A stretch of 64,000 nucleotides of DNA. Source: Pseudomonadales bacterium (GTDB lineage Bacteria > Pseudomonadota > Gammaproteobacteria > Pseudomonadales > Ketobacteraceae). The first letter of the stretch is position 1, and every line of letters begins with the position of its first letter. The notes under the pieces were generated by a model. That model worked only from the letters and a program-made list of their open reading frames with translations. It ran no database searches and was not told the origin of the DNA. Shown in pieces: positions 1 to 64,000 of the stretch. The stretch is from contig PAPM01000024.1 in the NCBI GenBank assembly GCA_002708905.1, positions 124,001 through 188,000 of the forward strand. Direction: 5' to 3'. The translations under genes and the position numbers were made by a program.

Positions 1-720
1 ATTGATGCGATTCGGCAGTCTACCGGAGAGATGGCAAATGCTACCTGGATCCGAGATCGCAATGTGGACAATTACTCGTTCTTCGGGCTCTTCAGGGTTG
101 ACCGTGCAGGTAGCACCGAGGTTCAGTACAACAATGCAACGGGAAATATCAACTGGGTGGCTGATGAAGATAGCTTTCGATTAAAGCTGGCGGGGATACC
201 ATTCTTCAGAACCACCGATTCCGGTAATGCGGCCGCTAACGTGGAAGAGGCAACCGCCATGGTGGATGACCTGGCAATCCAGGGGCTCCGGTTGTTTGGC
301 TTGTGCGAGGAAGGCGGGGCGGTTGATTGTAATGAGCTTGCTGAAAATCAGTACGATAGCATACAGCGGTTCGCTGCTCTGGATCCCACTCGTCAAAGTG
401 TGGTGATTACAGCGTTTCTCGATCAGAGTAATTGCTCAGATCATGTGGGCTACGATGACAATGGAAATCGAATTGAAGGATGGCAGGATGAGCTGGCGAT
501 GTTTGATGACAACTTTTGCGACAAGAGAGTCTACGCTATAGGTCAGGCGGAAGTCTATTTCCAAAGACCAGACTGTTATGAGCAGGGTAATGCCAGTTGT
601 TTTGCCAGTGATAATGGATTCTCTCGTATCGATAACGGTAACACAGTAGAACTTCCCAATTTGTATAATCCCTTCTGGCATGCGCGCTTGGTTGCTACCA
701 GTGTCGGAGGTGGTCAGTGA
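1..720 (+). CDS. TadG/TadE-like Tad pilus protein, 5' end outside window
   Basis: The frame is open from the first base, so the N-terminus, with the expected signal or pseudopilin helix, is missing; 239 residues remain. The visible part is soluble and acidic and has six cysteines in its C-terminal two thirds (segments with CEEGGAVDC, SNCSD, DNFCD and DCYEQGNASC), which suggests disulfides in the periplasm. The stop overlaps the start of the next pseudopilin gene (GTGA), so the two are translationally coupled. Tad loci usually carry TadG-like minor components in this position. I see no von Willebrand A motif (DxSxS) in the visible part. The Tad assignment rests mainly on context. Confidence 0.6.
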   Translation: MDAIRQSTGEMANATWIRDRNVDNYSFFGLFRVDRAGSTEVQYNNATGNINWVADEDSFRLKLAGIPFFRTTDSGNAAANVEEATAMVDDLAIQGLRLFGLCEEGGAVDCNELAENQYDSIQRFAALDPTRQSVVITAFLDQSNCSDHVGYDDNGNRIEGWQDELAMFDDNFCDKRVYAIGQAEVYFQRPDCYEQGNASCFASDNGFSRIDNGNTVELPNLYNPFWHARLVATSVGGGQ

Positions 721-1547
721 AGTCGATAAAGCAGTTCCGTGGGCAGGCCTTATCTGAATTTATTGTCTACATGGCATGGGTAATCCCCTTTGTCTTTATG
801 GTCGCTGCGATTGTTCAAATGATGAAGGTGCAAACCCAGACTCACAAAGCGGCCCGCTATGTTGCATGGGAGCGCACCTCCTACACAGGTCCCGAATACC
901 AAAATCGCATTAATGATCCTATAGATGGTTTTGATAGAGAGGTGGCATTAAGATTTTTTGATAACGAAAACACAGGGTTCGCTTCAGCCGCTGGGGGTGG
1001 TTCAGCCGGGGGCGCCGCTTCGGGTCGTTGGCTTGATTGGAACTCAGGGCAATCTATTGTCAATCTGGAATCGGGTATCCAGGTGCGAGAGCCAGATGAT
1101 GGTGATACGTTTATCAATGATGCGACTGGTTTTCTGGAGTCCAATTCTTCCCAGGTAAACTGGATGAGGGACAGGGGCGATGTCGAGTTGAACTCGATAG
1201 CGGCAGCCTCATTGCAAGTCGATTTCAATCCTGAGAATACCTATGCATTGACTGCGTCTGAAGGGTTTACACCGCACGTCGATGCTTCTTACGTGCTGAT
1301 CGCGGACAGCTGGTCACCGGGTAATAATGCTGTTTACTCAGACCGGGTCAGGGGAGTAAGGGAGTCTGTGTACAGTAATGCCCAACGATGGTACCAGAAT
1401 ACCCAGGCAACGCGTTTCCTGGCTCCGATATTTAACGAGATTGATGAGAAGCTGTTCGTTAACGATGGCGATTCATTTGAGATGGTATCCGGAAGCCAGT
1501 CTAACGGGATACCGGGGGCATACCTTGAACCTTACGTAGCACCTTAG
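717..1547 (+). CDS. TadE-like pseudopilin
   Basis: 276 residues from a GTG start that overlaps the upstream stop. The N-terminus reads RGQALSEFIVYMAW followed by a hydrophobic helix. This fits the TadE/TadF prepilin pattern, with a Gly for cleavage and Glu at +5 (G|QALSEF), so a Tad prepilin peptidase should process it. The rest is an extracytoplasmic domain with a glycine/alanine-rich loop near residues 92-102. It has no cysteine-rich region, unlike its upstream neighbour. It is expected to act as a minor pseudopilin at the base or tip of the Flp pilus. The family call is from the processing motif and operon; the large C-terminal domain is not recognised. Confidence 0.7.
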   Translation: MKSIKQFRGQALSEFIVYMAWVIPFVFMVAAIVQMMKVQTQTHKAARYVAWERTSYTGPEYQNRINDPIDGFDREVALRFFDNENTGFASAAGGGSAGGAASGRWLDWNSGQSIVNLESGIQVREPDDGDTFINDATGFLESNSSQVNWMRDRGDVELNSIAAASLQVDFNPENTYALTASEGFTPHVDASYVLIADSWSPGNNAVYSDRVRGVRESVYSNAQRWYQNTQATRFLAPIFNEIDEKLFVNDGDSFEMVSGSQSNGIPGAYLEPYVAP

Positions 1548-1573
1548 CGCGGCTACGTCTGCAGTAGGTTGTC

Positions 1574-2284
1574 ATGAGCTTTACCAAATCAGCACATGTT
1601 TTGTGCGTTCTCCTGATGTTGTTAATGGCGGGCCCCGGCTTCTGTGGGCTCAGGGACCCATTGAGTGTGGAGTTGCCTGAACTGGAGGTGATTGATGGGG
1701 CGAGTTGGTATTGGGCTGGTCGACGTATGGCCGTTAACAACGTTCCTATGTCCATTAAATTATTCTCATACCCAGGTAAGCCAGAAGATGTTAAGGCTTA
1801 TTACCTCAGCTTGCTGAAAGTTAAGGGACACGGGAAACTCAGTCAGAAAGCCATTGGCGATATGGCTATAATAGGCTTCCAGTTGGATGGATTTCAGTAC
1901 TCCGTGCAGTTTTCCCAGCAAGGTGACCTGGTGGATGGAAAAATTGTTGTCACTCCCTCTCCCTTAAACTATCGGGAGAGTAAGAATACTGGTTTGCCGT
2001 TGCCCCCGAGATCCAAGGTTTCCAGTGTTGTAAAATCTTTGGAGGCAGGACAGCGCTCAGAGTCCGTCACATTCGAGACGTCTCTTGGTGTTGCCCATGT
2101 GCTTGATTTTTATGCTTCTGAGCTACTAAATGATGGTTGGAGGCGATACTCCGGCTCAGGGGACGGCGATCAGGGCGCAGTAGTCAGTTTTCAACGTGGG
2201 GGAGAGCTGTTACAGTTGAACATAAAGGGGTTACAAGGTGCCAATAGTACTTTTACGCAAGTCCTTATAAACTGGATCAAATAG
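1574..2284 (+). CDS. Secreted protein of unknown function in the Tad operon, two similar halves
   Basis: 236 residues. The N-terminus (FTKSAHVLCVLLMLLMAG) is a clear signal peptide. After it come two segments with a related pattern: residues about 60-80 (IKLFSYPGKPEDVKAYYLSL) and about 160-185 (a stretch ending VLDFYASELLNDGW). Each has a beta strand followed by an F/YY..L helix, as in small modules built on a 'FYxxxLxxxGW' helix, so the protein may be an internal duplication. It is probably periplasmic. Its place between pseudopilin genes suggests a role in pilus assembly. No family is recognised. Confidence 0.6.
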   Translation: MSFTKSAHVLCVLLMLLMAGPGFCGLRDPLSVELPELEVIDGASWYWAGRRMAVNNVPMSIKLFSYPGKPEDVKAYYLSLLKVKGHGKLSQKAIGDMAIIGFQLDGFQYSVQFSQQGDLVDGKIVVTPSPLNYRESKNTGLPLPPRSKVSSVVKSLEAGQRSESVTFETSLGVAHVLDFYASELLNDGWRRYSGSGDGDQGAVVSFQRGGELLQLNIKGLQGANSTFTQVLINWIK

Positions 2285-2302
2285 GTCTATAAAAACAAGA
2301 AT

Positions 2303-2518
2303 ATGAGCATTCAAGTCCAGTCCGGCAATATCATGACAGAGTACACAGTGGTCTTAATTTTTATGATTGCTGTTATCGGATACGCGATCATGGGCGGTCT
2401 CGGGCAACCGGACCCGGAGGGTGGTGTTGACGGAGACCCAAACACTTCTGATCCCACTGTTATCTCCGTGATCAACGACAAGCAACATGAGTTTGCTCGC
2501 GATATATATCAGCCGTAG
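2303..2518 (+). CDS. Small Flp-like (type IVb) pilin
   Basis: 71 residues. The sequence SGNIMTEYTVVLIFMIAVIG has the Flp prepilin arrangement: a very short leader of 8 residues ending in Gly, then mature residues with Glu+5 and Tyr+6, then a hydrophobic helix. The mature protein would be about 63 residues with a short, acidic, Asp/Pro/Gly-rich tail. This is the typical size of Flp major or minor pilins. It lies just before cpaB, as flp genes often do. The processing peptidase (TadV/CpaA) is not in the window. It could be a minor pilin if the main flp gene lies upstream of the window. Confidence 0.65.
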   Translation: MSIQVQSGNIMTEYTVVLIFMIAVIGYAIMGGLGQPDPEGGVDGDPNTSDPTVISVINDKQHEFARDIYQP

Positions 2519-2529
2519 TGGTAGTTGCT

Positions 2530-3342
2530 ATGAAAACCAATAATAAAAACAGCATTATCTTGTTAATTTGTGCAATCGCGGCTGGTGTCGGTGGTTGGTA
2601 TCTGTCATCCAATCATATCCAGAAGGAAATCTCTTCCTACAAGTCCAGCTTTGAATCAGAGCGAGAAGCTATAGATGTCGTAGTAGCTAAGCGAAATCTC
2701 GCTGTGGGGGATGAGATCAATACTACGACGGCATCTATTCGTAAAATTCCTCGTATATATGTTCCTGCGGAAGCAATATTGCCTGGACAATTTCAAACCA
2801 TTAAAGGTCGGCAACTGGTACATCCGGTGAGAGCGGGAGAACCTTTGATGGCTCTGCATATTAGCCAGGTAAAGGTAGAAGGACTAGCCAGTCTGTTGCG
2901 TGAGGGAGAAAGAGCGGTCACTTTGCCTGTTTCGAAGTTGGATACTTTTTCAGGGTTTCTGGCTCCGGGTGATTACGTTGATTTAATGATCACGCTGAAG
3001 GATGGTGCCAACAAAAGAACCGTACCGCTTGCACAGAATTTAAGAGTGCTGGCGACGGGTACCGACCTGGATGATGGAATTCCAGAGAAGGGGAGCGGTC
3101 GATACAGTGAAATTACCGTTGGGGTTTCACCGCTATATGCAACCAGGCTGATCCATGCACAGACAGTGGGAGATATCAGCCTGCTGTTGCGCCGCCCCGA
3201 AGATGAGTCTGACCGATTTGAAGACTATGTAACTCTGGAGAATCTCATCGATATTCCGAATGAGGCAAAGCCAGAACCACCTGCTCAGCCAAAGAAAAAT
3301 GCCTGGGGGTTTGAGGTCATTCGCGGCGGCAAGCGTTCATAA
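2530..3342 (+). CDS. cpaB: Flp pilus assembly protein CpaB (RcpC)
   Basis: About 270 residues. There is one N-terminal membrane helix (SIILLICAIAAGVGGWYL), then a SAF-type domain (DVVVAKRNLAVGDEINTTT, residues about 45-110) and the CpaB/RcpC domain with GERAVTLPVSKLDTFSGFLAPGDYVD in two runs near residues 125-150. CpaB is the periplasmic partner of the Tad secretin. I chose ATG 2530; a GTG at 2518 overlaps the preceding stop and would add four residues, and both are possible. The C-terminus has a proline-rich stretch followed by a basic end. It sits immediately upstream of cpaC in the usual order. Confidence 0.9.
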   Translation: MKTNNKNSIILLICAIAAGVGGWYLSSNHIQKEISSYKSSFESEREAIDVVVAKRNLAVGDEINTTTASIRKIPRIYVPAEAILPGQFQTIKGRQLVHPVRAGEPLMALHISQVKVEGLASLLREGERAVTLPVSKLDTFSGFLAPGDYVDLMITLKDGANKRTVPLAQNLRVLATGTDLDDGIPEKGSGRYSEITVGVSPLYATRLIHAQTVGDISLLLRRPEDESDRFEDYVTLENLIDIPNEAKPEPPAQPKKNAWGFEVIRGGKRS

Positions 3343-3369
3343 CGATAACAATAAAAGGATCAACGAAGT

Positions 3370-4644
3370 ATGATCAAGACTTCCCTGCGGACGCTGGTGT
3401 CTGCATTCCTGCTCGTATTATCTATGTGTTTGCCAAAAGCCTATGCTGCAGATGATGCTTATTCAGGTACCGTCAACATTATTCAGGGACAGACCCGTTT
3501 AATGCCCTATCCTGGGGTAAATCGCGTTTCTATTGGTCATCCGGACATTGCAAACGCGCAACCCACCGGACCGGATGAAATTCTACTGACGGGTCTAAGC
3601 GCAGGTGTTACCGACCTGCGCATCTGGACCGATTCAGGTGAGCAAATTCGCTATCTGTTGAAAGTGGTGGATAATTCCTGGGTGCAAATTCTGGAAGTCG
3701 CGAACATCGTGCTTGCTGATGTCGAGGGTGTGAATGCACGTGAAGAGAATGGAATCGTCTTTATCGAAGGAAGAATCCTACGCGAGCAGGATATTCCAAT
3801 TATCGAAGATATGAAGAAAAAACTCAGCAAGGAAGTGAGCGGGGGCACAGTAGTATTTAATATCGTTCGTCCAAAAGTGAGCTTGCAGGCAATGATTCTA
3901 CTGGATGTTCAAGTGGTGGAAGTACGCCGCGATGACTTGCTGAATTTGGGGATAGAATGGGGTTCAAGTGCCAATGGTCCCTTCTATAACTTCTCGGGGG
4001 AAATACACGGCACCTTGGACACGCAGAAGATATCTTCTTTATTTGGAATCAATACCGGAGTGGCCTCCACCATAAATATTCTGCAGTCCAATGGTATCGC
4101 CAGGGTGCTGGCCCAGCCCAAGCTGGTTACGAAAAGTGGTTCAAAGGCTGAGTTCCTGGCTGGTGGTGAAATTCCGATTCCCATTCGTGGAGGGAACGGC
4201 GAGCTTACGGTAGAGTTTAAACAAGTCGGGGTGATTTTGGAATTTGAACCAGTCGCAGACCCGGACGGGTTTATCAACACAAAAATTAATGTAGAAGTCA
4301 GTGCAGTAGATGAGAGTGTAGAAGTGTTGGATATCCCCGGATTCATCACCCGCAAGACGAATATGGAAATGAACGTGCAGACGGGGCAGGCTATGGTGAT
4401 TTCCGGGATGCTCCAGGCTCAGGATAGTAAATCTGTGGCAAAAATGCCTGGTTTGGGGTCAATCCCAATTTTAGGCGAATTGTTCAAATCCCGTGATTTC
4501 AGAGAAAACACCACTGAGCTGGTGATCTTTGTTACCCCTTATCTCGTAGACCCGGATAGCAAGCGTAATCAGGATATGCTGGAATACGCTGACAAGTTAA
4601 GCTCCGACGCCAGCGAAGATATGAAATACAGCATTTTTGATTGA
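3370..4644 (+). CDS. cpaC: Tad pilus outer-membrane secretin CpaC (RcpA)
   Basis: 424 residues with a signal peptide (cleavage near AYA|ADD, residue 26). The N-terminal pilus-formation domain (SGTVNIIQGQTRLMPYPGV, about 32-105) is followed by a BON-like segment (about 107-160). The secretin core starts near residue 180 and includes VLAQPKLVTKSGSKAEFLAG, the strand GVILEFEPVADPDG and the family signature near the end (KMPGLGSIPILGELFKSR). It should form the outer-membrane channel through which the Flp pilus passes. Its length is normal for CpaC. An AAGGAT-like ribosome site precedes the ATG. Confidence 0.95.
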   Translation: MIKTSLRTLVSAFLLVLSMCLPKAYAADDAYSGTVNIIQGQTRLMPYPGVNRVSIGHPDIANAQPTGPDEILLTGLSAGVTDLRIWTDSGEQIRYLLKVVDNSWVQILEVANIVLADVEGVNAREENGIVFIEGRILREQDIPIIEDMKKKLSKEVSGGTVVFNIVRPKVSLQAMILLDVQVVEVRRDDLLNLGIEWGSSANGPFYNFSGEIHGTLDTQKISSLFGINTGVASTINILQSNGIARVLAQPKLVTKSGSKAEFLAGGEIPIPIRGGNGELTVEFKQVGVILEFEPVADPDGFINTKINVEVSAVDESVEVLDIPGFITRKTNMEMNVQTGQAMVISGMLQAQDSKSVAKMPGLGSIPILGELFKSRDFRENTTELVIFVTPYLVDPDSKRNQDMLEYADKLSSDASEDMKYSIFD

Positions 4645-4666
4645 TGCAGTATTACAGGGCATTCGC

Positions 4667-6328
4667 ATGTTGAAATTCGAAGTTATAGACAGCAATAAGA
4701 ATAAGACAATTTTCGAGTTTCCCCCCGGAAAGGTGATTCTTGGCAAGGGGGATCATTGTGATGTGATCCTGACCGACAATCATGTGTCGAGAAATCATGC
4801 TGAAATTCTGGTGGACACAAAGAGTGCAAAGCTAAGTGATTTGAACAGTACCAATGGAACCTGGGTTAACGGAGAGAGATTGTTTTCTGACCTTTTATTA
4901 TCAGAAGGCGATGTGCTCCGGTTTGGTGAGATATCCGTACGCATCAGTCAAGTTCCGAAGATCAATTCAGCTTTCGAAGAAGGCGTGGATCGTCGCCACC
5001 AGATGGATTTGGTGAAGCAGGAAAGTGAAGAACTGGTTACGCTCAAGCGCCGTATTCACTCATTGATACTCGACTATCTTGATCTTCGTAAGCGTGCCAA
5101 TCTGCAGACGATGGATCAGGATGAGCTCCGTATTGAAGCTGAAAAGGCGACCCGGGAAATCATCAGAGACCATGTTGATCGTATACCGGATGGCGTAAGT
5201 AAGGCTGAACTGCAGCGGCAGGTAGTAGCGGAAGCCGTCGGACTCGGTGCATTGGAGCCACTAGTCAATGACGATGCGGTGACGGAAATCATGGTGAACG
5301 GGCCTGATCAGATTTATGTTGAACGGGACGGTCGGCTGACACTGTCACAAAGCCGTTTTTCCAGCACGCAATCCTTGTTAGCGGTCATTGACCGTATCGT
5401 GGCACCATTGGGACGGCGAATTGATGAAAGTTCGCCGATGGTGGACGCTCGTTTGCCAGATGGTTCACGGGTAAATGCTATTATCCCACCGCTGGCGCTC
5501 AACGGCCCATCCATTACCATTCGTAAGTTCGCCAAAAAAAATCTCTATATGTCGGACTTGATCCGGTTTGGTTCCATTTCGGAACCTATGGGGCTGTTTC
5601 TCAAGGCGGCCGTAGAACTGAAACAGAACATAGTTATATCCGGTGGTACCGGATCAGGCAAAACGACCTTGTTGAACATCCTCTCGAACTTTATCGGTTC
5701 AGAAGACCGCATTATCACTATTGAGGATGCAGCTGAACTTAAGTTGAATCAGCCCCATGTCGTCGCACTTGAGAGTCGGCCGGCTAACGCTGAAGGCAAA
5801 GGCAAAGTTACAATTCGTGACCTTGTTATTAATGCGCTGCGTATGCGTCCTGATCGCATAGTGGTTGGCGAATGTCGTGGTGGCGAAGCCCTCGATATGT
5901 TGCAGGCTATGAATACTGGGCATGACGGATCACTCACAACGGGGCATGCGAATTCGCCCGGTGATTTCCTCAGCCGTTTGGAAGTAATGGTGATGATGGC
6001 CGGTGTGGACCTGCCTTCACGGGCTATCCGCGAACAGATTGCGTCAGCGGTAGATATTCTGGTTCAGCAGACACGGCTGGCTGATGGTACCCGGCGAATC
6101 ACTCATATTATGGAAGTGGTTGGATTTCAGGGTGATAATATTCAGCTTGAGCCGATATTTGAGTTTGTCAGGAAAGGGTATGATGCTAACGGAAAAATAA
6201 CAGGTTTTTTCCAACCTACCGGCTATATTCCCAAGTTTTTCAGAAATTCCATTGAGCAAGGGATCGAATTGGATGTGGCGTTGTTTGGGGGCGCAGACGC
6301 AGGTTTGTTTCCTGAGGGTGCCGCCTGA
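4667..6328 (+). CDS. tadA: TadA/CpaF secretion ATPase with N-terminal FHA domain
   Basis: 553 residues from ATG 4667 (MLKFEVID); a TTG at 4637 inside cpaC would add ten residues and looks less likely. Residues about 1-90 are an FHA domain with the phosphothreonine-binding signature (SRNHAEI and NSTNGTWVNG). The rest is the CpaF/TadA hexameric ATPase: the Walker A loop GGTGSGKTT at about 326-334, VVGECRGGEALDM at about 399 and the His-box TTGHANSPGD. It powers Flp pilus assembly at the inner membrane. Ordinary TadA lacks an FHA domain, so this fusion suggests recruitment of a phosphorylated partner. Its stop shares a base with the tadB start (TGATG). Confidence 0.93.
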   Translation: MLKFEVIDSNKNKTIFEFPPGKVILGKGDHCDVILTDNHVSRNHAEILVDTKSAKLSDLNSTNGTWVNGERLFSDLLLSEGDVLRFGEISVRISQVPKINSAFEEGVDRRHQMDLVKQESEELVTLKRRIHSLILDYLDLRKRANLQTMDQDELRIEAEKATREIIRDHVDRIPDGVSKAELQRQVVAEAVGLGALEPLVNDDAVTEIMVNGPDQIYVERDGRLTLSQSRFSSTQSLLAVIDRIVAPLGRRIDESSPMVDARLPDGSRVNAIIPPLALNGPSITIRKFAKKNLYMSDLIRFGSISEPMGLFLKAAVELKQNIVISGGTGSGKTTLLNILSNFIGSEDRIITIEDAAELKLNQPHVVALESRPANAEGKGKVTIRDLVINALRMRPDRIVVGECRGGEALDMLQAMNTGHDGSLTTGHANSPGDFLSRLEVMVMMAGVDLPSRAIREQIASAVDILVQQTRLADGTRRITHIMEVVGFQGDNIQLEPIFEFVRKGYDANGKITGFFQPTGYIPKFFRNSIEQGIELDVALFGGADAGLFPEGAA

Positions 6329-7203
6329 TGGAAACTTTGCTTTCCTTTGTTGAATCCAATGGTCAGGTGGTGTCCTTTGGATTGATATCCATCGCATTCT
6401 TTTGCATCTCCTGGGTTGTAATAGGCGTCGTTAAACAGCTTTTCTATCTCTATCAGAGAAACTTCTATCAGCAGGTGGACAAGGGGCTTCGTGATGTCGT
6501 TGTAATGATGGAGCCTGGTCAGGTTTTTACCCTTACCCTGGTAACGGCCATACTAGTGGTGCCACTCTTGTTCTGGCTGACCAATTTTGTGATTGCCTTG
6601 CTTGTGGGCGTGGTGATTTTTGTTGCACCTTCCTTTGTTCTAAAGATGATGAAGAAGCGTCGCTCAGATGAATTCGTCGAACAGCTTCCCGATGCCTTGT
6701 CATCTATTTCCTCTTCTTTGCGCTCCGGTTTGAACCTGGTAAAGGCATTCCAACAAGTAGCGAAAAACCAGCCACAGCCCCTTGCACAGGAGTTCACGCA
6801 GGTCCTGGTAGAGTATCGCGTGGGTACAGATTTAGGGGATTCGCTAGATGCTATGGCAAAGAGGATTGGACGCGATGATCTGCTCCTGATGAATTCTGCT
6901 ATCAAGATTTCCCGAACAGTGGGAGGGAACCTGGCGGATACCTTGGAAGTGTTGTCAAAAACGCTGAGAGAGAAATCCAAGGTTGAAGGAAAAATAAGGG
7001 CTTTAACATCAATGGGTAAGGCCCAAGGCACGCTTGCTACCTTTTTTCCTGTTTTTATCGGATACGTATTCTACAAAATTGAGCCTCAGGCAATGTCCAT
7101 GCTTTTTACGACAAAACTGGGTTGGATCTGGCTTTCCGTAATGATCATGATGTCCCTTATGGCTTATTTCATGATTCAGAAAATTGTGAATGTCGATGTT
7201 TAG
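6328..7203 (+). CDS. tadB: Tad inner-membrane platform protein TadB
   Basis: 291 residues, a T2SS-F type integral membrane protein. It has an N-terminal helix, two hydrophobic segments near residues 70-110, a cytoplasmic GspF-like domain with DALSSISSSLRSGLNLVKAF, and two C-terminal membrane segments after residue 230. Together with TadC it forms the inner-membrane platform on which the TadA ATPase acts. The start codon overlaps the tadA stop, and tadC follows after a few bases, which is the canonical tadABC order. Size and topology match the family. Confidence 0.93.
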   Translation: METLLSFVESNGQVVSFGLISIAFFCISWVVIGVVKQLFYLYQRNFYQQVDKGLRDVVVMMEPGQVFTLTLVTAILVVPLLFWLTNFVIALLVGVVIFVAPSFVLKMMKKRRSDEFVEQLPDALSSISSSLRSGLNLVKAFQQVAKNQPQPLAQEFTQVLVEYRVGTDLGDSLDAMAKRIGRDDLLLMNSAIKISRTVGGNLADTLEVLSKTLREKSKVEGKIRALTSMGKAQGTLATFFPVFIGYVFYKIEPQAMSMLFTTKLGWIWLSVMIMMSLMAYFMIQKIVNVDV

Positions 7204-7215
7204 GCGGTGTTCGGT

Positions 7216-8127
7216 ATGATGCAATATATCCCAATACTGCTAATGTCTTCTGCCATGGCAGTTGCAGCCTATTCCTTGGTTAACCTGTTTTTGAAAACCA
7301 GAGGTAAGACCAAGGAAGATTGGCGGGATCCACCGCCTTTAATATTTCGGCTGTTCAAACCAGTGGTGAGGCTATTCGCGTCAGATGTACGCTCAGCCAT
7401 GTCGGACAAGTTATATGGTCGCATCAATACTCGACTAAGTACGGGAGGAATGAATTACGCTATTCTGGCCGAGGAATTTTTCACCTTAAAGTTTGTTTGC
7501 CTGATTTTTATGTGCATCATTTCATACCTGCTTTTTTCCATGCCAACCGAGCAAGGCGGTGAAGTCAAGTTGATTATCATAGCCATGATTCCACTTGGAT
7601 TCTTTTATCCCGATATCTGGTTGAATGACAAAATACTTCGACGGCGTAATCGTGTCGCAAAAGAGTTTCCGTTTCTTTTGGATCTGTTGGTTTTGTCCAT
7701 GCGGGCAGGTTTGAACTACTCAACCTCTCTTGGGCAGGCAATCTCGAATTTGCCGGAGGGGCCGGTGAAGGAAGAGTTTGGCAAGTTGCTGCGGGAAATT
7801 CGGGCGGGTAAAGTGAGACGGCAAGCGCTCTTGGATCTGGCTGGGCGCATGGATACTAAGTCTATTCATAATTTCGTGGCTGCGATTAACCAGGCCGAAG
7901 AAACGGGAGGTGAAATTGTTGAAGTGCTCACTTTGCAGGCTGAGCAGCGTCGCACTGAGCGATTTAATCAGGCGGAGGAACAAGCCAACAAAGCTCCGGT
8001 AAAGATGTTACTGCCGCTTGTGCTATTTCTCTTTCCGATCATATTCATGCTCATTGGTTTCGTTTTGGTGGTCAAACTGTCGGAAACCAATTTTGTGCCC
8101 CCATTTATTGTAAATCTGCTGGTGTAG
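7216..8127 (+). CDS. tadC: Tad inner-membrane platform protein TadC
   Basis: 303 residues from ATG 7216, which has AGGCGG about eight bases upstream; GTG 7207 is an alternative that adds three residues. The protein has an N-terminal membrane helix, a hydrophobic pair near residues 95-135, the T2SS-F motif FLLDLLVLSMRAGLNYSTSL and a strong C-terminal helix (MLLPLVLFLFPIIFMLIGFV). TadC pairs with TadB in the pilus platform. The conserved ALLDLAGRMD and AEETGGEIVEVL segments are as expected. It is part of the same tightly spaced operon. Confidence 0.93.
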   Translation: MMQYIPILLMSSAMAVAAYSLVNLFLKTRGKTKEDWRDPPPLIFRLFKPVVRLFASDVRSAMSDKLYGRINTRLSTGGMNYAILAEEFFTLKFVCLIFMCIISYLLFSMPTEQGGEVKLIIIAMIPLGFFYPDIWLNDKILRRRNRVAKEFPFLLDLLVLSMRAGLNYSTSLGQAISNLPEGPVKEEFGKLLREIRAGKVRRQALLDLAGRMDTKSIHNFVAAINQAEETGGEIVEVLTLQAEQRRTERFNQAEEQANKAPVKMLLPLVLFLFPIIFMLIGFVLVVKLSETNFVPPFIVNLLV

Positions 8128-8137
8128 GTTCGTTGAC

Positions 8138-8497
8138 ATGGCAAAGGTCTATGTCAGACAACCTGGAGTCGAAGAGCTCAAGTTCACTGGATTGCAGTTT
8201 GTCCGAGTCGCAAATACATTTTGGTCGCGTTTGATCGGTTTGCTGTCCAGGAAGGGGATTGAAGCCAACGAGGGGCTATTGATTATACCTTGTTCCAGTA
8301 TCCATACTTTTTTTATGCGATTTACCATCGATCTCGTTTTTTTGGATAGAGAAAACAGGGTGTTAGGTACATGCAGTAATGTTAAGCCTAATAGGGTTAG
8401 GTTTGCGCCTCGTCGAACTCACTCTGTGCTTGAAATTGCAGAAGGTAACGTTAAGAAAACAGGAATTCACTTGGATGACTTCCTGATATTTGATTAA
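8138..8497 (+). CDS. DUF192 family protein
   Basis: 119 residues. The DUF192 pattern is clear: FWSRLIGLLSRKG, then EGLLIIPCSSIHTFFMRFTI, then DLVFLDRENRVL. The fold is a small beta barrel of unknown biochemical role. Many family members carry a signal peptide, but this one has none, so it is probably cytoplasmic. The gene starts ten bases after tadC and lies inside the pilus operon. Members of this family do turn up near Tad genes in other bacteria (from memory), so the placement is probably not accidental. No function is proposed. Confidence 0.85.
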   Translation: MAKVYVRQPGVEELKFTGLQFVRVANTFWSRLIGLLSRKGIEANEGLLIIPCSSIHTFFMRFTIDLVFLDRENRVLGTCSNVKPNRVRFAPRRTHSVLEIAEGNVKKTGIHLDDFLIFD

Positions 8498-8561
8498 ATG
8501 CTTAATACTAGAAGAATAAGATTTCGCGGCCTGGTCCCTGGGCTGCACGCAGGGCAGTGTA

Positions 8562-10151
8562 ATGAATCAGAATTCCGATAACTTTGTAGTTGAATCAACC
8601 CCCGTTCTAGATCTGAAGAAACACGGACTTGAAAAAAGTCATAGTGAGCCAGGTCTCGGTCCTGCACAGTCCTGGGATGCGGATCGTACTGAAGTGTACG
8701 CAGATATCGAGGATTCAGACGCAATTGCCTCATTAATCGCTGATACCGGCGAATCCTATCCTATTACTACTTTTCCCTTCATTATTGGTCGTGGTAGTGA
8801 ATGTGACTTGGTGTTGCAGGGTAAAGGGGTATCCCGCAAGCATGCAGAGATCGTCTTTCAATCAGGACGTTTTGTTGTTAACGATATGGAGAGCCTTAAC
8901 GGCATTAAGGTAAACGGTTACAAAGTTGCTCGCGTCATACTCGAGGAGAATGATGTAATCAAGCTGGGAGAGGTTTCCTTAAGCTTCCACTCAGGTGAGC
9001 AAACAGACGAAAGCCCTCAGGAGCAAATGCCAGCAAAAGCAGGTTTGTTTGCAAAGCAAAAGACAGGCCAGCCACAACAGGATGACACCTTTGGCCCAAG
9101 CCCCATAAAGAAAATAGCCAGTACTGTCATAATCGTATTGGCTGTGGGGATATTTGCCTATGCCGGTTTTCTTTATCTGCAGCGCGGACAGCAGGCAACA
9201 GGTGGCATTGCAATGTCTCCTACTGCACCAGCACCTACTACAGCGGCACAGAAATCTGTAGTGACTTCACCGGCACCCAGCTCCTCATCAACGGATGCGT
9301 CTACAGTGCCGGCAACAGGCCAAACCTCTCAGTCGACTGCTTCTACCCAGCCAGTTTTAAAACCTGAAGTTGCAGATTTGGCTGCCCCGCCACCATCATC
9401 GTCGATTGCTCCACCACCAAGTCTGGCCGCTGCGCCTAAGAAGCCGGAACTCAAAGAAGAGGTTTCTTCACCAACGGTTGCCCCTGAGCCTGTTATTTCC
9501 AAGCCTGCACCCGCACCCACCGCACCCAAGCCAACAGTTAATCTTAACGGCCAAGCTGCAGCAGCACAGGGTACTGCACAAAGTCTCTATATACAGGGTA
9601 AAGCACCACAGGCGCTGGACGAATTGAAGAAATACATTGGTAATGCGGCGGTGTCCAAGAGTTACCAGGATAGAGTTCGCGGTACTTATCGGGATATTGA
9701 TGCATTGTATTCTCAATACACTGATGCCCAGAAAGCATATGCCGCCGGTGACAAGGATCGAGCCTTTAGTGTCTGGACCGACTTTATGGCAAGGGAAACA
9801 GCTCTGCTTGATGGGCAGCGAAGTGTCTATAGCCGCTCAATAATGACTAAGGTTGTAGACGAATATGTAGAGCGGGGCAATCGTGCATCAAATGAAGGCG
9901 ATTATCATAGTGCCTATAGTTACTGGAATAAAGCGGTTGAGCTTGGTGATAGTGTCAGTGCCAAAATTGCGATTGATAACCTGAATAACAAGGCACGGCA
10001 ACTATATCGTCAGGCCTTGAGGCTGGAATATGTCAATACCAATAAAGCTAAGGCAATGTGGGCTGAGGTTACACAGCTGTTACCTCCCGGTACTGAATAT
10101 CATACCAAGGCAAGTGCCAAGCTTGCGTGGTATGAAAAATGGGGCAGTTAA
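8562..10151 (+). CDS. FHA domain - transmembrane - TPR-like protein
   Basis: 529 residues. An FHA domain lies at about 60-145 (FIIGRGSECDLVLQ, SRKHAEI, NDMESLNGIKVNG). A single membrane helix lies at about 187-206 (STVIIVLAVGIFAYAGFLYL). Next comes a linker of about 130 residues rich in Pro, Ala, Ser and Thr, and a C-terminal helical region (about 340-529) with TPR-like repeats (QSLYIQGKAPQALDELKKYI and ASNEGDYHSAYSYWNKAVEL). The FHA part should face the cytoplasm and read phosphothreonine, and the TPR part should face the periplasm. It may pass a signal across the membrane or scaffold the pilus machine. Its stop overlaps the next start (TAATG). Confidence 0.8.
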   Translation: MNQNSDNFVVESTPVLDLKKHGLEKSHSEPGLGPAQSWDADRTEVYADIEDSDAIASLIADTGESYPITTFPFIIGRGSECDLVLQGKGVSRKHAEIVFQSGRFVVNDMESLNGIKVNGYKVARVILEENDVIKLGEVSLSFHSGEQTDESPQEQMPAKAGLFAKQKTGQPQQDDTFGPSPIKKIASTVIIVLAVGIFAYAGFLYLQRGQQATGGIAMSPTAPAPTTAAQKSVVTSPAPSSSSTDASTVPATGQTSQSTASTQPVLKPEVADLAAPPPSSSIAPPPSLAAAPKKPELKEEVSSPTVAPEPVISKPAPAPTAPKPTVNLNGQAAAAQGTAQSLYIQGKAPQALDELKKYIGNAAVSKSYQDRVRGTYRDIDALYSQYTDAQKAYAAGDKDRAFSVWTDFMARETALLDGQRSVYSRSIMTKVVDEYVERGNRASNEGDYHSAYSYWNKAVELGDSVSAKIAIDNLNNKARQLYRQALRLEYVNTNKAKAMWAEVTQLLPPGTEYHTKASAKLAWYEKWGS

Positions 10152-10681
10152 TGTATCGGGTGCTTCTCCTTGCATTATGCCTGTTTAGTATATGGGGTTG
10201 TGCCAGCAATTCGCCGGTGGCAGATAAAAGCCTGAAAGAACGTGCTGAAATCCAAAATCAACTCAACCAAGAGCTGAAAGCTCACTATGATAAGGGTGAA
10301 GCGTTCTATAAATCCGGCCAAATGGATAACGCGCGTGTCGAATTTACCGCCATGCTTGATTTGAAACCGGATGAACCTAATGCTAATTATCGTTTGGGTA
10401 CTATCGCCTTTAAAGAGGGGCAATTCGATGAATCCGCTGCTTATTTTGAGGCGGTAATTCATGTGGAACCCAAGAATTTTAAGGCTCATTATAATTTGGC
10501 CGCGATTCGGTTGATGCAAGCTGAAAATCATTTTAAGTACTATGCGGCTTTGGTAGAGCCAGAGACTGATCTCGGTAAAGTATCTAAGCTGATAGCTGAT
10601 ATTGATGCTTTCAACAACAAACGTTTGCCCAGAGGTAATGAGCGCACTTTGGAGCAATTGGCGACATCATTAAAAAAATAA
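10151..10681 (+). CDS. TPR lipoprotein, TadD-like
   Basis: About 176 residues from ATG 10151, which overlaps the preceding stop. The N-terminus LLLALCLFSIWGCASN is a lipoprotein signal with a Cys after WG. Two TPR units follow (about 50-120: GEAFYKSGQMDNARVEFTAM and GTIAFKEGQFDESAAYFEAV). This matches the TadD pilotin/lipoprotein type, which assists localisation of the Tad secretin, though TadD is usually longer. Outer-membrane anchoring is likely, since residues after the Cys are Ala-Ser-Asn and not Asp. The function is inferred from family and operon. Confidence 0.75.
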   Translation: MYRVLLLALCLFSIWGCASNSPVADKSLKERAEIQNQLNQELKAHYDKGEAFYKSGQMDNARVEFTAMLDLKPDEPNANYRLGTIAFKEGQFDESAAYFEAVIHVEPKNFKAHYNLAAIRLMQAENHFKYYAALVEPETDLGKVSKLIADIDAFNNKRLPRGNERTLEQLATSLKK

Positions 10682-10684
10682 AAA

Positions 10685-11350
10685 ATGGTACACGTAGTCA
10701 CTCTTAGTCAAAAAGGGTCTAAATCGGCTGTCAATGAAGATGCTTGTCTGGCGTTGGCCAACAAGGGGATATTTGTCGTCGCCGATGGAGTGGGAGGTGG
10801 GCCGGCTGGGGATTTCGCCTCTCGTACTCTTGTGCAAGAAATAGAAGGCTTTTGTATCGGAAGCTCCAATCCGGAAGAAGATCTTTTGGAAGCTATTCAG
10901 GCTGCAAATCTGAAAATATTTCAGGCAGGCCAAGATCCAAAGTTGACTGGTATGGCCACTACCATAGCTGCAATTGTTCTGCGAAATGAATCTTTGCTGG
11001 TCTGTCATGTTGGAGACAGCCGGGTTTACCTGTTCAGAAATGGCGATATGAGCGCATTAACTCGGGATCATTCCAAGTTGATTGCCAAGAATGAGGTGCA
11101 GAAACAGGTTGTAACGAATGCGCTGGGTATAAGGGAATCGGTCAAGGTAGAAATTAATCGTTTTTCCTTTTCCACGGGTGATCAATTGTTATTGATGACT
11201 GATGGTATCAGTGATGCCGTGGATGATCGCAGGATTCATGAATTATTTACCCTTTCTGGTCGCTCAACTTCCGAGAAACTTCGATCTTTGATTGAGGAGA
11301 GTGAGCGTTCAGGTGGAAAGGACGATAAAACAGTGCTCTGTGTATTTTGA
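10685..11350 (+). CDS. PP2C-family serine/threonine phosphatase
   Basis: 221 residues, the size of bacterial Stp1-type phosphatases. Metal-binding and catalytic motifs appear in order: SAVNEDA (D19), VVADGVGGGPAGDFAS (D34, G35), GMATTIAAIVL, LLVCHVGDSRVYLFRNGDMS, LLMTDGISDAVDD and GGKDDKTVLCV near the end. The last motif is usually GxxDNxT; here Asn is replaced by Asp. It should remove phosphate from Ser/Thr, and the likely clients are partners of the two FHA domains in this operon. No matching Ser/Thr kinase gene is in the window. It starts three bases after the lipoprotein gene. Confidence 0.88.
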   Translation: MVHVVTLSQKGSKSAVNEDACLALANKGIFVVADGVGGGPAGDFASRTLVQEIEGFCIGSSNPEEDLLEAIQAANLKIFQAGQDPKLTGMATTIAAIVLRNESLLVCHVGDSRVYLFRNGDMSALTRDHSKLIAKNEVQKQVVTNALGIRESVKVEINRFSFSTGDQLLLMTDGISDAVDDRRIHELFTLSGRSTSEKLRSLIEESERSGGKDDKTVLCVF

Positions 11351-11370
11351 TATGCACAGAAGGAGCTCCA

Positions 11371-12018
11371 ATGAAAACAACAAAAGCTGTGGATCGTTTT
11401 GGGCAGTCTGGTGTTTCCATGATGGAAACGATGCTGGTTATGCCAATTATGCTGTTGATTGGGTTCGGAATTGTGCATGCGGGTTTGGTATATCAGGCTC
11501 AGGCCAATCTGGAGTATGCTGCTTTGATGGCTGCCAGGGTAGGTGCAGCGTCCAGTATTGATGTCACGGCAATGAGAACAGAAGCAGAATATCGTATGAG
11601 AGCCACGACTGGTGTTGATGGGAGCGATTTGGATGCTGTTTCAAAGGAGTTCGAAAACATTCGAATTACTGTACTCAATCCCAGTCGTGAGATGTTTGAT
11701 ACCTGCGGCGAGAGGCCAATCAATACGAATGATTGTGTAAACGACAATAATTGCGAAATCCCCTATTTTGGCCAACAGTTTTATATTCGTGGTAATGAAT
11801 GTGCTGGGGCCAGCATACAAGATGCAAATATCCTGCGTATTCGCGTGTCTTATACATACAACAGCCGTATTCCTTTTTTAAATAATATTCGATTTATCGG
11901 TGAGCCCGGTCGTGAAGAGGAAGAAGGGATAGATATAACCGCAATAGCGACTGTTCGCATGCAGACCCCGGCACGCTTAACACTCGCAAATCAGGATAAT
12001 ATCATTTCAACGGAGTAA
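11371..12018 (+). CDS. TadE-like pseudopilin, last gene of the Tad operon
   Basis: 215 residues from ATG 11371, preceded by a strong ribosome site (AAGGAG at 11359-11364); an upstream in-frame ATG at 11347 lies inside the phosphatase gene and is less likely. The N-terminus GQSGVSMMETMLVMPIML has the TadE motif (Gly then Glu at +5) and a long hydrophobic helix, followed by QAQANLEYAALMAARVGA. The C-terminal domain has four cysteines (CGERPINTNDC, NNCEI, NECAG). It is a predicted minor pseudopilin. The 3' end overlaps the convergent oxidoreductase gene by 12 bases, so no terminator fits between them. Confidence 0.8.
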   Translation: MKTTKAVDRFGQSGVSMMETMLVMPIMLLIGFGIVHAGLVYQAQANLEYAALMAARVGAASSIDVTAMRTEAEYRMRATTGVDGSDLDAVSKEFENIRITVLNPSREMFDTCGERPINTNDCVNDNNCEIPYFGQQFYIRGNECAGASIQDANILRIRVSYTYNSRIPFLNNIRFIGEPGREEEEGIDITAIATVRMQTPARLTLANQDNIISTE

Positions 12019-12870
12019 TCGTTTCAAAAGGCTCGACGTATCCCACCTTCCACCACCCATTCTCTGGACCTCTGAATAAAATTGATCCACTAAAGCTGCA
12101 ACAGGTAAATGGGAGCCATTTTTTCTCGCTTCCTGCAGGCAAATATCCAAGTCTTTTCGCATCCAGTCGACAGCAAAACCGTGCTCATATTGGTCCTGAT
12201 TCATAGTCTTATGACGATTATCCATCTGCCAGGATTGGGCGGCGCCTTTGCCGATAACGTCGAATACCTGCTCTACATCCAGGCCGGCTTTCTGCGCAAA
12301 CTGGACACCTTCCGCCAGGCTTTGAATCAGTCCGGCTATGCAGATCTGATTGACCATCTTGGTCAGTTGGCCTGCGCCGCATTCGCCCATGAGGGTTGTT
12401 TGCTTTGCATAGTGGTTCATCACCGGTTGGGCTCTTTCAAAGTCCTTCTGGGTTCCGCCACACATAATGGTGAGTTGACCATTTTCAGCACCTTGTTGAC
12501 CACCGGATACAGGCGCATCAATAAAACCCGCACCCATACTTTCTAATTTGCTGGATAGTTCCCGTGCCATCTCTGCCGAAGCCGTGGTGTGATCGATGAG
12601 GATTGAGTCTTGGCTTAAACTCTCTGCTATTCCATCAGACCCCATGATCACATCATAAAGATCTTGATCGTTGCCAACGCAGGTAAACACCAGGTCAGCA
12701 TCAACAGCTGCCGCCGCCGGAGTGTTGGCTGATGTGCCTTTGTACTGGCTTAACCATTTTTCTGCTTTGGAGGCGGTACGGTTGAATACGCAGATATCGA
12801 GACCGGCATTAGCCAAGTGTCCTGCCATTGGGTAACCCATTACGCCCAGCCCGATAAATGCGATTTTCAT
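12007..12870 (-). CDS. NAD(P)-binding 3-hydroxyisobutyrate dehydrogenase-family enzyme
   Basis: 287 residues. The Rossmann loop is at the start (IAFIGLGVMGYPMAGHLANAG split around residues 4-24). The substrate-binding DAPVSGGQQGAENGQLTIM is at about 118-136, and the catalytic lysine lies in GAGQLTKMVNQIC near residue 170. These are the signatures of the beta-hydroxyacid dehydrogenase family (3-hydroxyisobutyrate, tartronate semialdehyde, glyoxylate/succinic semialdehyde reductases). The exact substrate cannot be read from the sequence. It lies downstream of gltA in the same orientation but is separated from it by a terminator, so it is likely expressed on its own. Confidence 0.87.
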   Translation of the reverse strand: MKIAFIGLGVMGYPMAGHLANAGLDICVFNRTASKAEKWLSQYKGTSANTPAAAAVDADLVFTCVGNDQDLYDVIMGSDGIAESLSQDSILIDHTTASAEMARELSSKLESMGAGFIDAPVSGGQQGAENGQLTIMCGGTQKDFERAQPVMNHYAKQTTLMGECGAGQLTKMVNQICIAGLIQSLAEGVQFAQKAGLDVEQVFDVIGKGAAQSWQMDNRHKTMNQDQYEHGFAVDWMRKDLDICLQEARKNGSHLPVAALVDQFYSEVQRMGGGRWDTSSLLKRLLR

Positions 12871-12917
12871 CTTATAGATTCCTTGTCTTGCGATTTCTGT
12901 GCTCTAAATAATACTCG

Positions 12918-12943
12918 AAAAAAAAGGCCGCTTGCGCAGCCTT
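12918..12943 (-). terminator. Rho-independent terminator of gltA
   Basis: On the minus strand an eight-pair stem AAGGCTGC / GCGGCCTT (one G-T pair) closes a GCAA loop and runs into eight T's. It begins six bases after the gltA stop. The plus-strand side also has a short T run, so it may work weakly in both directions. Confidence 0.85.
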
Positions 12944-12949
12944 TTTCTC

Positions 12950-14230
12950 TTATCGCTTGTCCAGCGGCACAAAGTCTCGTTGTGGCGAGCCAGTGTACAA
13001 TTGACGTGGGCGACCGATACGATAGGAGCCACTGATCATTTCATGCCAGTGAGCAACCCAGCCTACAGTACGCGCCAGTGCGAAGATTACGGTAAACATG
13101 CTGGTGGGGATACCAATTGCCTTGAGGATGATACCGGAATAGAAGTCTACGTTCGGATACAGGTTCTTCTCAATGAAGTAGCTGTCAGAACGTGCGATGT
13201 CTTCCAGTTTCATGGCCAGTTCAAGCAACGGATCCTTGATGCCCAATTCGCCCAGCACTTCATGACAGGTTTCACGCATTACCTTAGCGCGGGGATCGTA
13301 GTTTTTGTAAACACGATGTCCGAAGCCCATCAGGCGGAAGGGATCATTCTTGTCTTTTGCTTTGGCAACGAATTTATCCACATTGGATACATCGCCGATT
13401 TCAGTGAGCATATCCAGTACGGCTTCGTTTGCGCCACCGTGTGCCGGTCCCCACAGCGCGGCAATACCGGCCGCAATACAGGCAAACGGGTTGGCGCCGG
13501 AGGAGCCAGCCAAGCGTACGGTTGAAGTGGACGCGTTCTGCTCGTGATCGGCATGAAGAATGAAGATCTTGTCCATGGCTTTGGCCAGGATTGGATTCAC
13601 TTCGTAGTCTTCACAGGGAACGCCGAACATCATCTGCAGGAAGTTTTCAGAGTAGCTCAGGTTGTTCTTTGGATACATGAAGGGCTGGCCAAGTGAATAC
13701 TTGTAACACATGGCGGCCAGTGTCGGCATTTTAGCGATCAGGCGGAATGCTGCGATTTCGCGGTGGCGCTCATCGGAAATTTCCAGAGAGTCGTGATAGA
13801 ACGCAGACAATGCACCAACGACACCACACATGATCGCCATAGGATGGGCATCGCGGCGGAAGCCGTGATAAAACCCACGCAGCTGTTCATGAACCATGGT
13901 GTGATTATTGATCGTGCTTTCGAACTTTTCTTTTTCGGCCGCGTTGGGAAGCTCTCCGTACAGGAGAAGGTAGCAAACTTCCAGGTAATCAGAGTTGTCT
14001 GCTAACTGATCTATCGGATAGCCGCGGTGCAACAAGATGCCTTTGCCGCCATCGATGTAGGTGATTTTGGACTCGCAGGCAGCGGTGGAAACGAAGCCTG
14101 GGTCGTAAGTGAAGACACCCTCGGCAGTCAGCTTGCCAACGTCAATTACGTCTGGGCCGATAGTGCCGGAATAAATGGGTAGATCGAGGGTGGTTTCGCC
14201 TAGGGTCAACTGAGCGCTTTTCTCAGTCAT
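12950..14230 (-). CDS. gltA: Citrate synthase (type II)
   Basis: 426 residues, normal for the hexameric NADH-sensitive proteobacterial enzyme. It condenses acetyl-CoA and oxaloacetate in the TCA cycle. The N-terminal beta domain ([20 protein letters not shown]) and [20 protein letters not shown] are typical. The active-site segments are [38 protein letters not shown] and [18 protein letters not shown]. It diverges from sdhCDAB, as in Pseudomonas relatives. It has a long predicted 5' leader with a candidate promoter near 14462-14490. Confidence 0.97.
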
Positions 14231-14461
14231 ATTACTCTCCTGTACTCGGTTAGTAGGCAGTTCAGCAGGAATTGTGCCGAATCAAGCAACTGTTCCCCTG
14301 ATAGAAGAGCAGCTGAGCCTACGTGCTCGTTAATATGGAGCCTCTGCATTTAAGCCCTGTGTCACAAAGGTAATTGTGCCACGTGAGATAGCTTTGTCGT
14401 GAATATATTTGACTACTTCTGCCCAACTGCCTTAAATCAGGCCGAGCTAAAGTGGTCGCCA

Positions 14462-14490
14462 AAACTAATCACTCAATGAAAGTTTGTCAA
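14462..14490 (-). promoter_or_regulatory. Candidate gltA promoter
   Basis: On the minus strand a perfect -35 TTGACA (14490-14485) is followed after 17 bases by TAGTTT (14467-14462). The -10 matches only three of six consensus bases. Transcription would start about 225 bases upstream of the gltA ATG. A 9-bp inverted repeat brackets the -35 box (separate entry). Confidence 0.45.
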
Positions 14491-14512
14491 TTTATTTCAG
14501 GCCTGAGTGATT
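14467..14512. promoter_or_regulatory. 9-bp inverted repeat around the gltA -35 box
   Basis: AATCACTCA (14467-14475) and TGAGTGATT (14504-14512) are perfect complements 28 bases apart. The right arm overlaps a 10-bp palindrome TCAGGCCTGA (14497-14506). The arms flank the TTGACA box on the minus strand, so binding of a dimer or DNA looping could control gltA. It could also form a stem in any transcript that crosses it. Confidence 0.5.
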
Positions 14513-14636
14513 GTTTTAACAGCAGAGACCGCTAAGTCACGTATTTCAGGCTCATTCTAGTGCATAGCTGTCATATTGTGCGCCAAAGTAGGGATAAATG
14601 CTTGTTATACAAACGTCTATAAGCCCAATTGATCAT

Positions 14637-14665
14637 TTGTATTTCAATGTCTATGAGACTATACT
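14637..14665 (+). promoter_or_regulatory. Candidate sdhCDAB promoter
   Basis: TTGTAT (14637-14642), 17 bases, then TATACT (14660-14665), which matches five of six -10 consensus bases. The predicted start is near 14672, about 120 bases before sdhC. The stretch between gltA and sdhC (14231-14792) otherwise holds the gltA control region and no gene that I can support. Confidence 0.5.
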
Positions 14666-14669
14666 TCGG

Positions 14670-14701
14670 CCCCGAATGAGAGAGGGGCACAAATTTCGGG
14701 G
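14670..14701 (+). promoter_or_regulatory. Stem-loop at the 5' end of the sdh leader
   Basis: CCCCGAA (14670-14676) pairs with TTCGGGG (14695-14701) across an 18-base loop. It would form the first structured element of the sdhC transcript if the promoter just upstream is right. There is no T tract, so it is more likely a stability or regulatory element than a terminator. Confidence 0.45.
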
Positions 14702-14792
14702 TTATTTAACTTCCTGATTTTTCATGCCTAACTGTTCTCGGAACTTCCTTCAACGCTCCTGCTTTGGAGCCACAGTCGCAGTGGTTAGAACC

Positions 14793-15167
14793 GTGAAAAG
14801 TCAACGACCTGTTAATCTGGATATCACGACTATCAAGTTTACGCCGCAAATGATTGCCTCTATTACCCACCGTATTGCTGGGGTAGGGATCTTTGTCGGT
14901 ATGGCTTTCCTTATATGGGGGTTGGGCCTGTCCCTGCAGAGTCAGGAATCTTTCGAGCAATTGAAAGAGTGCATGGACAGCGTGATCGCCAAACTCATCT
15001 TATGGGTAATCTTAGCCGGGTTCATTTATCACTTTGTGGCTGGTGTACGTCATATGTTGATGGACGCTGGATACTTTGAAACCTTAGAGGGTTCGAAGAC
15101 CTTGGCTATTGCCGTCATTGTTGTATCTGCTGTTCTGATTCTTGCTGCGGGGGTATGGGTATGGTAA
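14793..15167 (+). CDS. sdhC: Succinate dehydrogenase cytochrome b556 subunit
   Basis: 124 residues from GTG 14793 (KSQRPVNLDITTIKFTPQM). This matches the usual SdhC N-terminus; an ATG at 14724 would add 23 residues unlike the family. Three membrane helices are visible (IASITHRIAGVGIFVGMAF, LILWVILAGFIYHFVAGV, LAIAVIVVSAVLILAAGV), with the haem-ligand type His in the FIYHFVAGVRH segment. It anchors the SdhAB dimer to the membrane and binds quinone and haem b. Its stop overlaps the sdhD start (ATGGTAA). Confidence 0.95.
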   Translation: MKSQRPVNLDITTIKFTPQMIASITHRIAGVGIFVGMAFLIWGLGLSLQSQESFEQLKECMDSVIAKLILWVILAGFIYHFVAGVRHMLMDAGYFETLEGSKTLAIAVIVVSAVLILAAGVWVW

Positions 15168-15529
15168 CCAGCGTAACCAGTCTGGGTAAAAACGGCCTTT
15201 ATGATTGGGTTATCCAGCGCGCAACTGCGGTAATTCTGGGTGTTTATTTTTTGTGCATGATGGGCTTCCTTATTGCTAATCCGGATCTGACCTTTGATAA
15301 GTGGCAGGCCTACATGACTTCTACTTATATGCGCATCTTTACGTTGATAGCGCTGGTGTCCATGGCGGCTCACGCCTGGGTAGGGTTGTGGACAATCTCC
15401 ACTGACTATCTGACCACCCGTCAACTGGGTGCAGCGGGCACTTTTCTCCGTATTGCTTTTCAGGCTGTATGCGCACTGGTGACAGTGGTGTACGTAGTGT
15501 GGGGCATCCAGATTCTGTGGGGTATTTAA
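15161..15529 (+). CDS. sdhD: Succinate dehydrogenase membrane anchor subunit
   Basis: 122 residues from ATG 15161, which overlaps the sdhC stop; ATG 15155 is two codons upstream. The N-terminus VTSVTSLGKNGLYDWVIQR is typical of SdhD. Three hydrophobic helices follow, with the conserved His in ALVSMAAHAWVGLWTISTDY, which contributes to haem and quinone binding. The protein pairs with SdhC. sdhA begins three bases after the stop. Confidence 0.95.
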   Translation: MVTSVTSLGKNGLYDWVIQRATAVILGVYFLCMMGFLIANPDLTFDKWQAYMTSTYMRIFTLIALVSMAAHAWVGLWTISTDYLTTRQLGAAGTFLRIAFQAVCALVTVVYVVWGIQILWGI

Positions 15530-15532
15530 AAG

Positions 15533-17305
15533 ATGGCCAATATGCGTACTTTGACGTTTGATGCAGTAATCGTTGGTGGCGGCGGTGCCGGTATGCGGGC
15601 TGCCCTGCAACTGGCCCAATCTGGTCAGAAAACTGCGCTTATTTCCAAGGTTTTTCCTACCCGTTCTCATACTGTATCCGCTCAGGGCGGTATCACTTGT
15701 GCGATCGCCAGTGCTGATCCCAATGATGATTGGCGTTGGCATATGTATGACACCGTAAAGGGGTCCGACTATATCGGTGACCAAGACGCCATTGAGTACA
15801 TGTGCAGTGTTGGTCCTGAGGCGGTATTCGAGCTGGATCACATGGGGCTGCCGTTCTCACGTACTGAGGCGGGCCGTATCTATCAGCGTCCTTTTGGTGG
15901 TCAATCCAAGAATTTTGGTGAAGGTGGTCAGGCCGCCCGAACCTGCGCTGCGGCTGACCGTACCGGTCACGCATTGCTGCACACCTTGTATCAGCAGAAT
16001 GTGCGCAACAAGACCAACTTTTATAACGAGTGGTATGCCGCTGACCTGGTGACAAACCAGGATGGTGCGGTAACTGGTGTTATTGCGATTTCCATGGAAA
16101 CCGGTGAGTCGGTTTACTTCAAATCCAAGGCAACTGTGTTTGCTACGGGTGGCTCCGGTCGAATCTATGCGTCCACCACCAATGCGTTAATCAATACTGG
16201 TGACGGTGTTGGCATGGCATTGCGCGCTGGCTTCCCGGTGCAGGACATTGAGATGTGGCAGTTCCATCCCACCGGTATTGCTGGCGCTGGTGTGCTGGTA
16301 ACGGAAGGTTGTCGGGGTGAGGGTGGTTACCTGGTAAACAAAGATGGCGAGCGCTTTATGGAGCGATATGCTCCCAACGCCAAAGACCTGGCAGGTCGTG
16401 ATGTTGTTGCCCGCTCCATGATGCAGGAAATCCTCGATGGCCGTGGCTGTGGTCCCGAAGGCGATCACGTATTCCTGAAGTTGGATCACCTGGGTGAAGA
16501 AGTTCTGCACAAGCGTTTGCCGGGTATCTGTGAGCTGGCGATTACGTTTGCGGCCGCGGATCCGGTTAAGGTGCCGATTCCTGTGGTTCCAACCTGTCAT
16601 TATATGATGGGTGGTATCCCAACCAATATTCATGGTCAGGCGATCATGCAGGACGCGAATGGCAACGACAAAATCATTGATGGCCTCTACGCTGTGGGTG
16701 AGGTTGCCTGCGTGTCTGTACATGGTGCTAACCGTCTGGGTGGTAATTCGCTGCTGGATTTGGTTGTGTTCGGTCGGGCGGCCGGTCTGTTTATCGAGAA
16801 AGCGCTGAAGGAAGGTGTAGAGCACCGTGATACTTCAGAATCTGATTTGGAGCGTGCCTATAGCCGCCTGAATCGTCTGGAAGCTTCAACCTCTGGCGAA
16901 GATGTGGCTGGATTGCGAAAAGAGCTGCAGACCAATATGCAGAATAACTTTGGTGTATTCCGCAAGGGCGACCTGATGATTGAGGGTGTCAAGAAGCTGG
17001 AAGAGCTGCGTGAGCGTATCGCCAATACTCACCTGGTAGATAAAAGCAGTGCGTTCAACACTGCTCGAATCGAAGCGCTGGAGTTGGATAACCTGCTGGA
17101 AGTGGCAGAAGCAACTGCCATTGCTGCTGAGGGTCGCAAGGAAAGTCGCGGTGCCCATAGCCGCTATGACTTCCCGGATCGTGATGACGAGAACTGGTTG
17201 GCTCATTCAATCTACGACCCAACCACCAAGAAGCTTTCCAAGCGCGCTGTAAACTTTTCACCCAAGCAGGTGGAAACATTCCAGCCCAAGGTCCGAACTT
17301 ACTAA
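15533..17305 (+). CDS. sdhA: Succinate dehydrogenase flavoprotein subunit
   Basis: 590 residues, the normal length. The FAD-binding loop [17 protein letters not shown] (about 13-29) is followed by [14 protein letters not shown] with the His that binds FAD covalently. Active-site segments include [20 protein letters not shown] and [17 protein letters not shown], and near the end of the FAD domain [20 protein letters not shown]. It oxidises succinate to fumarate and passes electrons to SdhB. It is third in the sdhCDAB operon with very short gaps. Confidence 0.98.
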
Positions 17306-17316
17306 GGTGAATCGAT

Positions 17317-18024
17317 ATGTTGCAGGTTAGTATTTATCGCTACAATCCGGACACAGATTCTGAGCCGTTCATGAAGGACTACCAGATCGAAACTGGTGGT
17401 AAAGACCTGATGGTGCTGGATGTGCTGAATCTGGTAAAAGAGCAGGATTCTTCTTTGGCCTACCGTCGTTCCTGCCGTGAAGGCGTGTGCGGTTCTGATG
17501 GTATGAATATCAATGGTAAGAACGGTTTAGCCTGTATTACCTCTATTTCTCAGGCTACCGGTGGTAAAGGCAAGCTGGTACTGCGTCCTTTGCCCGGGCT
17601 GCCGGTTATCCGGGATCTGGTTGTAGACATGGCGATGTTCTATGCCCAGTACGAGAAAATCAAACCCTATGTGGTAAACGACACACCGGTTCCACCCATC
17701 GAGCGTCTGCAAACTCCCGAAGAGCGGGACAAGCTGGATGGTTTGTATGAGTGTATTCTGTGTGCCTGTTGCTCAACTTCTTGTCCTTCCTTCTGGTGGA
17801 ACCCGGACAAATTTATTGGTCCGGCTGGTTTGTTGCAGGCATACCGCTTCATTGCGGATAGCCGTGACACCATGACTGAGCAGCGATTGTCTGATTTGGA
17901 CGATCCGTTCAGCTTGTTCCGTTGCCGCGGAATTATGAACTGTGTGAACGTTTGTCCCAAGGGGTTAAACCCCACAAAGGCCATCGGTCATATCCGTTCA
18001 TTGCTGTTGCAACAGGGCACATAA
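17317..18024 (+). CDS. sdhB: Succinate dehydrogenase iron-sulfur subunit
   Basis: 235 residues. The N-terminal ferredoxin domain has the 2Fe-2S ligands in SCREGVCGSDGMN with a later Cys in GKNGLACIT. The C-terminal domain has two more clusters, with ligands in CILCACCSTSCPS and CRGIMNCVNVCPKGLNP. It transfers electrons from FAD to quinone at the membrane anchor. It is last of the sdh genes, and a 333-base leader separates it from sucA. Confidence 0.98.
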   Translation: MLQVSIYRYNPDTDSEPFMKDYQIETGGKDLMVLDVLNLVKEQDSSLAYRRSCREGVCGSDGMNINGKNGLACITSISQATGGKGKLVLRPLPGLPVIRDLVVDMAMFYAQYEKIKPYVVNDTPVPPIERLQTPEERDKLDGLYECILCACCSTSCPSFWWNPDKFIGPAGLLQAYRFIADSRDTMTEQRLSDLDDPFSLFRCRGIMNCVNVCPKGLNPTKAIGHIRSLLLQQGT

Positions 18025-18027
18025 ACG

Positions 18028-18056
18028 TTTGTTTATTGGTCAGAAGTCTATATAAT
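18028..18056 (+). promoter_or_regulatory. Candidate promoter for sucA downstream of sdhB
   Basis: A perfect TATAAT lies at 18051-18056, 17 bases after TTTGTT (18028-18033), a weak -35. Transcription would start around 18063 and give a leader of nearly 300 bases before sucA. A weak -35 next to a perfect -10 suggests activator use or moderate activity. Read-through from sdh is also likely. Confidence 0.4.
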
Positions 18057-18104
18057 TCAGTGGTCTCGGCCACCTAAGCGATTCCCTTTAGGTGGTCCAC
18101 TGAA
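18056..18104 (+). promoter_or_regulatory. Long imperfect stem-loop in the sdhB-sucA leader
   Basis: Outer arms TTCAGTGG (18056-18063) and CCACTGAA (18097-18104), and inner arms GCCACCTAA (18069-18077) and TTAGGTGGT (18088-18096), stack into one hairpin of about 17 pairs with a five-base bulge on the left and a 10-base loop. No T tract follows. It could be a processing site, a stabiliser, or part of a regulatory leader RNA. Confidence 0.6.
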
Positions 18105-18177
18105 ATGACGCTACACTTGATGTTGGGAATGCAGGGGTACCAGTCAACTAATGTTTTGGGCCTTCTGTGAATTTCCT

Positions 18178-18201
18178 TGCTCCGCCCAAAAAGCGGAAGC
18201 A
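18178..18201 (+). promoter_or_regulatory. Second stem-loop in the sucA leader
   Basis: TGCTCCGC (18178-18185) pairs with GCGGAAGCA (18193-18201), with one bulged A and a CCAAAAA loop. GGTTGATTTTT follows, so it looks partly like an attenuator. A third small hairpin, TCGGT-AAA-ACCGA, lies at 18228-18240. The rest of 18025-18357 shows no open frame with a credible start. Confidence 0.5.
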
Positions 18202-18357
18202 GGTTGATTTTTAAAACCTTAGGGCTATCGGTAAAACCGAACTATCTGGAAGCGCATTTGGCTCAACCCGCCAGTCGCAAACCTAACATGTTTACACGTG
18301 TCCGTTGCTGATTCGCGTCTCTGCAGATAGTGTCCTAGATCGACACGGTGATCTGCA

Positions 18358-21189
18358 ATGGAAGATAGTTTGATGTATCGGCAATGGAGTACTTCGCACC
18401 TTTCCGGTTCGAATGCTAACTATGTCGAAGAGCTATACGAAGCTTATCTGAAAGACCCCAATTCCGTGCCGGAACAATGGCGCGACAACTTCGACAAGCT
18501 CCCCCGCGTAAACGGAACGGAAAGTGACGTTCCGCACTCCACTATTAGAGAACACTTTTTATACCTCGCCAAGAACAAAAACCGGGTGCAGCCCCTTGCA
18601 GTGAGCAGTGTTTCCTCGGAACACGAGAAGAAGCAGGTCAAGGTGCTCCAGTTGATCACCGGTTACCGTGTTCGGGGACATCAGAAAGCGCAGCTGGACC
18701 CCCTCAGTATTATGGAGCGGGAATCGGTGCCGGATCTGGAGTTGACCCATCATGGTCTTTCCGCTGCTGATCTGGATACTACGTTCCAAACGGGAAATGT
18801 GTTCCTGGGGCGTGAGGAAGCAACCCTCCGTGAAATCGTAGATGCCCTGGAGAAAACTTACTGCACCAGTATCGGTGTAGAGTACATGCATATAGTGGAT
18901 ACTGCCGAGAAACGCTGGATCCAACAGCGCATGGAAAGCGTCCGCTCTCATCCGAATTACAGCGTTGACGTCAAAACCCATTTGCTTGAGCGCTTAATTG
19001 CGGCTGAAGGATTGGAGCGTATGCTGGCGACCAAATATCCGGGCACAAAGCGCTTTGGTTTGGAAGGTGGTGAAAGCCTGATTCCTTGTCTGGACGAAAT
19101 TGTTCAGCGTGCTGGCAGTTACGGTGCAAAAGAGCTGGTGATTGGTATGGCTCACCGTGGCCGTCTCAATGTATTGGTTAATATTCTTGGCAAGAACCCG
19201 GCGGATTTGTTCAGCGAGTTCGAGGGCAAGGTCAAGAATGAAGTGGGCTCAGGTGACGTTAAGTATCACCAGGGATTCTCTTCTAACGTGATGACTCCCG
19301 GTGGCGAGCTTCACTTGGCTTTGGCGTTCAACCCATCCCACCTTGAGATCGTATCTCCGGTTGTGGAAGGTTCTGTCCGCGCTCGCCAGGATCGCCGTCG
19401 TGACAAGAAAGGCGATAAAGTGGTACCGGTTCTGATTCATGGTGATGCAGCATTTGCCGGTCAGGGTGTGGTCATGGAAACCTTCCAGATGTCCCAGACC
19501 CGTGGTTACAAAACCGGTGGTACCGTTCATATTATCGTGAACAACCAGGTCGGTTTCACTACCAGCAACCGCCATGATGCTCGATCTACTGAGTACTGTA
19601 CCGACGTTGCCAAAATGGTTCAGGCGCCAATTTTCCATGTTAATGGCGATGATCCCGAAGCTGTATTGTTTGTCACCCAAATGGCAATCGACTTCCGTCA
19701 GCAATTCAAAAAAGACGTAGTGATCGATCTGATCTGCTATCGCGCCCGCGGGCATAACGAAGCGGATGAGCCGGCCATTACTCAGCCGATGATGTACCAG
19801 GTGATTCGCCAGAAGAAAAATCCACGGGAGATTTATTCTTCCCGTTTGGTTGAGCAAGGGTCTTTTACGGAAGATAAAGTCTCAACGATGATGGATGATT
19901 ACCGTTCTGCGCTGGATAACGGTCAGCACGTTGTGAAGTCACTGGTGAAGCAGCCCAATACGGAACTGTTTGTTGATTGGGCGCCTTACATAGGTCATAG
20001 CTACGAAGCCTATTACGATACCAGTGTTGATGCGAAGACGATTCATGACCTGGCCCAACAACTGGATGCGGTTCCCGATGGTTTCAGCGTGCAGAGACAG
20101 GTTGCCAAGATCCGTGAAGATCGTCAGAAAATGGCGGTGGGAGCTTTGTCCATCGATTGGGGCTTTGCTGAGACCATGGCCTATGCCACTCTGCTGCAAC
20201 AAGGTTATCCGGTGCGTCTTACCGGGCAGGATGTCGGGCGGGGCACCTTCTCCCACCGTCATGCGGTAATGCATAACCAAAAAGCGCCTGGTATTCATGT
20301 ACCCCTCAAAACCATTCCCACCGACGATACCCGCTTCGATCTCTATGATTCGTTGTTGTCTGAAGAAGCGGTGCTGGCCTTTGAATATGGTTATGCCACA
20401 ACTTCACCAAAAGGTTTGGTGATCTGGGAAGCGCAGTTCGGTGACTTTGCCAACGGCGCGCAGGTTGTTATCGACCAGTTCATCTCGTCAGGTGAGCATA
20501 AATGGATGCGCCTGTGTGGATTGACTATGCTGCTGCCGCACGGGTACGAGGGGCAGGGGCCAGAACACTCCTCCGCGCGTTTGGAGCGCTTCCTGCAGTT
20601 GTGTGCCGAACACAATATGCAGGTCTGTGTGCCGTCCACACCCGCGCAAGTGTTCCACATGCTGCGACGTCAGGCGATTCGTCCGTTGCGTAAACCGCTG
20701 GTGGTGATGTCGCCCAAAAGCCTGTTACGTCACAAGCTGGCGAAATCTTCTTTGGACGAGCTGGCTAACGGTCATTTCAAAGTGGTTCTGGAAGATGCAT
20801 GGGACCACGATCCCAAGCAAATCGACCGGGTGATTCTGTGTAGTGGAAAAGTGTATTACGACTTGTTTGAGCATCGTGCGCACAACGATATTCAAAACAC
20901 CCTGGTGTTGCGGGTGGAGCAGCTTTATCCGTTCCCGGAAGAAGAACTGTATGAAATGCTCAAACCATATACCAACATCAAACATGCCGTTTGGTGTCAG
21001 GAAGAGCCCATGAACCAGGGCGCCTGGTATTGTAGCCAGCATCACATGCGGCATGTTTTCCATAGAATCAGCCCGAATCTGTTGCTGCAATATGCAGGTC
21101 GAGGCGGTTCCGCTGCACCGGCAGCCGGATACATGTCACTGCACCTTGAAGAGCAGGCCAAACTTGTTGAAACCGCTTTCAACATTTAA
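18358..21189 (+). CDS. sucA: 2-oxoglutarate dehydrogenase E1 component
   Basis: 943 residues, the normal length. The N-terminal segment [20 protein letters not shown] is the E1o peripheral region. The thiamine diphosphate site includes [32 protein letters not shown] and [12 protein letters not shown]. The C-terminal transketolase-like domain has [17 protein letters not shown]. It decarboxylates 2-oxoglutarate and passes the succinyl group to the lipoyl arm of SucB. It is the first gene of the sucAB-lpd block and is preceded by a structured leader. Confidence 0.98.
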
Positions 21190-21254
21190 ACCAAAACAAA
21201 CCAGTAGCAAGCCCAGTATTTGGTTGTGAAGAGATTGGAAATAAAGGAACACAG

Positions 21255-22493
21255 ATGACAACTGAAATAAAAGCCCCACAATTTCCTGAAGCGGTTGCAG
21301 ACGGTACAGTAGCTACCTGGCACAAAAAGCCTGGTGAGGCCATCGCTCGAGATGAGTTATTAGTTGATATCGAAACCGATAAAGTGGTTTTGGAAGTGGT
21401 TGCGCCGCACGACGGTGTGGTGGGTAAGATTCTGAAGGAAGAGGGCGATACCGTTCTTAGCCAGGAACTGATCGGGTATCTGGAAGAGGGCAGTGGTGCG
21501 GCGGCTGCTTCGAGTGAGCCAGCGGCGGCTGAAGCCAAGCCTGCACCGGCGGCTGAGCCTGAAGCCGGCAGTGTTGAAGATGGTTGGGGACCGGCGGTTC
21601 GCAAGCTGATTTCGGAAAACAATCTGGACCCCAGCAAGATCAAGGGTACCGGTAAAGGCGGACGGATCACTAAAGAAGATGTCTTGAATCATCTGAAGAG
21701 TGGAGCTTCCCAGCCCGCAGAAGTTACTGCCAAGCCGGCTGCTGCGCCGTCCGAAGTGCCTGCTGCCGGAGCGGCTAACGTCAGCTTTGGTGAGCGTGAA
21801 GAGCGTCGCGTACCGATGACCCGCTTGCGGGCTCGGGTCGCCGAGCGCTTGCTTGCCGCGCAGCATAATTCCGCCATGCTCACTACGTTTAACGAAGTGA
21901 ATATGAAGCCGGTAATGGATATGCGGAAAAACTATAAAGATCTGTTCGAAAAGGTACATGGTCATCGCCTGGGCTTTATGTCTTTCTTCACCATCGCAGC
22001 CACTGAAGCGCTGAAGAAATACCCTGCCGTTAATGCTTCTATCGATGGTAATGATATTGTCTATCACGGCTATTACGATATCGGTGTTGCCGTGTCCACT
22101 GACCGGGGGCTGGTGGTACCCATTTTGCGTGACGTGGACAAAATGGGCTTTGCCGAAATCGAAGGCAAGATTGTTGATTACGGTAAGAAGGCTCAGGCAG
22201 GTAAGTTGTCACTTGAAGAAATGACGGGTGGCACCTTCACTATTTCCAACGGCGGGGTGTTTGGTTCTCTCTGGTCAACGCCTATTTTGAACCCGCCGCA
22301 AACTGCCATTCTGGGTATGCACAAAATCCAGGAGCGACCGATGGCGGTTAACGGGAAGGTAGAGATTCTGCCCATGATGTATTTGGCGCTTTCCTATGAC
22401 CATCGCTTGATTGATGGCAAGGAAGCTGTGCAGTTCCTGGTTGCTATCAAGGACTTGCTGGAGGATCCGGCTCGTCTGTTGTTGGATCTGTAA
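21255..22493 (+). CDS. sucB: Dihydrolipoyllysine succinyltransferase (E2)
   Basis: 412 residues. The lipoyl domain (about 1-77) has the lipoylated Lys43 in [17 protein letters not shown]. An Ala/Pro/Glu-rich linker follows, then the E1/E3-binding domain ([20 protein letters not shown], about 112-150), a second flexible linker and the catalytic domain, which ends with [16 protein letters not shown] carrying the catalytic His. It forms the core of the 2-oxoglutarate dehydrogenase complex with SucA and Lpd. Confidence 0.97.
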
Positions 22494-22506
22494 GCAGTTT
22501 TCAGAC

Positions 22507-22524
22507 CTCCCGCTGTGGCGGGAG
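22507..22524 (+). promoter_or_regulatory. Hairpin between sucB and lpd
   Basis: CTCCCGC (22507-22513) and GCGGGAG (22518-22524) form a perfect seven-pair stem with a TGTG loop. No T run follows, so lpd is probably still co-transcribed. It may slow 3' decay and set different amounts of sucAB and lpd message. Confidence 0.6.
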
Positions 22525-22552
22525 AGCAAACCAAATTTAGCAGAATGATTAA

Positions 22553-24004
<1,452 letters not shown>

Positions 24005-24023
24005 AGGCTGAATTAGAAGTTTG

Positions 24024-24057
24024 GATCGGGTTGGGGTTTCCTGACCCGATCTTTTTT
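24024..24057 (+). terminator. Rho-independent terminator after lpdG
   Basis: GATCGGGT (24024-24031) and ACCCGATC (24044-24051) form an eight-pair stem, followed at once by six T's. It separates sucAB-lpd from sucCD, so sucCD probably has its own promoter in 24058-24197. Confidence 0.9.
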
Positions 24058-24129
24058 ACTGGACTACGACTGTTCAGAAGCAGGTGGCTTTAATGCCTGT
24101 AAAGCGCAAGTAGCGCAAGCTGGTGCGAG

Positions 24130-24172
24130 GGAAAGAAATCGCGTCAAGTGTGTTTAACGTGGAGTATTCCAC
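24130..24172 (+). promoter_or_regulatory. Leader region of sucC with small hairpin
   Basis: GTGGA-GTAT-TCCAC (24159-24172) is a five-pair hairpin about 25 bases before the sucC start. Just upstream, around 24103-24120, AGCGCAAG occurs twice in tandem. No clear promoter box is visible. A conserved RNA in this leader is possible but unproven. Confidence 0.35.
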
Positions 24173-24197
24173 ACGAAATTAGATCGATGGTGAGCCA

Positions 24198-25358
24198 ATG
24201 AACTTACATGAGTATCAAGCCAAGCAATTGTTCGCTCAGTACGGTCTGCCTGTTTCCAAGGGAATTGCTGCCAGCACTCCCCATGAAGCAGCAGAAGCCG
24301 CTGACGTGATCGGTGGTGATCGCTGGGTTGTTAAAGCACAGGTCCATGCTGGGGGGCGTGGTAAAGCGGGTGGCGTTAAACTGGTAAGCTCCAAAGAAGA
24401 GATTATCGAGTTTGCCAAATCCAAACTGGGTACCAACCTGGTAACCTACCAGACTGACGCTAAGGGTCAGCCTGTAAACAAAATCCTGGTAGAAACCTGC
24501 ACCGACATTGATAAAGAACTTTATCTTGGTGCGGTTGTGGATCGCGGCACTCGTCGCGTTGTTTTCATGGCTTCTACCGAAGGCGGCGTTGAAATCGAGA
24601 AAGTCGCTGAAGAAACACCTGAAAAAATCCTGAAAGCTGAAATCGATCCCTTGATCGGCGCGCAGCCATATCAAGCTCGTAACCTGGGCTATCAGTTGGG
24701 TCTGACCAATGATCAGGTCAAGCAATTCACCAAGATCTTTATGGGGCTCGCCAAGCTGTTCGAAGAGAAAGACATTTCTCTGATCGAAGTTAACCCTCTG
24801 GTTATCACCACAGAAGGCAATCTGCACTGTCTGGACGCTAAATTGGTTATCGATGGTAACGCCGTGCTGCGTCACCCTGATGTGGCCGATATGTACGATC
24901 CAACTCAGGAAGACGAGCGTGAGCGTCGTGCTGCTGAATGGGATCTGAACTATGTTGCTCTTGAAGGCAACATCGGTTGTATGGTTAACGGTGCTGGTCT
25001 GGCCATGGCAACCATGGACTTGATCAAACTGAAAGGCGGTCAGCCTGCCAACTTCCTCGACGTGGGTGGTGGTGCAACCAAAGAGCGTGTTACTGAAGCC
25101 TTCAAAATTATTCTGTCTGACGACAGTGTTGAAGCCGTTCTGGTTAACATCTTTGGTGGTATCGTGCGCTGTGACCTGATCGCCGAAGGTGTTATTGGTG
25201 CCGTTCAGGAAGTGGGTGTTAAGGTGCCGGTGGTTGTGCGTTTGGAAGGTAACAATGCAGAGCTGGGTGCCAAGATCCTGTCTGAAAGTGGTATGAATAT
25301 TATTGCAGCGACTGGTTTCAACGATGCTGCTGAAAAAGTCGTTGCAGCGGTGAAGTGA
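24198..25358 (+). CDS. sucC: Succinyl-CoA synthetase beta subunit
   Basis: 386 residues. The N-terminal ATP-grasp domain starts [20 protein letters not shown] and includes [19 protein letters not shown]. The C-terminal CoA-ligase domain includes [18 protein letters not shown] and [16 protein letters not shown]. It makes ATP (or GTP) from succinyl-CoA together with SucD. A ribosome site is weak (GGTGAG). sucD follows after ten bases. Confidence 0.98.
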
Positions 25359-25368
25359 GAGGTTAAAC

Positions 25369-26241
25369 ATGAGCGTTTTAATTAACAAAGACACTAAAGT
25401 CATCTGCCAGGGTTTCACTGGTGCTCAGGGTACCTTGCACAGCACTCAGGCGATTGAGTACGGTACCAAAATGGTAGGCGGTGTTACTCCTGGTAAAGGT
25501 GGTACTGAACACCTGGGCTTGCCGGTATTCAACACTGTTGCGGAAGCGAAAGCGGCTACGGATTGTGATGCAACTGTAATTTATGTACCTGCTGCCTTCT
25601 GTAAGGATTCCATTCTGGAAGCTGCAGACGCTGGTATTCCCCTGATCGTGTGTATCACTGAAGGCATTCCTGTTCTGGATATGTTGTATGTGAAAGAATA
25701 CGTTGCTCAGAAAGGTCTGCGCCTGATTGGTCCTAACTGTCCTGGTATTATCACTCCCGGTGAGTGCAAAATCGGTATCATGCCCGGCCACATTCACAAG
25801 CCTGGCAAAGTGGGTATCGTTTCCCGTTCCGGTACCCTGACTTACGAAGCGGTTAACCAAACCACCGCTTTAGGTTTTGGTCAGAGCACCTGTATCGGTA
25901 TCGGTGGTGACCCGATTCCTGGTACCACCTTCATCGACGCTCTGGCGTTGTTGCAGGAAGATCCACAAACCGAAGCCATTATCATGGTGGGTGAGATCGG
26001 CGGTACTGCAGAAGAAGAAGCTGCTGAGTTCATCAAGAACAACGTGACCAAGCCAGTTGTATCCTACATCGCTGGTGTTACGGCTCCTCCCGGCAAGCGT
26101 ATGGGGCATGCCGGCGCTATCATCGCAGGCGGTAAAGGTACTGCCGACGATAAGTTTGCTGCACTGCAGGCTGCCGGTGTTAAGACCGTGCGTAACCCAT
26201 CTGAGATGGGCGTTGCTCTGAAAGAATTGACCGGCTGGTAA
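25369..26241 (+). CDS. sucD: Succinyl-CoA synthetase alpha subunit
   Basis: 290 residues. The N-terminal CoA-binding Rossmann domain begins [20 protein letters not shown]. The phosphorylated histidine lies in [20 protein letters not shown] near residue 246. [14 protein letters not shown] and [17 protein letters not shown] are also conserved. With SucC it converts succinyl-CoA to succinate. The operon ends at a strong terminator. Confidence 0.98.
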
Positions 26242-26266
26242 ACAGCAGTTTCAATTCAGTAACAAG

Positions 26267-26299
26267 AACCGGCGACAGGCGACTGATCGCCGGTTTTTT
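26267..26299 (+). terminator. Rho-independent terminator after sucCD
   Basis: AACCGGCGA (26267-26275) pairs with TCGCCGGTT (26287-26295) around an 11-base loop and ends in a run of six T's (26294-26299). Confidence 0.92.
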
Positions 26300-26382
26300 G
26301 TTGTCGAGATTTTTGCGACAATATTACTTTGCTCTATCACTACAAATTTTTAATTGCGACTACATTGACTACGAGACCTTAG

Positions 26383-27228
26383 ATGGGATATCAGCATAAG
26401 CCATTCGAAACTGAGTTGTTAACGGAAAAACAGCTCTGGAAGCTATCCGCACCCTTGCGCGCATACTTCAGTCCGAAATTTTACGGACTAGAGAAGCTGG
26501 ATCCAAACAAACCGACGTTGATGGTTGGGAATCACACTATCTTTGGCGTTATTGATGTGCCTTTGCTGCTTGCACAAATTTATCGCGAGCGCGGTATTCG
26601 TGTCAGGACCTTAGCGGATCACCAGCACTACGATATCCCTGTATGGCGGGATATGGTTGAGCGTACCGGTGGTGTGGAAGGCACCAGGGAGAACTGCTCA
26701 AAGCTGATGGAGCGTGGTGAACACATCATGGTTTTTCCCGGTGGCGCACGGGAAGTGAGTAAACGCAAAGGCGAACAGTATCAATTGACCTGGAAGCGCC
26801 GCATCGGCTTTTGCAAGATGGCGATACAGCATGGGTACAATATTGTGCCATTTGCATCGGTGGGGCCTGACGATATGTACGATATCGTTATGGATGCTGA
26901 GGATGTGATCCACTCTCCCGTTGGTAAACTGTTGAAAAGAGCAGGGCTGCTGGAGAAAAAGGGATTGCTGCGAGGTGGCGATATCATTATGCCGCTTCCC
27001 AGAGGGATTGGCTTTACGGCTTTGCCTCGCCCTGAGCGTTTCTATTTCTCGATTGGGGATGAGATTGATGTCAGTCGCTTTCAAGGTAAGGAAGATGACG
27101 AAGATTCGTTGTTTGATTTGCGCGATGAAGTGGCGTTTGCGATCCAGAACCTGATCGGTGAAATGCTCACGGTGAGGGAAAGCGATATTGATAAAGGCAT
27201 CGTTCGCCGGTTGCTGAACCGGCTCTAG
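26383..27228 (+). CDS. Lysophospholipid/diacylglycerol-type acyltransferase
   Basis: 281 residues. The acyltransferase block I appears as LMVGNHTIFGVIDVPLLLAQ (NHxxxxxD near residue 49), and a later block is MVFPGGAREVSKRKGEQYQL. This variant, with FPGGAREV, is seen in the DGAT2/TMEM68-like branch of the PlsC superfamily rather than in the housekeeping plsC. It should transfer an acyl chain to a lipid acceptor at the inner membrane. It is a single gene, convergent with the GGDEF-EAL gene with no gap. The acceptor is not predictable. Confidence 0.8.
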   Translation: MGYQHKPFETELLTEKQLWKLSAPLRAYFSPKFYGLEKLDPNKPTLMVGNHTIFGVIDVPLLLAQIYRERGIRVRTLADHQHYDIPVWRDMVERTGGVEGTRENCSKLMERGEHIMVFPGGAREVSKRKGEQYQLTWKRRIGFCKMAIQHGYNIVPFASVGPDDMYDIVMDAEDVIHSPVGKLLKRAGLLEKKGLLRGGDIIMPLPRGIGFTALPRPERFYFSIGDEIDVSRFQGKEDDEDSLFDLRDEVAFAIQNLIGEMLTVRESDIDKGIVRRLLNRL

Positions 27229-29634
27229 CTAGCCGTTTGAACGCCAGCGTTCAAAACTGACTATATTCTCATACAGGCTTCGGACGCTCATGGGCTTGCC
27301 GTAATAAAAGCCCTGAGCGAAATCACAAAGGTTTTCCTTAAGGAACTCAGCCTGTTCACTGATTTCAACGCCCTCTGCGACCACCTTCAGCCCCAGTTTG
27401 TGAGCCATGGCGATCACCGCACTGGTTATCTCCATGTCATCCTTGTCTTTGGGGATGTCCATTACGAATGAACGGTCCACTTTTAGTACGTGAATTGGCA
27501 GCCGTTTGAGATAGTTCAGTGAGGAATAGCCGGTACCAAAATCATCGATCGCCAGGATGATGCCCAGTTCCTTCAACAGGTTCAGGGTAGCGATGGTGGC
27601 ATCTACATTTTCCATAAGCAGGTTTTCGGTAATTTCGGCCTGGAGTTGCTGGCTTTGAATGCCGGAGGAGATAATCATATCCTTGATGACGCTCACAAGG
27701 TTTGGGTCGTGAAATTGACGGGGGGACAGGTTCACGGCTACATGACCATCAAGTGGCAATAAGCCCTGATCTGTAAATTCTTTAATATCCTTGCAGGCAT
27801 GACGCAGCACCCATTCACCAATCGGTAGAATCAAGCCGGAATCTTCCGCCACTGGAATAAAATCAGAGGGAGGAATAAAGCCTTTCTCTGGGTGGTGCCA
27901 GCGCAGCAGGGCTTCATAACCAATTAATTTTCCGTTCGCCAGATTGATTTGAGGTTGATAGTAAAGTTCGAATTGCTCTTGCTGCAACGCCGTTCTTAAC
28001 TCGGCTTCCATTGCCAGCTGGCGGGACAGCTCTATGTTCATCTCATCGGAGAAGAACTGATAGTTGTCGCGCCCTTTGGATTTCGCACGATACATCGCCA
28101 TATCCGCATTCTTCATCAGTGCGTTGGCATCTTCGGCGTCTTTCAGTCCCACACTGATACCGATGCTGGTGGTGATGATGACCTCCAATCCGGTAAGGCG
28201 AATGGGTACCTTTAAAACATCCAACACCTTACGGGCGATTGCGTCCGCTTCGTGGGTGTCGTTTATTTCCGGTACCAGAATAGTAAATTCATCACCTCCC
28301 ATGCGTGCCACAGTGTCGCCGGGGCGGGTGCAGAATCGCAGTCTGTGGGCGATGGCTTTCAACAGCTCGTCACCCTGATCATGGCCCATGGTGTCATTGA
28401 TCTTTTTGAAGTGGTCGATGTCGAGGAAGAGCAGAGCGATCATGCAGCCTTCGCGCTCGGAATTCTTGATGGCCTTTTCCAACCGGTTGCGGAATAGGTG
28501 CCGATTTGCCAATTTGGTTAAGGGGTCGTAAAGCGCCAGTTGCTCTAATTGCAGTTGCACCGATTTCAGTTCAGAAATATCCGATAAGCTGCCCAGGTAG
28601 CCAACAATACGACCGTTGCCTTCATAAAGTGGCTTGGCATGGCATATAACGTTCACGTCTTCGCCGTCATCCCGGAGCATTCGATATTCCATACGGAACT
28701 CTTCACCCTTTTCCAATGAATCTCGCCACCTTGAGAGTACCTGGAAGCGCTCTTCCGGATGGAGGGTTTTGATCCAGGCTTCCTGGGTAAGGTGGATATC
28801 GTAGATATTGGTGATTTCTCTCCAGCGCGCGTTGACGTAGGTGTACTGACCTTCTTCATCCGTTTGGAAAACACCAACGGGTGAGGAGGCGGTCAGGGTT
28901 CGGAATCGTTCCTCACTGTCACGCAGGGCCACATTGTCATGTTCTATTTTGGCAACCATGCCGTTGAATGCGTCGACCAGATTGCCCAGTTCGTCCTCGG
29001 TTGTTTTATCCGCTCTTAATGAATAGTTGTCAGACTGGCGTATTTTGATGGCAGTATCCTGCAGCTTCTTGATGGGTACAGTCACGAATGCCTGCAGTCT
29101 TACCGCCAGTAAAAACGTTATGAACAGGGTGATGGCAACGATAATGATACTGGTGGCGATATGAAGGAACATGTTTTCCCGCAGATCACCGAGATCCGCC
29201 AGCAAATAGAGTGTGCCGATTACCGTGTCTTCAAATACAACGGGCTCGCGAATTTCTTTGTAGGTGTCACCCAGTTGGTTAAGGGTTGGAGGGAGGGAAT
29301 CCTGGCAACGAAGAGGGTTGTAAGAGTTGCGGTGGAATGAGGCAAACAGTGCATCCCCAGCATCATAGAGGCAAGCAAGGGTTATGGCTTTGTGTGCATC
29401 CAGTGAAGCGAGGTTGTCCGTAGCGCTGATTTTATCGAGGAATTCCAGCGCCACGGTGCTGCGATCGGCCAATATTGTGGCGATGACTTTGTATTCCTGA
29501 TCAGCCTTCTGATGCGCATTCTGGTAGTCATACAGGGAAAAGAAAACGCCGGAAATGGTGAGTGCAAGCGCACTCGTCACCATGGCGATCATGATGGTTT
29601 TTACACGCAGAGACATGGAGCGAAGGATTTTCAT
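27229..29634 (-). CDS. Membrane GGDEF-EAL protein with CHASE8-like sensor, HAMP and PAS
   Basis: 801 residues. Two membrane helices (about 12-33 and 158-180) flank a periplasmic domain similar to the YfiN/TpbB CHASE8 sensor (segment AITLACLYDAGDALFASF). HAMP (about 180-235), a PAS domain (SSPVGVFQTDEEGQYTYVNA), GGDEF (RMGGDEFTILV near 443) and EAL (YEALLRWHHPEKG near 571) follow. The catalytic residues of both domains look intact (also DDFGTGYSSL and KVDRSFV), so it may make and break cyclic-di-GMP. Its start shares one base with the stop of the YfiR-like gene, which suggests control by that periplasmic partner. Confidence 0.93.
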   Translation of the reverse strand: MKILRSMSLRVKTIMIAMVTSALALTISGVFFSLYDYQNAHQKADQEYKVIATILADRSTVALEFLDKISATDNLASLDAHKAITLACLYDAGDALFASFHRNSYNPLRCQDSLPPTLNQLGDTYKEIREPVVFEDTVIGTLYLLADLGDLRENMFLHIATSIIIVAITLFITFLLAVRLQAFVTVPIKKLQDTAIKIRQSDNYSLRADKTTEDELGNLVDAFNGMVAKIEHDNVALRDSEERFRTLTASSPVGVFQTDEEGQYTYVNARWREITNIYDIHLTQEAWIKTLHPEERFQVLSRWRDSLEKGEEFRMEYRMLRDDGEDVNVICHAKPLYEGNGRIVGYLGSLSDISELKSVQLQLEQLALYDPLTKLANRHLFRNRLEKAIKNSEREGCMIALLFLDIDHFKKINDTMGHDQGDELLKAIAHRLRFCTRPGDTVARMGGDEFTILVPEINDTHEADAIARKVLDVLKVPIRLTGLEVIITTSIGISVGLKDAEDANALMKNADMAMYRAKSKGRDNYQFFSDEMNIELSRQLAMEAELRTALQQEQFELYYQPQINLANGKLIGYEALLRWHHPEKGFIPPSDFIPVAEDSGLILPIGEWVLRHACKDIKEFTDQGLLPLDGHVAVNLSPRQFHDPNLVSVIKDMIISSGIQSQQLQAEITENLLMENVDATIATLNLLKELGIILAIDDFGTGYSSLNYLKRLPIHVLKVDRSFVMDIPKDKDDMEITSAVIAMAHKLGLKVVAEGVEISEQAEFLKENLCDFAQGFYYGKPMSVRSLYENIVSFERWRSNG

Positions 29635-30206
29635 CAGCCTTGTCCCTCCGTGCGATATATCTTGCTGGCGATCTCCAGAAGTGGTGCCCTTATGGAAACG
29701 TCTTTATGCTGCGTGTTGTCCAGGTTGATTTCCAGTCTGATCCGTTGTTGGCTATCGATAACAAACCCTATGTCCCCATGTTTCTCAGCAAAGTCGTCGA
29801 CTTCTCCCACTACGATAGTATGCTCGAGTGGCAGAGAGAGGATCTTTTCCAGGTCTTTATCTTGAGCACTCTTGGTGATAAACAGTATATGACAAGCGTT
29901 TGATTCCACCGGCTCTCGCGATATTCTTGTCCTGATTGGCCGGTTTTTTGATTGCTTGGTTTCCAGTATGTTAAGGGCTTCCCTGGATGGAAGAGTGCCC
30001 ATAACACAGATGATAAAGGGATCGTTTGTGTTCTGCTCGTTTTCATTATTCCAGTTTATGAATTTGGTGAAATTGTAGAGATATACGAGCTTCAGTGTGT
30101 ATTCGTCTGGATTTACCGAGAGGGCATGGGGAGCCGGAAACAGCAAAAGGCAAAAGAGTAATGCTTTCGCCAAAGTCGATCGCCCCAATGCTTTTCCTTT
30201 GTCCAA
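29634..30206 (-). CDS. YfiR-family periplasmic regulator (DUF4154)
   Basis: 190 residues. A signal peptide (ALLFCLLLFPAPHALS, to about residue 30) is followed by the family motif LKLVYLYNFTKFINWNN. Other family features are FIICVMGTLPSREALNIL, HILFITKSAQ and a C-terminal IGFVIDSQQRIRLEINLDN. In Pseudomonas, YfiR sits in the periplasm and represses the diguanylate cyclase YfiN. The next gene encodes a YfiN-like sensor, and the two overlap (TGATG), so this is very probably a matched pair. I see no clear TolB-like/YfiB lipoprotein gene beside them. Confidence 0.88.
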   Translation of the reverse strand: MDKGKALGRSTLAKALLFCLLLFPAPHALSVNPDEYTLKLVYLYNFTKFINWNNENEQNTNDPFIICVMGTLPSREALNILETKQSKNRPIRTRISREPVESNACHILFITKSAQDKDLEKILSLPLEHTIVVGEVDDFAEKHGDIGFVIDSQQRIRLEINLDNTQHKDVSIRAPLLEIASKIYRTEGQG

Positions 30207-30376
30207 ATGATTACTTCCAAATGTGGGCTTGCGCGAGCACTGATTTTCTGAGTTCCACGCCTTGCGAAAATTGTCCAGATGCCTGTTTCAAGTTTAATTC
30301 CTAACTTATATTTTGCAAATTTTACAAAGAGTTATACGGCGGCAGGGGCTGTGCGTGAGATCCCGTATCCTGCTGA

Positions 30377-30937
30377 TCAGGAATTCTCCGTTAAAAGGGC
30401 CTGTATCTCCAAAATGGTTTCCTTGAGCTGTTCTTTGGTGAAGCGCGGCCAGGCATGGAGTGCGCCAAGGAGCCCATAGTAGGCTATTTTGCCCAATTTT
30501 CTGCCTTTGACGTCATCCTGAGCGAGTTCGGTGTAAACGGCGGTGATGAACCCCAGCCTAACACGGTCAATTCGCTCCACATGGGTTCGAACCATTTCGT
30601 TGGAGAAAGCCCACTGCCGCATGGCGATTTCCAATTCCGCATCGGTATTCCAGGCTGATTCCAGCAGAGTAGTCATTTTTCTATGTAAATCATCATATTG
30701 CTGGTTTGTGCGGTAAAGAATGTCTGTGGTTTGCGTCTGTTCCCAGAACGCGAGCATCAGGCTGATAAGCTCGTCCATCGAGTTGAAGTGGTGGTAGAAA
30801 GATCCTCTGGTCACGTCCAGCCTGCGCGCTATTTTTTCACCAGAGACACCCGTGGGGCCGAACTCCTTGAGCTGGTTAATGGCGGCTGACACCCAGTTTT
30901 CTTTAGAAAGTTTAGGCATTAGAACTTCTTGCTTCAT
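30377..30937 (-). CDS. TetR-family transcriptional regulator
   Basis: 186 residues from ATG 30937; ATG 30919 (MPKLSKENW) is a possible shorter start. The N-terminal helix-turn-helix is visible (GVSGEKIARRLDVTRGSFYH, about 35-54). The C-terminal half is a helical ligand-binding domain. It is divergent from the P450 gene, and a 14-bp palindrome lies between them, so it probably represses the P450 and itself. The ligand is unknown. Confidence 0.88.
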   Translation of the reverse strand: MKQEVLMPKLSKENWVSAAINQLKEFGPTGVSGEKIARRLDVTRGSFYHHFNSMDELISLMLAFWEQTQTTDILYRTNQQYDDLHRKMTTLLESAWNTDAELEIAMRQWAFSNEMVRTHVERIDRVRLGFITAVYTELAQDDVKGRKLGKIAYYGLLGALHAWPRFTKEQLKETILEIQALLTENS

Positions 30938-30943
30938 AAAAAC

Positions 30944-30980
30944 ATACAGGGTTGTATTGTCCTTTTTACGCTTCTATTCT
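30944..30980 (+). promoter_or_regulatory. Putative TetR operator overlapping the P450 promoter
   Basis: ATACA-GGGT-TGTAT (30944-30957) is a 14-bp inverted repeat of the type bound by AcrR/TetR regulators. It overlaps a candidate -35 TTGTAT (30952-30957), which is followed after 17 bases by TATTCT (30975-30980). Repressor binding would block the polymerase. Confidence 0.5.
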
Positions 30981-31044
30981 GAATTTATCAATAGACTGAA
31001 TGGTCATGTTTAAACAGAACTATAACAATGCATCGGAGATGTGT

Positions 31045-32394
31045 ATGACTGCGTCAACAGCAACCTTGCAAGAGGGAGAAAAAGTCCAGGCCAAACCGGT
31101 ACCCGGTGACGCCGGATTGCCTTTAGTGGGTTATACCTTCCATTCCATGATGAATCCGATCGGATTTTCCCGTAAGCGTTATGATCAGTATGGAGAGGTC
31201 AGTTGGTGCAACCTGTTTGGTACCCGTATGGTGAGCATGTTTGGCCCCGACGCCAATCAGTTTGTATTTCAGAATCGGGGCGACATGTTTTCCAACAACC
31301 AGGGTTGGGATTTCTTTATCGGCAAGTTCTTCCACCGCGGTATTATGCTGTTGGATTTCGAGGAGCACCGCCACCATCGTCGTATCATGCAGAACGCATT
31401 CAAGAAACCGGTGCTGGTTCAGTATCTGGCTGAAATGCAGCGACCGATTGAAAAGGGTATCCAAAAATGGTTGCCCCAGGATGATTTCCATGTGTTTACG
31501 GCGATTAAAAAGCTGACCCTGGACATGGCCACCGAGATCTTCATGGGTGAGAAGCTGGGGCCGGAGGCGACGGCGCTAAATAAAGCGTTTATTGATACGG
31601 TTCGGGCCGGAACCTCTCTGGTTCGTTATCCGGTTCCCGGTGGGCGCTGGAAGAAGGGGCTCGATGGTCGTAAAGTTCTCTACAATTATTTTAAGTCCAA
31701 GATTGCGGAAAAGCGTAACTCTGATGGCATGGACCTGTTCAGCCAGTTGTGTCGTGCAGAAACGGAAGAGGGGCAGAAGTTTACCGACGACGACGTGATT
31801 AATCACATGATCTTCCTGATGATGGCAGCGCACGACACGTCCACCATTACCCTTTGTACCATGTTCTATCATTTGGCCAAGAACCCGGATTGGCAGGATA
31901 AGCTGCGGGCTGAGAGTCGTGCGCTGGGCAAACCTCATCTGGAGTTTGAGGATCTGGAGAAAATGGAAGGTATGACCCTTGTGATGAAGGAGGCATTGCG
32001 ACTCTGTGCACCGGTACCTTCCATTCCCCGTCGTACGGTTAAGGACGTGGTGTTCAAAGATATCTTGATTCCAAAGGGTACGTTAATTTCCATTTCCCCT
32101 TATTTTACGCACTATATGCCCGAGTATTGGAAGAATCCGAAGCAATTTGATCCCGGGCGATTTGCAGAAGACCGTCGGGAAGATAAAGTACACCCTTATG
32201 CCTGGGTTCCATTCGGCGGCGGTGCGCACATGTGTATTGGACTGCACTTTGCCGAAGTTCAGGTAAAGGCCATTCTGCACCAGGTGTTGTTGCGATTTAA
32301 GTGGTCTGTGGACCCCGATTACAAAATGCCGGTGGATATGACGTCGTTGCCAGTGCCCGGCGACAAGTTGCCGGTAAAGCTCGAGTTTGTGTGA
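31045..32394 (+). CDS. Cytochrome P450
   Basis: 449 residues from ATG 31045, which has GGAG at 31035-31038; an upstream ATG at 31000 adds 15 residues. P450 landmarks are present: the I-helix MAAHDTST, the K-helix ExxR in MKEALRLCAP (about residue 330) and the haem loop PFGGGAHMCIGLHFAEVQ with the Cys ligand. There is no membrane anchor, as usual for a soluble bacterial P450, and electrons would come from a ferredoxin not encoded nearby. The N-terminal GLPLVGYTFHSMMNPIGF suggests a sterol- or fatty-acid-like substrate class, but this is a guess. It is divergent from the TetR gene. Confidence 0.93.
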   Translation: MTASTATLQEGEKVQAKPVPGDAGLPLVGYTFHSMMNPIGFSRKRYDQYGEVSWCNLFGTRMVSMFGPDANQFVFQNRGDMFSNNQGWDFFIGKFFHRGIMLLDFEEHRHHRRIMQNAFKKPVLVQYLAEMQRPIEKGIQKWLPQDDFHVFTAIKKLTLDMATEIFMGEKLGPEATALNKAFIDTVRAGTSLVRYPVPGGRWKKGLDGRKVLYNYFKSKIAEKRNSDGMDLFSQLCRAETEEGQKFTDDDVINHMIFLMMAAHDTSTITLCTMFYHLAKNPDWQDKLRAESRALGKPHLEFEDLEKMEGMTLVMKEALRLCAPVPSIPRRTVKDVVFKDILIPKGTLISISPYFTHYMPEYWKNPKQFDPGRFAEDRREDKVHPYAWVPFGGGAHMCIGLHFAEVQVKAILHQVLLRFKWSVDPDYKMPVDMTSLPVPGDKLPVKLEFV

Positions 32395-32400
32395 CGCTAA

Positions 32401-33135
32401 TCAGCAGAGGGAGAGCTTGCGCGCTTCCTCTGCTTCATTCTTTTTCAGGTCAATGAGAATCTCCTTTTTCTCATAAACCTTATTTATGCTTTCACCGTTC
32501 CAGTGGTAGACCAGCCATTTGCTTTGTACCGGCAATGACACAGCCGTGGGTCGGAATGCAGCGATGCATTCGCCCCCACGATTGCGAGCTGAAGGGTAAA
32601 GTACGCCATAGCATTGCGTGGTACGCAGCTGTGCGGCAAATTTCTGGGACGCATCATAGTCGTTTGGATCCGGCTGCATCAGGTGTGCATAGGATTCGCT
32701 GCGCAAATCAATCAGTGGCTTCTGTACGGTTCCCTTGTACACCCTCATGTCGATTTCACAGGCGGGTTCGGATGTGTATCCCAGGAAGCGCTCTCGGTGA
32801 AAAATGGTCTCGTGAATGGCTGTGTCCAGATCACAGGCAGCGTAGTAAACGCCATAGGTGCCGTCAGTGAAGCGACTGGCGTAACCGGTATGGGTGAAAG
32901 CGGCCATAACGACACTGGCGCCTGGGCCGCTGACCCGGTCTTCAAAGGCAACATGGGTCAGATCACCGACTTCTTCCTGCAGGCGTTCGTTGGTCAGTGA
33001 TTCAATTTCGAAGGCCTCTTCCATCAGTTCAGGCGGAGTGAAGCGTTCAAAAAAATTAATGGGCGGAAATTTGGTGGGAATGATACGGTATTGGGCACCT
33101 TCCACCCATACTTCCCTGTAATTCTGTTGTGTCAT
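32401..33135 (-). CDS. RES-domain toxin of an Xre-RES pair
   Basis: 244 residues. The RES family features are YRIIPTKFPPINFFERF, the segment GVYYAACDLDTAIHETIF with the conserved Tyr and Glu, and the C-terminal YPSARNRGGECIAAFRP. Studied members degrade NAD+ (NAD+ phosphorylase or hydrolase activity) and arrest growth when free of antitoxin. It lies five bases after the antitoxin gene, which is the standard order. This length is at the upper end for RES toxins. Confidence 0.9.
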   Translation of the reverse strand: MTQQNYREVWVEGAQYRIIPTKFPPINFFERFTPPELMEEAFEIESLTNERLQEEVGDLTHVAFEDRVSGPGASVVMAAFTHTGYASRFTDGTYGVYYAACDLDTAIHETIFHRERFLGYTSEPACEIDMRVYKGTVQKPLIDLRSESYAHLMQPDPNDYDASQKFAAQLRTTQCYGVLYPSARNRGGECIAAFRPTAVSLPVQSKWLVYHWNGESINKVYEKKEILIDLKKNEAEEARKLSLC

Positions 33136-33140
33136 GTGAC

Positions 33141-33563
33141 TTAGTGTCCCCGTTCCCCGTCCAAAAAGCGGCGTACGTCACTCAAGTCCGTAACCCGGCC
33201 TTTCAGCATGATGTCCAGAGCGGTTGCACCATTGAACAGTGGGGCCGTGTTGGGTTGTTTGATCCACGTTGCAGCCCGTTTGGGGTTAGGCAGCAGAATG
33301 TTGAGGGCTTTATAGATACCCATGATATAGGAGACGCGTTCCAGAGTGTCCTGGGACAGCCGAACCGGCTTGCTGGATTTGCCTTCGGCAAATTCCTTCA
33401 TGCGATAGAAACTGCTTTTTGCCGGGTTGCCCAGTAATGTCATCTGTTCCTTGCTGCTTAATCCCCATTCCTCGGTAATGCCGAAAAAGTTCAGCAACGC
33501 TGCAGCACTCAGTCGGTCTTCCCGGTTTTGGAAGCTGTGTTGTGATGCGGTATTGGTCTGCAT
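33141..33563 (-). CDS. Xre/MbcA/ParS-type antitoxin
   Basis: 140 residues. An N-terminal helical DNA-binding part (AAALLNFFGITEEWGLSSKE) is followed by the DUF2384 toxin-binding domain (LERVSYIMGIYKALNILLPN, WIKQPNTAPLFNGATALDIM, DLSDVRRFLDGERGH). It should neutralise the RES toxin encoded next and repress their shared promoter. A perfect inverted repeat lies just upstream of the start. Confidence 0.9.
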   Translation of the reverse strand: MQTNTASQHSFQNREDRLSAAALLNFFGITEEWGLSSKEQMTLLGNPAKSSFYRMKEFAEGKSSKPVRLSQDTLERVSYIMGIYKALNILLPNPKRAATWIKQPNTAPLFNGATALDIMLKGRVTDLSDVRRFLDGERGH

Positions 33564-33573
33564 TGGGCACCTC

Positions 33574-33599
33574 CCAGGTCCTGGTTACAGTGTACAGTC
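33574..33599. promoter_or_regulatory. Putative autoregulatory operator of the Xre-RES pair
   Basis: CCAGG-T-CCTGG (33574-33584) is an 11-bp inverted repeat next to the ribosome site of the antitoxin gene (GGGAGG on the minus strand). A tandem TACAGTG TACAGTC (33586-33599) lies beside it. The pair is the best local candidate for antitoxin binding. Confidence 0.4.
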
Positions 33600-33674
33600 C
33601 TGAATGGGAAAAAAGCAAGATAAATTCCCTTTTGGGGCTTGTTGGCTTTGGCTTGGAGTGCCCAGTTCAGCGAC

Positions 33675-35219
33675 TTAGCGGTCTTTTCCACTAAGATTTT
33701 CCAGTTTCATGCCAATCAGCGCGGCTTTCAGCAGGTTTAATGGTTTGCTCCAGGTTTGGTGGCTGAAAAGGGCCAGAATCAACTGGTCAAAGAGCTGATA
33801 TTTGGCTCGGGTGTATGGATACCAGTTTGGTTCTATCTTGTTGCTATCTGAGTCGATCAGTATGGATTTTGATTGCATATAGCCCAATAGACCCTCGGCC
33901 CCTTTCTGCCGGCCATAGCCGCTGGCCTTGGTGCCGCCGAAGGGCAGGGCGGGATTGCCCTCTGTAAGCATCACATTATTGATAGAGACGGCACCACACT
34001 CCAATTGCCGGGCAACGCGATAGGCGCGCTGTTGGTCGGAGCTCCACACACTGGCACTAAGGCCGAATTCAGTGTCGTTAGAGAGGTCGATGACTTCTGC
34101 TTCATTGCTGAAAGGGATGACGGGCACCAACGGACCGAACGTTTCTTCCCGCATCACCAGCATACTGTTGTCCACGTTGGTCATCAGGGTTGGAAGATAG
34201 AACAGTTCATTTTCCATCAGGGTAGACCCGCCGGTAAGAATGCCGGCACCTTTGGATTTCGCATCCACCACCTGCTGATGCACGATATCCAGCTGGAAGT
34301 CGGCCGTCATCCCCCCCATATCCGCATTACCCAGGTCGCCACTGTTTACCACCAGCTTGTTGATCTCCAGTTTTGCCCGTTCGACAAATTCTTTGTAAAC
34401 GGTGTCCTGGACATAGATTCTTTCAACCGAGCTGCAGGACTGTCCGGCGTTTGTCAATGCACCCCAAAGTACACCCTTAACGGCGCGGTCGAGATGGACG
34501 TCGTCAAAGACGATGGCCTGGTCTTTACCGCCCAGCTCCAGATCCACAGGAATGAGCAATTCCGCACACTGTGCCAATATTTTTTTGCCGGTACGGGCAC
34601 TGCCGGTGAAGAAAACCTTGGCGGGCTTCTGCATGATGAGGCGCTGTGCGCTGATTCCGGTTCCATAAACCACCTGCACGCTGTCCGCCAGAATGGGGTC
34701 CACTTGGAACAGCTTTTCAAACAGTCCCTGCATCGGGGTTAATTCCGACGGCTTGTAAACCACGGCATTGCCACACACATAGGCGGCCAGTATTGAAGTC
34801 AGGCCAATATGCAGTGGGTAGTTCCAGGGAGCGATGATTAACACAGTGCCCAGAGGTTCGTGAACGATTCTGGATTTCTTGCCCAATAACGTGATTGGGG
34901 TGGAGACTTTTTTCTCCTTAAGGATCTTGCGGGCGCTTTTTAATAGCCACTCAAAATTGTCCAATACCCCGAGTACTTCAGATACCAAGGCATCGGTGCG
35001 GCATTTGCGCGTTTCGCGGCACAGGATATCAATGACTTCATTGCGGTTTTCCACCAGATAATCCAGTAACTTTTTCAGTCCTTGCAGGCGTACTTCCAGC
35101 GGTAGTTGGGCCAGTTTGCGTTGCGCTGCGCGGGCGCGGGAAAATACTGCAACGGCATCCTGTTCACTAACGTCGGCTACCGCTTCAAAGGGGGAATCTA
35201 TCACCTTGCTATCCGTCAT
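33675..35219 (-). CDS. Aldehyde dehydrogenase family protein
   Basis: 514 residues. Family motifs are IIAPWNYPLHIGLTSILAAY (cofactor binding, about 125-145), the catalytic Glu in ELGGKDQAIVF (about 226) and the catalytic Cys in NAGQSCSSVERIYV (about 260). The C-terminal tail has a long hydrophobic/basic extension (YQLFDQLILALFSHQTW) that may touch the membrane. The sequence is closer to the class 3 / fatty aldehyde type than to succinate semialdehyde dehydrogenase. It is last in an operon with a GMC oxidoreductase, so it should oxidise the aldehyde that enzyme makes. Confidence 0.88.
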   Translation of the reverse strand: MTDSKVIDSPFEAVADVSEQDAVAVFSRARAAQRKLAQLPLEVRLQGLKKLLDYLVENRNEVIDILCRETRKCRTDALVSEVLGVLDNFEWLLKSARKILKEKKVSTPITLLGKKSRIVHEPLGTVLIIAPWNYPLHIGLTSILAAYVCGNAVVYKPSELTPMQGLFEKLFQVDPILADSVQVVYGTGISAQRLIMQKPAKVFFTGSARTGKKILAQCAELLIPVDLELGGKDQAIVFDDVHLDRAVKGVLWGALTNAGQSCSSVERIYVQDTVYKEFVERAKLEINKLVVNSGDLGNADMGGMTADFQLDIVHQQVVDAKSKGAGILTGGSTLMENELFYLPTLMTNVDNSMLVMREETFGPLVPVIPFSNEAEVIDLSNDTEFGLSASVWSSDQQRAYRVARQLECGAVSINNVMLTEGNPALPFGGTKASGYGRQKGAEGLLGYMQSKSILIDSDSNKIEPNWYPYTRAKYQLFDQLILALFSHQTWSKPLNLLKAALIGMKLENLSGKDR

Positions 35220-35223
35220 ACTG

Positions 35224-35637
35224 TTATCCTTCAGGGCGCTCGCAGGTTAGAGAAAATTCGATGGTGTCCAACGGGTTGTGAGAGATCCCAAGGCCGGTTT
35301 TGCCTGAGTAGTAAAGGCTGACCACCACGCCCTTGATGCCTATGTTCAGTTTTCGAAGTAATGCCGCTACGGCAGTGGGAAAACGATCAGCGTTATCCGC
35401 CAACTTCACAATCCAGTGAATCACCATGGTCGGGGCTATGTAGAAAAACAGAAGCAGCATGCCGAAATCCCGAATGTCATCCGGGTGCGCGCTGCCCATG
35501 GCGGTATCCACATAGGCTATGCATCCCGTCTCTGAAAAGGCGGGAAAATCCTGGCCGCCGGGCATCATGACGTCGCCAAGTTTCTGCAATCCCTTTAATT
35601 GTCGGACGGAGAACAGACTTGAAGTATATTGGTTCAT
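35224..35637 (-). CDS. Small protein coupled to the GMC oxidoreductase, gluconate-dehydrogenase subunit-3-like
   Basis: 137 residues, no signal peptide. The start LKGLQKLGDVMMPGGQDFPA and a helical body ending KGVVVSLYYSGKTGLGISHN recall the small third subunit of gluconate 2-dehydrogenase, which supports a GMC flavoprotein, but it is shorter than usual. A hydrophobic stretch lies in the middle (FGMLLLFFYIAPTMVIHWIV). Its start overlaps the GMC stop by four bases (ATGA). The likely role is a partner subunit or chaperone. The assignment is from weak resemblance and context. Confidence 0.5.
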   Translation of the reverse strand: MNQYTSSLFSVRQLKGLQKLGDVMMPGGQDFPAFSETGCIAYVDTAMGSAHPDDIRDFGMLLLFFYIAPTMVIHWIVKLADNADRFPTAVAALLRKLNIGIKGVVVSLYYSGKTGLGISHNPLDTIEFSLTCERPEG

Positions 35638-37067
35638 ACGTTTGCCACTCCCGGAACCTGTTTTTTGAAAGCACTGGTTACGCCACAGTCGCCAAGCATG
35701 TTCTGCGCTGCTTTGTGCGAAATGGCCATGATGGTGAGGGAGGGGTTGATACCCGGTGCGTTGGGGAAAATGGATGAGTCAGCGATATACAGATTGCGTA
35801 AACCATGTACCTGAAAGCGCTCATTAACTACGGATTGCCTTTCGTCCTGCCCGATACTGCACCCGCCCATAAGGTGAAGTCCAATTTGCAGTGGTGACGT
35901 CATGACTTCATTGGCGCCAAGGTCCCGGAACATATCAGCCACCAGTTGATTGCCGTTGTTTGCCTTCTGGCGGTCAATATCGGACAGGGGTTTATCAATC
36001 TCCAACCGGTCACGATTGTTAAGCCGAATAGTGCCTGGGGCCTGATCCCGCACTGCCACTTCGATGCACGCCATATTGCGGTACTGCTTCATAAAACGTT
36101 GGTGTTCGAAGCCATACCCAGGCTTTAACAGGCCAATGGCGATGGGACCTGCAAACACATTTTCCAGTTTGAAACCGGCCGCTCGAAAACGCGGTTCGTC
36201 TGACTTTACTGCCTGGAAGGCGCCTTTATGGGAGTCGATGGTTGCATTGAACATGCCTACGGTCATCCATTGTGGGTGACAGTGAAAGCCCCGGCCCAGA
36301 GCAGGTAAAATGTCATGTAGTTGTGAACGTAACAGTAATTCAGTAGTCCCCAGGGCGCCGCTTGCCAGCACCACTTTTCGGGCATGCAGGGTAACCGGTC
36401 TACCCTGTTGGTAGCCATAAACCGTAACGAAGCTGGGGCCGTGGATGATTTCGCGTACTGTGGTTTCCGACTGGATTCTTAAACCAAGTTTCTCCGCTTT
36501 TGGCAGGAAGGTTTCCAGCATACTTTGTTTGGAACCGCGGGGACATCCTCCCAGGCAGGTCATACAATCGTTGCCCTTACCGCAATCGCTCTGGCCGCGG
36601 CGCAGGGGTGCCCATTGATAGCCTTTCTGCTCAAATACCTTTACGTATAACTCGGCGTTGGTGTTCCAATCCTGCTTTTCCATATAGTGGAGAGCGAGAT
36701 GGGATTCGACCGAGTCATAATGGGAAGACATGGCTTGGGAATTGAAAAAATCAATCCCGGACTGGGAGCGCCAGCTGTCCCAGGCAATGTCGTCAAACCG
36801 GTCCAGCAGGCATTGATTGATGATCGTGCCCCCGCCGACCACTTTTCCCCGAATAAACAGGGTTGAGGCATCTTTACTGGCATCCATCCCGCCATTCCAC
36901 ATGAGTTGGGCATTGGCGTCGAGTTCGTTATCCGGAAATGTGCCGGCGGAAAAACGTTTTCCCGCTTCCAGCATCAACACGTCGGCACCGGCCAGCATCA
37001 GTTCATGAGCGATGACGGAGCCTGAAGCACCGGAACCTACTATGATAAAGTCGTGAATGTGTTTCAT
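35634..37067 (-). CDS. GMC-family FAD-dependent alcohol oxidoreductase
   Basis: 477 residues from ATG 37067, which has AAGGA about eight bases upstream; a longer frame to 37136 adds residues unlike the family. The FAD loop is FIIVGSGASGSVIAHELMLA (about 7-26). A cysteine-rich motif CGKGNDCMTCLGGCPRG (about 165-181) is typical of long-chain alcohol oxidase-like GMC enzymes. The C-terminal signature is LYIADSSIFPNAPGINPSLT. It probably oxidises a primary or secondary alcohol. The next gene encodes its small partner and the one after that an aldehyde dehydrogenase. Confidence 0.88.
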   Translation of the reverse strand: MKHIHDFIIVGSGASGSVIAHELMLAGADVLMLEAGKRFSAGTFPDNELDANAQLMWNGGMDASKDASTLFIRGKVVGGGTIINQCLLDRFDDIAWDSWRSQSGIDFFNSQAMSSHYDSVESHLALHYMEKQDWNTNAELYVKVFEQKGYQWAPLRRGQSDCGKGNDCMTCLGGCPRGSKQSMLETFLPKAEKLGLRIQSETTVREIIHGPSFVTVYGYQQGRPVTLHARKVVLASGALGTTELLLRSQLHDILPALGRGFHCHPQWMTVGMFNATIDSHKGAFQAVKSDEPRFRAAGFKLENVFAGPIAIGLLKPGYGFEHQRFMKQYRNMACIEVAVRDQAPGTIRLNNRDRLEIDKPLSDIDRQKANNGNQLVADMFRDLGANEVMTSPLQIGLHLMGGCSIGQDERQSVVNERFQVHGLRNLYIADSSIFPNAPGINPSLTIMAISHKAAQNMLGDCGVTSAFKKQVPGVANV

Positions 37068-37086
37068 TGTGAATCCTTGCAGCAGG

Positions 37087-38277
37087 CTACATAAACGCCC
37101 AGCCGTTTCCCCGATAAGTAGTGACTTTGTCTTCAATGCTGCCGTTACGAATTAAATATAAATGATTGAAGTGTTCGCAGAGTTCACCGGCCTTGGCATG
37201 TCTGAAAAAGACGGGGTCCCCTGGACGGAGTTCCTGCCGGCATTGACCGGTGTGCAGTGGTGTTTGAACTTCGCCGGTACCTTCGTTGCTGTCCAGTCGC
37301 AGTCCCTGTGGCAGATAGGGTTTGGGCATTTTGATACGCTCGGCATTGCCGGAAGCCACATAGCCTCCACCATTACAGGTGACAATGGATTCGGTCGGTT
37401 GCCTGGCGACAGAGGTAACAAATCCGGCGGCTGGCTCCAATTTGAACTGGCGGTAGTAATCAAACAAATGAGAGCAATAAAATCCGCTGCCTACCGTGAC
37501 TTCATTGACCAGGGGTTCCTGGATGGTGGACTCAATGCTGCCAGTACCTCCACCATTGATCAGGGTGAGATTGGCGCCCTCCCTGATTAGCGCCAGTACG
37601 GTTTCGGTGCGACGGTCATTGATAACCGGCAGCGACTTTTTCTTGAGGTGGCGCACCACCAGGTTCTGCAGCATTTTTCCCGGCACATTGTCACCCACAC
37701 CGGCAATCTGGGCTTCATACCCCATCAGTCCGCAGAGCTTTATGTGCTGAAAGTCCTTAATGTGGCGATAGAATGTTACGGCGTCCCGGGGTGTTTTGAT
37801 GTTTGAGCGATGGACACCGAAATGCAGCCCGGGAAAAGGCACTGACATGTCCAGGTCCAGGCAGACATTGGCCGTGATGTTGAATTCGGCAGCCAGTGCA
37901 TTCAGTAATTCCACATGCTCCACGCGATCCACCATGAAATACATTTTTACCGGCTTGGTGGATGCCTGCAGGGCTTTGACAATGCTGTCCCGGCACATAC
38001 TCGGATAGGCAATCAACAAATCATCAAAGCCTTCCTCCGCCAGTAAAGCTGCTTCCATGGGGTGATAGCACATAATGCCATTGAACTGCTGACTGCTGTT
38101 CAGCAGATAGCGAAGCAGGTGTACGCAGCGCACAGACTTGGACGCAATACGAACAGACCGGTTGTTGGCCCGGTTCAAATTGATCTGGATGTTGTCGTCA
38201 AACTTATCCATGTCGACCCAGGCGGCTGGTTTGGTGATGCCACTAAAAATCTTCGAATACTGCTGATATAAATTCAT
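37087..38277 (-). CDS. PLP-dependent D-threonine aldolase / amino acid deaminase-like protein
   Basis: 396 residues from ATG 38277; a start at 38313 would add 12 residues and overlap a palindrome. The alanine-racemase-type barrel has the PLP lysine in VRIASKSVRCVHLLRYLL (about 45). A C-terminal domain ends the protein, with RPGDPVFFRHAKAGELCEHF matching the metal-binding His/Cys region of D-threonine aldolase or D-serine dehydratase-like proteins. It cleaves or deaminates a beta-hydroxy amino acid, but the substrate is unknown. It is first of the operon with the GMC oxidoreductase gene (19-base gap). Confidence 0.8.
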   Translation of the reverse strand: MNLYQQYSKIFSGITKPAAWVDMDKFDDNIQINLNRANNRSVRIASKSVRCVHLLRYLLNSSQQFNGIMCYHPMEAALLAEEGFDDLLIAYPSMCRDSIVKALQASTKPVKMYFMVDRVEHVELLNALAAEFNITANVCLDLDMSVPFPGLHFGVHRSNIKTPRDAVTFYRHIKDFQHIKLCGLMGYEAQIAGVGDNVPGKMLQNLVVRHLKKKSLPVINDRRTETVLALIREGANLTLINGGGTGSIESTIQEPLVNEVTVGSGFYCSHLFDYYRQFKLEPAAGFVTSVARQPTESIVTCNGGGYVASGNAERIKMPKPYLPQGLRLDSNEGTGEVQTPLHTGQCRQELRPGDPVFFRHAKAGELCEHFNHLYLIRNGSIEDKVTTYRGNGWAFM

Positions 38278-38304
38278 GATGTTTATTGTTGTTATTGGCA
38301 TAAG

Positions 38305-38320
38305 TGGTACCATGGTACCA
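38305..38320. promoter_or_regulatory. 16-bp perfect palindrome upstream of the PLP-enzyme operon
   Basis: TGGTACCA occurs twice in tandem, and since each copy is its own reverse complement the whole 16 bases are palindromic. It sits just upstream of the preferred start at 38277. It resembles a GntR/FadR-type half-site pattern (GT..AC). The regulator gene is not seen nearby. Confidence 0.5.
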
Positions 38321-38365
38321 TATAGGGGCCGTAAGGGAAGTGGAATTTACGAGTGTCTGATCCTA

Positions 38366-39235
38366 TCAGGGCTTTTCCACAGGCGCTTTGGATAGAATGG
38401 CCAGAATTCCACCCAATATGACTAACACCATGCCCAACAGGCTTTTGGCGTCGGGTACCTGATCCCAAAAAAGCCAACCCAGAATTCCAGCAAACACTAC
38501 ACCAAAATAAGTTAGGGGCGCAATGCTGTTGGCAGGGGCATGGGTATAGGCATGGTTATAGAGCTTCATGGTGATGAAAATGGAAAACCCGACAAAGAGC
38601 AGGGCAGGCCAGGCTACGATCGGTATGCCTTCGAAGTTGATCACAGCCAGCGGGGTACTCAATACCAGGGAGGTGAGAAAATAGTAAAACAGGATTCGGT
38701 TTGAAGGCTCCGTCTGTGCCAGCTCTCGCGTGTAGATCATGGAAATGGCCAGGGTGAGCCCGGACAGAAAACCAATGCCATGCCAGAGGCTGATGCTGGC
38801 CCCTTCTGGCTTGAGAATAAAGATAACCCCGGCGAATCCCAGCACAATGCCCAAGCCCCCAAGCCAGCCAATTCGATTACCGAAGATCAGGTAGGCAAAA
38901 AACGGCACGCAGATCGGAGCCGTGTTTCTCAGCAGGGAGGCGTCCACCAAAGCAATCTCACCAATTGCCAGGTAGTAGGTATAAAAGCAGGCCCAACCGG
39001 CGATGCCCCGGATCAGGTGAAGCTTGGGAACGGTTGATACCAGTCCGGGTTTGCCCACTTTCACTATCCAGGGGGTCAAGGTCATCAGACAAATCAGATA
39101 CTGAATGCACACCACCACACTGGCGTCCATCATCCCAGTGAGATATTTAGTGGCAGCCGCAACCAGGCTGGCCACCAGCGAAGTAAGAATGGCGTAGATG
39201 CTGGCTATTCGTAAATTGGTTTGACGCCCGGGCAC
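38366..39235 (-). CDS. EamA-type (DMT) membrane transporter
   Basis: 289 residues with ten hydrophobic segments in two EamA repeats (for example GIAGWACFYTYYLAIGEIAL in the first and APLTYFGVVFAGILGWLFWD in the second). Members export metabolites, amino acids or toxic compounds; the substrate is not predictable. It is in the same direction as the preceding operon. A small inverted repeat upstream (39264-39280) may be an operator. Confidence 0.85.
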   Translation of the reverse strand: MPGRQTNLRIASIYAILTSLVASLVAAATKYLTGMMDASVVVCIQYLICLMTLTPWIVKVGKPGLVSTVPKLHLIRGIAGWACFYTYYLAIGEIALVDASLLRNTAPICVPFFAYLIFGNRIGWLGGLGIVLGFAGVIFILKPEGASISLWHGIGFLSGLTLAISMIYTRELAQTEPSNRILFYYFLTSLVLSTPLAVINFEGIPIVAWPALLFVGFSIFITMKLYNHAYTHAPANSIAPLTYFGVVFAGILGWLFWDQVPDAKSLLGMVLVILGGILAILSKAPVEKP

Positions 39236-39263
39236 AAGATTCCTTACATGACAGCGCTAAATA

Positions 39264-39280
39264 TTTGCTATTATTGCAAA
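39264..39280. promoter_or_regulatory. Small inverted repeat between the EamA and DUF599 genes
   Basis: TTTGC-TATTATT-GCAAA, five-pair arms in an A/T-rich divergent region. The pattern is like that of Lrp/AsnC-type sites. Only weak support. Confidence 0.3.
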
Positions 39281-39307
39281 AATTAGTCATCAAATGAGCT
39301 TCGTTCT

Positions 39308-40036
39308 TTGCAAAATATCCTTCTCTTAGACCTGACCTACGCTGATGTGCTGGCGTTCCTTTGGTTTCTGGTGTGCTGGGTTGGCTATGCCCAATACGCA
39401 CAATGGAAAGCCAGGACCAAGAAATGTCTGGCCAGTGTACTGCATCAGCAGCGTTGTCGGTGGATGTTTGAAATGTTAGGACGGGAGAACCGGGTCATGG
39501 ATGCTTCCCTGATTGCCAATCTGGAGCGCAATGTCTCTTTTTTTGCTTCCTCCACCTTACTTATTCTGGCTGGTATCCTTACCGTACTGGGGGCAACAGA
39601 TCGGGTGATTTCCCTGGCTGAGGAGTTGCCCTTTGCAGTTAAAGCCACCAAGGTCGCCTGGGAGTTAAAGCTGTTTCTGCTGATGGCAATTTTTGTCTAT
39701 GCCTTTTTTAAGTTCAGTTGGGCTTTGCGGCAGTACGGTTTCGCTTCGGTGGTGATCGGAACCGCGCCATCGCTGCAGACAGAAAGCCGATGTGATCGTG
39801 ATGAGTTTTCACAGGGCGCGGGCAGTGTGATTTCCAGAGCAGCCCATGCGTTCAACCTGGGGTTACGCAGTTATTATTTTGGCTTGGCGTTTCTGCTATG
39901 GTTTGTGAATCCCTGGATTTTTATGGTCATGTCCACCTGGGTTGTCGGTGTATTGTATCGCCGGGAGTTCCACTCCAAAGCCTTGAGGGCTTTGATACGT
40001 ACAAACAGAGCTATTTTCCCTGGAGATGTTCAGTGA
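39308..40036 (+). CDS. DUF599 membrane protein
   Basis: 242 residues from a TTG start at 39308; no in-frame ATG fits before residue 49, and the ATG at 39294 is out of frame. It has four predicted helices (DVLAFLWFLVCWVGYAQYA, NVSFFASSTLLILAGILTVL, ELKLFLLMAIFVYAFFKFSW and the near C-terminal YYFGLAFLLWFVNPWIFMVM). The motif MDASLIANLERNVSFFASS is the DUF599 hallmark. Its function is not known. Its stop overlaps the next start (GTGA), so it is co-translated with a thioesterase. Confidence 0.88.
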   Translation: MQNILLLDLTYADVLAFLWFLVCWVGYAQYAQWKARTKKCLASVLHQQRCRWMFEMLGRENRVMDASLIANLERNVSFFASSTLLILAGILTVLGATDRVISLAEELPFAVKATKVAWELKLFLLMAIFVYAFFKFSWALRQYGFASVVIGTAPSLQTESRCDRDEFSQGAGSVISRAAHAFNLGLRSYYFGLAFLLWFVNPWIFMVMSTWVVGVLYRREFHSKALRALIRTNRAIFPGDVQ

Positions 40037-40527
40037 CAGAAGACGAAAAACCACAATTACCCTTCACTCTGGAAGAAGGGTTGAAAATGTTTCTGCATGG
40101 GGTGCGTCACAGCATGGAGTTGGGGATGGCCCTGGAAGAGATTACCCCGCAAGGATTGGTGGTGCGGTTACCCTATTCAGATAAAATTATCGGTAACCCG
40201 GATACCGGAGTGATTCATGGCGGAGCCATTACCAGCCTGATGGATCAGGCCTGTGGTCTTGCGGTTGCCCAGGCCATGGCACCGGATTTTGATATCACGC
40301 CCACCATCGATCTGCGGATTGATTACATGCGACCTGCTGAACCCGGCAAAGATGTGTTTGCTTATGTGGAATCCTATCGCAAAACCCGCAGTGTCGTATT
40401 TACCCGCGGGATTGCCTATCAGGATAACCGGGATGAGCCCATTGCCCACTGCGTTGCCAACTATATGCGAATGGGGCTGAGTAAGGTGCCCTGGACGCCC
40501 ACTAAAACCGTGGGGGAGAGGCAATGA
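40033..40527 (+). CDS. PaaI-type hotdog thioesterase, first of two
   Basis: 164 residues from GTG 40033, which overlaps the DUF599 stop. The hotdog signature GVIHGGAITSLMDQACGLAV (about 58-77) contains the HGG loop and the catalytic Asp. A DxRIDYMRPA segment follows. These enzymes hydrolyse acyl-CoA esters; the chain is not predictable. It ends by overlapping a second thioesterase gene (ATGA). Confidence 0.88.
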   Translation: MTEDEKPQLPFTLEEGLKMFLHGVRHSMELGMALEEITPQGLVVRLPYSDKIIGNPDTGVIHGGAITSLMDQACGLAVAQAMAPDFDITPTIDLRIDYMRPAEPGKDVFAYVESYRKTRSVVFTRGIAYQDNRDEPIAHCVANYMRMGLSKVPWTPTKTVGERQ

Positions 40528-40955
40528 GCATTAATGAAATCGTGCTTCAGTGTCGGGAGACCAATGATTACGCCCGTTTGGTGGAAGCCATTCCCTATGC
40601 GCGCACCATTGGCATGGGCTGTATCAAAGCCGGGGAGGAAGTGATTTTTACGCTTCCCGCCATCAAATCCAATATCGGCAATCCAACCCTGCCGGCGATT
40701 CACGGGGGCGTATTGGGCGGCTTCATCGAACAGTCGGCCCAACTGCATTTGTTGATGGTTATGGAAACGCCGACCTATCCCAAGGTGGTGGATTTGTCCA
40801 TTGATTATCTGAGTGCTGGCCTGTTCAGGGATACTTTTGCAGAATGCCGAGTGCTGCGCATGGGGCGTCGTATCGCGAACGTCGCAGTAACCTTGTGGCA
40901 GGCCAAGAAAGAGGAACCCATTGCCACCGCCAGAGCCCACTTGCTACTGTCCTGA
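40524..40955 (+). CDS. PaaI-type hotdog thioesterase, second of two
   Basis: 143 residues. The motif PAIHGGVLGGFIEQSAQLHL has the HGG loop, with Glu in the position of the usual catalytic Asp. VVDLSIDYLSAGLFRDTFAE matches the second hotdog strand. It is related to, but clearly diverged from, its upstream neighbour, and the two may form a heteromeric enzyme. The start overlaps the previous stop by four bases. A hairpin at 40987-41012 follows the gene. Confidence 0.85.
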   Translation: MSINEIVLQCRETNDYARLVEAIPYARTIGMGCIKAGEEVIFTLPAIKSNIGNPTLPAIHGGVLGGFIEQSAQLHLLMVMETPTYPKVVDLSIDYLSAGLFRDTFAECRVLRMGRRIANVAVTLWQAKKEEPIATARAHLLLS

Positions 40956-40986
40956 GCTTTGGTTACTGTAGGAGTTGTATTAAAAA

Positions 40987-41012
40987 TGGTCAGCATCAAA
41001 GAATGTTGACCA
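40987..41012 (+). terminator. Stem-loop after the thioesterase pair
   Basis: TGGTCAGCAT (40987-40996) pairs with ATGTTGACCA (41003-41012), one G-T pair, loop CAAAGA. The plus strand has only a weak T tract (GCATAATTATT); the minus strand runs into TTTTTA. It may act as a terminator in either direction. Confidence 0.5.
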
Positions 41013-41065
41013 GCATAATTATTAGAAGCACCAAACACTTTTAGGGAAGCAACAGGAAGCCTCGC

Positions 41066-42358
41066 ATGGAGACTTTTCTTTTTACTGCCGCATTGTTGGC
41101 GTTTGCCGGGGTGACGCTGAATTGTTTGCGACTCGCCTATGGCCGTTCACTGGGATGGGGGGTGGCCTGTACGATCATGCCCATCAGCTGGATTCCTTTT
41201 TACGGCCTTGAATGGGACAGAATCCGAATCCAGGGCGTGGTGCATACCTTAAGTCTCATCGCGCTGTTGTTTTTCTCTGCGCTTTACATGCGTGCGAATC
41301 CTTTTGTGTTTGATCAGGGGTTGCTTGCCGGGCTCAGAGATCGGGTCGCGCCTGCGTTCGGTCAGACCCCGCTGTCATTGTCCTCTCCCAAGTTTGCATC
41401 CGATTATGAAATCAATGCCAAGCGGCTGCAGGGTAATGGAAATTATGGCCGTTACCTGGATAGAGAGTACCGGTTTGATCACGTGGTGTTTACGGACAAT
41501 ATGCTGCGTTTCAAACAATTGGATGCAGAGGAGCCTGTCGAATTCGCAATAGATCTTCATGGCTATGACGTCGCCGAGTCCGGCAGCTTGGTGCTGGACC
41601 TGACGCCAACCTCCACGGGTTTCCCTCTGGTGCATGTCATGCAATACCAGCCACACTCAGCGTTGCCCCAGGTCAGTTCGTTTGAGCGGGGCTATTGGTT
41701 AGAGCTTATATTGGATCGTGTGACCGACGCACGTTACCAGGGACAGGTGGTGCTGAAACTGCCGGATGGTCGCAAGGGCTATCTGGCCGGGAACTTCAAC
41801 GCCTCCGCTCGGGATTTGATTTGGGAGTTCGGCGATGTCAAACGTTCCCATGATTCCAATGACACCATTGAATATGTCGCAGGTCAGTATCTGGTAAATA
41901 ATCTGGGCTCTTCCTTACTGAACGTGGTGGATTTCCACAACACTTTTTTTCAGACCAACCTGGAAGAGTCTACTGGGCACACCCGGGTCACGGTGGCGAT
42001 GGTGGATGGCAGCATCCACGATATTGATATCGGGTTGTTCAAGAACGATGATGAGTGGGTGGTGGAGCGTACCCCTGTGCGAGAGCTGATTGGTGCGTTG
42101 CAGACCATCCGCAAGGCACCGCCAGCTGCGATTGCGCAACAGCCGGTGCTGCAGCAGGTTGAGACCTTCGGTCCGGAAGACCTGGAGTCTCTGGTTGGGC
42201 GTAAAGTTGCACTCAAGACCCACGATGGCAAGACCCGTGAGGGAACCGTGGGCTCTGTGGATCGCTATAATGTTTCGCTGGTGACGCTGTTAGGCGGTGG
42301 CGAAGTTGCGCTGATGGTGAAGCGTCGCGAAGTAAAGGAAGTCAGAGTTCAGGATTAG
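41066..42358 (+). CDS. Membrane protein with soluble middle domain and LSm-like C-terminus
   Basis: 430 residues. The N-terminus has three hydrophobic helices (LFTAALLAFAGVTLNCL, WGVACTIMPISWIPFYGL, GVVHTLSLIALLFFSALY). A large domain follows (about 105-340), perhaps periplasmic, rich in beta strands (KFASDYEINAKRLQGNGN and EFAIDLHGYDVAESGSLVLD). The last 60 residues (EDLESLVGRKVALKTHDGKT and beyond) look like an Sm/LSm-type small barrel: a 'V..K..DG...G.V..VD..NV.L' pattern. No known family is recognised. The gene is unpaired, and a short hairpin (42359-42376) follows it. Confidence 0.65.
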   Translation: METFLFTAALLAFAGVTLNCLRLAYGRSLGWGVACTIMPISWIPFYGLEWDRIRIQGVVHTLSLIALLFFSALYMRANPFVFDQGLLAGLRDRVAPAFGQTPLSLSSPKFASDYEINAKRLQGNGNYGRYLDREYRFDHVVFTDNMLRFKQLDAEEPVEFAIDLHGYDVAESGSLVLDLTPTSTGFPLVHVMQYQPHSALPQVSSFERGYWLELILDRVTDARYQGQVVLKLPDGRKGYLAGNFNASARDLIWEFGDVKRSHDSNDTIEYVAGQYLVNNLGSSLLNVVDFHNTFFQTNLEESTGHTRVTVAMVDGSIHDIDIGLFKNDDEWVVERTPVRELIGALQTIRKAPPAAIAQQPVLQQVETFGPEDLESLVGRKVALKTHDGKTREGTVGSVDRYNVSLVTLLGGGEVALMVKRREVKEVRVQD

Positions 42359-42376
42359 AGCCCGTGGCTTCGGGCT
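42359..42376 (+). other. Hairpin at the end of the LSm-tail gene
   Basis: AGCCCG-TGGCTT-CGGGCT starts right after the stop codon. There is no T run, so terminator function is doubtful. The convergent lutC gene ends 24 bases further on. Confidence 0.4.
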
Positions 42377-42385
42377 GATGCCAGG

Positions 42386-42411
42386 CCTACCCAACAATCC
42401 TACCCAACAAT
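42386..42411 (-). repeat. 13-bp perfect tandem duplication over the lutC stop codon
   Basis: CCTACCCAACAAT occurs twice back to back (42386-42398, 42399-42411). Read on the minus strand, each copy encodes Ile-Val-Gly-stop, so the gene's last codons and stop are duplicated. The second stop is outside the reading frame's end. Confidence 0.85.
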
Positions 42412-43074
42412 GATAACGGTCAGGCTGCGGGGACCATGGGCTCCTAACTGAATGGTTTGTTCAATATCCGCCGTTCGGGAAGGGCCACTGATGAGGTTGA
42501 TTGCCCGCGGTGTGTCGAGTGCTGCGTTTCTCAATAAACGCCAGGCATCCTGTTTTCCCGCCACAATCTGTTTTTTCTCCAGCAGCACAATGTGGTGTTC
42601 CGGCAGAAAATTCAAGCTGGTGGGATTGCCTGCAGAAGACAGGCAAAGCACGGTGCCGGTGTCTGCAATACCGCAAAATGCCTGGGTAATGGCTACGGTG
42701 CCCGTGGGGCGCGCATCAGAAGATTCCCATTCCCACTCCCATTCCCTTTCCCTTTCCGACTCCCAATCCCATAGCCGGAGTTTACGGCACAGTGTCTGAA
42801 GCGCAGGGCAAACGACGGGAGGCTGCCGCCATTCGTTATCCATGCACAGCTGCTTTGCTGCCTGTAGCGCCTTCTTTGGGGCTGATGCAAAGGTAACAAG
42901 GGCACCGTTGTTGGCGATGTTGGCACTGAACTCGTCAGCTGAGCTGAATTGAATCGCTACGGGTTCATTTGGCGATGGCGATGGCGTGGGCTCCGGCGAA
43001 CGTCGTCCTGCCAATTTTCGCAGTATGTCGGAACGCGCCTGATTGCTATTCACCGGACTGACTCCGTTTGTCAC
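42400..43074 (-). CDS. lutC: Lactate utilisation protein C (LUD domain)
   Basis: 224 residues. The LUD domain contains GTVAITQAFCGIADTGTVLC (about 123-142), then STSLNF-like AGNPTSLNFLPEHHIVLL and, near the end, ISGPSRTADIEQTIQLGAHG. It works with LutA and LutB to oxidise L-lactate to pyruvate. Its start overlaps the lutB end by 29 bases. Unusual: a run of alternating Glu with Trp/Arg (about residues 100-116), encoded by eight hexamer repeats, and a (TPSPSP) stretch near residue 30. Neither belongs to the LUD core. Confidence 0.87.
   Translation of the reverse strand: MTNGVSPVNSNQARSDILRKLAGRRSPEPTPSPSPNEPVAIQFSSADEFSANIANNGALVTFASAPKKALQAAKQLCMDNEWRQPPVVCPALQTLCRKLRLWDWESEREREWEWEWESSDARPTGTVAITQAFCGIADTGTVLCLSSAGNPTSLNFLPEHHIVLLEKKQIVAGKQDAWRLLRNAALDTPRAINLISGPSRTADIEQTIQLGAHGPRSLTVIIVG
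42723..42770 (-). repeat. Hexanucleotide repeat tract inside lutC
   Basis: Eight 6-bp units of the form NNTCCC (plus strand), with small changes (ATTCCC, ACTCCC, TTTCCC, TTTCCG, AATCCC). They encode W/R/S-E dipeptides in LutC. Since six bases are two codons, gain or loss of a unit keeps the frame. Confidence 0.9.
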
Positions 43075-44449
43075 TTTGTTGTGACCACTGTTTCATAAAG
43101 GTGGAGTTCCCCTGTGCCTGGATTGGTTTGCGTCCAGCAGGCCAAAGTCGCTTCGGGAGCATTTTGAGGGCAACACGAAGCAGCCATTGACAGTATGGGA
43201 ACATGCGCGGTTTTGTGGACAGCCAACTGTAGAGGGACAGTCCCATGCGCCAAGTGAAGGGTTCAAGCTTGCGCTGATGCTGTTGTTCCCGCAGTTGGCG
43301 TAACATGGCTGGAAGCGGGATGCCCATCGGGCACACTTCTTCACAGCGGCCACAGAATGTTGAGGCATTGGGTAATGGCTCGGCTGCATCGAGCCCCTGC
43401 AGTAGCGGTGTGAGTACAGAACCCATGGGGCCTGGGTAAACCCAGCCATAAGCATGACCGCCAACATTGCTGTAAACCGGGCAGTGGTTCAGGCAGGCTC
43501 CGCATTTTATGCAGTTGAGCATGGGTTCAAAAGGACCATCCAATAAAGCGCTGCGTCCGTTGTCGAGCAACACAACGTGAAACTCGGTTGGGCCATCCAC
43601 ATCACGCTCTCTTTTGGGGCCATTGAAAAAAGTTGTATAGGCACTCATGTGCTGCCCCGTGGCGCTACGGGCCAACACTTCAAGAATGTCGGAAGCGTCC
43701 TCCATAGTGGCTACGACTTTCTCGATACTGGTGACGACAATATGGACTCGGGGCAGGGTGGCACTCAGGTCGCCATTACCCTCGTTGGTCACAATGGCGA
43801 TGGAACCATTTTCAGCCACCAGTAAATTGGCGCCGGTAATGCCAACGTCAGCGGTCAGGAACGCTTCTCTCAGCACCGAACGGGCTTCGTTTACCAAATC
43901 CGATATGGCCTCCAAACCACGGTCTCCCAGGGCGTGATACTGTTTGAAAAGCGCTGCCACCTGTTTTCGTGTTTTGTGGATGGCGGGAGCGATGATATGG
44001 CTGGGAGGTTCCTTCGCCAGCTGGATAATGTATTCCCCCAAATCGCTTTCGATCAGCTCGAACCCGGCGGCTTCCATGGCGGAGTTGAGCCCGGCTTCCT
44101 CCCCAATCATGGACTTGCCTTTGATAACGCGCTGGGCGTTGGCTTCACTGCACAACGTCACCACGCAGGCGTTAAGCTCGTCGGTGGTGCCGGCCCAGTG
44201 AACCTGGCCGCCGCTTTCAATGACTTTATGCTCAAACTGCTCCAACAGTTCTCCAAGGTTGGACAGAGCGTTGCGCTTGGCCGCCTGTGCCTTGAATTTC
44301 AGCAGCTCGAAGTCGTCCACCATGGCAATCGCCTGGGCCCGCTTTTTAACAAATCCGGTCTGAGCATGGCTCAACGCCTGTTGTAGGGCGCTATCCTGGA
44401 GTGCGGTCTCAGACTGCGGGACAAATTGATTGGCGGTGCATCCGGTCAT
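43046..44449 (-). CDS. lutB: Lactate utilisation protein B, iron-sulfur
   Basis: 467 residues. The N-terminal LUD-type region is followed by two 4Fe-4S motifs at about 305-380: CIKCGACLNHCPVY and CGRCEEVCPMGIPLP. The end is a helical, basic tail. It is the iron-sulfur subunit of the LutABC lactate oxidation complex. Its start overlaps the lutA stop (ATGA) and its end overlaps lutC, so the three are one translation unit. Confidence 0.93.
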   Translation of the reverse strand: MTGCTANQFVPQSETALQDSALQQALSHAQTGFVKKRAQAIAMVDDFELLKFKAQAAKRNALSNLGELLEQFEHKVIESGGQVHWAGTTDELNACVVTLCSEANAQRVIKGKSMIGEEAGLNSAMEAAGFELIESDLGEYIIQLAKEPPSHIIAPAIHKTRKQVAALFKQYHALGDRGLEAISDLVNEARSVLREAFLTADVGITGANLLVAENGSIAIVTNEGNGDLSATLPRVHIVVTSIEKVVATMEDASDILEVLARSATGQHMSAYTTFFNGPKRERDVDGPTEFHVVLLDNGRSALLDGPFEPMLNCIKCGACLNHCPVYSNVGGHAYGWVYPGPMGSVLTPLLQGLDAAEPLPNASTFCGRCEEVCPMGIPLPAMLRQLREQQHQRKLEPFTWRMGLSLYSWLSTKPRMFPYCQWLLRVALKMLPKRLWPAGRKPIQAQGNSTFMKQWSQQSDKRSQSGE

Positions 44450-45258
44450 GAACAGCGCTCGTCCTCGTTGGCAGGGTGCTGTGAACCAACCTGATCCGCC
44501 AGCACTTCAGCGATGTGTCGAAATTCAAAAGCGCCACTATCCAGGCTCTCCAGTTGCAGCAGGCAGCCCAGATCCGCGGCGGTTACCGCATCGGCTCCAC
44601 ATTGGGACGCCGCTTCCAGTTTGTTTTGTCCCATGCGGGTCGAAAGTGCGTTGAACTTGGCAGCGAAGGTGCCGCCAAATCCGCAACAGACCTCCTGGTT
44701 TTTCATGTGGCCCACAATGCAACCGGCATCGGTCAGCAGCTGCGCACCCATCTCTTCTGAACGGGTTTCCCGGCGACAGGAACAACTGGTGTGATAGGCC
44801 CAGGTCTTGCGTGGGCTCACGTTACGGGCGGAAAGTCTGCTTACGGCAGGGCTCCACTTGTGCTCTACCAGGAACTGACAGAGTTCCCGGGTGCGGGCGG
44901 CTACCGCTTCCGCGCGGGGCAGCCAGACAGGGTCATCGGCAAATAGCTTCGGGTAATGATTGACGATCATGCCGGCACAGGAACCAGAGGGGACGACAAT
45001 GTACTCAAAGCCCTCCAGGGCCCTGAGTTGTACCTTGGCTACCTGACGCGCCTGGGGCCAGTGCCCTGCATTATAGCCCGGCTGGCCGCAGCAGGTTTGA
45101 CCCTTGGGAACATCGACCTCAAAGCCCAGGCCTTCAATCAGTTTTACGCAGGCAAACCCGATCTCCGGCCGCAGACTGTCCACCAGGCAGGTGACATACA
45201 GGGCGACCCTGGTACGCTGATTGGTCTGCTTTGTTGTGGTTGCGGGATGATCAGGCAT
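44446..45258 (-). CDS. lutA: Lactate utilisation protein A, CCG-domain
   Basis: 270 residues. Two cysteine-rich CCG motifs are visible: GQTCCGQPGYNAGHWPQA near residue 57 and NQEVCCGFGGTFAAKFNALS near residue 190. This is the fold of LutA/YkgE and GlpC-type Fe-S proteins. It should accept electrons from lactate in the LutABC complex. It is the first gene of lutABC; no dedicated lactate permease or LutR-like regulator lies beside it. Confidence 0.93.
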   Translation of the reverse strand: MPDHPATTTKQTNQRTRVALYVTCLVDSLRPEIGFACVKLIEGLGFEVDVPKGQTCCGQPGYNAGHWPQARQVAKVQLRALEGFEYIVVPSGSCAGMIVNHYPKLFADDPVWLPRAEAVAARTRELCQFLVEHKWSPAVSRLSARNVSPRKTWAYHTSCSCRRETRSEEMGAQLLTDAGCIVGHMKNQEVCCGFGGTFAAKFNALSTRMGQNKLEAASQCGADAVTAADLGCLLQLESLDSGAFEFRHIAEVLADQVGSQHPANEDERCS

Positions 45259-45316
45259 GTTGTTGTTTTATATGACCAATAATGGACCCATCATAACAAA
45301 ATATTGGGCTGTGGGG

Positions 45317-45345
45317 CTTGATATCCTCAGCTCCGACCCCATCTA
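45317..45345 (+). promoter_or_regulatory. Sigma-32 type heat-shock promoter of htpG
   Basis: CTTGATA (45317-45323) and CCCCATCTA (45337-45345) with 13 bases between. The sigma-32 consensus is CTTGAAA with CCCCATnTA. The predicted start is about 75 bases before the htpG ATG. Confidence 0.8.
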
Positions 45346-45426
45346 GTCCCCGTATTCAATCCATCATTCCATGAAACGGCGTCAAGCCGCTTCACTTGTT
45401 TGTGTAATTAGGAGCAGGTTACCACC

Positions 45427-47355
45427 ATGACTGTCGATGCCAATAAAGAAACCCTTGGCTTCCAGGCCGAAGTAAAACAGCTGTTGCATTTGATGATCCA
45501 CTCTTTGTACAGCAACAAGGAGATCTTTTTGAGGGAGCTGATTTCGAACGCTTCTGATGCGGCCGACAAGCTCCGTTTCCTAAGCTTATCCAACGCAGAC
45601 ATAATGGAAGGCGACGGCGAGCTTAAAATCCGCATCGAATACGATGAGGACAAAAAAACCGTCAGCATCACCGATAACGGCATCGGGATGAACCGAGAGG
45701 ATGTGATCAATCACCTGGGTACCATCGCCAAATCCGGAACCAGCGATTTCCTCAAAAACCTCACCGGCGACCAGCGCAAGGATTCCCAGTTGATCGGTCA
45801 GTTTGGTGTCGGTTTCTATTCCGCCTTCGTGGTGGCTGATAAGGTGGAAGTCTTTACCCGCAAGGCTGGCGAAAGTGCCGAAAACGGGGTTCACTGGACA
45901 TCCGAAGGAGAAGGCGAATTTACGGTAGAGCAGGTTGATCGCAGCCAGCGGGGAACCACCATCGTACTGCACCTGCGCGAAGGCGAAGAAGAGTTTGCCG
46001 ATGGCTGGAAGCTGCGCAGCATTGTGTCCAAGTATTCAGACCATATCTCGCTGCCCATCGAGATGGTAAAGAATGAGCCACCTGCTGTAAGTGAGGAGTC
46101 TGAAGAGGAAAGCAAAGAAGACTCCAAAGCGGATAAGGCCCCTGAGTTCGAAGTGGTAAACAAAGCCACTGCGCTCTGGACTCGCTCCCGCAATGAGATC
46201 AGTGACGACGAATACAAGGAGTTTTACAAGCACATCTCCCACGACTTTGAAGATCCCATTTCCTGGACCCACAATCGGGTTGAAGGTAAGCAGGAATACA
46301 CCTCGTTGTTGTACATCCCCAAGCGGGCTCCTTTCGACCTGTATCAACGGGAAGCATCCCGTGGTCTGAAGCTTTACGTACAACGCGTTTTCATCATGGA
46401 CGATGCAGAGCAGTTCATGCCCATGTACCTGCGCTTCATGAAAGGTATTCTGGATTCCAACGATCTGCCCCTGAACGTGTCCCGTGAAATTCTGCAGTCC
46501 AATAAAACCGTGGAAAGCATCAAGGGCGCGTTAACCAAACGCTCATTGGATATGATCAAGAAACTGGAGCCGGAAGAATACAAGGAATTCTGGAAACAGT
46601 TTGGTCAGGTGCTGAAGGAAGGCCCGGCTGAAGATTACGCCAACAAAGAAAAGATCGCAGGCTTGTTCCGCTTTGCCAGTACCAACAGTGGAACGTCGGA
46701 GCAGGTGGTGTCGCTGGATGATTACCTTGAGCGCATGAAGGAAGGGCAGGACAAGATCTACTACATTTCGGCGGAGAACTACAACGCGGCTGCCAATAGT
46801 CCCCATCTGGAGATCTTCCGCAAGAAAGGGGTAGAAGTACTTCTGATGTACGATCGCATTGATGAGTGGATGATGGGCTACCTGTTTGATTACAAGGGCA
46901 AGAGCTTCATCAACATTGCCAAGGGCGATCTGGATCTGGGTGCCATCGAAACTGAAGAGGACAAGAAGCAGCAGGAAGAGGTGGAAAAATCCTCGGAAGA
47001 TCTGGTCAAGCGCCTGAAGGAAGTGTTGGAAGCCAAGGTTTCTGAAGTGAAAGTGTCCCATCGCTTAACTGATTCACCGGCCTGTCTGGTGGTAGGCGCC
47101 TATGACATGGGAGCCCAGATGCGTCAGATCATGGAAGCCGCCGGACAGAAGATGCCCGACAGCAAGCCCACTATGGAAATTAATCCAACCCATCCGTTGA
47201 TGGAGCGCCTGAACGGAGAAGTTCAGGAGGATCGCTTTGAAGAGCTTGCCCAGATTGTATTCGATCAGGCCGCGTTGTCTGAGGGCCGCTCATTGGATGA
47301 CCCCGCCGCTTACGTCAAGCGAATCAATAAGTTGCTAATGGAGACTATTGGTTGA
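45427..47355 (+). CDS. htpG: Chaperone protein HtpG (Hsp90)
   Basis: 642 residues, the normal length. The N-terminal ATPase domain has [20 protein letters not shown], the segment [15 protein letters not shown] and [20 protein letters not shown]. An acidic linker ([19 protein letters not shown]) is followed by the middle domain ([18 protein letters not shown]) and the C-terminal dimer domain. It is an ATP-dependent chaperone. A clear sigma-32 promoter lies upstream and a terminator follows. Confidence 0.98.
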
Positions 47356-47365
47356 TTTGTAATCC

Positions 47366-47397
47366 GGCACCGGTGACACAGCCGGTGCCATTTATTT
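47366..47397 (+). terminator. Stem-loop terminator after htpG
   Basis: GGCACCGG (47366-47373) pairs with CCGGTGCC (47382-47389), an eight-base loop, then ATTTATTTCATTT. The T tract is interrupted, so termination may be partial. Confidence 0.7.
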
Positions 47398-47468
47398 CAT
47401 TTCGCCATTCCATCTGCCTGTAGGCCTGTTATGATAGAGTGAACGCACTGGTAACAAGGGGAGGCAAC

Positions 47469-47792
47469 GTGGTCGATTATTCAATCACTTACCCGTTTAC
47501 CCGGGAGTCAGCTGAGGATATCCGTGAGCCTTTGCTGTCTGTGGTTCTGGATCTGATTAAAGCAGTTCAGGAAACCGAGGAAGGCTATGTTCTAGTGTTC
47601 GGTCGGGTACCCCAGGCGGTGCAGCCCGTAGCACAACTTATTCAGGTTGAACGCGTAATGAATCCCTTCATGCGGATGTCACTTATCGTGGAGTCCAATG
47701 AAGGTCCTATCAAAATGGAAATGTCAGGCCCTAAAGGCACCAAGGAATTTCTGTATTCCGAATATGGTCTGAAACGTTGGGTTCTCTCTTAA
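47469..47792 (+). CDS. Small protein of unknown function upstream of gpsA
   Basis: 107 residues from GTG 47469, with a strong ribosome site AGGGGAGG at 47457-47464; a start at 47439 adds ten residues but has no such site. The protein is soluble, with a beta-rich pattern (VDYSITYPFTRES, GYVLVFGRVPQAVQPVAQLI, MRMSLIVESNEGPIKMEMSG). No cysteine, no signal peptide. It opens a compact set of genes with gpsA, DUF4389 and sixA and lies 12 bases from gpsA. Not recognised. Confidence 0.6.
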   Translation: MVDYSITYPFTRESAEDIREPLLSVVLDLIKAVQETEEGYVLVFGRVPQAVQPVAQLIQVERVMNPFMRMSLIVESNEGPIKMEMSGPKGTKEFLYSEYGLKRWVLS

Positions 47793-47804
47793 TTGGATAT
47801 TTAA

Positions 47805-48857
47805 ATGACCACCGAAGTTAAGCAGGTTGCCGTGTTGGGTGGCGGGAGCTTTGGAACTTCCATTGCCAATATTCTGGCCGACAATGGCCATCAGGTTAAA
47901 CTCTGGATGCGCAATGAAGACACCGTTAATGACATTGCCACATTGCATGAAAATACACGATACCTTCCCGGCAAAAAATTAAACGCTTCTATTCAACCAA
48001 CGACATGCCTCGAAACGGCGGTTGCTTCCGCTGATGTTATTTTTGTGGCCATCCCCAGTAAAGCTTTCAAGCAGGTTGTTACTCAGGCGGCCCAGTGGCT
48101 TGATCCGAGCAAGATCCTGGTCAGTACCACCAAAGGTATAGAGATGGATGGCTTCAAGTTTATGAGCCAGATTCTCGAAGACTGTACCCCATGTTCCAAA
48201 ATTGGCGTGTTGAGTGGGCCGAACCTGGCGAAAGAAATCGCCGAGCGGACGCTGACGGGTACTGTTATCGCCAGCGAATATGGAGAGGTACGCAATACGG
48301 TTCAGGATGTGTTGTCCTGCAGTTATTTTCGCGTTTATGCCAACAGCGACCGTTTTGGTGTGGAGCTAAGCGGCGCGCTGAAAAATATCTATGCTATCGC
48401 GTCAGGAATGGCCGCCGCGATGGGTATGGGCGAGAACACAAAAAGCATGTTGATTACCCGCAGCCTCGCCGAAATGAGTCGCTTTGCCGCACGCATGGGT
48501 GGAAACCCAATGACTTTCCTGGGTTTGGCGGGCGTTGGGGATCTTTACGTAACCTGTACTTCTCCCCTGAGTCGAAATTATCAGGTCGGTTATGCCCTGG
48601 CCGAGGGGCGTGAGCTGGATGACATCCTGGATACTCTGGGCGGTACAGCTGAAGGGGTTAACACGATCCGAACCGTGAAAGGCAAATCTGACGAGTTGGA
48701 AGTGTATATGCCGCTGGTACATGGCTTATATGCCATATTATTTGAAGGCAAGAGCCTGAAAGACGTGATTCAAAAACTGATGCTGGGTGAACAGAACACA
48801 GACGTGGAGTTTGTGCTGCCGGGCCCGGACAAGCTGGCCAATTTAAAGCGGGGGTAG
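47805..48857 (+). CDS. gpsA: NAD(P)-dependent glycerol-3-phosphate dehydrogenase
   Basis: 350 residues. The N-terminal Rossmann loop is [20 protein letters not shown] (about 8-27). The catalytic lysine region is [20 protein letters not shown], followed by [20 protein letters not shown]. It reduces dihydroxyacetone phosphate to sn-glycerol-3-phosphate for phospholipid synthesis. It is co-linear with the DUF4389 and sixA genes, separated by three bases, an order I know from Pseudomonas. Confidence 0.96.
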
Positions 48858-48860
48858 ACT

Positions 48861-49139
48861 ATGAGTGATGAACAGGAAAAAGACCCACTGTTCCTTACCG
48901 CGTTATATATGATTCTGTTCTATCTGGTGTTTGTGTTGGCTGGATACGTGCTAATCGGTTTGGGTATTATTCAGGTGGTGGTGCGTTTATTATCCGGACA
49001 GCCCCAGGATGAGCTCAAGCGTTTTGGTGCCAGCTTTGGTTGCTATATGTCCCAGATTGTTGACTATATCTCCATGAAATCGGATACCAAGCCGTACCCG
49101 TTTAATGAGTGGCCTGTGGTTAACGAGAAAAAGAAATGA
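48861..49139 (+). CDS. DUF4389 membrane protein
   Basis: 92 residues with a long hydrophobic stretch (LTALYMILFYLVFVLAGYVL, IGLGIIQVVVRLLSG) forming two helices and a cytoplasmic tail with DYISMKSDTKPYPFNEWPVV. This last motif (PFPF-type W) marks DUF4389. Its function is unknown; in relatives it stays between gpsA and sixA. The stop overlaps the sixA start by four bases (ATGA). Confidence 0.88.
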   Translation: MSDEQEKDPLFLTALYMILFYLVFVLAGYVLIGLGIIQVVVRLLSGQPQDELKRFGASFGCYMSQIVDYISMKSDTKPYPFNEWPVVNEKKK

Positions 49140-49618
49140 GTTCCATTTATATCATGCGGCATGGTGACGCCATTGGCCGTGCCGCTACTGACGCTGAACG
49201 GCCGTTGTCGGAACTTGGACAGGCGGATGCCGCCAAAATGGTCCCCAGTCTGTTGGAGCAACCTCCAACCCTTCTTTGGGTAAGTCCGTACCTGCGTGCT
49301 CAGCAAACCGCTGCTATAGTGGTCACAGGGTTGGTTCAGGCAGGCCATAGCCCTAAAATAGAAACCATCCCGAATATCACACCGGAGGATAATCCCTTTA
49401 CACTGGTGGAGGCACTGGCAGATCTAAACCAGGGTCCGCTAATGTTGGTCAGCCATAACCCTTTCGTCAGCACCTTGTTGAGCCTGCTGACCGAAGGCCA
49501 TACGCAGGCCCGCATCGGTATGGCAACGGCGTCAATTGCCTGTGTTCAGGGAGAGGTAACCGGCCTGGGAACCATGGATTTGCAGTGGTATAAAGCCCCA
49601 TGTGATCTGGCCATTTAG
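49136..49618 (+). CDS. sixA: Phosphohistidine phosphatase SixA
   Basis: 160 residues. The catalytic RHG motif is MRHGDAIGRAATDAERPLSE at the start, with RAQQTAAIVV and, near residue 105, LVSHNPFVSTLLSLLTE giving the second His. This matches SixA, which removes phosphate from phosphohistidine proteins such as NPr of the nitrogen phosphotransferase system. It closes the gpsA operon. Confidence 0.92.
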   Translation: MSSIYIMRHGDAIGRAATDAERPLSELGQADAAKMVPSLLEQPPTLLWVSPYLRAQQTAAIVVTGLVQAGHSPKIETIPNITPEDNPFTLVEALADLNQGPLMLVSHNPFVSTLLSLLTEGHTQARIGMATASIACVQGEVTGLGTMDLQWYKAPCDLAI

Positions 49619-49731
49619 GCCCGGTTGAGTTTTAAGGGGCAATCAGTCATAGTCGCCACATACCTTTTTCATGAAGAACCCAAGTTCGTACAGCCGTATA
49701 AAACAGTAATAAAAATAAGAGTACCTATCCC

Positions 49732-51438
49732 ATGAGTGCCACAACCAAAGTTCAACCCCGCGAGGTCAAAATCAACACCGGGATTCCCCTTCCTCTAGAG
49801 CGCTTTTATCACTGGGAAAAACACAGCCCGACCAAGATATGTTTTACCCAGCCGATGGGAAACGGAACCATCCAGGATATCACCTGGCAGGAGGCCGGTA
49901 AGCAAGTACGGTCAATGGCGTCCTACCTGCAAAAAATAGGTGTGAAGCCCGGCGACAACGTAGCGCTGATATCAAAAAACTGCGCGCACTGGATTATGGC
50001 TGATCTGGCGATCTGGATGGCTGGCGCTGTGTCTGTGCCCCTTTATCCTACGCTTACAGCAGAAAGCGTGCGGCAGATTATGGAGCACAGCGAGTCAAAG
50101 TTTCTTTTTGTCGGGAAGCTGGATGATTGGCCTGCTATGGCCGCAGGTGTTCCCGAAGGCGTTGCCTGCATCAGTTTTCCTCTCAGTCCGGATAATGAGT
50201 TTCCCACTTGGGATGAAATAGTGGAATCCACTGAACCGATGAAGGAAAGCCCATCTCGTAATCATACGGAACTTGCTACCATTATCTATACCTCGGGTAC
50301 CACAGGTATGCCGAAAGGTGTAATGCACACGTTCAACAGTATCGCGTCCGGCGCCAGCCAGGCTGCCAATATTTATGAAGCCTCCTCGGATGACCGTGTA
50401 CTGTCCTATCTGCCGCTTTCTCATGTGGCGGAGCGCATGGTAGTGGAGATGATGCAGCTGTATCAGGGCATGCATATATTCTTCGCTGAATCCCTGGATA
50501 CCTTTGCCGGTGATTTACAACGTGCCCGGCCAACCATCTTTTTTGCCGTCCCCAGAATATGGGCGAAGTTTCAGGCCGGAATTTTTGCCAAAATGGACGA
50601 GCGCAAGCTGAACATGTTGTTCAAAATCCCATTTGTTTCCAAAACCATCAAGAAGAAGTTGCGAGAAGCCATTGGTTTGAACGAAGCACGACTTTGTTTC
50701 AGCGGTGCAGCGCCGATTTCTGGTTCCCTGTTGGACTGGTATAAAAAACTCGGCATCGAAATTCTCGAGGTGTACGGCATGACCGAGAATATGGGGTATT
50801 CCCACAGTTCCCGCGAAGGCAATGGCCGCGTTGGCTATGTCGGTCAGGCCAATCCCACCGTAGAGGTGAAAATCGGCGACGGTGGCGAGATTCTGGTGCG
50901 GTCACCTACTACCATGGTGGGTTATTACAAGGAGCCCGAAAAAACGCGGGAGGCACTGACTGATGACGGTTACCTGCGTACCGGTGATGTAGGTATGGTT
51001 GAGCCGGATGGCAGCCTGAAGATTACCGGACGCATCAAGGAAATCTTCAAAACCAGTAAAGGTAAATACGTGGCTCCTTTTCCCATCGAATCCAAGCTAT
51101 TGGCGGATGCTCATGTTGAACAGGTTTGCGTGGTGGGTAATGCCATGCCACAGCCTATTGCTTTGGTGGCATTGGCCGAGGCGGATCTGGCAGCACTGCG
51201 GGATGGCGAGAGCAGGGACGCCATTCACCAGGACTTACTGCGTTTGTACGAAAGTGTCAACGCTACGCTGGATCCGCACGAAAAGCTTAAGACCATCGTT
51301 GTTACCAATGGGGAATGGTCGATTGAGAATGGCATTATGACCCCGACCTTGAAGATCAAGCGCAATGTGCTTGAATCCCGCTACGAAGACCGTATTGAGA
51401 ATTGGTACGACACCAAAGAAAAGGTTCAGTGGGAATAA
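49732..51438 (+). CDS. AMP-binding acyl-CoA synthetase (long-chain type)
   Basis: 568 residues. The adenylation motif is IIYTSGTTGMPKGVMHT (about 186), followed by LSYLPLSHVAERMV, the motif VYGMTENMGYSHSS and LRTGDVGMVEPDGSLKITGR. The C-terminal lysine domain is KTSKGKYVAPFPIESKLLAD. It activates carboxylic acids (probably medium or long-chain fatty acids) to CoA thioesters. Similarity in the middle suggests the bubblegum/FadD15-like branch. A hydrolase gene begins eight bases after it. Confidence 0.9.
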   Translation: MSATTKVQPREVKINTGIPLPLERFYHWEKHSPTKICFTQPMGNGTIQDITWQEAGKQVRSMASYLQKIGVKPGDNVALISKNCAHWIMADLAIWMAGAVSVPLYPTLTAESVRQIMEHSESKFLFVGKLDDWPAMAAGVPEGVACISFPLSPDNEFPTWDEIVESTEPMKESPSRNHTELATIIYTSGTTGMPKGVMHTFNSIASGASQAANIYEASSDDRVLSYLPLSHVAERMVVEMMQLYQGMHIFFAESLDTFAGDLQRARPTIFFAVPRIWAKFQAGIFAKMDERKLNMLFKIPFVSKTIKKKLREAIGLNEARLCFSGAAPISGSLLDWYKKLGIEILEVYGMTENMGYSHSSREGNGRVGYVGQANPTVEVKIGDGGEILVRSPTTMVGYYKEPEKTREALTDDGYLRTGDVGMVEPDGSLKITGRIKEIFKTSKGKYVAPFPIESKLLADAHVEQVCVVGNAMPQPIALVALAEADLAALRDGESRDAIHQDLLRLYESVNATLDPHEKLKTIVVTNGEWSIENGIMTPTLKIKRNVLESRYEDRIENWYDTKEKVQWE

Positions 51439-51446
51439 ACCCCACC

Positions 51447-52232
51447 ATGTTGATTAATTTTTCGCACGCTAATGGTATTCCTGCAGCAAGTTACCAGCCG
51501 TTGTTTGATGCGCTTAAGCCCCATCGAGTCATCTGTAATCCAAAATACGGTCATAATCCCCAGTTTCCTGTTACCGATGGGTGGTCCCATCTGGCGGATG
51601 AGTTACTCGAATTTCTTGATGACAATGCTGACGTGCCGGTGGTGGCAGTGGGTCACTCAATGGGTGCCGTACTGAGTTTTATTGCCGCCTGCAAATCGCC
51701 TGAACGTTTTAAAGGGGTGTTGATGCTGGACCCACCCCTGATCTGGGGTAAGTTGGCTTGGGCGTTTCGAATTGCCAAACTTATCGGACGAGGGGACGAT
51801 CTTACTCCAGCGGGCAAATCCAAGTTTCGGCGCAGGGAATGGCCAAGCCGCCAGGAAGCTGTCGATTATTTTGCTTCTAAAAGTCTATTCAGATTTGAGC
51901 CTGCCTGTTTTGAATCGTTCTGTCAGGCGGCCCTGAGGCCAAAAGCAGGCGGTGGTGTGGAGTTGGAGTTTGATGTGGATGTTGAGGTTGGAATCTTCCG
52001 CAATACACCTACCAATATAAAATCCTACCACCTGCCGAAAGATTTGCCCGTAAAGGTAATACATGGGGACAAGAGCGACGCATCACGACCGGAGTGCATT
52101 GAACCGTTCAGCAGGTATTTTGGGATTGAGCGGCAGTTGATTTCCGGGCGTCACATGTATCCGCTGCAACAGCCGGAGCAGACAGTGTCGTTGATCAATG
52201 AGTTTATTGCTGGTCTTGCGGATTCTGAATAA
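51447..52232 (+). CDS. Alpha/beta hydrolase
   Basis: 261 residues from ATG 51447, eight bases after the synthetase stop; a longer frame overlaps it. The nucleophile elbow is AVGHSMGAVLSF (about residues 70-80), an oxyanion NFSHANGIPAASYQPLF at the start, and a C-terminal His in ISGRHMYPLQQPEQT. Likely substrates are esters or acyl-CoA related to the upstream synthetase. The end overlaps the convergent meaB gene by 29 bases. Confidence 0.85.
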   Translation: MLINFSHANGIPAASYQPLFDALKPHRVICNPKYGHNPQFPVTDGWSHLADELLEFLDDNADVPVVAVGHSMGAVLSFIAACKSPERFKGVLMLDPPLIWGKLAWAFRIAKLIGRGDDLTPAGKSKFRRREWPSRQEAVDYFASKSLFRFEPACFESFCQAALRPKAGGGVELEFDVDVEVGIFRNTPTNIKSYHLPKDLPVKVIHGDKSDASRPECIEPFSRYFGIERQLISGRHMYPLQQPEQTVSLINEFIAGLADSE

Positions 52233-53241
52233 TGTGGCGGCTAATGAGGGAAAGCACGCTGCGTTCCTTTTCCTCATAACTGACTTGCTCATTCTTTAGC
52301 TGCGCGTTGAGCCTGTCCTGTTCAAAAAAACGGATTCCAAATTCTCCGTACCGGCGTTGAATGCTCTTCTTCAGATAAAACGCCTCGGCATCGGACCAGG
52401 AGCGGCTGTGAGTCTGCATCAGCACATGATCGGCCAGTTCGCTGATGCCTTTGTTTTTCAAGGCACTCGTAAGGAAGATCTGGTCCCGGGCCGCCTGCCG
52501 ATAATCATCTTCGGCATGTAATTCCACCAGCTTGGCCTGTTTTAAGGAGCTGCGCAGCATGTGATAGCTGCTGCGGGCCAGCTTCTCTTCATCGCATTTG
52601 TTAACGATAAAGCTGTCCGGTATCTCCATGATGCCGCACTTCATAAACTGAATCTGATCACCCGCCAGGGGTTGCATCACCAGAAAAGTATGATCGGTCA
52701 TATACTGGATGTCGATTTCGTTTTGCCCAATGCCGACGGTTTCAATAATGATGAAATCGAACAGGTGGCGCAGCAACCTGCAGGCTTGAAAAGTGGACTC
52801 AGTGATTCCCCCCAGCTCCAGGTTCGACGCTTGCGAACGGAAGAACAGGCGCGCTTCTTTTTTTCCGTAATGCATGCGGGTGCGATCACCGAGAATGGAA
52901 CCACCTGAAATCTGGCTGGAAGGATCGATGGCTAAAACGGCCACGCTGATATTGCCATCTTTCGTCAACAGGGTTCGGCACAATTCCGCAATCAGAGAGG
53001 ATTTTCCAGCGCCCGGCGTACCGGTAAATCCCAGGATGGTCGCCTCGCGGGGGAACTGGTCCGGATGGGATTGTATGTAGTGATGAATGCCCTGACGAAT
53101 GTCAGCGCTTTCCGGCAGTTTGCTTTCAAACAGCGAAATCAGCTTGGCCAATGGCCACTTCTTCAGAGACCTGGCCTGGTTGAGTTTCTCAATCCAGGCC
53201 GGGTCCAGCGTTGTGCTTGATGATGAGACCGTGTTAGACAA
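52204..53241 (-). CDS. meaB: Methylmalonyl-CoA mutase-associated GTPase MeaB
   Basis: 345 residues. The Walker A is GFTGTPGAGKSSLIAELCRT (about 70-89), followed by VAVLAIDPSSQISGGSILGD and the base motif FIVNKCDEEKL. MeaB guards and reloads adenosylcobalamin-dependent mutases. It starts two bases after meaA, so it most likely serves the MeaA mutase encoded there. It is the last gene of a five-gene operon. Confidence 0.93.
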   Translation of the reverse strand: MSNTVSSSSTTLDPAWIEKLNQARSLKKWPLAKLISLFESKLPESADIRQGIHHYIQSHPDQFPREATILGFTGTPGAGKSSLIAELCRTLLTKDGNISVAVLAIDPSSQISGGSILGDRTRMHYGKKEARLFFRSQASNLELGGITESTFQACRLLRHLFDFIIIETVGIGQNEIDIQYMTDHTFLVMQPLAGDQIQFMKCGIMEIPDSFIVNKCDEEKLARSSYHMLRSSLKQAKLVELHAEDDYRQAARDQIFLTSALKNKGISELADHVLMQTHSRSWSDAEAFYLKKSIQRRYGEFGIRFFEQDRLNAQLKNEQVSYEEKERSVLSLISRHIIQNPQDQQ

Positions 53242-53243
53242 GC

Positions 53244-55268
53244 TTACGCGGCGTCCTTTTTGGTATCCAGGACGATATCCATAATGGTGTTCATGATGTC
53301 CATCAGGTCATAGTCCTTCGGAGTGAACACCTGCTGGATGCCTTTCTCCTGCAGAGCAGGGATGTCGGACTGGGGGATGATGCCACCCAGTACCACCGGG
53401 ATGGCCTCACGGGCGCCTTCTTTTTCCAATTCCGTCATCAATTGATCAATGATTTCGTTGTGGGAACCGGATAGCAGAGAGATGCCGATCACGTCCACGT
53501 CTTCTTCAATAGCAGATTGCACGATGTCCACCGCGCTCAAGCGAATACCGAAATAAATTACATCGAAGCCGGCGTGTTTGGCAGCAACGGAAATCATCTC
53601 GGCACCATTGGAGTGACCATCCAGGCCAGGCTTGCCCACTACGATGCGGGGGCGATGGCCGAACTGCTCCATGAACTGCTTTACTTTGGCCCGCACAGTT
53701 TGCAGCTTGTCGTTTTCCAGCGACAGCGTTTGCCCCTCGACCCCGGTGGGTGGTCGATATTCCCCAAACACCTCACGCAGGGTAGCCGCCCATTCGCCGG
53801 TGGAAACCCGCGCGTGGGCACAGGCAATGGAGGCTGCCATCAGGTTTTTGCCGGCTTCAGCATCGGCTTTCAACTGCTGCAGGCACGCTTGTGCTTTGGC
53901 TTCATCTCGATTGGCTTTGGTGGCTTCCAGTGCTTTCAGGGTTTCGGCTGCGGATTCTGGGTCCACTTTGAATACGCCGCCGTCGGCAGCTGAGAGCAGG
54001 GGCGAGGCAATGCCATCAGCCCAGCGGTTTTTGCCCACAACGACTTGTTCGCCGGTATTGATTTTGGCCATACGCTCAGCCTGGGAGATCACCAGCTGCG
54101 ACTTCATGTATCCGGTCTTGATGGCTTCCACACCGCCGCCGGCGTCCAGAATCTTCTGGATTTCTTCCTTGGCCTTGGCTTTCAGATCGTCCACTTTGGA
54201 TTGAACCACTGGAGAACCGTCAAACAGGTCAGGGTATTCCAGCAAGTCCGTTTCATAGGCCAGGATCTGCTGCAGACGCAGAGACCACTGTTGATCCCAG
54301 GGGCGGGGCAGGGACAGTGCTTCGTTCCACGCGGGAAGCTGCAACGCGCGACAGCGGGCATTGCGGGACAGGGTAACACCCAAGGCTTCAATCAGGATAC
54401 GCCAGGCGTTGTTCTCAGGCTGCTCTTCGGTTAGTCCCAGGGAGTTGACCTGCACGCCATAACGGAAACGGCGGTACTTGGCTTCCTTTACGCCGTAACG
54501 TTCCTGGCAGATTTCATCCCACAGTTCGGTAAACGCCCGCATCTTGCACATTTCTTCAATAAAGCGCATACCAGCGTTAACAAAGAACGATACCCGTCCG
54601 ACACAGCGCTCGAACTCCTCTGCGTTAAAGCAGTTTCGCTCCTTGATGGCATCCAATACCGTGATGGCGGTAACCAGAGAATAAGCCAGTTCCTGTACCG
54701 GCGTCGCGCCGGCTTCCTGCAGGTGATAGGAGCAGACGTTGGAGGGGTTCCATTTGGGGATGTTATTGAGGCAGTACTCGTACATGTCCACGATCAGCTT
54801 AATGGACTGATCCGGTGGGAATACATAGGTGCCGCGGGCCAGGAATTCCTTGATCAGATCGTTCTGGGTGGTGCCCTGCAACTTTGCCAGATCAATTCCA
54901 CGCTCTTCTGCCAAAGCGATATAAAGCGACAACAACCACATGGAGGTGCCGTTGATGGTCATGGAGGTGTTGATCTCATCCATGGCCATTTCATCAAACA
55001 GGATGGCGAAGTCATCCAGGGTGTTGATGGGCACGCCTACTTTTCCTATCTCAGGTCGGGCGATATCTTCATCCGAGCTGTAGCCACATTGGGTGGCCAG
55101 GTCGAAGGCGATGCTCAGACCAGTTTGGCCCTTCGCGAGATTGCTGCGATACAGCTCGTTGGAGGCGCGCACGTTGGTGTGGCCGGCGTAGGTACGAAAA
55201 ATCCAGGGGCGATCCTTACTGGGCTTGCCATCCTGATCGTAGATAATGTGCTCTTGCTTGTCGCTCAT
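53244..55268 (-). CDS. meaA: MeaA-type adenosylcobalamin-dependent ethylmalonyl-CoA mutase
   Basis: 674 residues. The N-terminal mutase barrel starts near DRPWIFRTYAGHTNVRASNE and includes LSIAFDLATQCGYSSDEDIA, typical of MeaA and not of the heterodimeric methylmalonyl-CoA mutase. The C-terminal cobalamin domain (about 539-665) has KPGLDGHSNGAE, with His552 as the lower axial ligand. It converts ethylmalonyl-CoA to methylsuccinyl-CoA in the ethylmalonyl-CoA pathway. It is downstream of mch and upstream of meaB with small gaps. Confidence 0.92.
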   Translation of the reverse strand: MSDKQEHIIYDQDGKPSKDRPWIFRTYAGHTNVRASNELYRSNLAKGQTGLSIAFDLATQCGYSSDEDIARPEIGKVGVPINTLDDFAILFDEMAMDEINTSMTINGTSMWLLSLYIALAEERGIDLAKLQGTTQNDLIKEFLARGTYVFPPDQSIKLIVDMYEYCLNNIPKWNPSNVCSYHLQEAGATPVQELAYSLVTAITVLDAIKERNCFNAEEFERCVGRVSFFVNAGMRFIEEMCKMRAFTELWDEICQERYGVKEAKYRRFRYGVQVNSLGLTEEQPENNAWRILIEALGVTLSRNARCRALQLPAWNEALSLPRPWDQQWSLRLQQILAYETDLLEYPDLFDGSPVVQSKVDDLKAKAKEEIQKILDAGGGVEAIKTGYMKSQLVISQAERMAKINTGEQVVVGKNRWADGIASPLLSAADGGVFKVDPESAAETLKALEATKANRDEAKAQACLQQLKADAEAGKNLMAASIACAHARVSTGEWAATLREVFGEYRPPTGVEGQTLSLENDKLQTVRAKVKQFMEQFGHRPRIVVGKPGLDGHSNGAEMISVAAKHAGFDVIYFGIRLSAVDIVQSAIEEDVDVIGISLLSGSHNEIIDQLMTELEKEGAREAIPVVLGGIIPQSDIPALQEKGIQQVFTPKDYDLMDIMNTIMDIVLDTKKDAA

Positions 55269-55292
55269 AATCCTGTTCCCGAAACAGTGGGC

Positions 55293-56480
55293 TTAACCGC
55301 GTTTTTTGATCACCAGGCGGCGTTCAATTTCAAAAATCTTGTCAGTAATTTTGCTCTTACCCAAGGCCTTCTTGTCGTTCTCTTTAATGAAGAGATCGGC
55401 CCCGTGTATTTCCAGAGCGGCGGCAGAGGTAATGTTCTTCACGCCGATAAACTGCATGGAGACAACACTGGCCACGTCTTTCAGGTCGCCAGGAGCGTCT
55501 TCCACTTGAAGAATGCGGGTGAGACCGAATACGGTATCGCCGGCAAAGGCAGGCTGGGTGTGGTAACCCTCGGTGAAGCCCAGTTCCCAGATGGCGTTTT
55601 CGGACAGATCCCGGCTGGCCAGGCCCTCCAGCCATGCATACACCAATCCACCGTAGACGATGGGATTGCCACTCATGGGGCCTGAGAGGCTTTGGCTGAA
55701 TACCTTGTCGTAATGCAGGGGATGAGTATTGCCCACCTGATAGGTCAGGGCAAAGTGCTCATCACTGATGGTGCGACCATTGTTGTGCACGATAATATCG
55801 CCCGGGGTGAAATCCTCCGCATAGGTGTTCCAGCCGGTGACGGTTTTTGGAACATGACGCAGGGCTGTGGGCAGACCATCCGGCAGGTTAACTGATGCAT
55901 CCTCCTGCCAGGGGAACGCAGGTAATTCGCCTTCCGCCACAGGCACGGTGGGCATACGATCGCCACGATAGGCCACCATCAGCTTGCGTTCGTATTGCAG
56001 TACCACTTCGCATCTTTGGTTTACACCCAAAGTGCGAATGGTGACGATGCCGGGTTTGTCTGCGCCTCGTTCCTTGCGATCCACCACCATGGTCATGGCG
56101 CGCACGGTATCGCCCGGGTAAACCGGGTTCAGGAACTGCGCATTGTAGTAGCCCAGGTTGGCGATCACCTTTTCGGAGTCGTTCTGAACGCCTAACGACA
56201 GCACCACATTGAATATCATCTGAGGGGAAGCAGGCAGTTTCTCAAAGCCATGGGCTTTGGCGTATTCCAGATCCAGATACAACGGGTTGCACTGCATGTA
56301 GGTGCGGGAGAAGAAATCGATATTGGACTGGGTAAACGAGAAACCGCGGGGATGCACGAACAGTTGCCCCGGGACATACTCTTCCAGATAGCGTCCGTAC
56401 TGAGGGTGACGCACTTTGTCCAGATTGATTTCAGTGCCCGGTGCCAGTTCGGTCTGTGCAGTAAATTTGATAGCCATCAT
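55293..56480 (-). CDS. mch: Mesaconyl-CoA hydratase, MaoC-like
   Basis: 395 residues, two tandem hotdog modules. The first has YVPGQLFVHPRGFSFTQSNI (about 35-55) and the second FTPGDIIVHNNGRTISDEHF (about 222-242), with the MaoC-type catalytic His/Asp region in VGNTHPLHYDKVFSQS. It hydrates mesaconyl-C1-CoA to beta-methylmalyl-CoA. The family assignment is helped by position between mcd and meaA. A second ATG at 56477 is equally possible as the start. Confidence 0.88.
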   Translation of the reverse strand: MMAIKFTAQTELAPGTEINLDKVRHPQYGRYLEEYVPGQLFVHPRGFSFTQSNIDFFSRTYMQCNPLYLDLEYAKAHGFEKLPASPQMIFNVVLSLGVQNDSEKVIANLGYYNAQFLNPVYPGDTVRAMTMVVDRKERGADKPGIVTIRTLGVNQRCEVVLQYERKLMVAYRGDRMPTVPVAEGELPAFPWQEDASVNLPDGLPTALRHVPKTVTGWNTYAEDFTPGDIIVHNNGRTISDEHFALTYQVGNTHPLHYDKVFSQSLSGPMSGNPIVYGGLVYAWLEGLASRDLSENAIWELGFTEGYHTQPAFAGDTVFGLTRILQVEDAPGDLKDVASVVSMQFIGVKNITSAAALEIHGADLFIKENDKKALGKSKITDKIFEIERRLVIKKRG

Positions 56481-56494
56481 TAATTCCTTTGCAA

Positions 56495-58165
56495 TTACGC
56501 TGCGCTTTCTACCAGGGCTTTGGCAATTACTTTCAATGCCAGGGTTTCTTCGGCACCTTCGAAAATGGACAGTACACGGGAATCAATATAGTAGCGGCTC
56601 ACGGAGGTTTCCTCGGCGTAACCCATACCACCGTGTATCTGCATGGCTTCTCGGCACAGCCACTCGGAAGATTTGCAGGAATACAGTTTCACCAGGCTGG
56701 CTTCCATCTGGCCTTTGCCTTCGTCCATCAAGCGGGCGACGTGGTAGGTGAACTGACGGGAGACCTGCAGCAGCATGGCCATGCGCGCAATTTTCACCAG
56801 GGTCAGTTGGTAATCGCCGATGGGCTTGCCGAATACAACCCGTTCCCTGGAATAATCCAGTGCGCGTTCAAAAGCGGCTTGCATGACACCGGTTGCCCGA
56901 GCTGCAGTTTGAATGCGACCACCCGCGAAGCCGGCCATGGTGTAGTAGAAGCCTTTTCCGATACCTTCTGCACCCCCCAATACATGGGAATCCGGTACGA
57001 AGTAGTTATCGAAAAACACGGTGAAAGAGTGCATGCCACGGTAGCCGATGGTGGGAATCGCTTTACCGGTGATGGTGCCACCGTTGGGTTGCTCGTGAGC
57101 GAAGGCGTGACCCGGGAAGCTGGGCTTTTCTACCAGGAACATGGTCAGGCCCTTGTGACCGGAGCTCATGTCGGGGTTGGTGCGGGCCAGGGTCAATAAC
57201 ACGCCGGCACGACCAGCGAAGGTACACCAGGTTTTCTCGCCGTCCAGTACCCAACCGCCTTCCACCTGAGTGGCTTTCAGTTTCATGCTGGCCACGTCGG
57301 AACCGAAGTTGGGTTCGGTCACAGCCACCGCATTCAAAGGTTCAGCCATAGCAAGTTTTGGCAACCAGTGTTGCTTCTGTTCTTCAGTACCGCCTTTCAG
57401 CAGGGCACGGGACATAATTTCCGGGCGGGTGATCAAGCTGCCTGCTGCACCCAGTGAACCGCGGGACAGTTCTTCCGTCACCACGATCATGCCCAGGTTG
57501 TCTTCGCTGTCGTCTGGTTGGATGCCGCCGTACTGCATGGGGATGGATAAACCGAAGCAGCCCAGTTCAACCAGCGGCTTCAGGATTTCATCCGGAATAT
57601 CCAGATCCTTGGTGTGGATGTGTTCCGCCAAAGGCATGACCACTTCACTGGCAAAGGAACGGAACTGATCACGCATCATTTCCTTTTCTTCGTCCAGCAT
57701 GTATTCACCGGTGAAGCCTGCATTTTCCAGCACTTCTTTACCGATGGCTTCCATGCTTGCGGTGGATAGATACTGGTTGATGAAACCATCTGCCTCATCG
57801 GAGTCCACAGAGGCCGCCAGCTCTGCCCGGTTGAAGCCGTAATCGCTGCGCCGTGCATTGAAACGGCTGCGTACATTCTGCAATGCTTCAGCGGCATATT
57901 GCAGTGCCAGACGCTCCTCGATGCGGTTGTCCTCACCACCTTTGGCATCCTTCACCATGCCACTGTAACCCAACATCACCTTGGCAGCGGTAATCTCCGC
58001 TTCGCAGTAAGCCAGTTCGTAACAGGCCAACTGCTTTTCATCCAGTTTGGAGCCGGAGACCCGGCCGTCCACGGAACTGAATGCCTTGAGGTTACTCAAT
58101 GCCGTATTGAGGGCGGATTGCGCCTGATCGATGAGGGTGCGTGCTTGGTCGATAGCTGAAGACAT
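56495..58165 (-). CDS. mcd: Methylsuccinyl-CoA dehydrogenase
   Basis: 556 residues from ATG 58165, with GGAGAT about eight bases upstream; a longer frame adds residues with no match. It has an additional N-terminal helical domain (about 1-150) with LACYELAYCEAEITAAKVML, which marks this acyl-CoA dehydrogenase subgroup. The core contains AVTEPNFGSDVASMKLKATQ, a substrate-binding WVLDGEKTWCTFAGRAG and the catalytic base region MQIHGGMGYAEETSVSRYY. It oxidises (2S)-methylsuccinyl-CoA to mesaconyl-C1-CoA. Confidence 0.9.
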   Translation of the reverse strand: MSSAIDQARTLIDQAQSALNTALSNLKAFSSVDGRVSGSKLDEKQLACYELAYCEAEITAAKVMLGYSGMVKDAKGGEDNRIEERLALQYAAEALQNVRSRFNARRSDYGFNRAELAASVDSDEADGFINQYLSTASMEAIGKEVLENAGFTGEYMLDEEKEMMRDQFRSFASEVVMPLAEHIHTKDLDIPDEILKPLVELGCFGLSIPMQYGGIQPDDSEDNLGMIVVTEELSRGSLGAAGSLITRPEIMSRALLKGGTEEQKQHWLPKLAMAEPLNAVAVTEPNFGSDVASMKLKATQVEGGWVLDGEKTWCTFAGRAGVLLTLARTNPDMSSGHKGLTMFLVEKPSFPGHAFAHEQPNGGTITGKAIPTIGYRGMHSFTVFFDNYFVPDSHVLGGAEGIGKGFYYTMAGFAGGRIQTAARATGVMQAAFERALDYSRERVVFGKPIGDYQLTLVKIARMAMLLQVSRQFTYHVARLMDEGKGQMEASLVKLYSCKSSEWLCREAMQIHGGMGYAEETSVSRYYIDSRVLSIFEGAEETLALKVIAKALVESAA

Positions 58166-58246
58166 TGGGATCTCCGTAATACTGTTTTGGTCGGGTACGA
58201 CCAGCGCCGTACCCATTTCATCATTTAAGCAAAATCGTGGCCGCTA

Positions 58247-59677
58247 TTAACCGTGGGCACGATTGGAAACGATGTGTACAAACGAACGGGATTTCAGTTC
58301 GCCCATGGTGATGCCAGTAGCGACAGCTTCTTCCTCAGTTATAGCACCGCAGGCAATGCCGCGCAGGAAGAAGTTCAGCAGGCCTTGTCCGGTTGCGGCG
58401 TCATCAAAGGTATTGCCCACCAGAGTAGCCTGGGCCGCTTTGTTGACGAAGGCTTCCAGGCGCTTGGACGCATCCGGCAGACCTTCCAGGAAGAAAGTGT
58501 AGACAGCGGCATAGCGGATAGGGAGTTGTCCGGGGTTCAAATCCCAGCCCTGATAATAGGCGTGTCGCAGGGAATGCTGGATGTTGTCGTAATGCAGTTT
58601 CCAGGCGGAATGCACCACAGCGGCATTTTCCAGCTGCTGTTGTGTGCTCAACTCACCCTTGTGTGGGCCTATAGGCATTACTGTCGTGGCACCGTCACTG
58701 ATGGTGAGGCCGGTGCCGGCACAGGCGACCTGCAAGACGTGGCGCGCGAAGTCTGATGCGGGATGAGTATGGGTCTGGTGAGCGGCTGTGATGTTGCAGG
58801 TGGCCGTGTAATCGTAGGTACCGAAAATGGCAGAACGGCAGCGGCCGCGAGCCGCAGCGGCCAGTAATCGAACCTGATTGGAGCCATCAGCGTCGATAAT
58901 GGCTTGAGTGGTTTCGATCATGATTTCCAGTTTCAGGGAATTCGGTTCATAACCACATTTCTCTTCAATGATGTCCAGCAGATCCGCCAGAGCCGCTACC
59001 TGCTCTGGGTGAGTCACTTTGGGCAAAGTGATAATAAAATTCTCAGGAACTTTGCCACCGGTTACTTCCGCCAATCGGGTGAGGAACAGGTCCAGGGTGC
59101 GCACAGATCGCTGACGGCATTCTTCGGTGAAGGTTTTGATGCGGATGCCAATAAACGGGGGCAGGGTACCTTCTTCCATACCTTTAGCCACTTCTTCTGC
59201 AGTGCGCACGGCATCAGCGTCTTCTTCCGCGTCTGGGCGGTTGCCATAGCCGTCTTCGAAGTCGATACGGCTGTCTTCGATAGGTTCATTGGACAGCTTT
59301 TTCACCACACGATCGTACACGGTGTAGGCCAACCAGGCGGCTGGGTTCGCTTCCTTCATCTTAAGCGGGTCAGCAGCAACTGCTTCACCCAGAATCTTGG
59401 CTTCCGCTGCCGTAGTGGGAAGGGAATCAGATCCACTCATGCCCAGAATACGCGCGAGAGCGCAAAAATCAGGTGCATAAGTGTCCAACGCTCGTTGGGC
59501 CAGGCTACCCAATTTCTGTGCTGCACCGGCTTTGTACAGATTGGCACCACCGTAAACCGTGTGCACAGGCTGGCGGTCGGAGGAGTCACCAGGATACAGG
59601 GAGCTGTGCTTTTGATTGGATTCAGCCAGTTTGGCCAGGATGGATTGGGTGTCAGAATCGGTCAGTGTCAGTTTCAT
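58247..59677 (-). CDS. Long CitE/HpcH-type aldolase, probable beta-methylmalyl-CoA lyase of the operon
   Basis: 476 residues, well beyond the about 320 of typical Mcl1 malyl-CoA lyases. The barrel signatures are RIDFEDGYGNRPDAEEDADA (about 139-158), FIGIRIKTFTEECR, LKLEIMIETTQAI and AAARGRCRSAIFGTYDYTAT. It looks like the DUF6986 group (annotated variably as aldolase). The operon carries every later step of the ethylmalonyl-CoA pathway except cleavage of beta-methylmalyl-CoA, so this gene is the natural candidate. It is first in the operon, 81 bases before mcd. The assigned reaction is inferred from context, not shown. Confidence 0.7.
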   Translation of the reverse strand: MKLTLTDSDTQSILAKLAESNQKHSSLYPGDSSDRQPVHTVYGGANLYKAGAAQKLGSLAQRALDTYAPDFCALARILGMSGSDSLPTTAAEAKILGEAVAADPLKMKEANPAAWLAYTVYDRVVKKLSNEPIEDSRIDFEDGYGNRPDAEEDADAVRTAEEVAKGMEEGTLPPFIGIRIKTFTEECRQRSVRTLDLFLTRLAEVTGGKVPENFIITLPKVTHPEQVAALADLLDIIEEKCGYEPNSLKLEIMIETTQAIIDADGSNQVRLLAAAARGRCRSAIFGTYDYTATCNITAAHQTHTHPASDFARHVLQVACAGTGLTISDGATTVMPIGPHKGELSTQQQLENAAVVHSAWKLHYDNIQHSLRHAYYQGWDLNPGQLPIRYAAVYTFFLEGLPDASKRLEAFVNKAAQATLVGNTFDDAATGQGLLNFFLRGIACGAITEEEAVATGITMGELKSRSFVHIVSNRAHG

Positions 59678-60004
59678 GCGTTACCCGTGCCCTTAAGAAG
59701 GTCCTTTAAACAAGCGTTTTAATTTCAGGCCGTGCGTTGTTAAAGCTTGATTTAAAAAGCATTTTTACAACAATACGGTGAAATGGCGGAATTCGAGAAG
59801 CCACATATTTTACCGGCCCCTACCAAAGAAAGGTAGATTATATAGTGGACCACCAGTCACGGCCATAATGTTAAGCCGCGAAATCCCTTTAACCCATTCG
59901 GGTGATAGGAACTGTTGGGGGTATCTTGATAAGCTTGCGAACCTAAATAAAGTACAAGCTAGACAACAATTTAACGACAAATAAAACCGGAAAGGGATTT
60001 GGTG
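59678..60004. other. Divergent intergenic region, ethylmalonyl-CoA operon / lipoprotein
   Basis: 327 bases without a supported gene. On the plus side a weak promoter is TTGATA (59926-59931), 16 bases, TAAAGT (59948-59953). On the minus side I see A/T-rich stretches near 59720-59770 but no box good enough to name. No hairpin or repeat stands out. Confidence 0.5.
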
Positions 60005-62065
60005 ATGGGCAATTTGGGGACGCTCCGGGCGCAGGGTTTTTTCGCGCTGCTGTTTTGTACGATAGTGAGTTTGACGGGCTGTGGTGGTGGTACCGGGCCC
60101 AGAATGGACTTGGGAGCCAATGATTATTTCGGGTTCCCGTGGCCAAACGATTTGCGCAGGAACGAAGCCGGAAATATTGATATTCAAGGGTTCCCAGGCA
60201 CCCAAAACCTTCTGCTGAAGTCGGTGCTGGAGCAAGGTGTTCCGTATATGCACGGCTTCGGCACCAATTCCGGTGTGATTTTCCAATTTAACGGTCCGTT
60301 GGAGCTCGCCTCATTACCAACTGCTGTAACTTCCCTGGAAGACGGAGCCCCGGTTATGCTGGTGAACCTGTCCCCGGAATCTCCCAATTATTTACAGCGG
60401 ATTCCGGTGCGGGCGCATTTTGATCCACTCAAAACGCTCTATCAGCCAGCTCATTTGCTTACCGTTTTGCCTGTACCCGGGTATGCCCTGGACCCTGATA
60501 CTCTCTACGGCGCTTTGCTGTTCAATGGTATCCTTGATGCGTCCGGTCAATCCATTCGACCTGCACCGCTCCTCAACACACTGGCAGCGGGCGAACGCCC
60601 GGAAACGATTTCAGCGTCAGACTGGAATGCGCTTGTTGATCAGTGGCAACAGATAAGTGCCTATGTTTCCGATCATACAGCGTGGAACCCTGGTCAGCTG
60701 GCCGCTTTTACCCTGTATCGAACGATGGATCCGACGACCTTCGCTTTTCCGGTAGCACAAGCGTTGGCTTCCATACCGGATGAGACAATCATTAATTCCG
60801 TTACCTTTACGAACAAAGGACTGATGTGTGGTTACTACAACCACATACCTTTGGAAGCGAGAGTTAATCTGCCGGTTTGGCAACAAGGTGTACACCCCTA
60901 CACCTTAAGGGGTGGAATGATTGAGGTTGATGAAACCACCGGAGTTGCTGTTCAGCAGGGTGTGGAAAGCACCCTGATGTCGATTCAGATCGGTTGCGCT
61001 GGCGGTGATACACCCAAGGTTCCCATGATATACGCGGATGGTACCGGTGCCGGTTATGTCTCGACGGATTTCGCCGGTGGATTTTATGATGCCGATGATT
61101 TTCAGCAGGTAGCGCTTTCGGTGGCGCCCCATCAGACCGATATAAGGGCGGCGCCTGTGCTTGCTGACTATGCAAAATTCCTTGCCAATTTCAACGTTGA
61201 CGTTGACAGCACCTTCTTTCAGGGCATCACGTTTTATAACCTGTTGAACCCTGCGGCCAACATTGGAAACCACATTCAGAGCGCAGCGGATCAACTCTAT
61301 CTGCGCCGAATTGCGGCACTACTGCCGGAGATTCTTGAGCGTAACGGGGTAGTGGACTTACCGTTGAATTACGATTTCTCCCAATTCAGTGTTCGTGACG
61401 ATATAGCCGTGTTGGGTGGGCACAGCCAGGGGGCCAGTATCGTTCCGCTTGCCATGGCGATGGACAATACCTTTAATATCGGCTTCTTAAGCGGTGCTGC
61501 TACCCATGCCTATTTTCAGGCGGTTCATCGGGGATCGATCCGGCAGGTTATTCCGGTGGTCTTGGCGGGCATTGTCGAGAATGAGGTGGATTATTATCAC
61601 CCGCTGATGCAGATACTGCAGACCATGCATGGGCCCGCTGACTCGGTTAATTACGTTCCCTATATGAAGCCCGACTTTATGCTGCAGGTGGCTGCGTATG
61701 ATGATCAGTGTATACCCAGGGAGGCAGCCGCCGCTTTGGGGCTGGCCATGATGCGGGCAGGTTACATGCAGCCTGCTGAGCCCTATACACGCCACGGGGC
61801 TTTTTTCGACCCGGACGGCGTGCTCGGCCTGACCGCAGATGATGATGTTGTATTTCCCGTTACAGAAGGCAACCTGGACAACGGTGGGGTAGGTTTGTTT
61901 CTTCAGGTGGATGGCGGACATCATTGGTATATGGCGTTGAATACCGGCCGCTCCTTCTTCGATCGAGCGACCGGTATTAACCCGGAGGAACCGGTGTCGG
62001 CTCCAAAATATAGTGGGTTTGGCGGCGGTTGTGATGTGCGCTATGAGCAGGGTTACAACCCGTAA
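60005..62065 (+). CDS. Large lipoprotein with alpha/beta-hydrolase-like motif
   Basis: 686 residues from ATG 60005; a TTG six bases earlier is possible. The signal ends in SLTGC, a lipobox with GGGTG after it. The N-terminal half (about 30-300) begins FGFPWPNDLRRNEAGNIDI, a feature of secreted lipoproteins of uncertain role in marine Gammaproteobacteria. The second half contains AVLGGHSQGASIVPLAMAMD, a GxSxG nucleophile elbow, and a possible acid/His region in QVDGGHHWYMALN. It could be a cell-surface lipase or esterase. No close family name is given. Confidence 0.7.
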   Translation: MGNLGTLRAQGFFALLFCTIVSLTGCGGGTGPRMDLGANDYFGFPWPNDLRRNEAGNIDIQGFPGTQNLLLKSVLEQGVPYMHGFGTNSGVIFQFNGPLELASLPTAVTSLEDGAPVMLVNLSPESPNYLQRIPVRAHFDPLKTLYQPAHLLTVLPVPGYALDPDTLYGALLFNGILDASGQSIRPAPLLNTLAAGERPETISASDWNALVDQWQQISAYVSDHTAWNPGQLAAFTLYRTMDPTTFAFPVAQALASIPDETIINSVTFTNKGLMCGYYNHIPLEARVNLPVWQQGVHPYTLRGGMIEVDETTGVAVQQGVESTLMSIQIGCAGGDTPKVPMIYADGTGAGYVSTDFAGGFYDADDFQQVALSVAPHQTDIRAAPVLADYAKFLANFNVDVDSTFFQGITFYNLLNPAANIGNHIQSAADQLYLRRIAALLPEILERNGVVDLPLNYDFSQFSVRDDIAVLGGHSQGASIVPLAMAMDNTFNIGFLSGAATHAYFQAVHRGSIRQVIPVVLAGIVENEVDYYHPLMQILQTMHGPADSVNYVPYMKPDFMLQVAAYDDQCIPREAAAALGLAMMRAGYMQPAEPYTRHGAFFDPDGVLGLTADDDVVFPVTEGNLDNGGVGLFLQVDGGHHWYMALNTGRSFFDRATGINPEEPVSAPKYSGFGGGCDVRYEQGYNP

Positions 62066-62067
62066 CC

Positions 62068-62898
62068 TCACTCGGCAGGTTGGGCCTGCTCTTTCACCTG
62101 TTGTGCCAGTTTGAGTTGGGCTTTCAAATGATTATCCAGGCTGTCCCTTTTGTAGTCCCACGCCAGGCGCGCTTTTTCATGGGGCATCAGCAGAAACTGG
62201 TTGGAATCGACAGCATCGTAAATCATCCCCGCAATGTCGTCGGCACTGAGATCACTGGAACCCGCCACCAGTTTCTCCAGTTTTACCGACGTGGTTTTGT
62301 CCGGGGAGCGCATGGATTCCCCCAAATTGGTTTTGAAGAACGAGGGGCACACGCAAGTCACTCCGATGCCCCAGGGTTGCAGTTCGGCCACCAGAGTTTC
62401 TGATAGAGAAATGACTGCTGCTTTTGATACGTTGTAATTACTCATGCCGGGAGGATTGAGTAAGCCGGCCATGGAAGCGATGTTGACGAGGTGTCCGGAG
62501 CCTTGTTCTTTCATAACAGGAACGCTGGCCTGACAACCCCGCAGCACGCCAAAGAAATTGATATCCATCACCCAGTCCCAGTCCTCACTGCTGACCCAGT
62601 CGAAGGGACCACCCGCAGCCACCCCGGCATTGTTGATCATGACATCTATACCGCCCCAGCGCTTTTGGGTCGCGGCCACAGCGGACTGAACATCCTCTGA
62701 TTTACGGACATCGCAGCGCTGATAGAACGCATCCACGCCACTCTGTTTCAGCTGATCCAGGGTTTCCTGGCCGCGCTCGTCGTTCAGGTCAACAATGGCA
62801 ACATGGTGCCCGTGACTGGAGAATTTGAGTGCAATGGCTTTGCCTAGTCCACTGGCACCACCGGTAATCAATACCCGCTTTGATCCTGACCGATCCAT
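62068..62898 (-). CDS. Short-chain dehydrogenase/reductase
   Basis: 276 residues. The NAD(P) loop is VLITGGASGLGKAIALKFSS (about 9-28), NNAG is present in VMINNAGVAAGGPFDWVS, and the catalytic Ser-Tyr-Lys set is in NIASMAGLLNPPGMSNYNVS with Lys two residues later. It is a classical SDR; the substrate is unknown. It is convergent with the lipoprotein gene with a two-base gap. Confidence 0.9.
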   Translation of the reverse strand: MDRSGSKRVLITGGASGLGKAIALKFSSHGHHVAIVDLNDERGQETLDQLKQSGVDAFYQRCDVRKSEDVQSAVAATQKRWGGIDVMINNAGVAAGGPFDWVSSEDWDWVMDINFFGVLRGCQASVPVMKEQGSGHLVNIASMAGLLNPPGMSNYNVSKAAVISLSETLVAELQPWGIGVTCVCPSFFKTNLGESMRSPDKTTSVKLEKLVAGSSDLSADDIAGMIYDAVDSNQFLLMPHEKARLAWDYKRDSLDNHLKAQLKLAQQVKEQAQPAE

Positions 62899-63041
62899 GG
62901 CGATCCCCTTGATATTTCGAAATTGGTATTAGGTTTTGTTCCCTGAAGCATGGTAGATCAAATTGTCTCGCAGTTGAACATTGCTTGAATACCTTTATGC
63001 CGTCTGCTAGTTTCTAAATCGCTGAGCCACCAAGGATTATT

Positions 63042-63890
63042 ATGAGCGTTTTCGGGAAAGCTGTTTTTCTGTTTGTTGTGTTTCTGGCCTGTTTCACCCA
63101 GCCTGCTGCCGCTGTCGAGCGGATATTCCAGCAGGCCAGGATGGTTTCTGAAAAACAGGATGATCTGCGGCACTACCTTTTACCCTTGGGCAGGGTCAAA
63201 CCTGACCGCAAATTAGGCCGGGATTTACCGGCAGAATACAAGCGGCTTGAGGGGGTGTTCGAGTCCGTAGTGTGGGAGCTAACCGGCAATCAAAGCATTG
63301 ATGAGTCCAAAGCCCAGGTCCAGGACTATATAGATTCAACCAAGTTCGAACTGCTTTTCGCCTGCTTTAGCCGGGATTGTGGGGAGAGTTTTGCCTGGGC
63401 TAATTCCGTATTTAATGAAGCATTGCTTTATGGAAATGACCGTACCCAGAGTCTTTGGGTGGTTAAGGATAGAGGCCAGCGTCGGTATCATGTGTTTTAC
63501 CTGATTGAAAGACCCAATCGTCGCTCCTATTTTTATGAAGAAACGCTGCATATACCGGATCTTGCGCTGGACGAATCCGTTATCCGGGAACTGCTGAAAA
63601 ACCAGGGACATGTGGTACTGGGGGAGGTGCCTCTGCTTGATGGTAGGGCAGACTTTAACCCGGTGCTGGAAAAGTTGCTCCCACATGCGGCTGCCATCCC
63701 GCCAAAACTGCTGGTGCTTCACCGCCATAACAGTGCCCTGGAGCAGACTGGATTGGCAGGGCAACTGGCACAGGTTCTGAAGGACAAGGGCATTGAAGTA
63801 GAAGTGCGGGATGTTGCCAATCTCGCCCCAAGGGTAAGCGCTCCCGGCAATGCCTGGGTGGAATGGGTAATGCCAGACTGGAAGCCTTAG
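63042..63890 (+). CDS. DUF4892-like periplasmic protein
   Basis: 282 residues with a signal peptide (AVFLFVVFLACFTQPAAAVE, cleavage near 25). The conserved core is FELLFACFSRDCGESFAWAN (about 102-121), followed by VFNEALLYGNDRTQSLWVV and YLIERPNRRSYFYEETLHI, which matches DUF4892 proteins of Pseudomonas relatives. These are sometimes near OmpA-like domains; here the C-terminal part (LLPHAAAIPPKLLVLHRHNS) is OmpA-like only in a loose sense. The role is unknown. The 110 bases after it (63891-64000) show no clear gene. Confidence 0.75.
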   Translation: MSVFGKAVFLFVVFLACFTQPAAAVERIFQQARMVSEKQDDLRHYLLPLGRVKPDRKLGRDLPAEYKRLEGVFESVVWELTGNQSIDESKAQVQDYIDSTKFELLFACFSRDCGESFAWANSVFNEALLYGNDRTQSLWVVKDRGQRRYHVFYLIERPNRRSYFYEETLHIPDLALDESVIRELLKNQGHVVLGEVPLLDGRADFNPVLEKLLPHAAAIPPKLLVLHRHNSALEQTGLAGQLAQVLKDKGIEVEVRDVANLAPRVSAPGNAWVEWVMPDWKP

Positions 63891-64000
63891 GCTGAAAAAG
63901 GGATGTGATTCACAGTCGGGGTAAACCTAAATCTATTCTGGTTGAAAAATGATCAGTTGGGGCTATCTTCCTTACTACCCCTGATCGACCAAGAGTGTGC

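Follow-up and report, generated by a model that had tools for sequence, protein, structure and literature searches.

To our knowledge, what tells one Tad ATPase when to extend, retract or stop is an open question. An operon at positions 4667–11350 of the window (the whole stretch of 64,000 nucleotides analysed here, from a member of the Ketobacteraceae) encodes a TadA ATPase fused to an FHA domain, a second FHA protein with a membrane helix and helical repeats (FHA-TPR), and a PP2C phosphatase. Judging from sequence, we consider it somewhat probable that this Tad pilus machine has a phosphothreonine (pThr) circuit of its own and that phosphorylation of threonines switches its motor, much as happens in some type VI secretion systems (T6SS).

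Gene content of the Tad locus

The operon genes are closely packed on the forward strand, and several overlap. The window opens in the C-terminal end of a TadG-like protein (1–720; start upstream at L009:15119, where L009 is the 16,000 bases preceding the window), named by position and appearance. It is followed by a TadE-like protein (717–1547), named by position and conservation, a conserved Tad-locus protein with no assigned role, recognised by synteny (1574–2284), and a small pilin-like protein (2303–2518), all three without a Pfam match. The core of the Tad (Flp, type IVc) system is present by Pfam matches: RcpC/CpaB (2518–3342; PF16976, E 3.6e-21), the secretin RcpA/CpaC (3370–4644; PF00263, E 3.3e-41), the TadA/CpaF ATPase with an N-terminal FHA domain (4667–6328; also alignments), TadB (6328–7203; PF00482, E 2.8e-15) and TadC (7207–8127; PF00482, E 7.5e-18). 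Downstream are a DUF192 protein, whose gene is common in these Tad loci (8138–8497; PF02643, E 1.1e-18), FHA-TPR (8562–10151; Pfam FHA match, structure comparison and AlphaFold), a TadD-like TPR lipoprotein with a lipobox-like start (10139–10681; TPR_1, E 3.6e-11), the PP2C phosphatase, in which the Asp motifs of the metal site are present (10685–11350; PF13672 (PP2C_2), E 5.6e-19, and alignments), and TadE (11347–12018; PF07811, E 1.3e-9), which overlaps the phosphatase gene by 4 bases. TadE/TadG pseudopilins are present, the Pfam TadE match being to this last gene and the TadG-like and first TadE-like genes being placed by position only.

The original prediction placed an FHA-fused TadA, an FHA-TM-TPR protein and a PP2C phosphatase in one operon, which is borne out by the Pfam matches, a hydrophobic stretch and a helical model. 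It was also correct that no kinase is in view in the window and that part of the system lies upstream: 1.7 kb before the window begins, and transcribed divergently from the pilin gene, is a Ser/Thr kinase gene with intact catalytic motifs (L009:13327–14295, reverse strand; PF00069, E 1.9e-30). The kinase has no membrane helix, and its N-terminus resembles a short basic membrane-attaching helix. Nearby, both on the forward strand, are a Flp-like pilin candidate (L009:14683–14994; pilin-like GQGMSEYLVIVGLLAV, no fitting Pfam match) and a MORN-repeat protein (L009:12077–13321; MORN, E 5e-86; true start probably further in). The upstream region had been suggested as a place to look for tadZ and a prepilin peptidase as well. 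The Tad locus has no TadV of its own, and the genome's sole A24 peptidase match is on another contig, behind a PilC-like gene. No candidate ORF for TadZ/CpaE was seen within the operon, and a TadZ_N profile search returned 0 matches, but was silent in all 14 controls too.

A conserved kinase and FHA-TPR cassette

With 19 PF00069, 12 FHA and 6 PP2C_2 matches in the genome, such neighbours could meet by chance, and a typical Tad locus might simply have unrelated signalling genes next to it. We reject this explanation as extremely improbable: the synteny extends across distant families, with FHA-TPR between the DUF192 and TadD genes and the kinase next to the pilin gene. Since a kinase exists beside the operon in a syntenic place, the objection that a phosphorylation switch would have no kinase falls away.

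The order survey of 244 genomes found a kinase orthologue (E<1e-70) in 17 and FHA-TPR in 17, of which 16 score E<1e-60 and G045 has 1.7e-41. Both occur in 15 genomes, and 13 have a close FHA-TadA (E<1e-78) as well. Altogether 32 FHA-TPR genes were found: 28 have Tad-specific neighbours and are spread over 11 family codes, 3 do not, and 1 (L146; FHA-TPR, TadD-like and PP2C genes on a 3.2 kb contig) is on a contig too short to tell and was excluded from the 28. Every Tad-linked locus that reaches the pilin gene has the kinase (20/20); the remaining 8 of the 28 stop short of that gene (L053, L054, L055, L066, L130, L131, L144 and L145). PP2C occurs in 17/28 and is absent from 11, 3 of which (L066, L132 and L133) are truncated where a contig or the fetched stretch ends. 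The kinase and FHA-TPR are a conserved Tad cassette; PP2C is ruled out as a constant part of it and is accessory.

Among 398 genomes sampled across the phylum, a profile of the FHA-TPR C-terminal part (E<=1e-10) matched only the window's genome, which makes the cassette rare there. Outside the class, kinase matches (L117–L122) were weak; of these, the models used revealed FHA and PP2C genes in L120 alone, and no Tad genes there. The generic kinase model may miss kinases because it was partly built from stretches with in-frame stops. One locus without FHA-TPR (L135) is adjoined by an ordinary divergent kinase.

The kinase module might instead serve envelope or lipoprotein sensing (MORN lipoprotein, RND pump, Lnt-like enzyme), with the pilus as one of several outputs. 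Genome G032 has the kinase, FHA-TPR and the TPR lipoprotein with Tad genes not in view, and in G046 the gene order is RND, MORN, FHA-TPR and TPR lipoprotein, right after which the contig ends. Two features led us to score that locus (L059) as Tad-unlinked: the gene ahead of FHA-TPR is MORN instead of DUF192, and G046 has no FHA-TadA match. Moreover, a gene of ~660–720 codons lies between pilin and kinase in families f89, f101, f130 and f193, and CN_hydrolase matched all three of these genes that were scanned, LNT_N two of the three. Against a general sensing role stand the Tad-specific neighbours of 28 of the 32 FHA-TPR genes (3 without, L146 too short) and the fusion of MORN repeats to a TadD-like protein in G257, and we regard such a role as improbable. 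The preferred reading remains a pThr circuit of the pilus, for which FHA-TPR would be the substrate.

FHA-TPR and its threonine motifs

The FHA domain of FHA-TPR (8781–8969; E 4.3e-19) is followed by the protein's one strong hydrophobic stretch (residues 185–206), a membrane helix at ~9114–9179. Pfam lists no TPR family in FHA-TPR at E 0.001; residues 330–529 (9549–10148) have an all-helical AlphaFold model (pLDDT 92.7) whose best solved matches are TPR proteins (best Z 9.7), a likeness in which helical repeats may share arrangement only. The FHA domain has the canonical pThr residues, and its GR, SRxH and SLNG motifs align with GarA (6i2q, E 3.1e-9), which shares the place of best solved match with a GGDEF protein (6hc0, E 3.2e-9).

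Two conserved threonine motifs precede this domain, at T13 (codon 8598–8600) and T43 (codon 8688–8690), both often with a hydrophobic residue at +3. A conserved threonine motif N-terminal to the FHA domain is what a GarA/OdhI-type switch needs, although the sequence here differs from ETTS. Across the close set T43 and E44 are invariant (18/18), whereas residues 1–57 average 54% identity; a single-sequence AlphaFold model of residues 1–161 has a pLDDT of 33.6. The tail motifs track the matching reader: the T13-P motif is found in 28/28 Tad-linked FHA-TPR proteins and 0/3 Tad-unlinked ones, and the T43-type motif in 25/27 proteins with an intact FHA domain of their own and 1/4 without. The exceptions in f89 (L127 and L128) lack T43 and have the FHA domain intact. 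T43 counterparts and the tail TP were judged by eye and set by hand for the independent-pair test, in which T43 and the protein's own FHA domain gave 2 pairs on starred branches and 3 on all, which is not significant. In G892 the FHA domain of FHA-TPR is degenerate, the gene is retained and the TadA pocket is kept; G046 keeps T43 and the FHA domain and has no kinase match at E<=1e-30.

The FHA domain of TadA

The FHA-TadA ORF (4637–6328) opens at TTG, and most homologues start at the position of ATG 4667. Both the FHA domain (~4733–4927; PF00498, E 1.3e-17) and the ATPase core (T2SSE, E 1.4e-63) are recognised. In the pThr pocket, S, R, H and N are present by alignment, and a Lys (codon 4745–4747) occupies the pocket Arg position. 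The original prediction that FHA domains bind phosphothreonine agrees with the GarA-like domain of FHA-TPR; for TadA, binding is not assured, because Lys replaces the Arg of pThr-binding FHA domains.

Across loci, pocket Ser, His and Asn are kept together in 24/24 loci with FHA-TPR and in 0/27 without, all 27 module-less TadAs having lost at least one of the three. The pocket Arg position is Lys in 23 of those 24 and Ser in L132. The count started from 58 rows, of which 54 were left after dropping L112 and L116, which duplicate L123 and L133, L120 (not TadA) and L064 (too short at 262 residues, with an intact pocket and with FHA-TPR in its genome, G075). Three of the 54 have no module score (L063, L082 and L125), and L060 was scored as having the module on account of an FHA-TPR gene elsewhere in its genome, on a different contig. 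The 27 include orphan second TadA copies (L073, L074 and L088) and a second Tad locus (L072), all in genomes with the module elsewhere, and two TadAs on contigs that end in or shortly after the gene (L087 and L136). Five further TadA rows fit the association, 2 with FHA-TPR and 3 without. Among them L145, with FHA-TPR, has an intact pocket, and L147, L148 and L016, with no FHA-TPR in the locus, do not. We rejected this association as proof, since it goes back to only 2 changes on the tree (independent-pair test: 2 pairs, p 0.5). The sequences establish the genes with their domains, catalytic residues and most pThr-pocket residues, as well as the co-inheritance.

An FHA fold on TadA need not imply phosphothreonine binding. 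The FHA-like cytoplasmic domain of type III secretion system (T3SS) ring proteins is a phospho-independent scaffold, and both FHA domains in the window match the T3SS family PF16697 above cut-off. The two domains could likewise be phospho-independent scaffolds that tie TadA to the membrane complex, with the kinase and PP2C acting on other targets and merely travelling along; the Lys in the TadA pocket and the retention of FHA-TPR in G892 despite its degenerate FHA domain would fit. A pure scaffold, however, would not need the pocket S, H and N, which are kept together only with FHA-TPR, nor does it sit well with threonine motifs conserved in an otherwise loose tail. We hold this explanation unlikely, if less so than a general sensing role, and continue with the pThr circuit.

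A proposed phosphothreonine circuit

The kinase would phosphorylate threonines in the cytoplasmic tail of FHA-TPR, PP2C would reverse this, and both FHA-TPR and the TadA motor would read the mark through their FHA domains. Phosphorylation might then decide between docking of the TadA hexamer at the envelope complex (FHA-TPR, TadD and secretin) and its release, and with that between pilus extension and retraction. FHA-TPR as substrate, the assignment of FHA domains to sites and the sign of the effect are parts that we infer. In the detail that we would prefer, pT43 is read by the GarA-like FHA domain of FHA-TPR itself and pT13 by the TadA FHA. The full version of this code is tentative and, taken jointly, doubtful: the kinase would mark T43 for the protein's own FHA domain and T13 for the six FHA domains of the TadA hexamer, gating the motor, and a multivalent phospho-dock on a transenvelope protein would recruit or release it and so set extension versus retraction. 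As for the broader prediction of a pilus switched by Ser/Thr phosphorylation, a kinase does adjoin the operon in a syntenic place, PP2C is not constant, and the switching itself we infer. The genome also encodes other kinases and two T6SS FHA proteins, which speaks against a circuit dedicated to the pilus.

If the circuit exists, the presence of kinase, phosphatase and FHA proteins in one locus would make control of the Tad motor directly testable by point mutations. The circuit would also account for the FHA domain on some TadA motors and bring pili under phosphothreonine control of the T6SS kind.

Comparison with known systems

FHA-fused TadA and FHA-rich Tad systems are already published (PMC12019362, PMC8460266). 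In the part of the literature covered, we recognised no description of a Tad-linked kinase/FHA-TPR/PP2C cassette.

A close parallel is the T6SS threonine phosphorylation pathway (PpkA, PppA and Fha), with which the locus shares a machine-linked Hanks kinase, a PP2C phosphatase, an FHA reader and a cytoplasmic threonine site on a membrane protein. In Agrobacterium tumefaciens, phosphorylation of TssL at Thr14 depends on PpkA, and Fha binds this residue via its pThr motif (PMC3953482). Unlike in that pathway, the machine here is a different one, and the FHA domains are on an ATPase and on a membrane TPR-like protein. The TagH model TIGR03354 gives 38.3 bits for FHA-TPR and 32.5 bits for TadA, and since neither reaches the cut-off of 120.25 the system may work like the T6SS pathway and is not a member of it.

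TadA has the architecture of class III CpaF, with an FHA domain N-terminal to a linker and the CpaF core; these proteins are described as mostly betaproteobacterial with an FHA domain that binds phosphothreonine (PMC12019362). That description differs from our loci, where every module-less TadA (27/27) lacks at least one of S, H and N and intact pockets accompany the kinase/FHA-TPR cassette. The Tad-like Kil system of Myxococcus shares an FHA-fused ATPase (KilF) and more than one FHA protein, for which its authors suggest a signalling cascade; the main text mentions neither kinase nor phosphatase, and TadG, RcpB and TadD are described as missing there (PMC8460266).

The threonine motif N-terminal to a similar FHA domain recalls GarA/OdhI, an actinobacterial metabolism regulator; GarA is phosphorylated at an ETTS motif in that position (PMC12321487). 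FHA-TPR scores 38.7 bits against the NCBIfam OdhI model (cut-off 200) and is therefore not a member of that equivalog. GarA/OdhI is not known to have a membrane helix or a TPR part. The archaellum is a type IV filament, kin to pili. It is controlled in Sulfolobus by a kinase and an FHA protein of the ArnA-ArnB-ArnC system (PMC12852372), much as we propose for the Tad motor.

Operon structure and the upstream kinase

The genome measures 5.4 Mb, and the window belongs to its contig C23. The Tad operon runs from position 14683 of L009, the 16000 bases preceding the window (1.3 kb upstream of it), to window position 12018. Its genes are arranged in the order pilin, TadG-like, TadE-like, unknown, pilin-like, CpaB, secretin, FHA-TadA (a TadA/CpaF ATPase with an N-terminal FHA domain, 4667-6328), TadB, TadC, DUF192, FHA-TPR (FHA domain, membrane helix and helical repeats, 8562-10151), TadD-like, PP2C phosphatase (10685-11350) and TadE. 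The ATG at 4667 is kept as the most likely start of TadA, as originally predicted. The DUF192 gene (8138-8497) is frequent in these Tad loci, even those lacking the kinase cassette. No TadV was found; the single A24 prepilin peptidase match in the genome (L143) follows a PilC-like gene.

The kinase that the original prediction found missing from the window, and placed possibly upstream, is indeed there: a Ser/Thr kinase of 322 residues (L009:13327-14295, minus strand), divergent from the pilin gene. Its PF00069 match (C23:121345-122100, minus strand) is one of 19 in this genome, 16 of them above the cut-off. The catalytic motifs are intact (ATP lysine, HGD, Asn and DFG), and no strongly hydrophobic stretch was seen in the protein. 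Judged by sequence, its N-terminus, MNLTWLFSWRSKK, and its counterparts look like a basic amphipathic anchor. Named relatives retrieved through the kinase include Ketobacter sp. BinB_TS13 and gamma proteobacterium HdN1, and the 91% kinase identity to the former suggests a place for the organism in that lineage.

We read the locus as a Tad pilus carrying a putative hard-wired phosphothreonine circuit. Counting against this, kinase relatives in G030 and G103 have HGY replacing HGD, with no Tad genes in view. The HGY-bearing relatives (L068:2082-3041 and L069:3101-4057) are perhaps pseudokinases. Also counting against the reading, the circuit could suffer cross-talk from further kinases encoded in this genome and from its two TagH proteins; the latter are T6SS TagH-type FHA proteins (L013:4640-6058 and L014:4753-6438), each near a TssK gene.

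Conservation of the cassette

The Tad locus was fetched from 13 further genomes of family f1 (G001-G006, G008-G014), leaving out G007, a 54% complete genome with weak matches to the FHA part only. FHA-TPR and PP2C occur in 13 of 13, and the kinase in all 11 loci whose stretch extends that far (L042-L052; L053 and L054 are cut). Outside f1, FHA-TPR sits among Tad genes in f12, f17, f22, f56, f89, f101, f113, f130, f163 and f193. The kinase is present in 20/20 pilin-reaching loci among the 28 Tad-linked FHA-TPR genes (the remaining 8 loci are cut). PP2C is present in 17 of the 28 (14/14 of f1, plus G071, G257 and G505); its absence from the other 11 counts against the circuit. The kinase is at the opposite end of the operon in G071, and adjoins the pilin gene on a separate contig in G025 and G075.

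In other families, CN_hydrolase genes of about 670 codons lie between pilin and kinase (L124:17043-19109, L127:1381-3387 and L132:1791-3779); two of the three encode an apolipoprotein N-acyltransferase N-terminal domain, and one a C39-peptidase-like end. At L123:3736-4608, a TadD-like TPR protein is fused with MORN repeats, a fusion that connects the pilus with the MORN protein encoded close to the kinase.

The N-terminal profile of FHA-TadA matches 23 of 274 genomes in a class sample at E<=1e-25. All except the window's own were fetched, and 9 of these 22 encode FHA-TPR (on a second contig in G479). The FHA-TPR C-terminal domain was found in 11/369 genomes of another class sample and 1/398 of a phylum sample. 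The module may be able to stand alone, considering G032 (L057:10839-14719), where kinase, FHA-TPR and TPR lipoprotein occur with no Tad genes in view, and G046 (L059:1974-9104), where RND, MORN, FHA-TPR and TPR lipoprotein genes precede a contig end.

The TadA FHA pocket

The phosphothreonine pocket Ser, His and Asn of TadA are all kept in 24/24 rows with FHA-TPR versus 0/27 without, and five rows checked later (two with, three without) agree. In the tree of the ATPase part, module-bearing TadAs group together; nested within this group is L078 (G243), from which cassette and pocket have both been lost. The association is only suggestive, because this tree requires just 2 changes of each trait and an independent-pair test gave 2 pairs (p 0.5). 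Besides these few independent events, what counts against the circuit is the canonical pocket Arg position, occupied by Lys in 23/24 rows with FHA-TPR and by Ser in L132, a substitution that matters since a T6SS fha R30A S46A double mutant lost Hcp secretion completely (PMC3953482).

A second TadA of the window's genome (C19, L016:4358-5947) is an orphan copy whose FHA pocket is degenerate; another PP2C gene (L016:7064-7801) lies about 1.1 kb away, and our models found no other Tad genes within the L016 stretch.

Tail motifs and helical repeats of FHA-TPR

The FHA-TPR pocket residues Arg, Ser, Arg, His and Asn are present in 27/31 proteins with a complete tail (32 surveyed; the L146 tail is cut), and its SLNG is identical in GarA. 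Two threonine motifs precede the FHA in the cytoplasmic tail, T13 (T-P motif, ESTPVLDL) and T43 (T-x-V/L-hydrophobic, DRTEVY). The TP motif occurs in 28/28 Tad-linked proteins versus 0/3 not Tad-linked (L057, L058, L059), and is retained in Tad loci with an altered own FHA (L130, L132, L145). The T43-type motif accompanies an intact own FHA in 25/27 proteins (missing in L127 and L128) and an altered one in 1/4 (present in L130; missing in L058, L132 and L145). Since TP follows Tad linkage and T43 an intact own FHA, we hypothesize that T13 is read by the TadA FHA and T43 by the protein's own; the motif definitions are post hoc and the scoring was by eye, with only 2 tree changes of TP and 3 of T43, so this assignment is a pattern-backed hypothesis only. 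Further cases count against the circuit: T43 is missing in f89, the FHA of FHA-TPR is degenerate in G892, and G046 has T43 and FHA with no kinase match at E<=1e-30.

A high-confidence model of the last 200 residues, in the periplasmic part, shows an array of helices (pLDDT 92.7). Among solved structures, TPR arrays match it best (P58IPK, Z 9.7, rmsd 8.0 over 191 residues), at a score within the reach of chance for helical repeats.

Comparison with known systems

FHA-fused CpaF is itself already known: a survey of CpaF architectures describes it as class III, mostly from betaproteobacteria (PMC12019362), and Myxococcus KilF bears an FHA, and the authors of that work put forward a signalling cascade (PMC8460266). 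Functional parallels to this locus are the T6SS phosphothreonine pathway (PMC3953482) and the archaellum regulators ArnA/B/C (PMC12852372).
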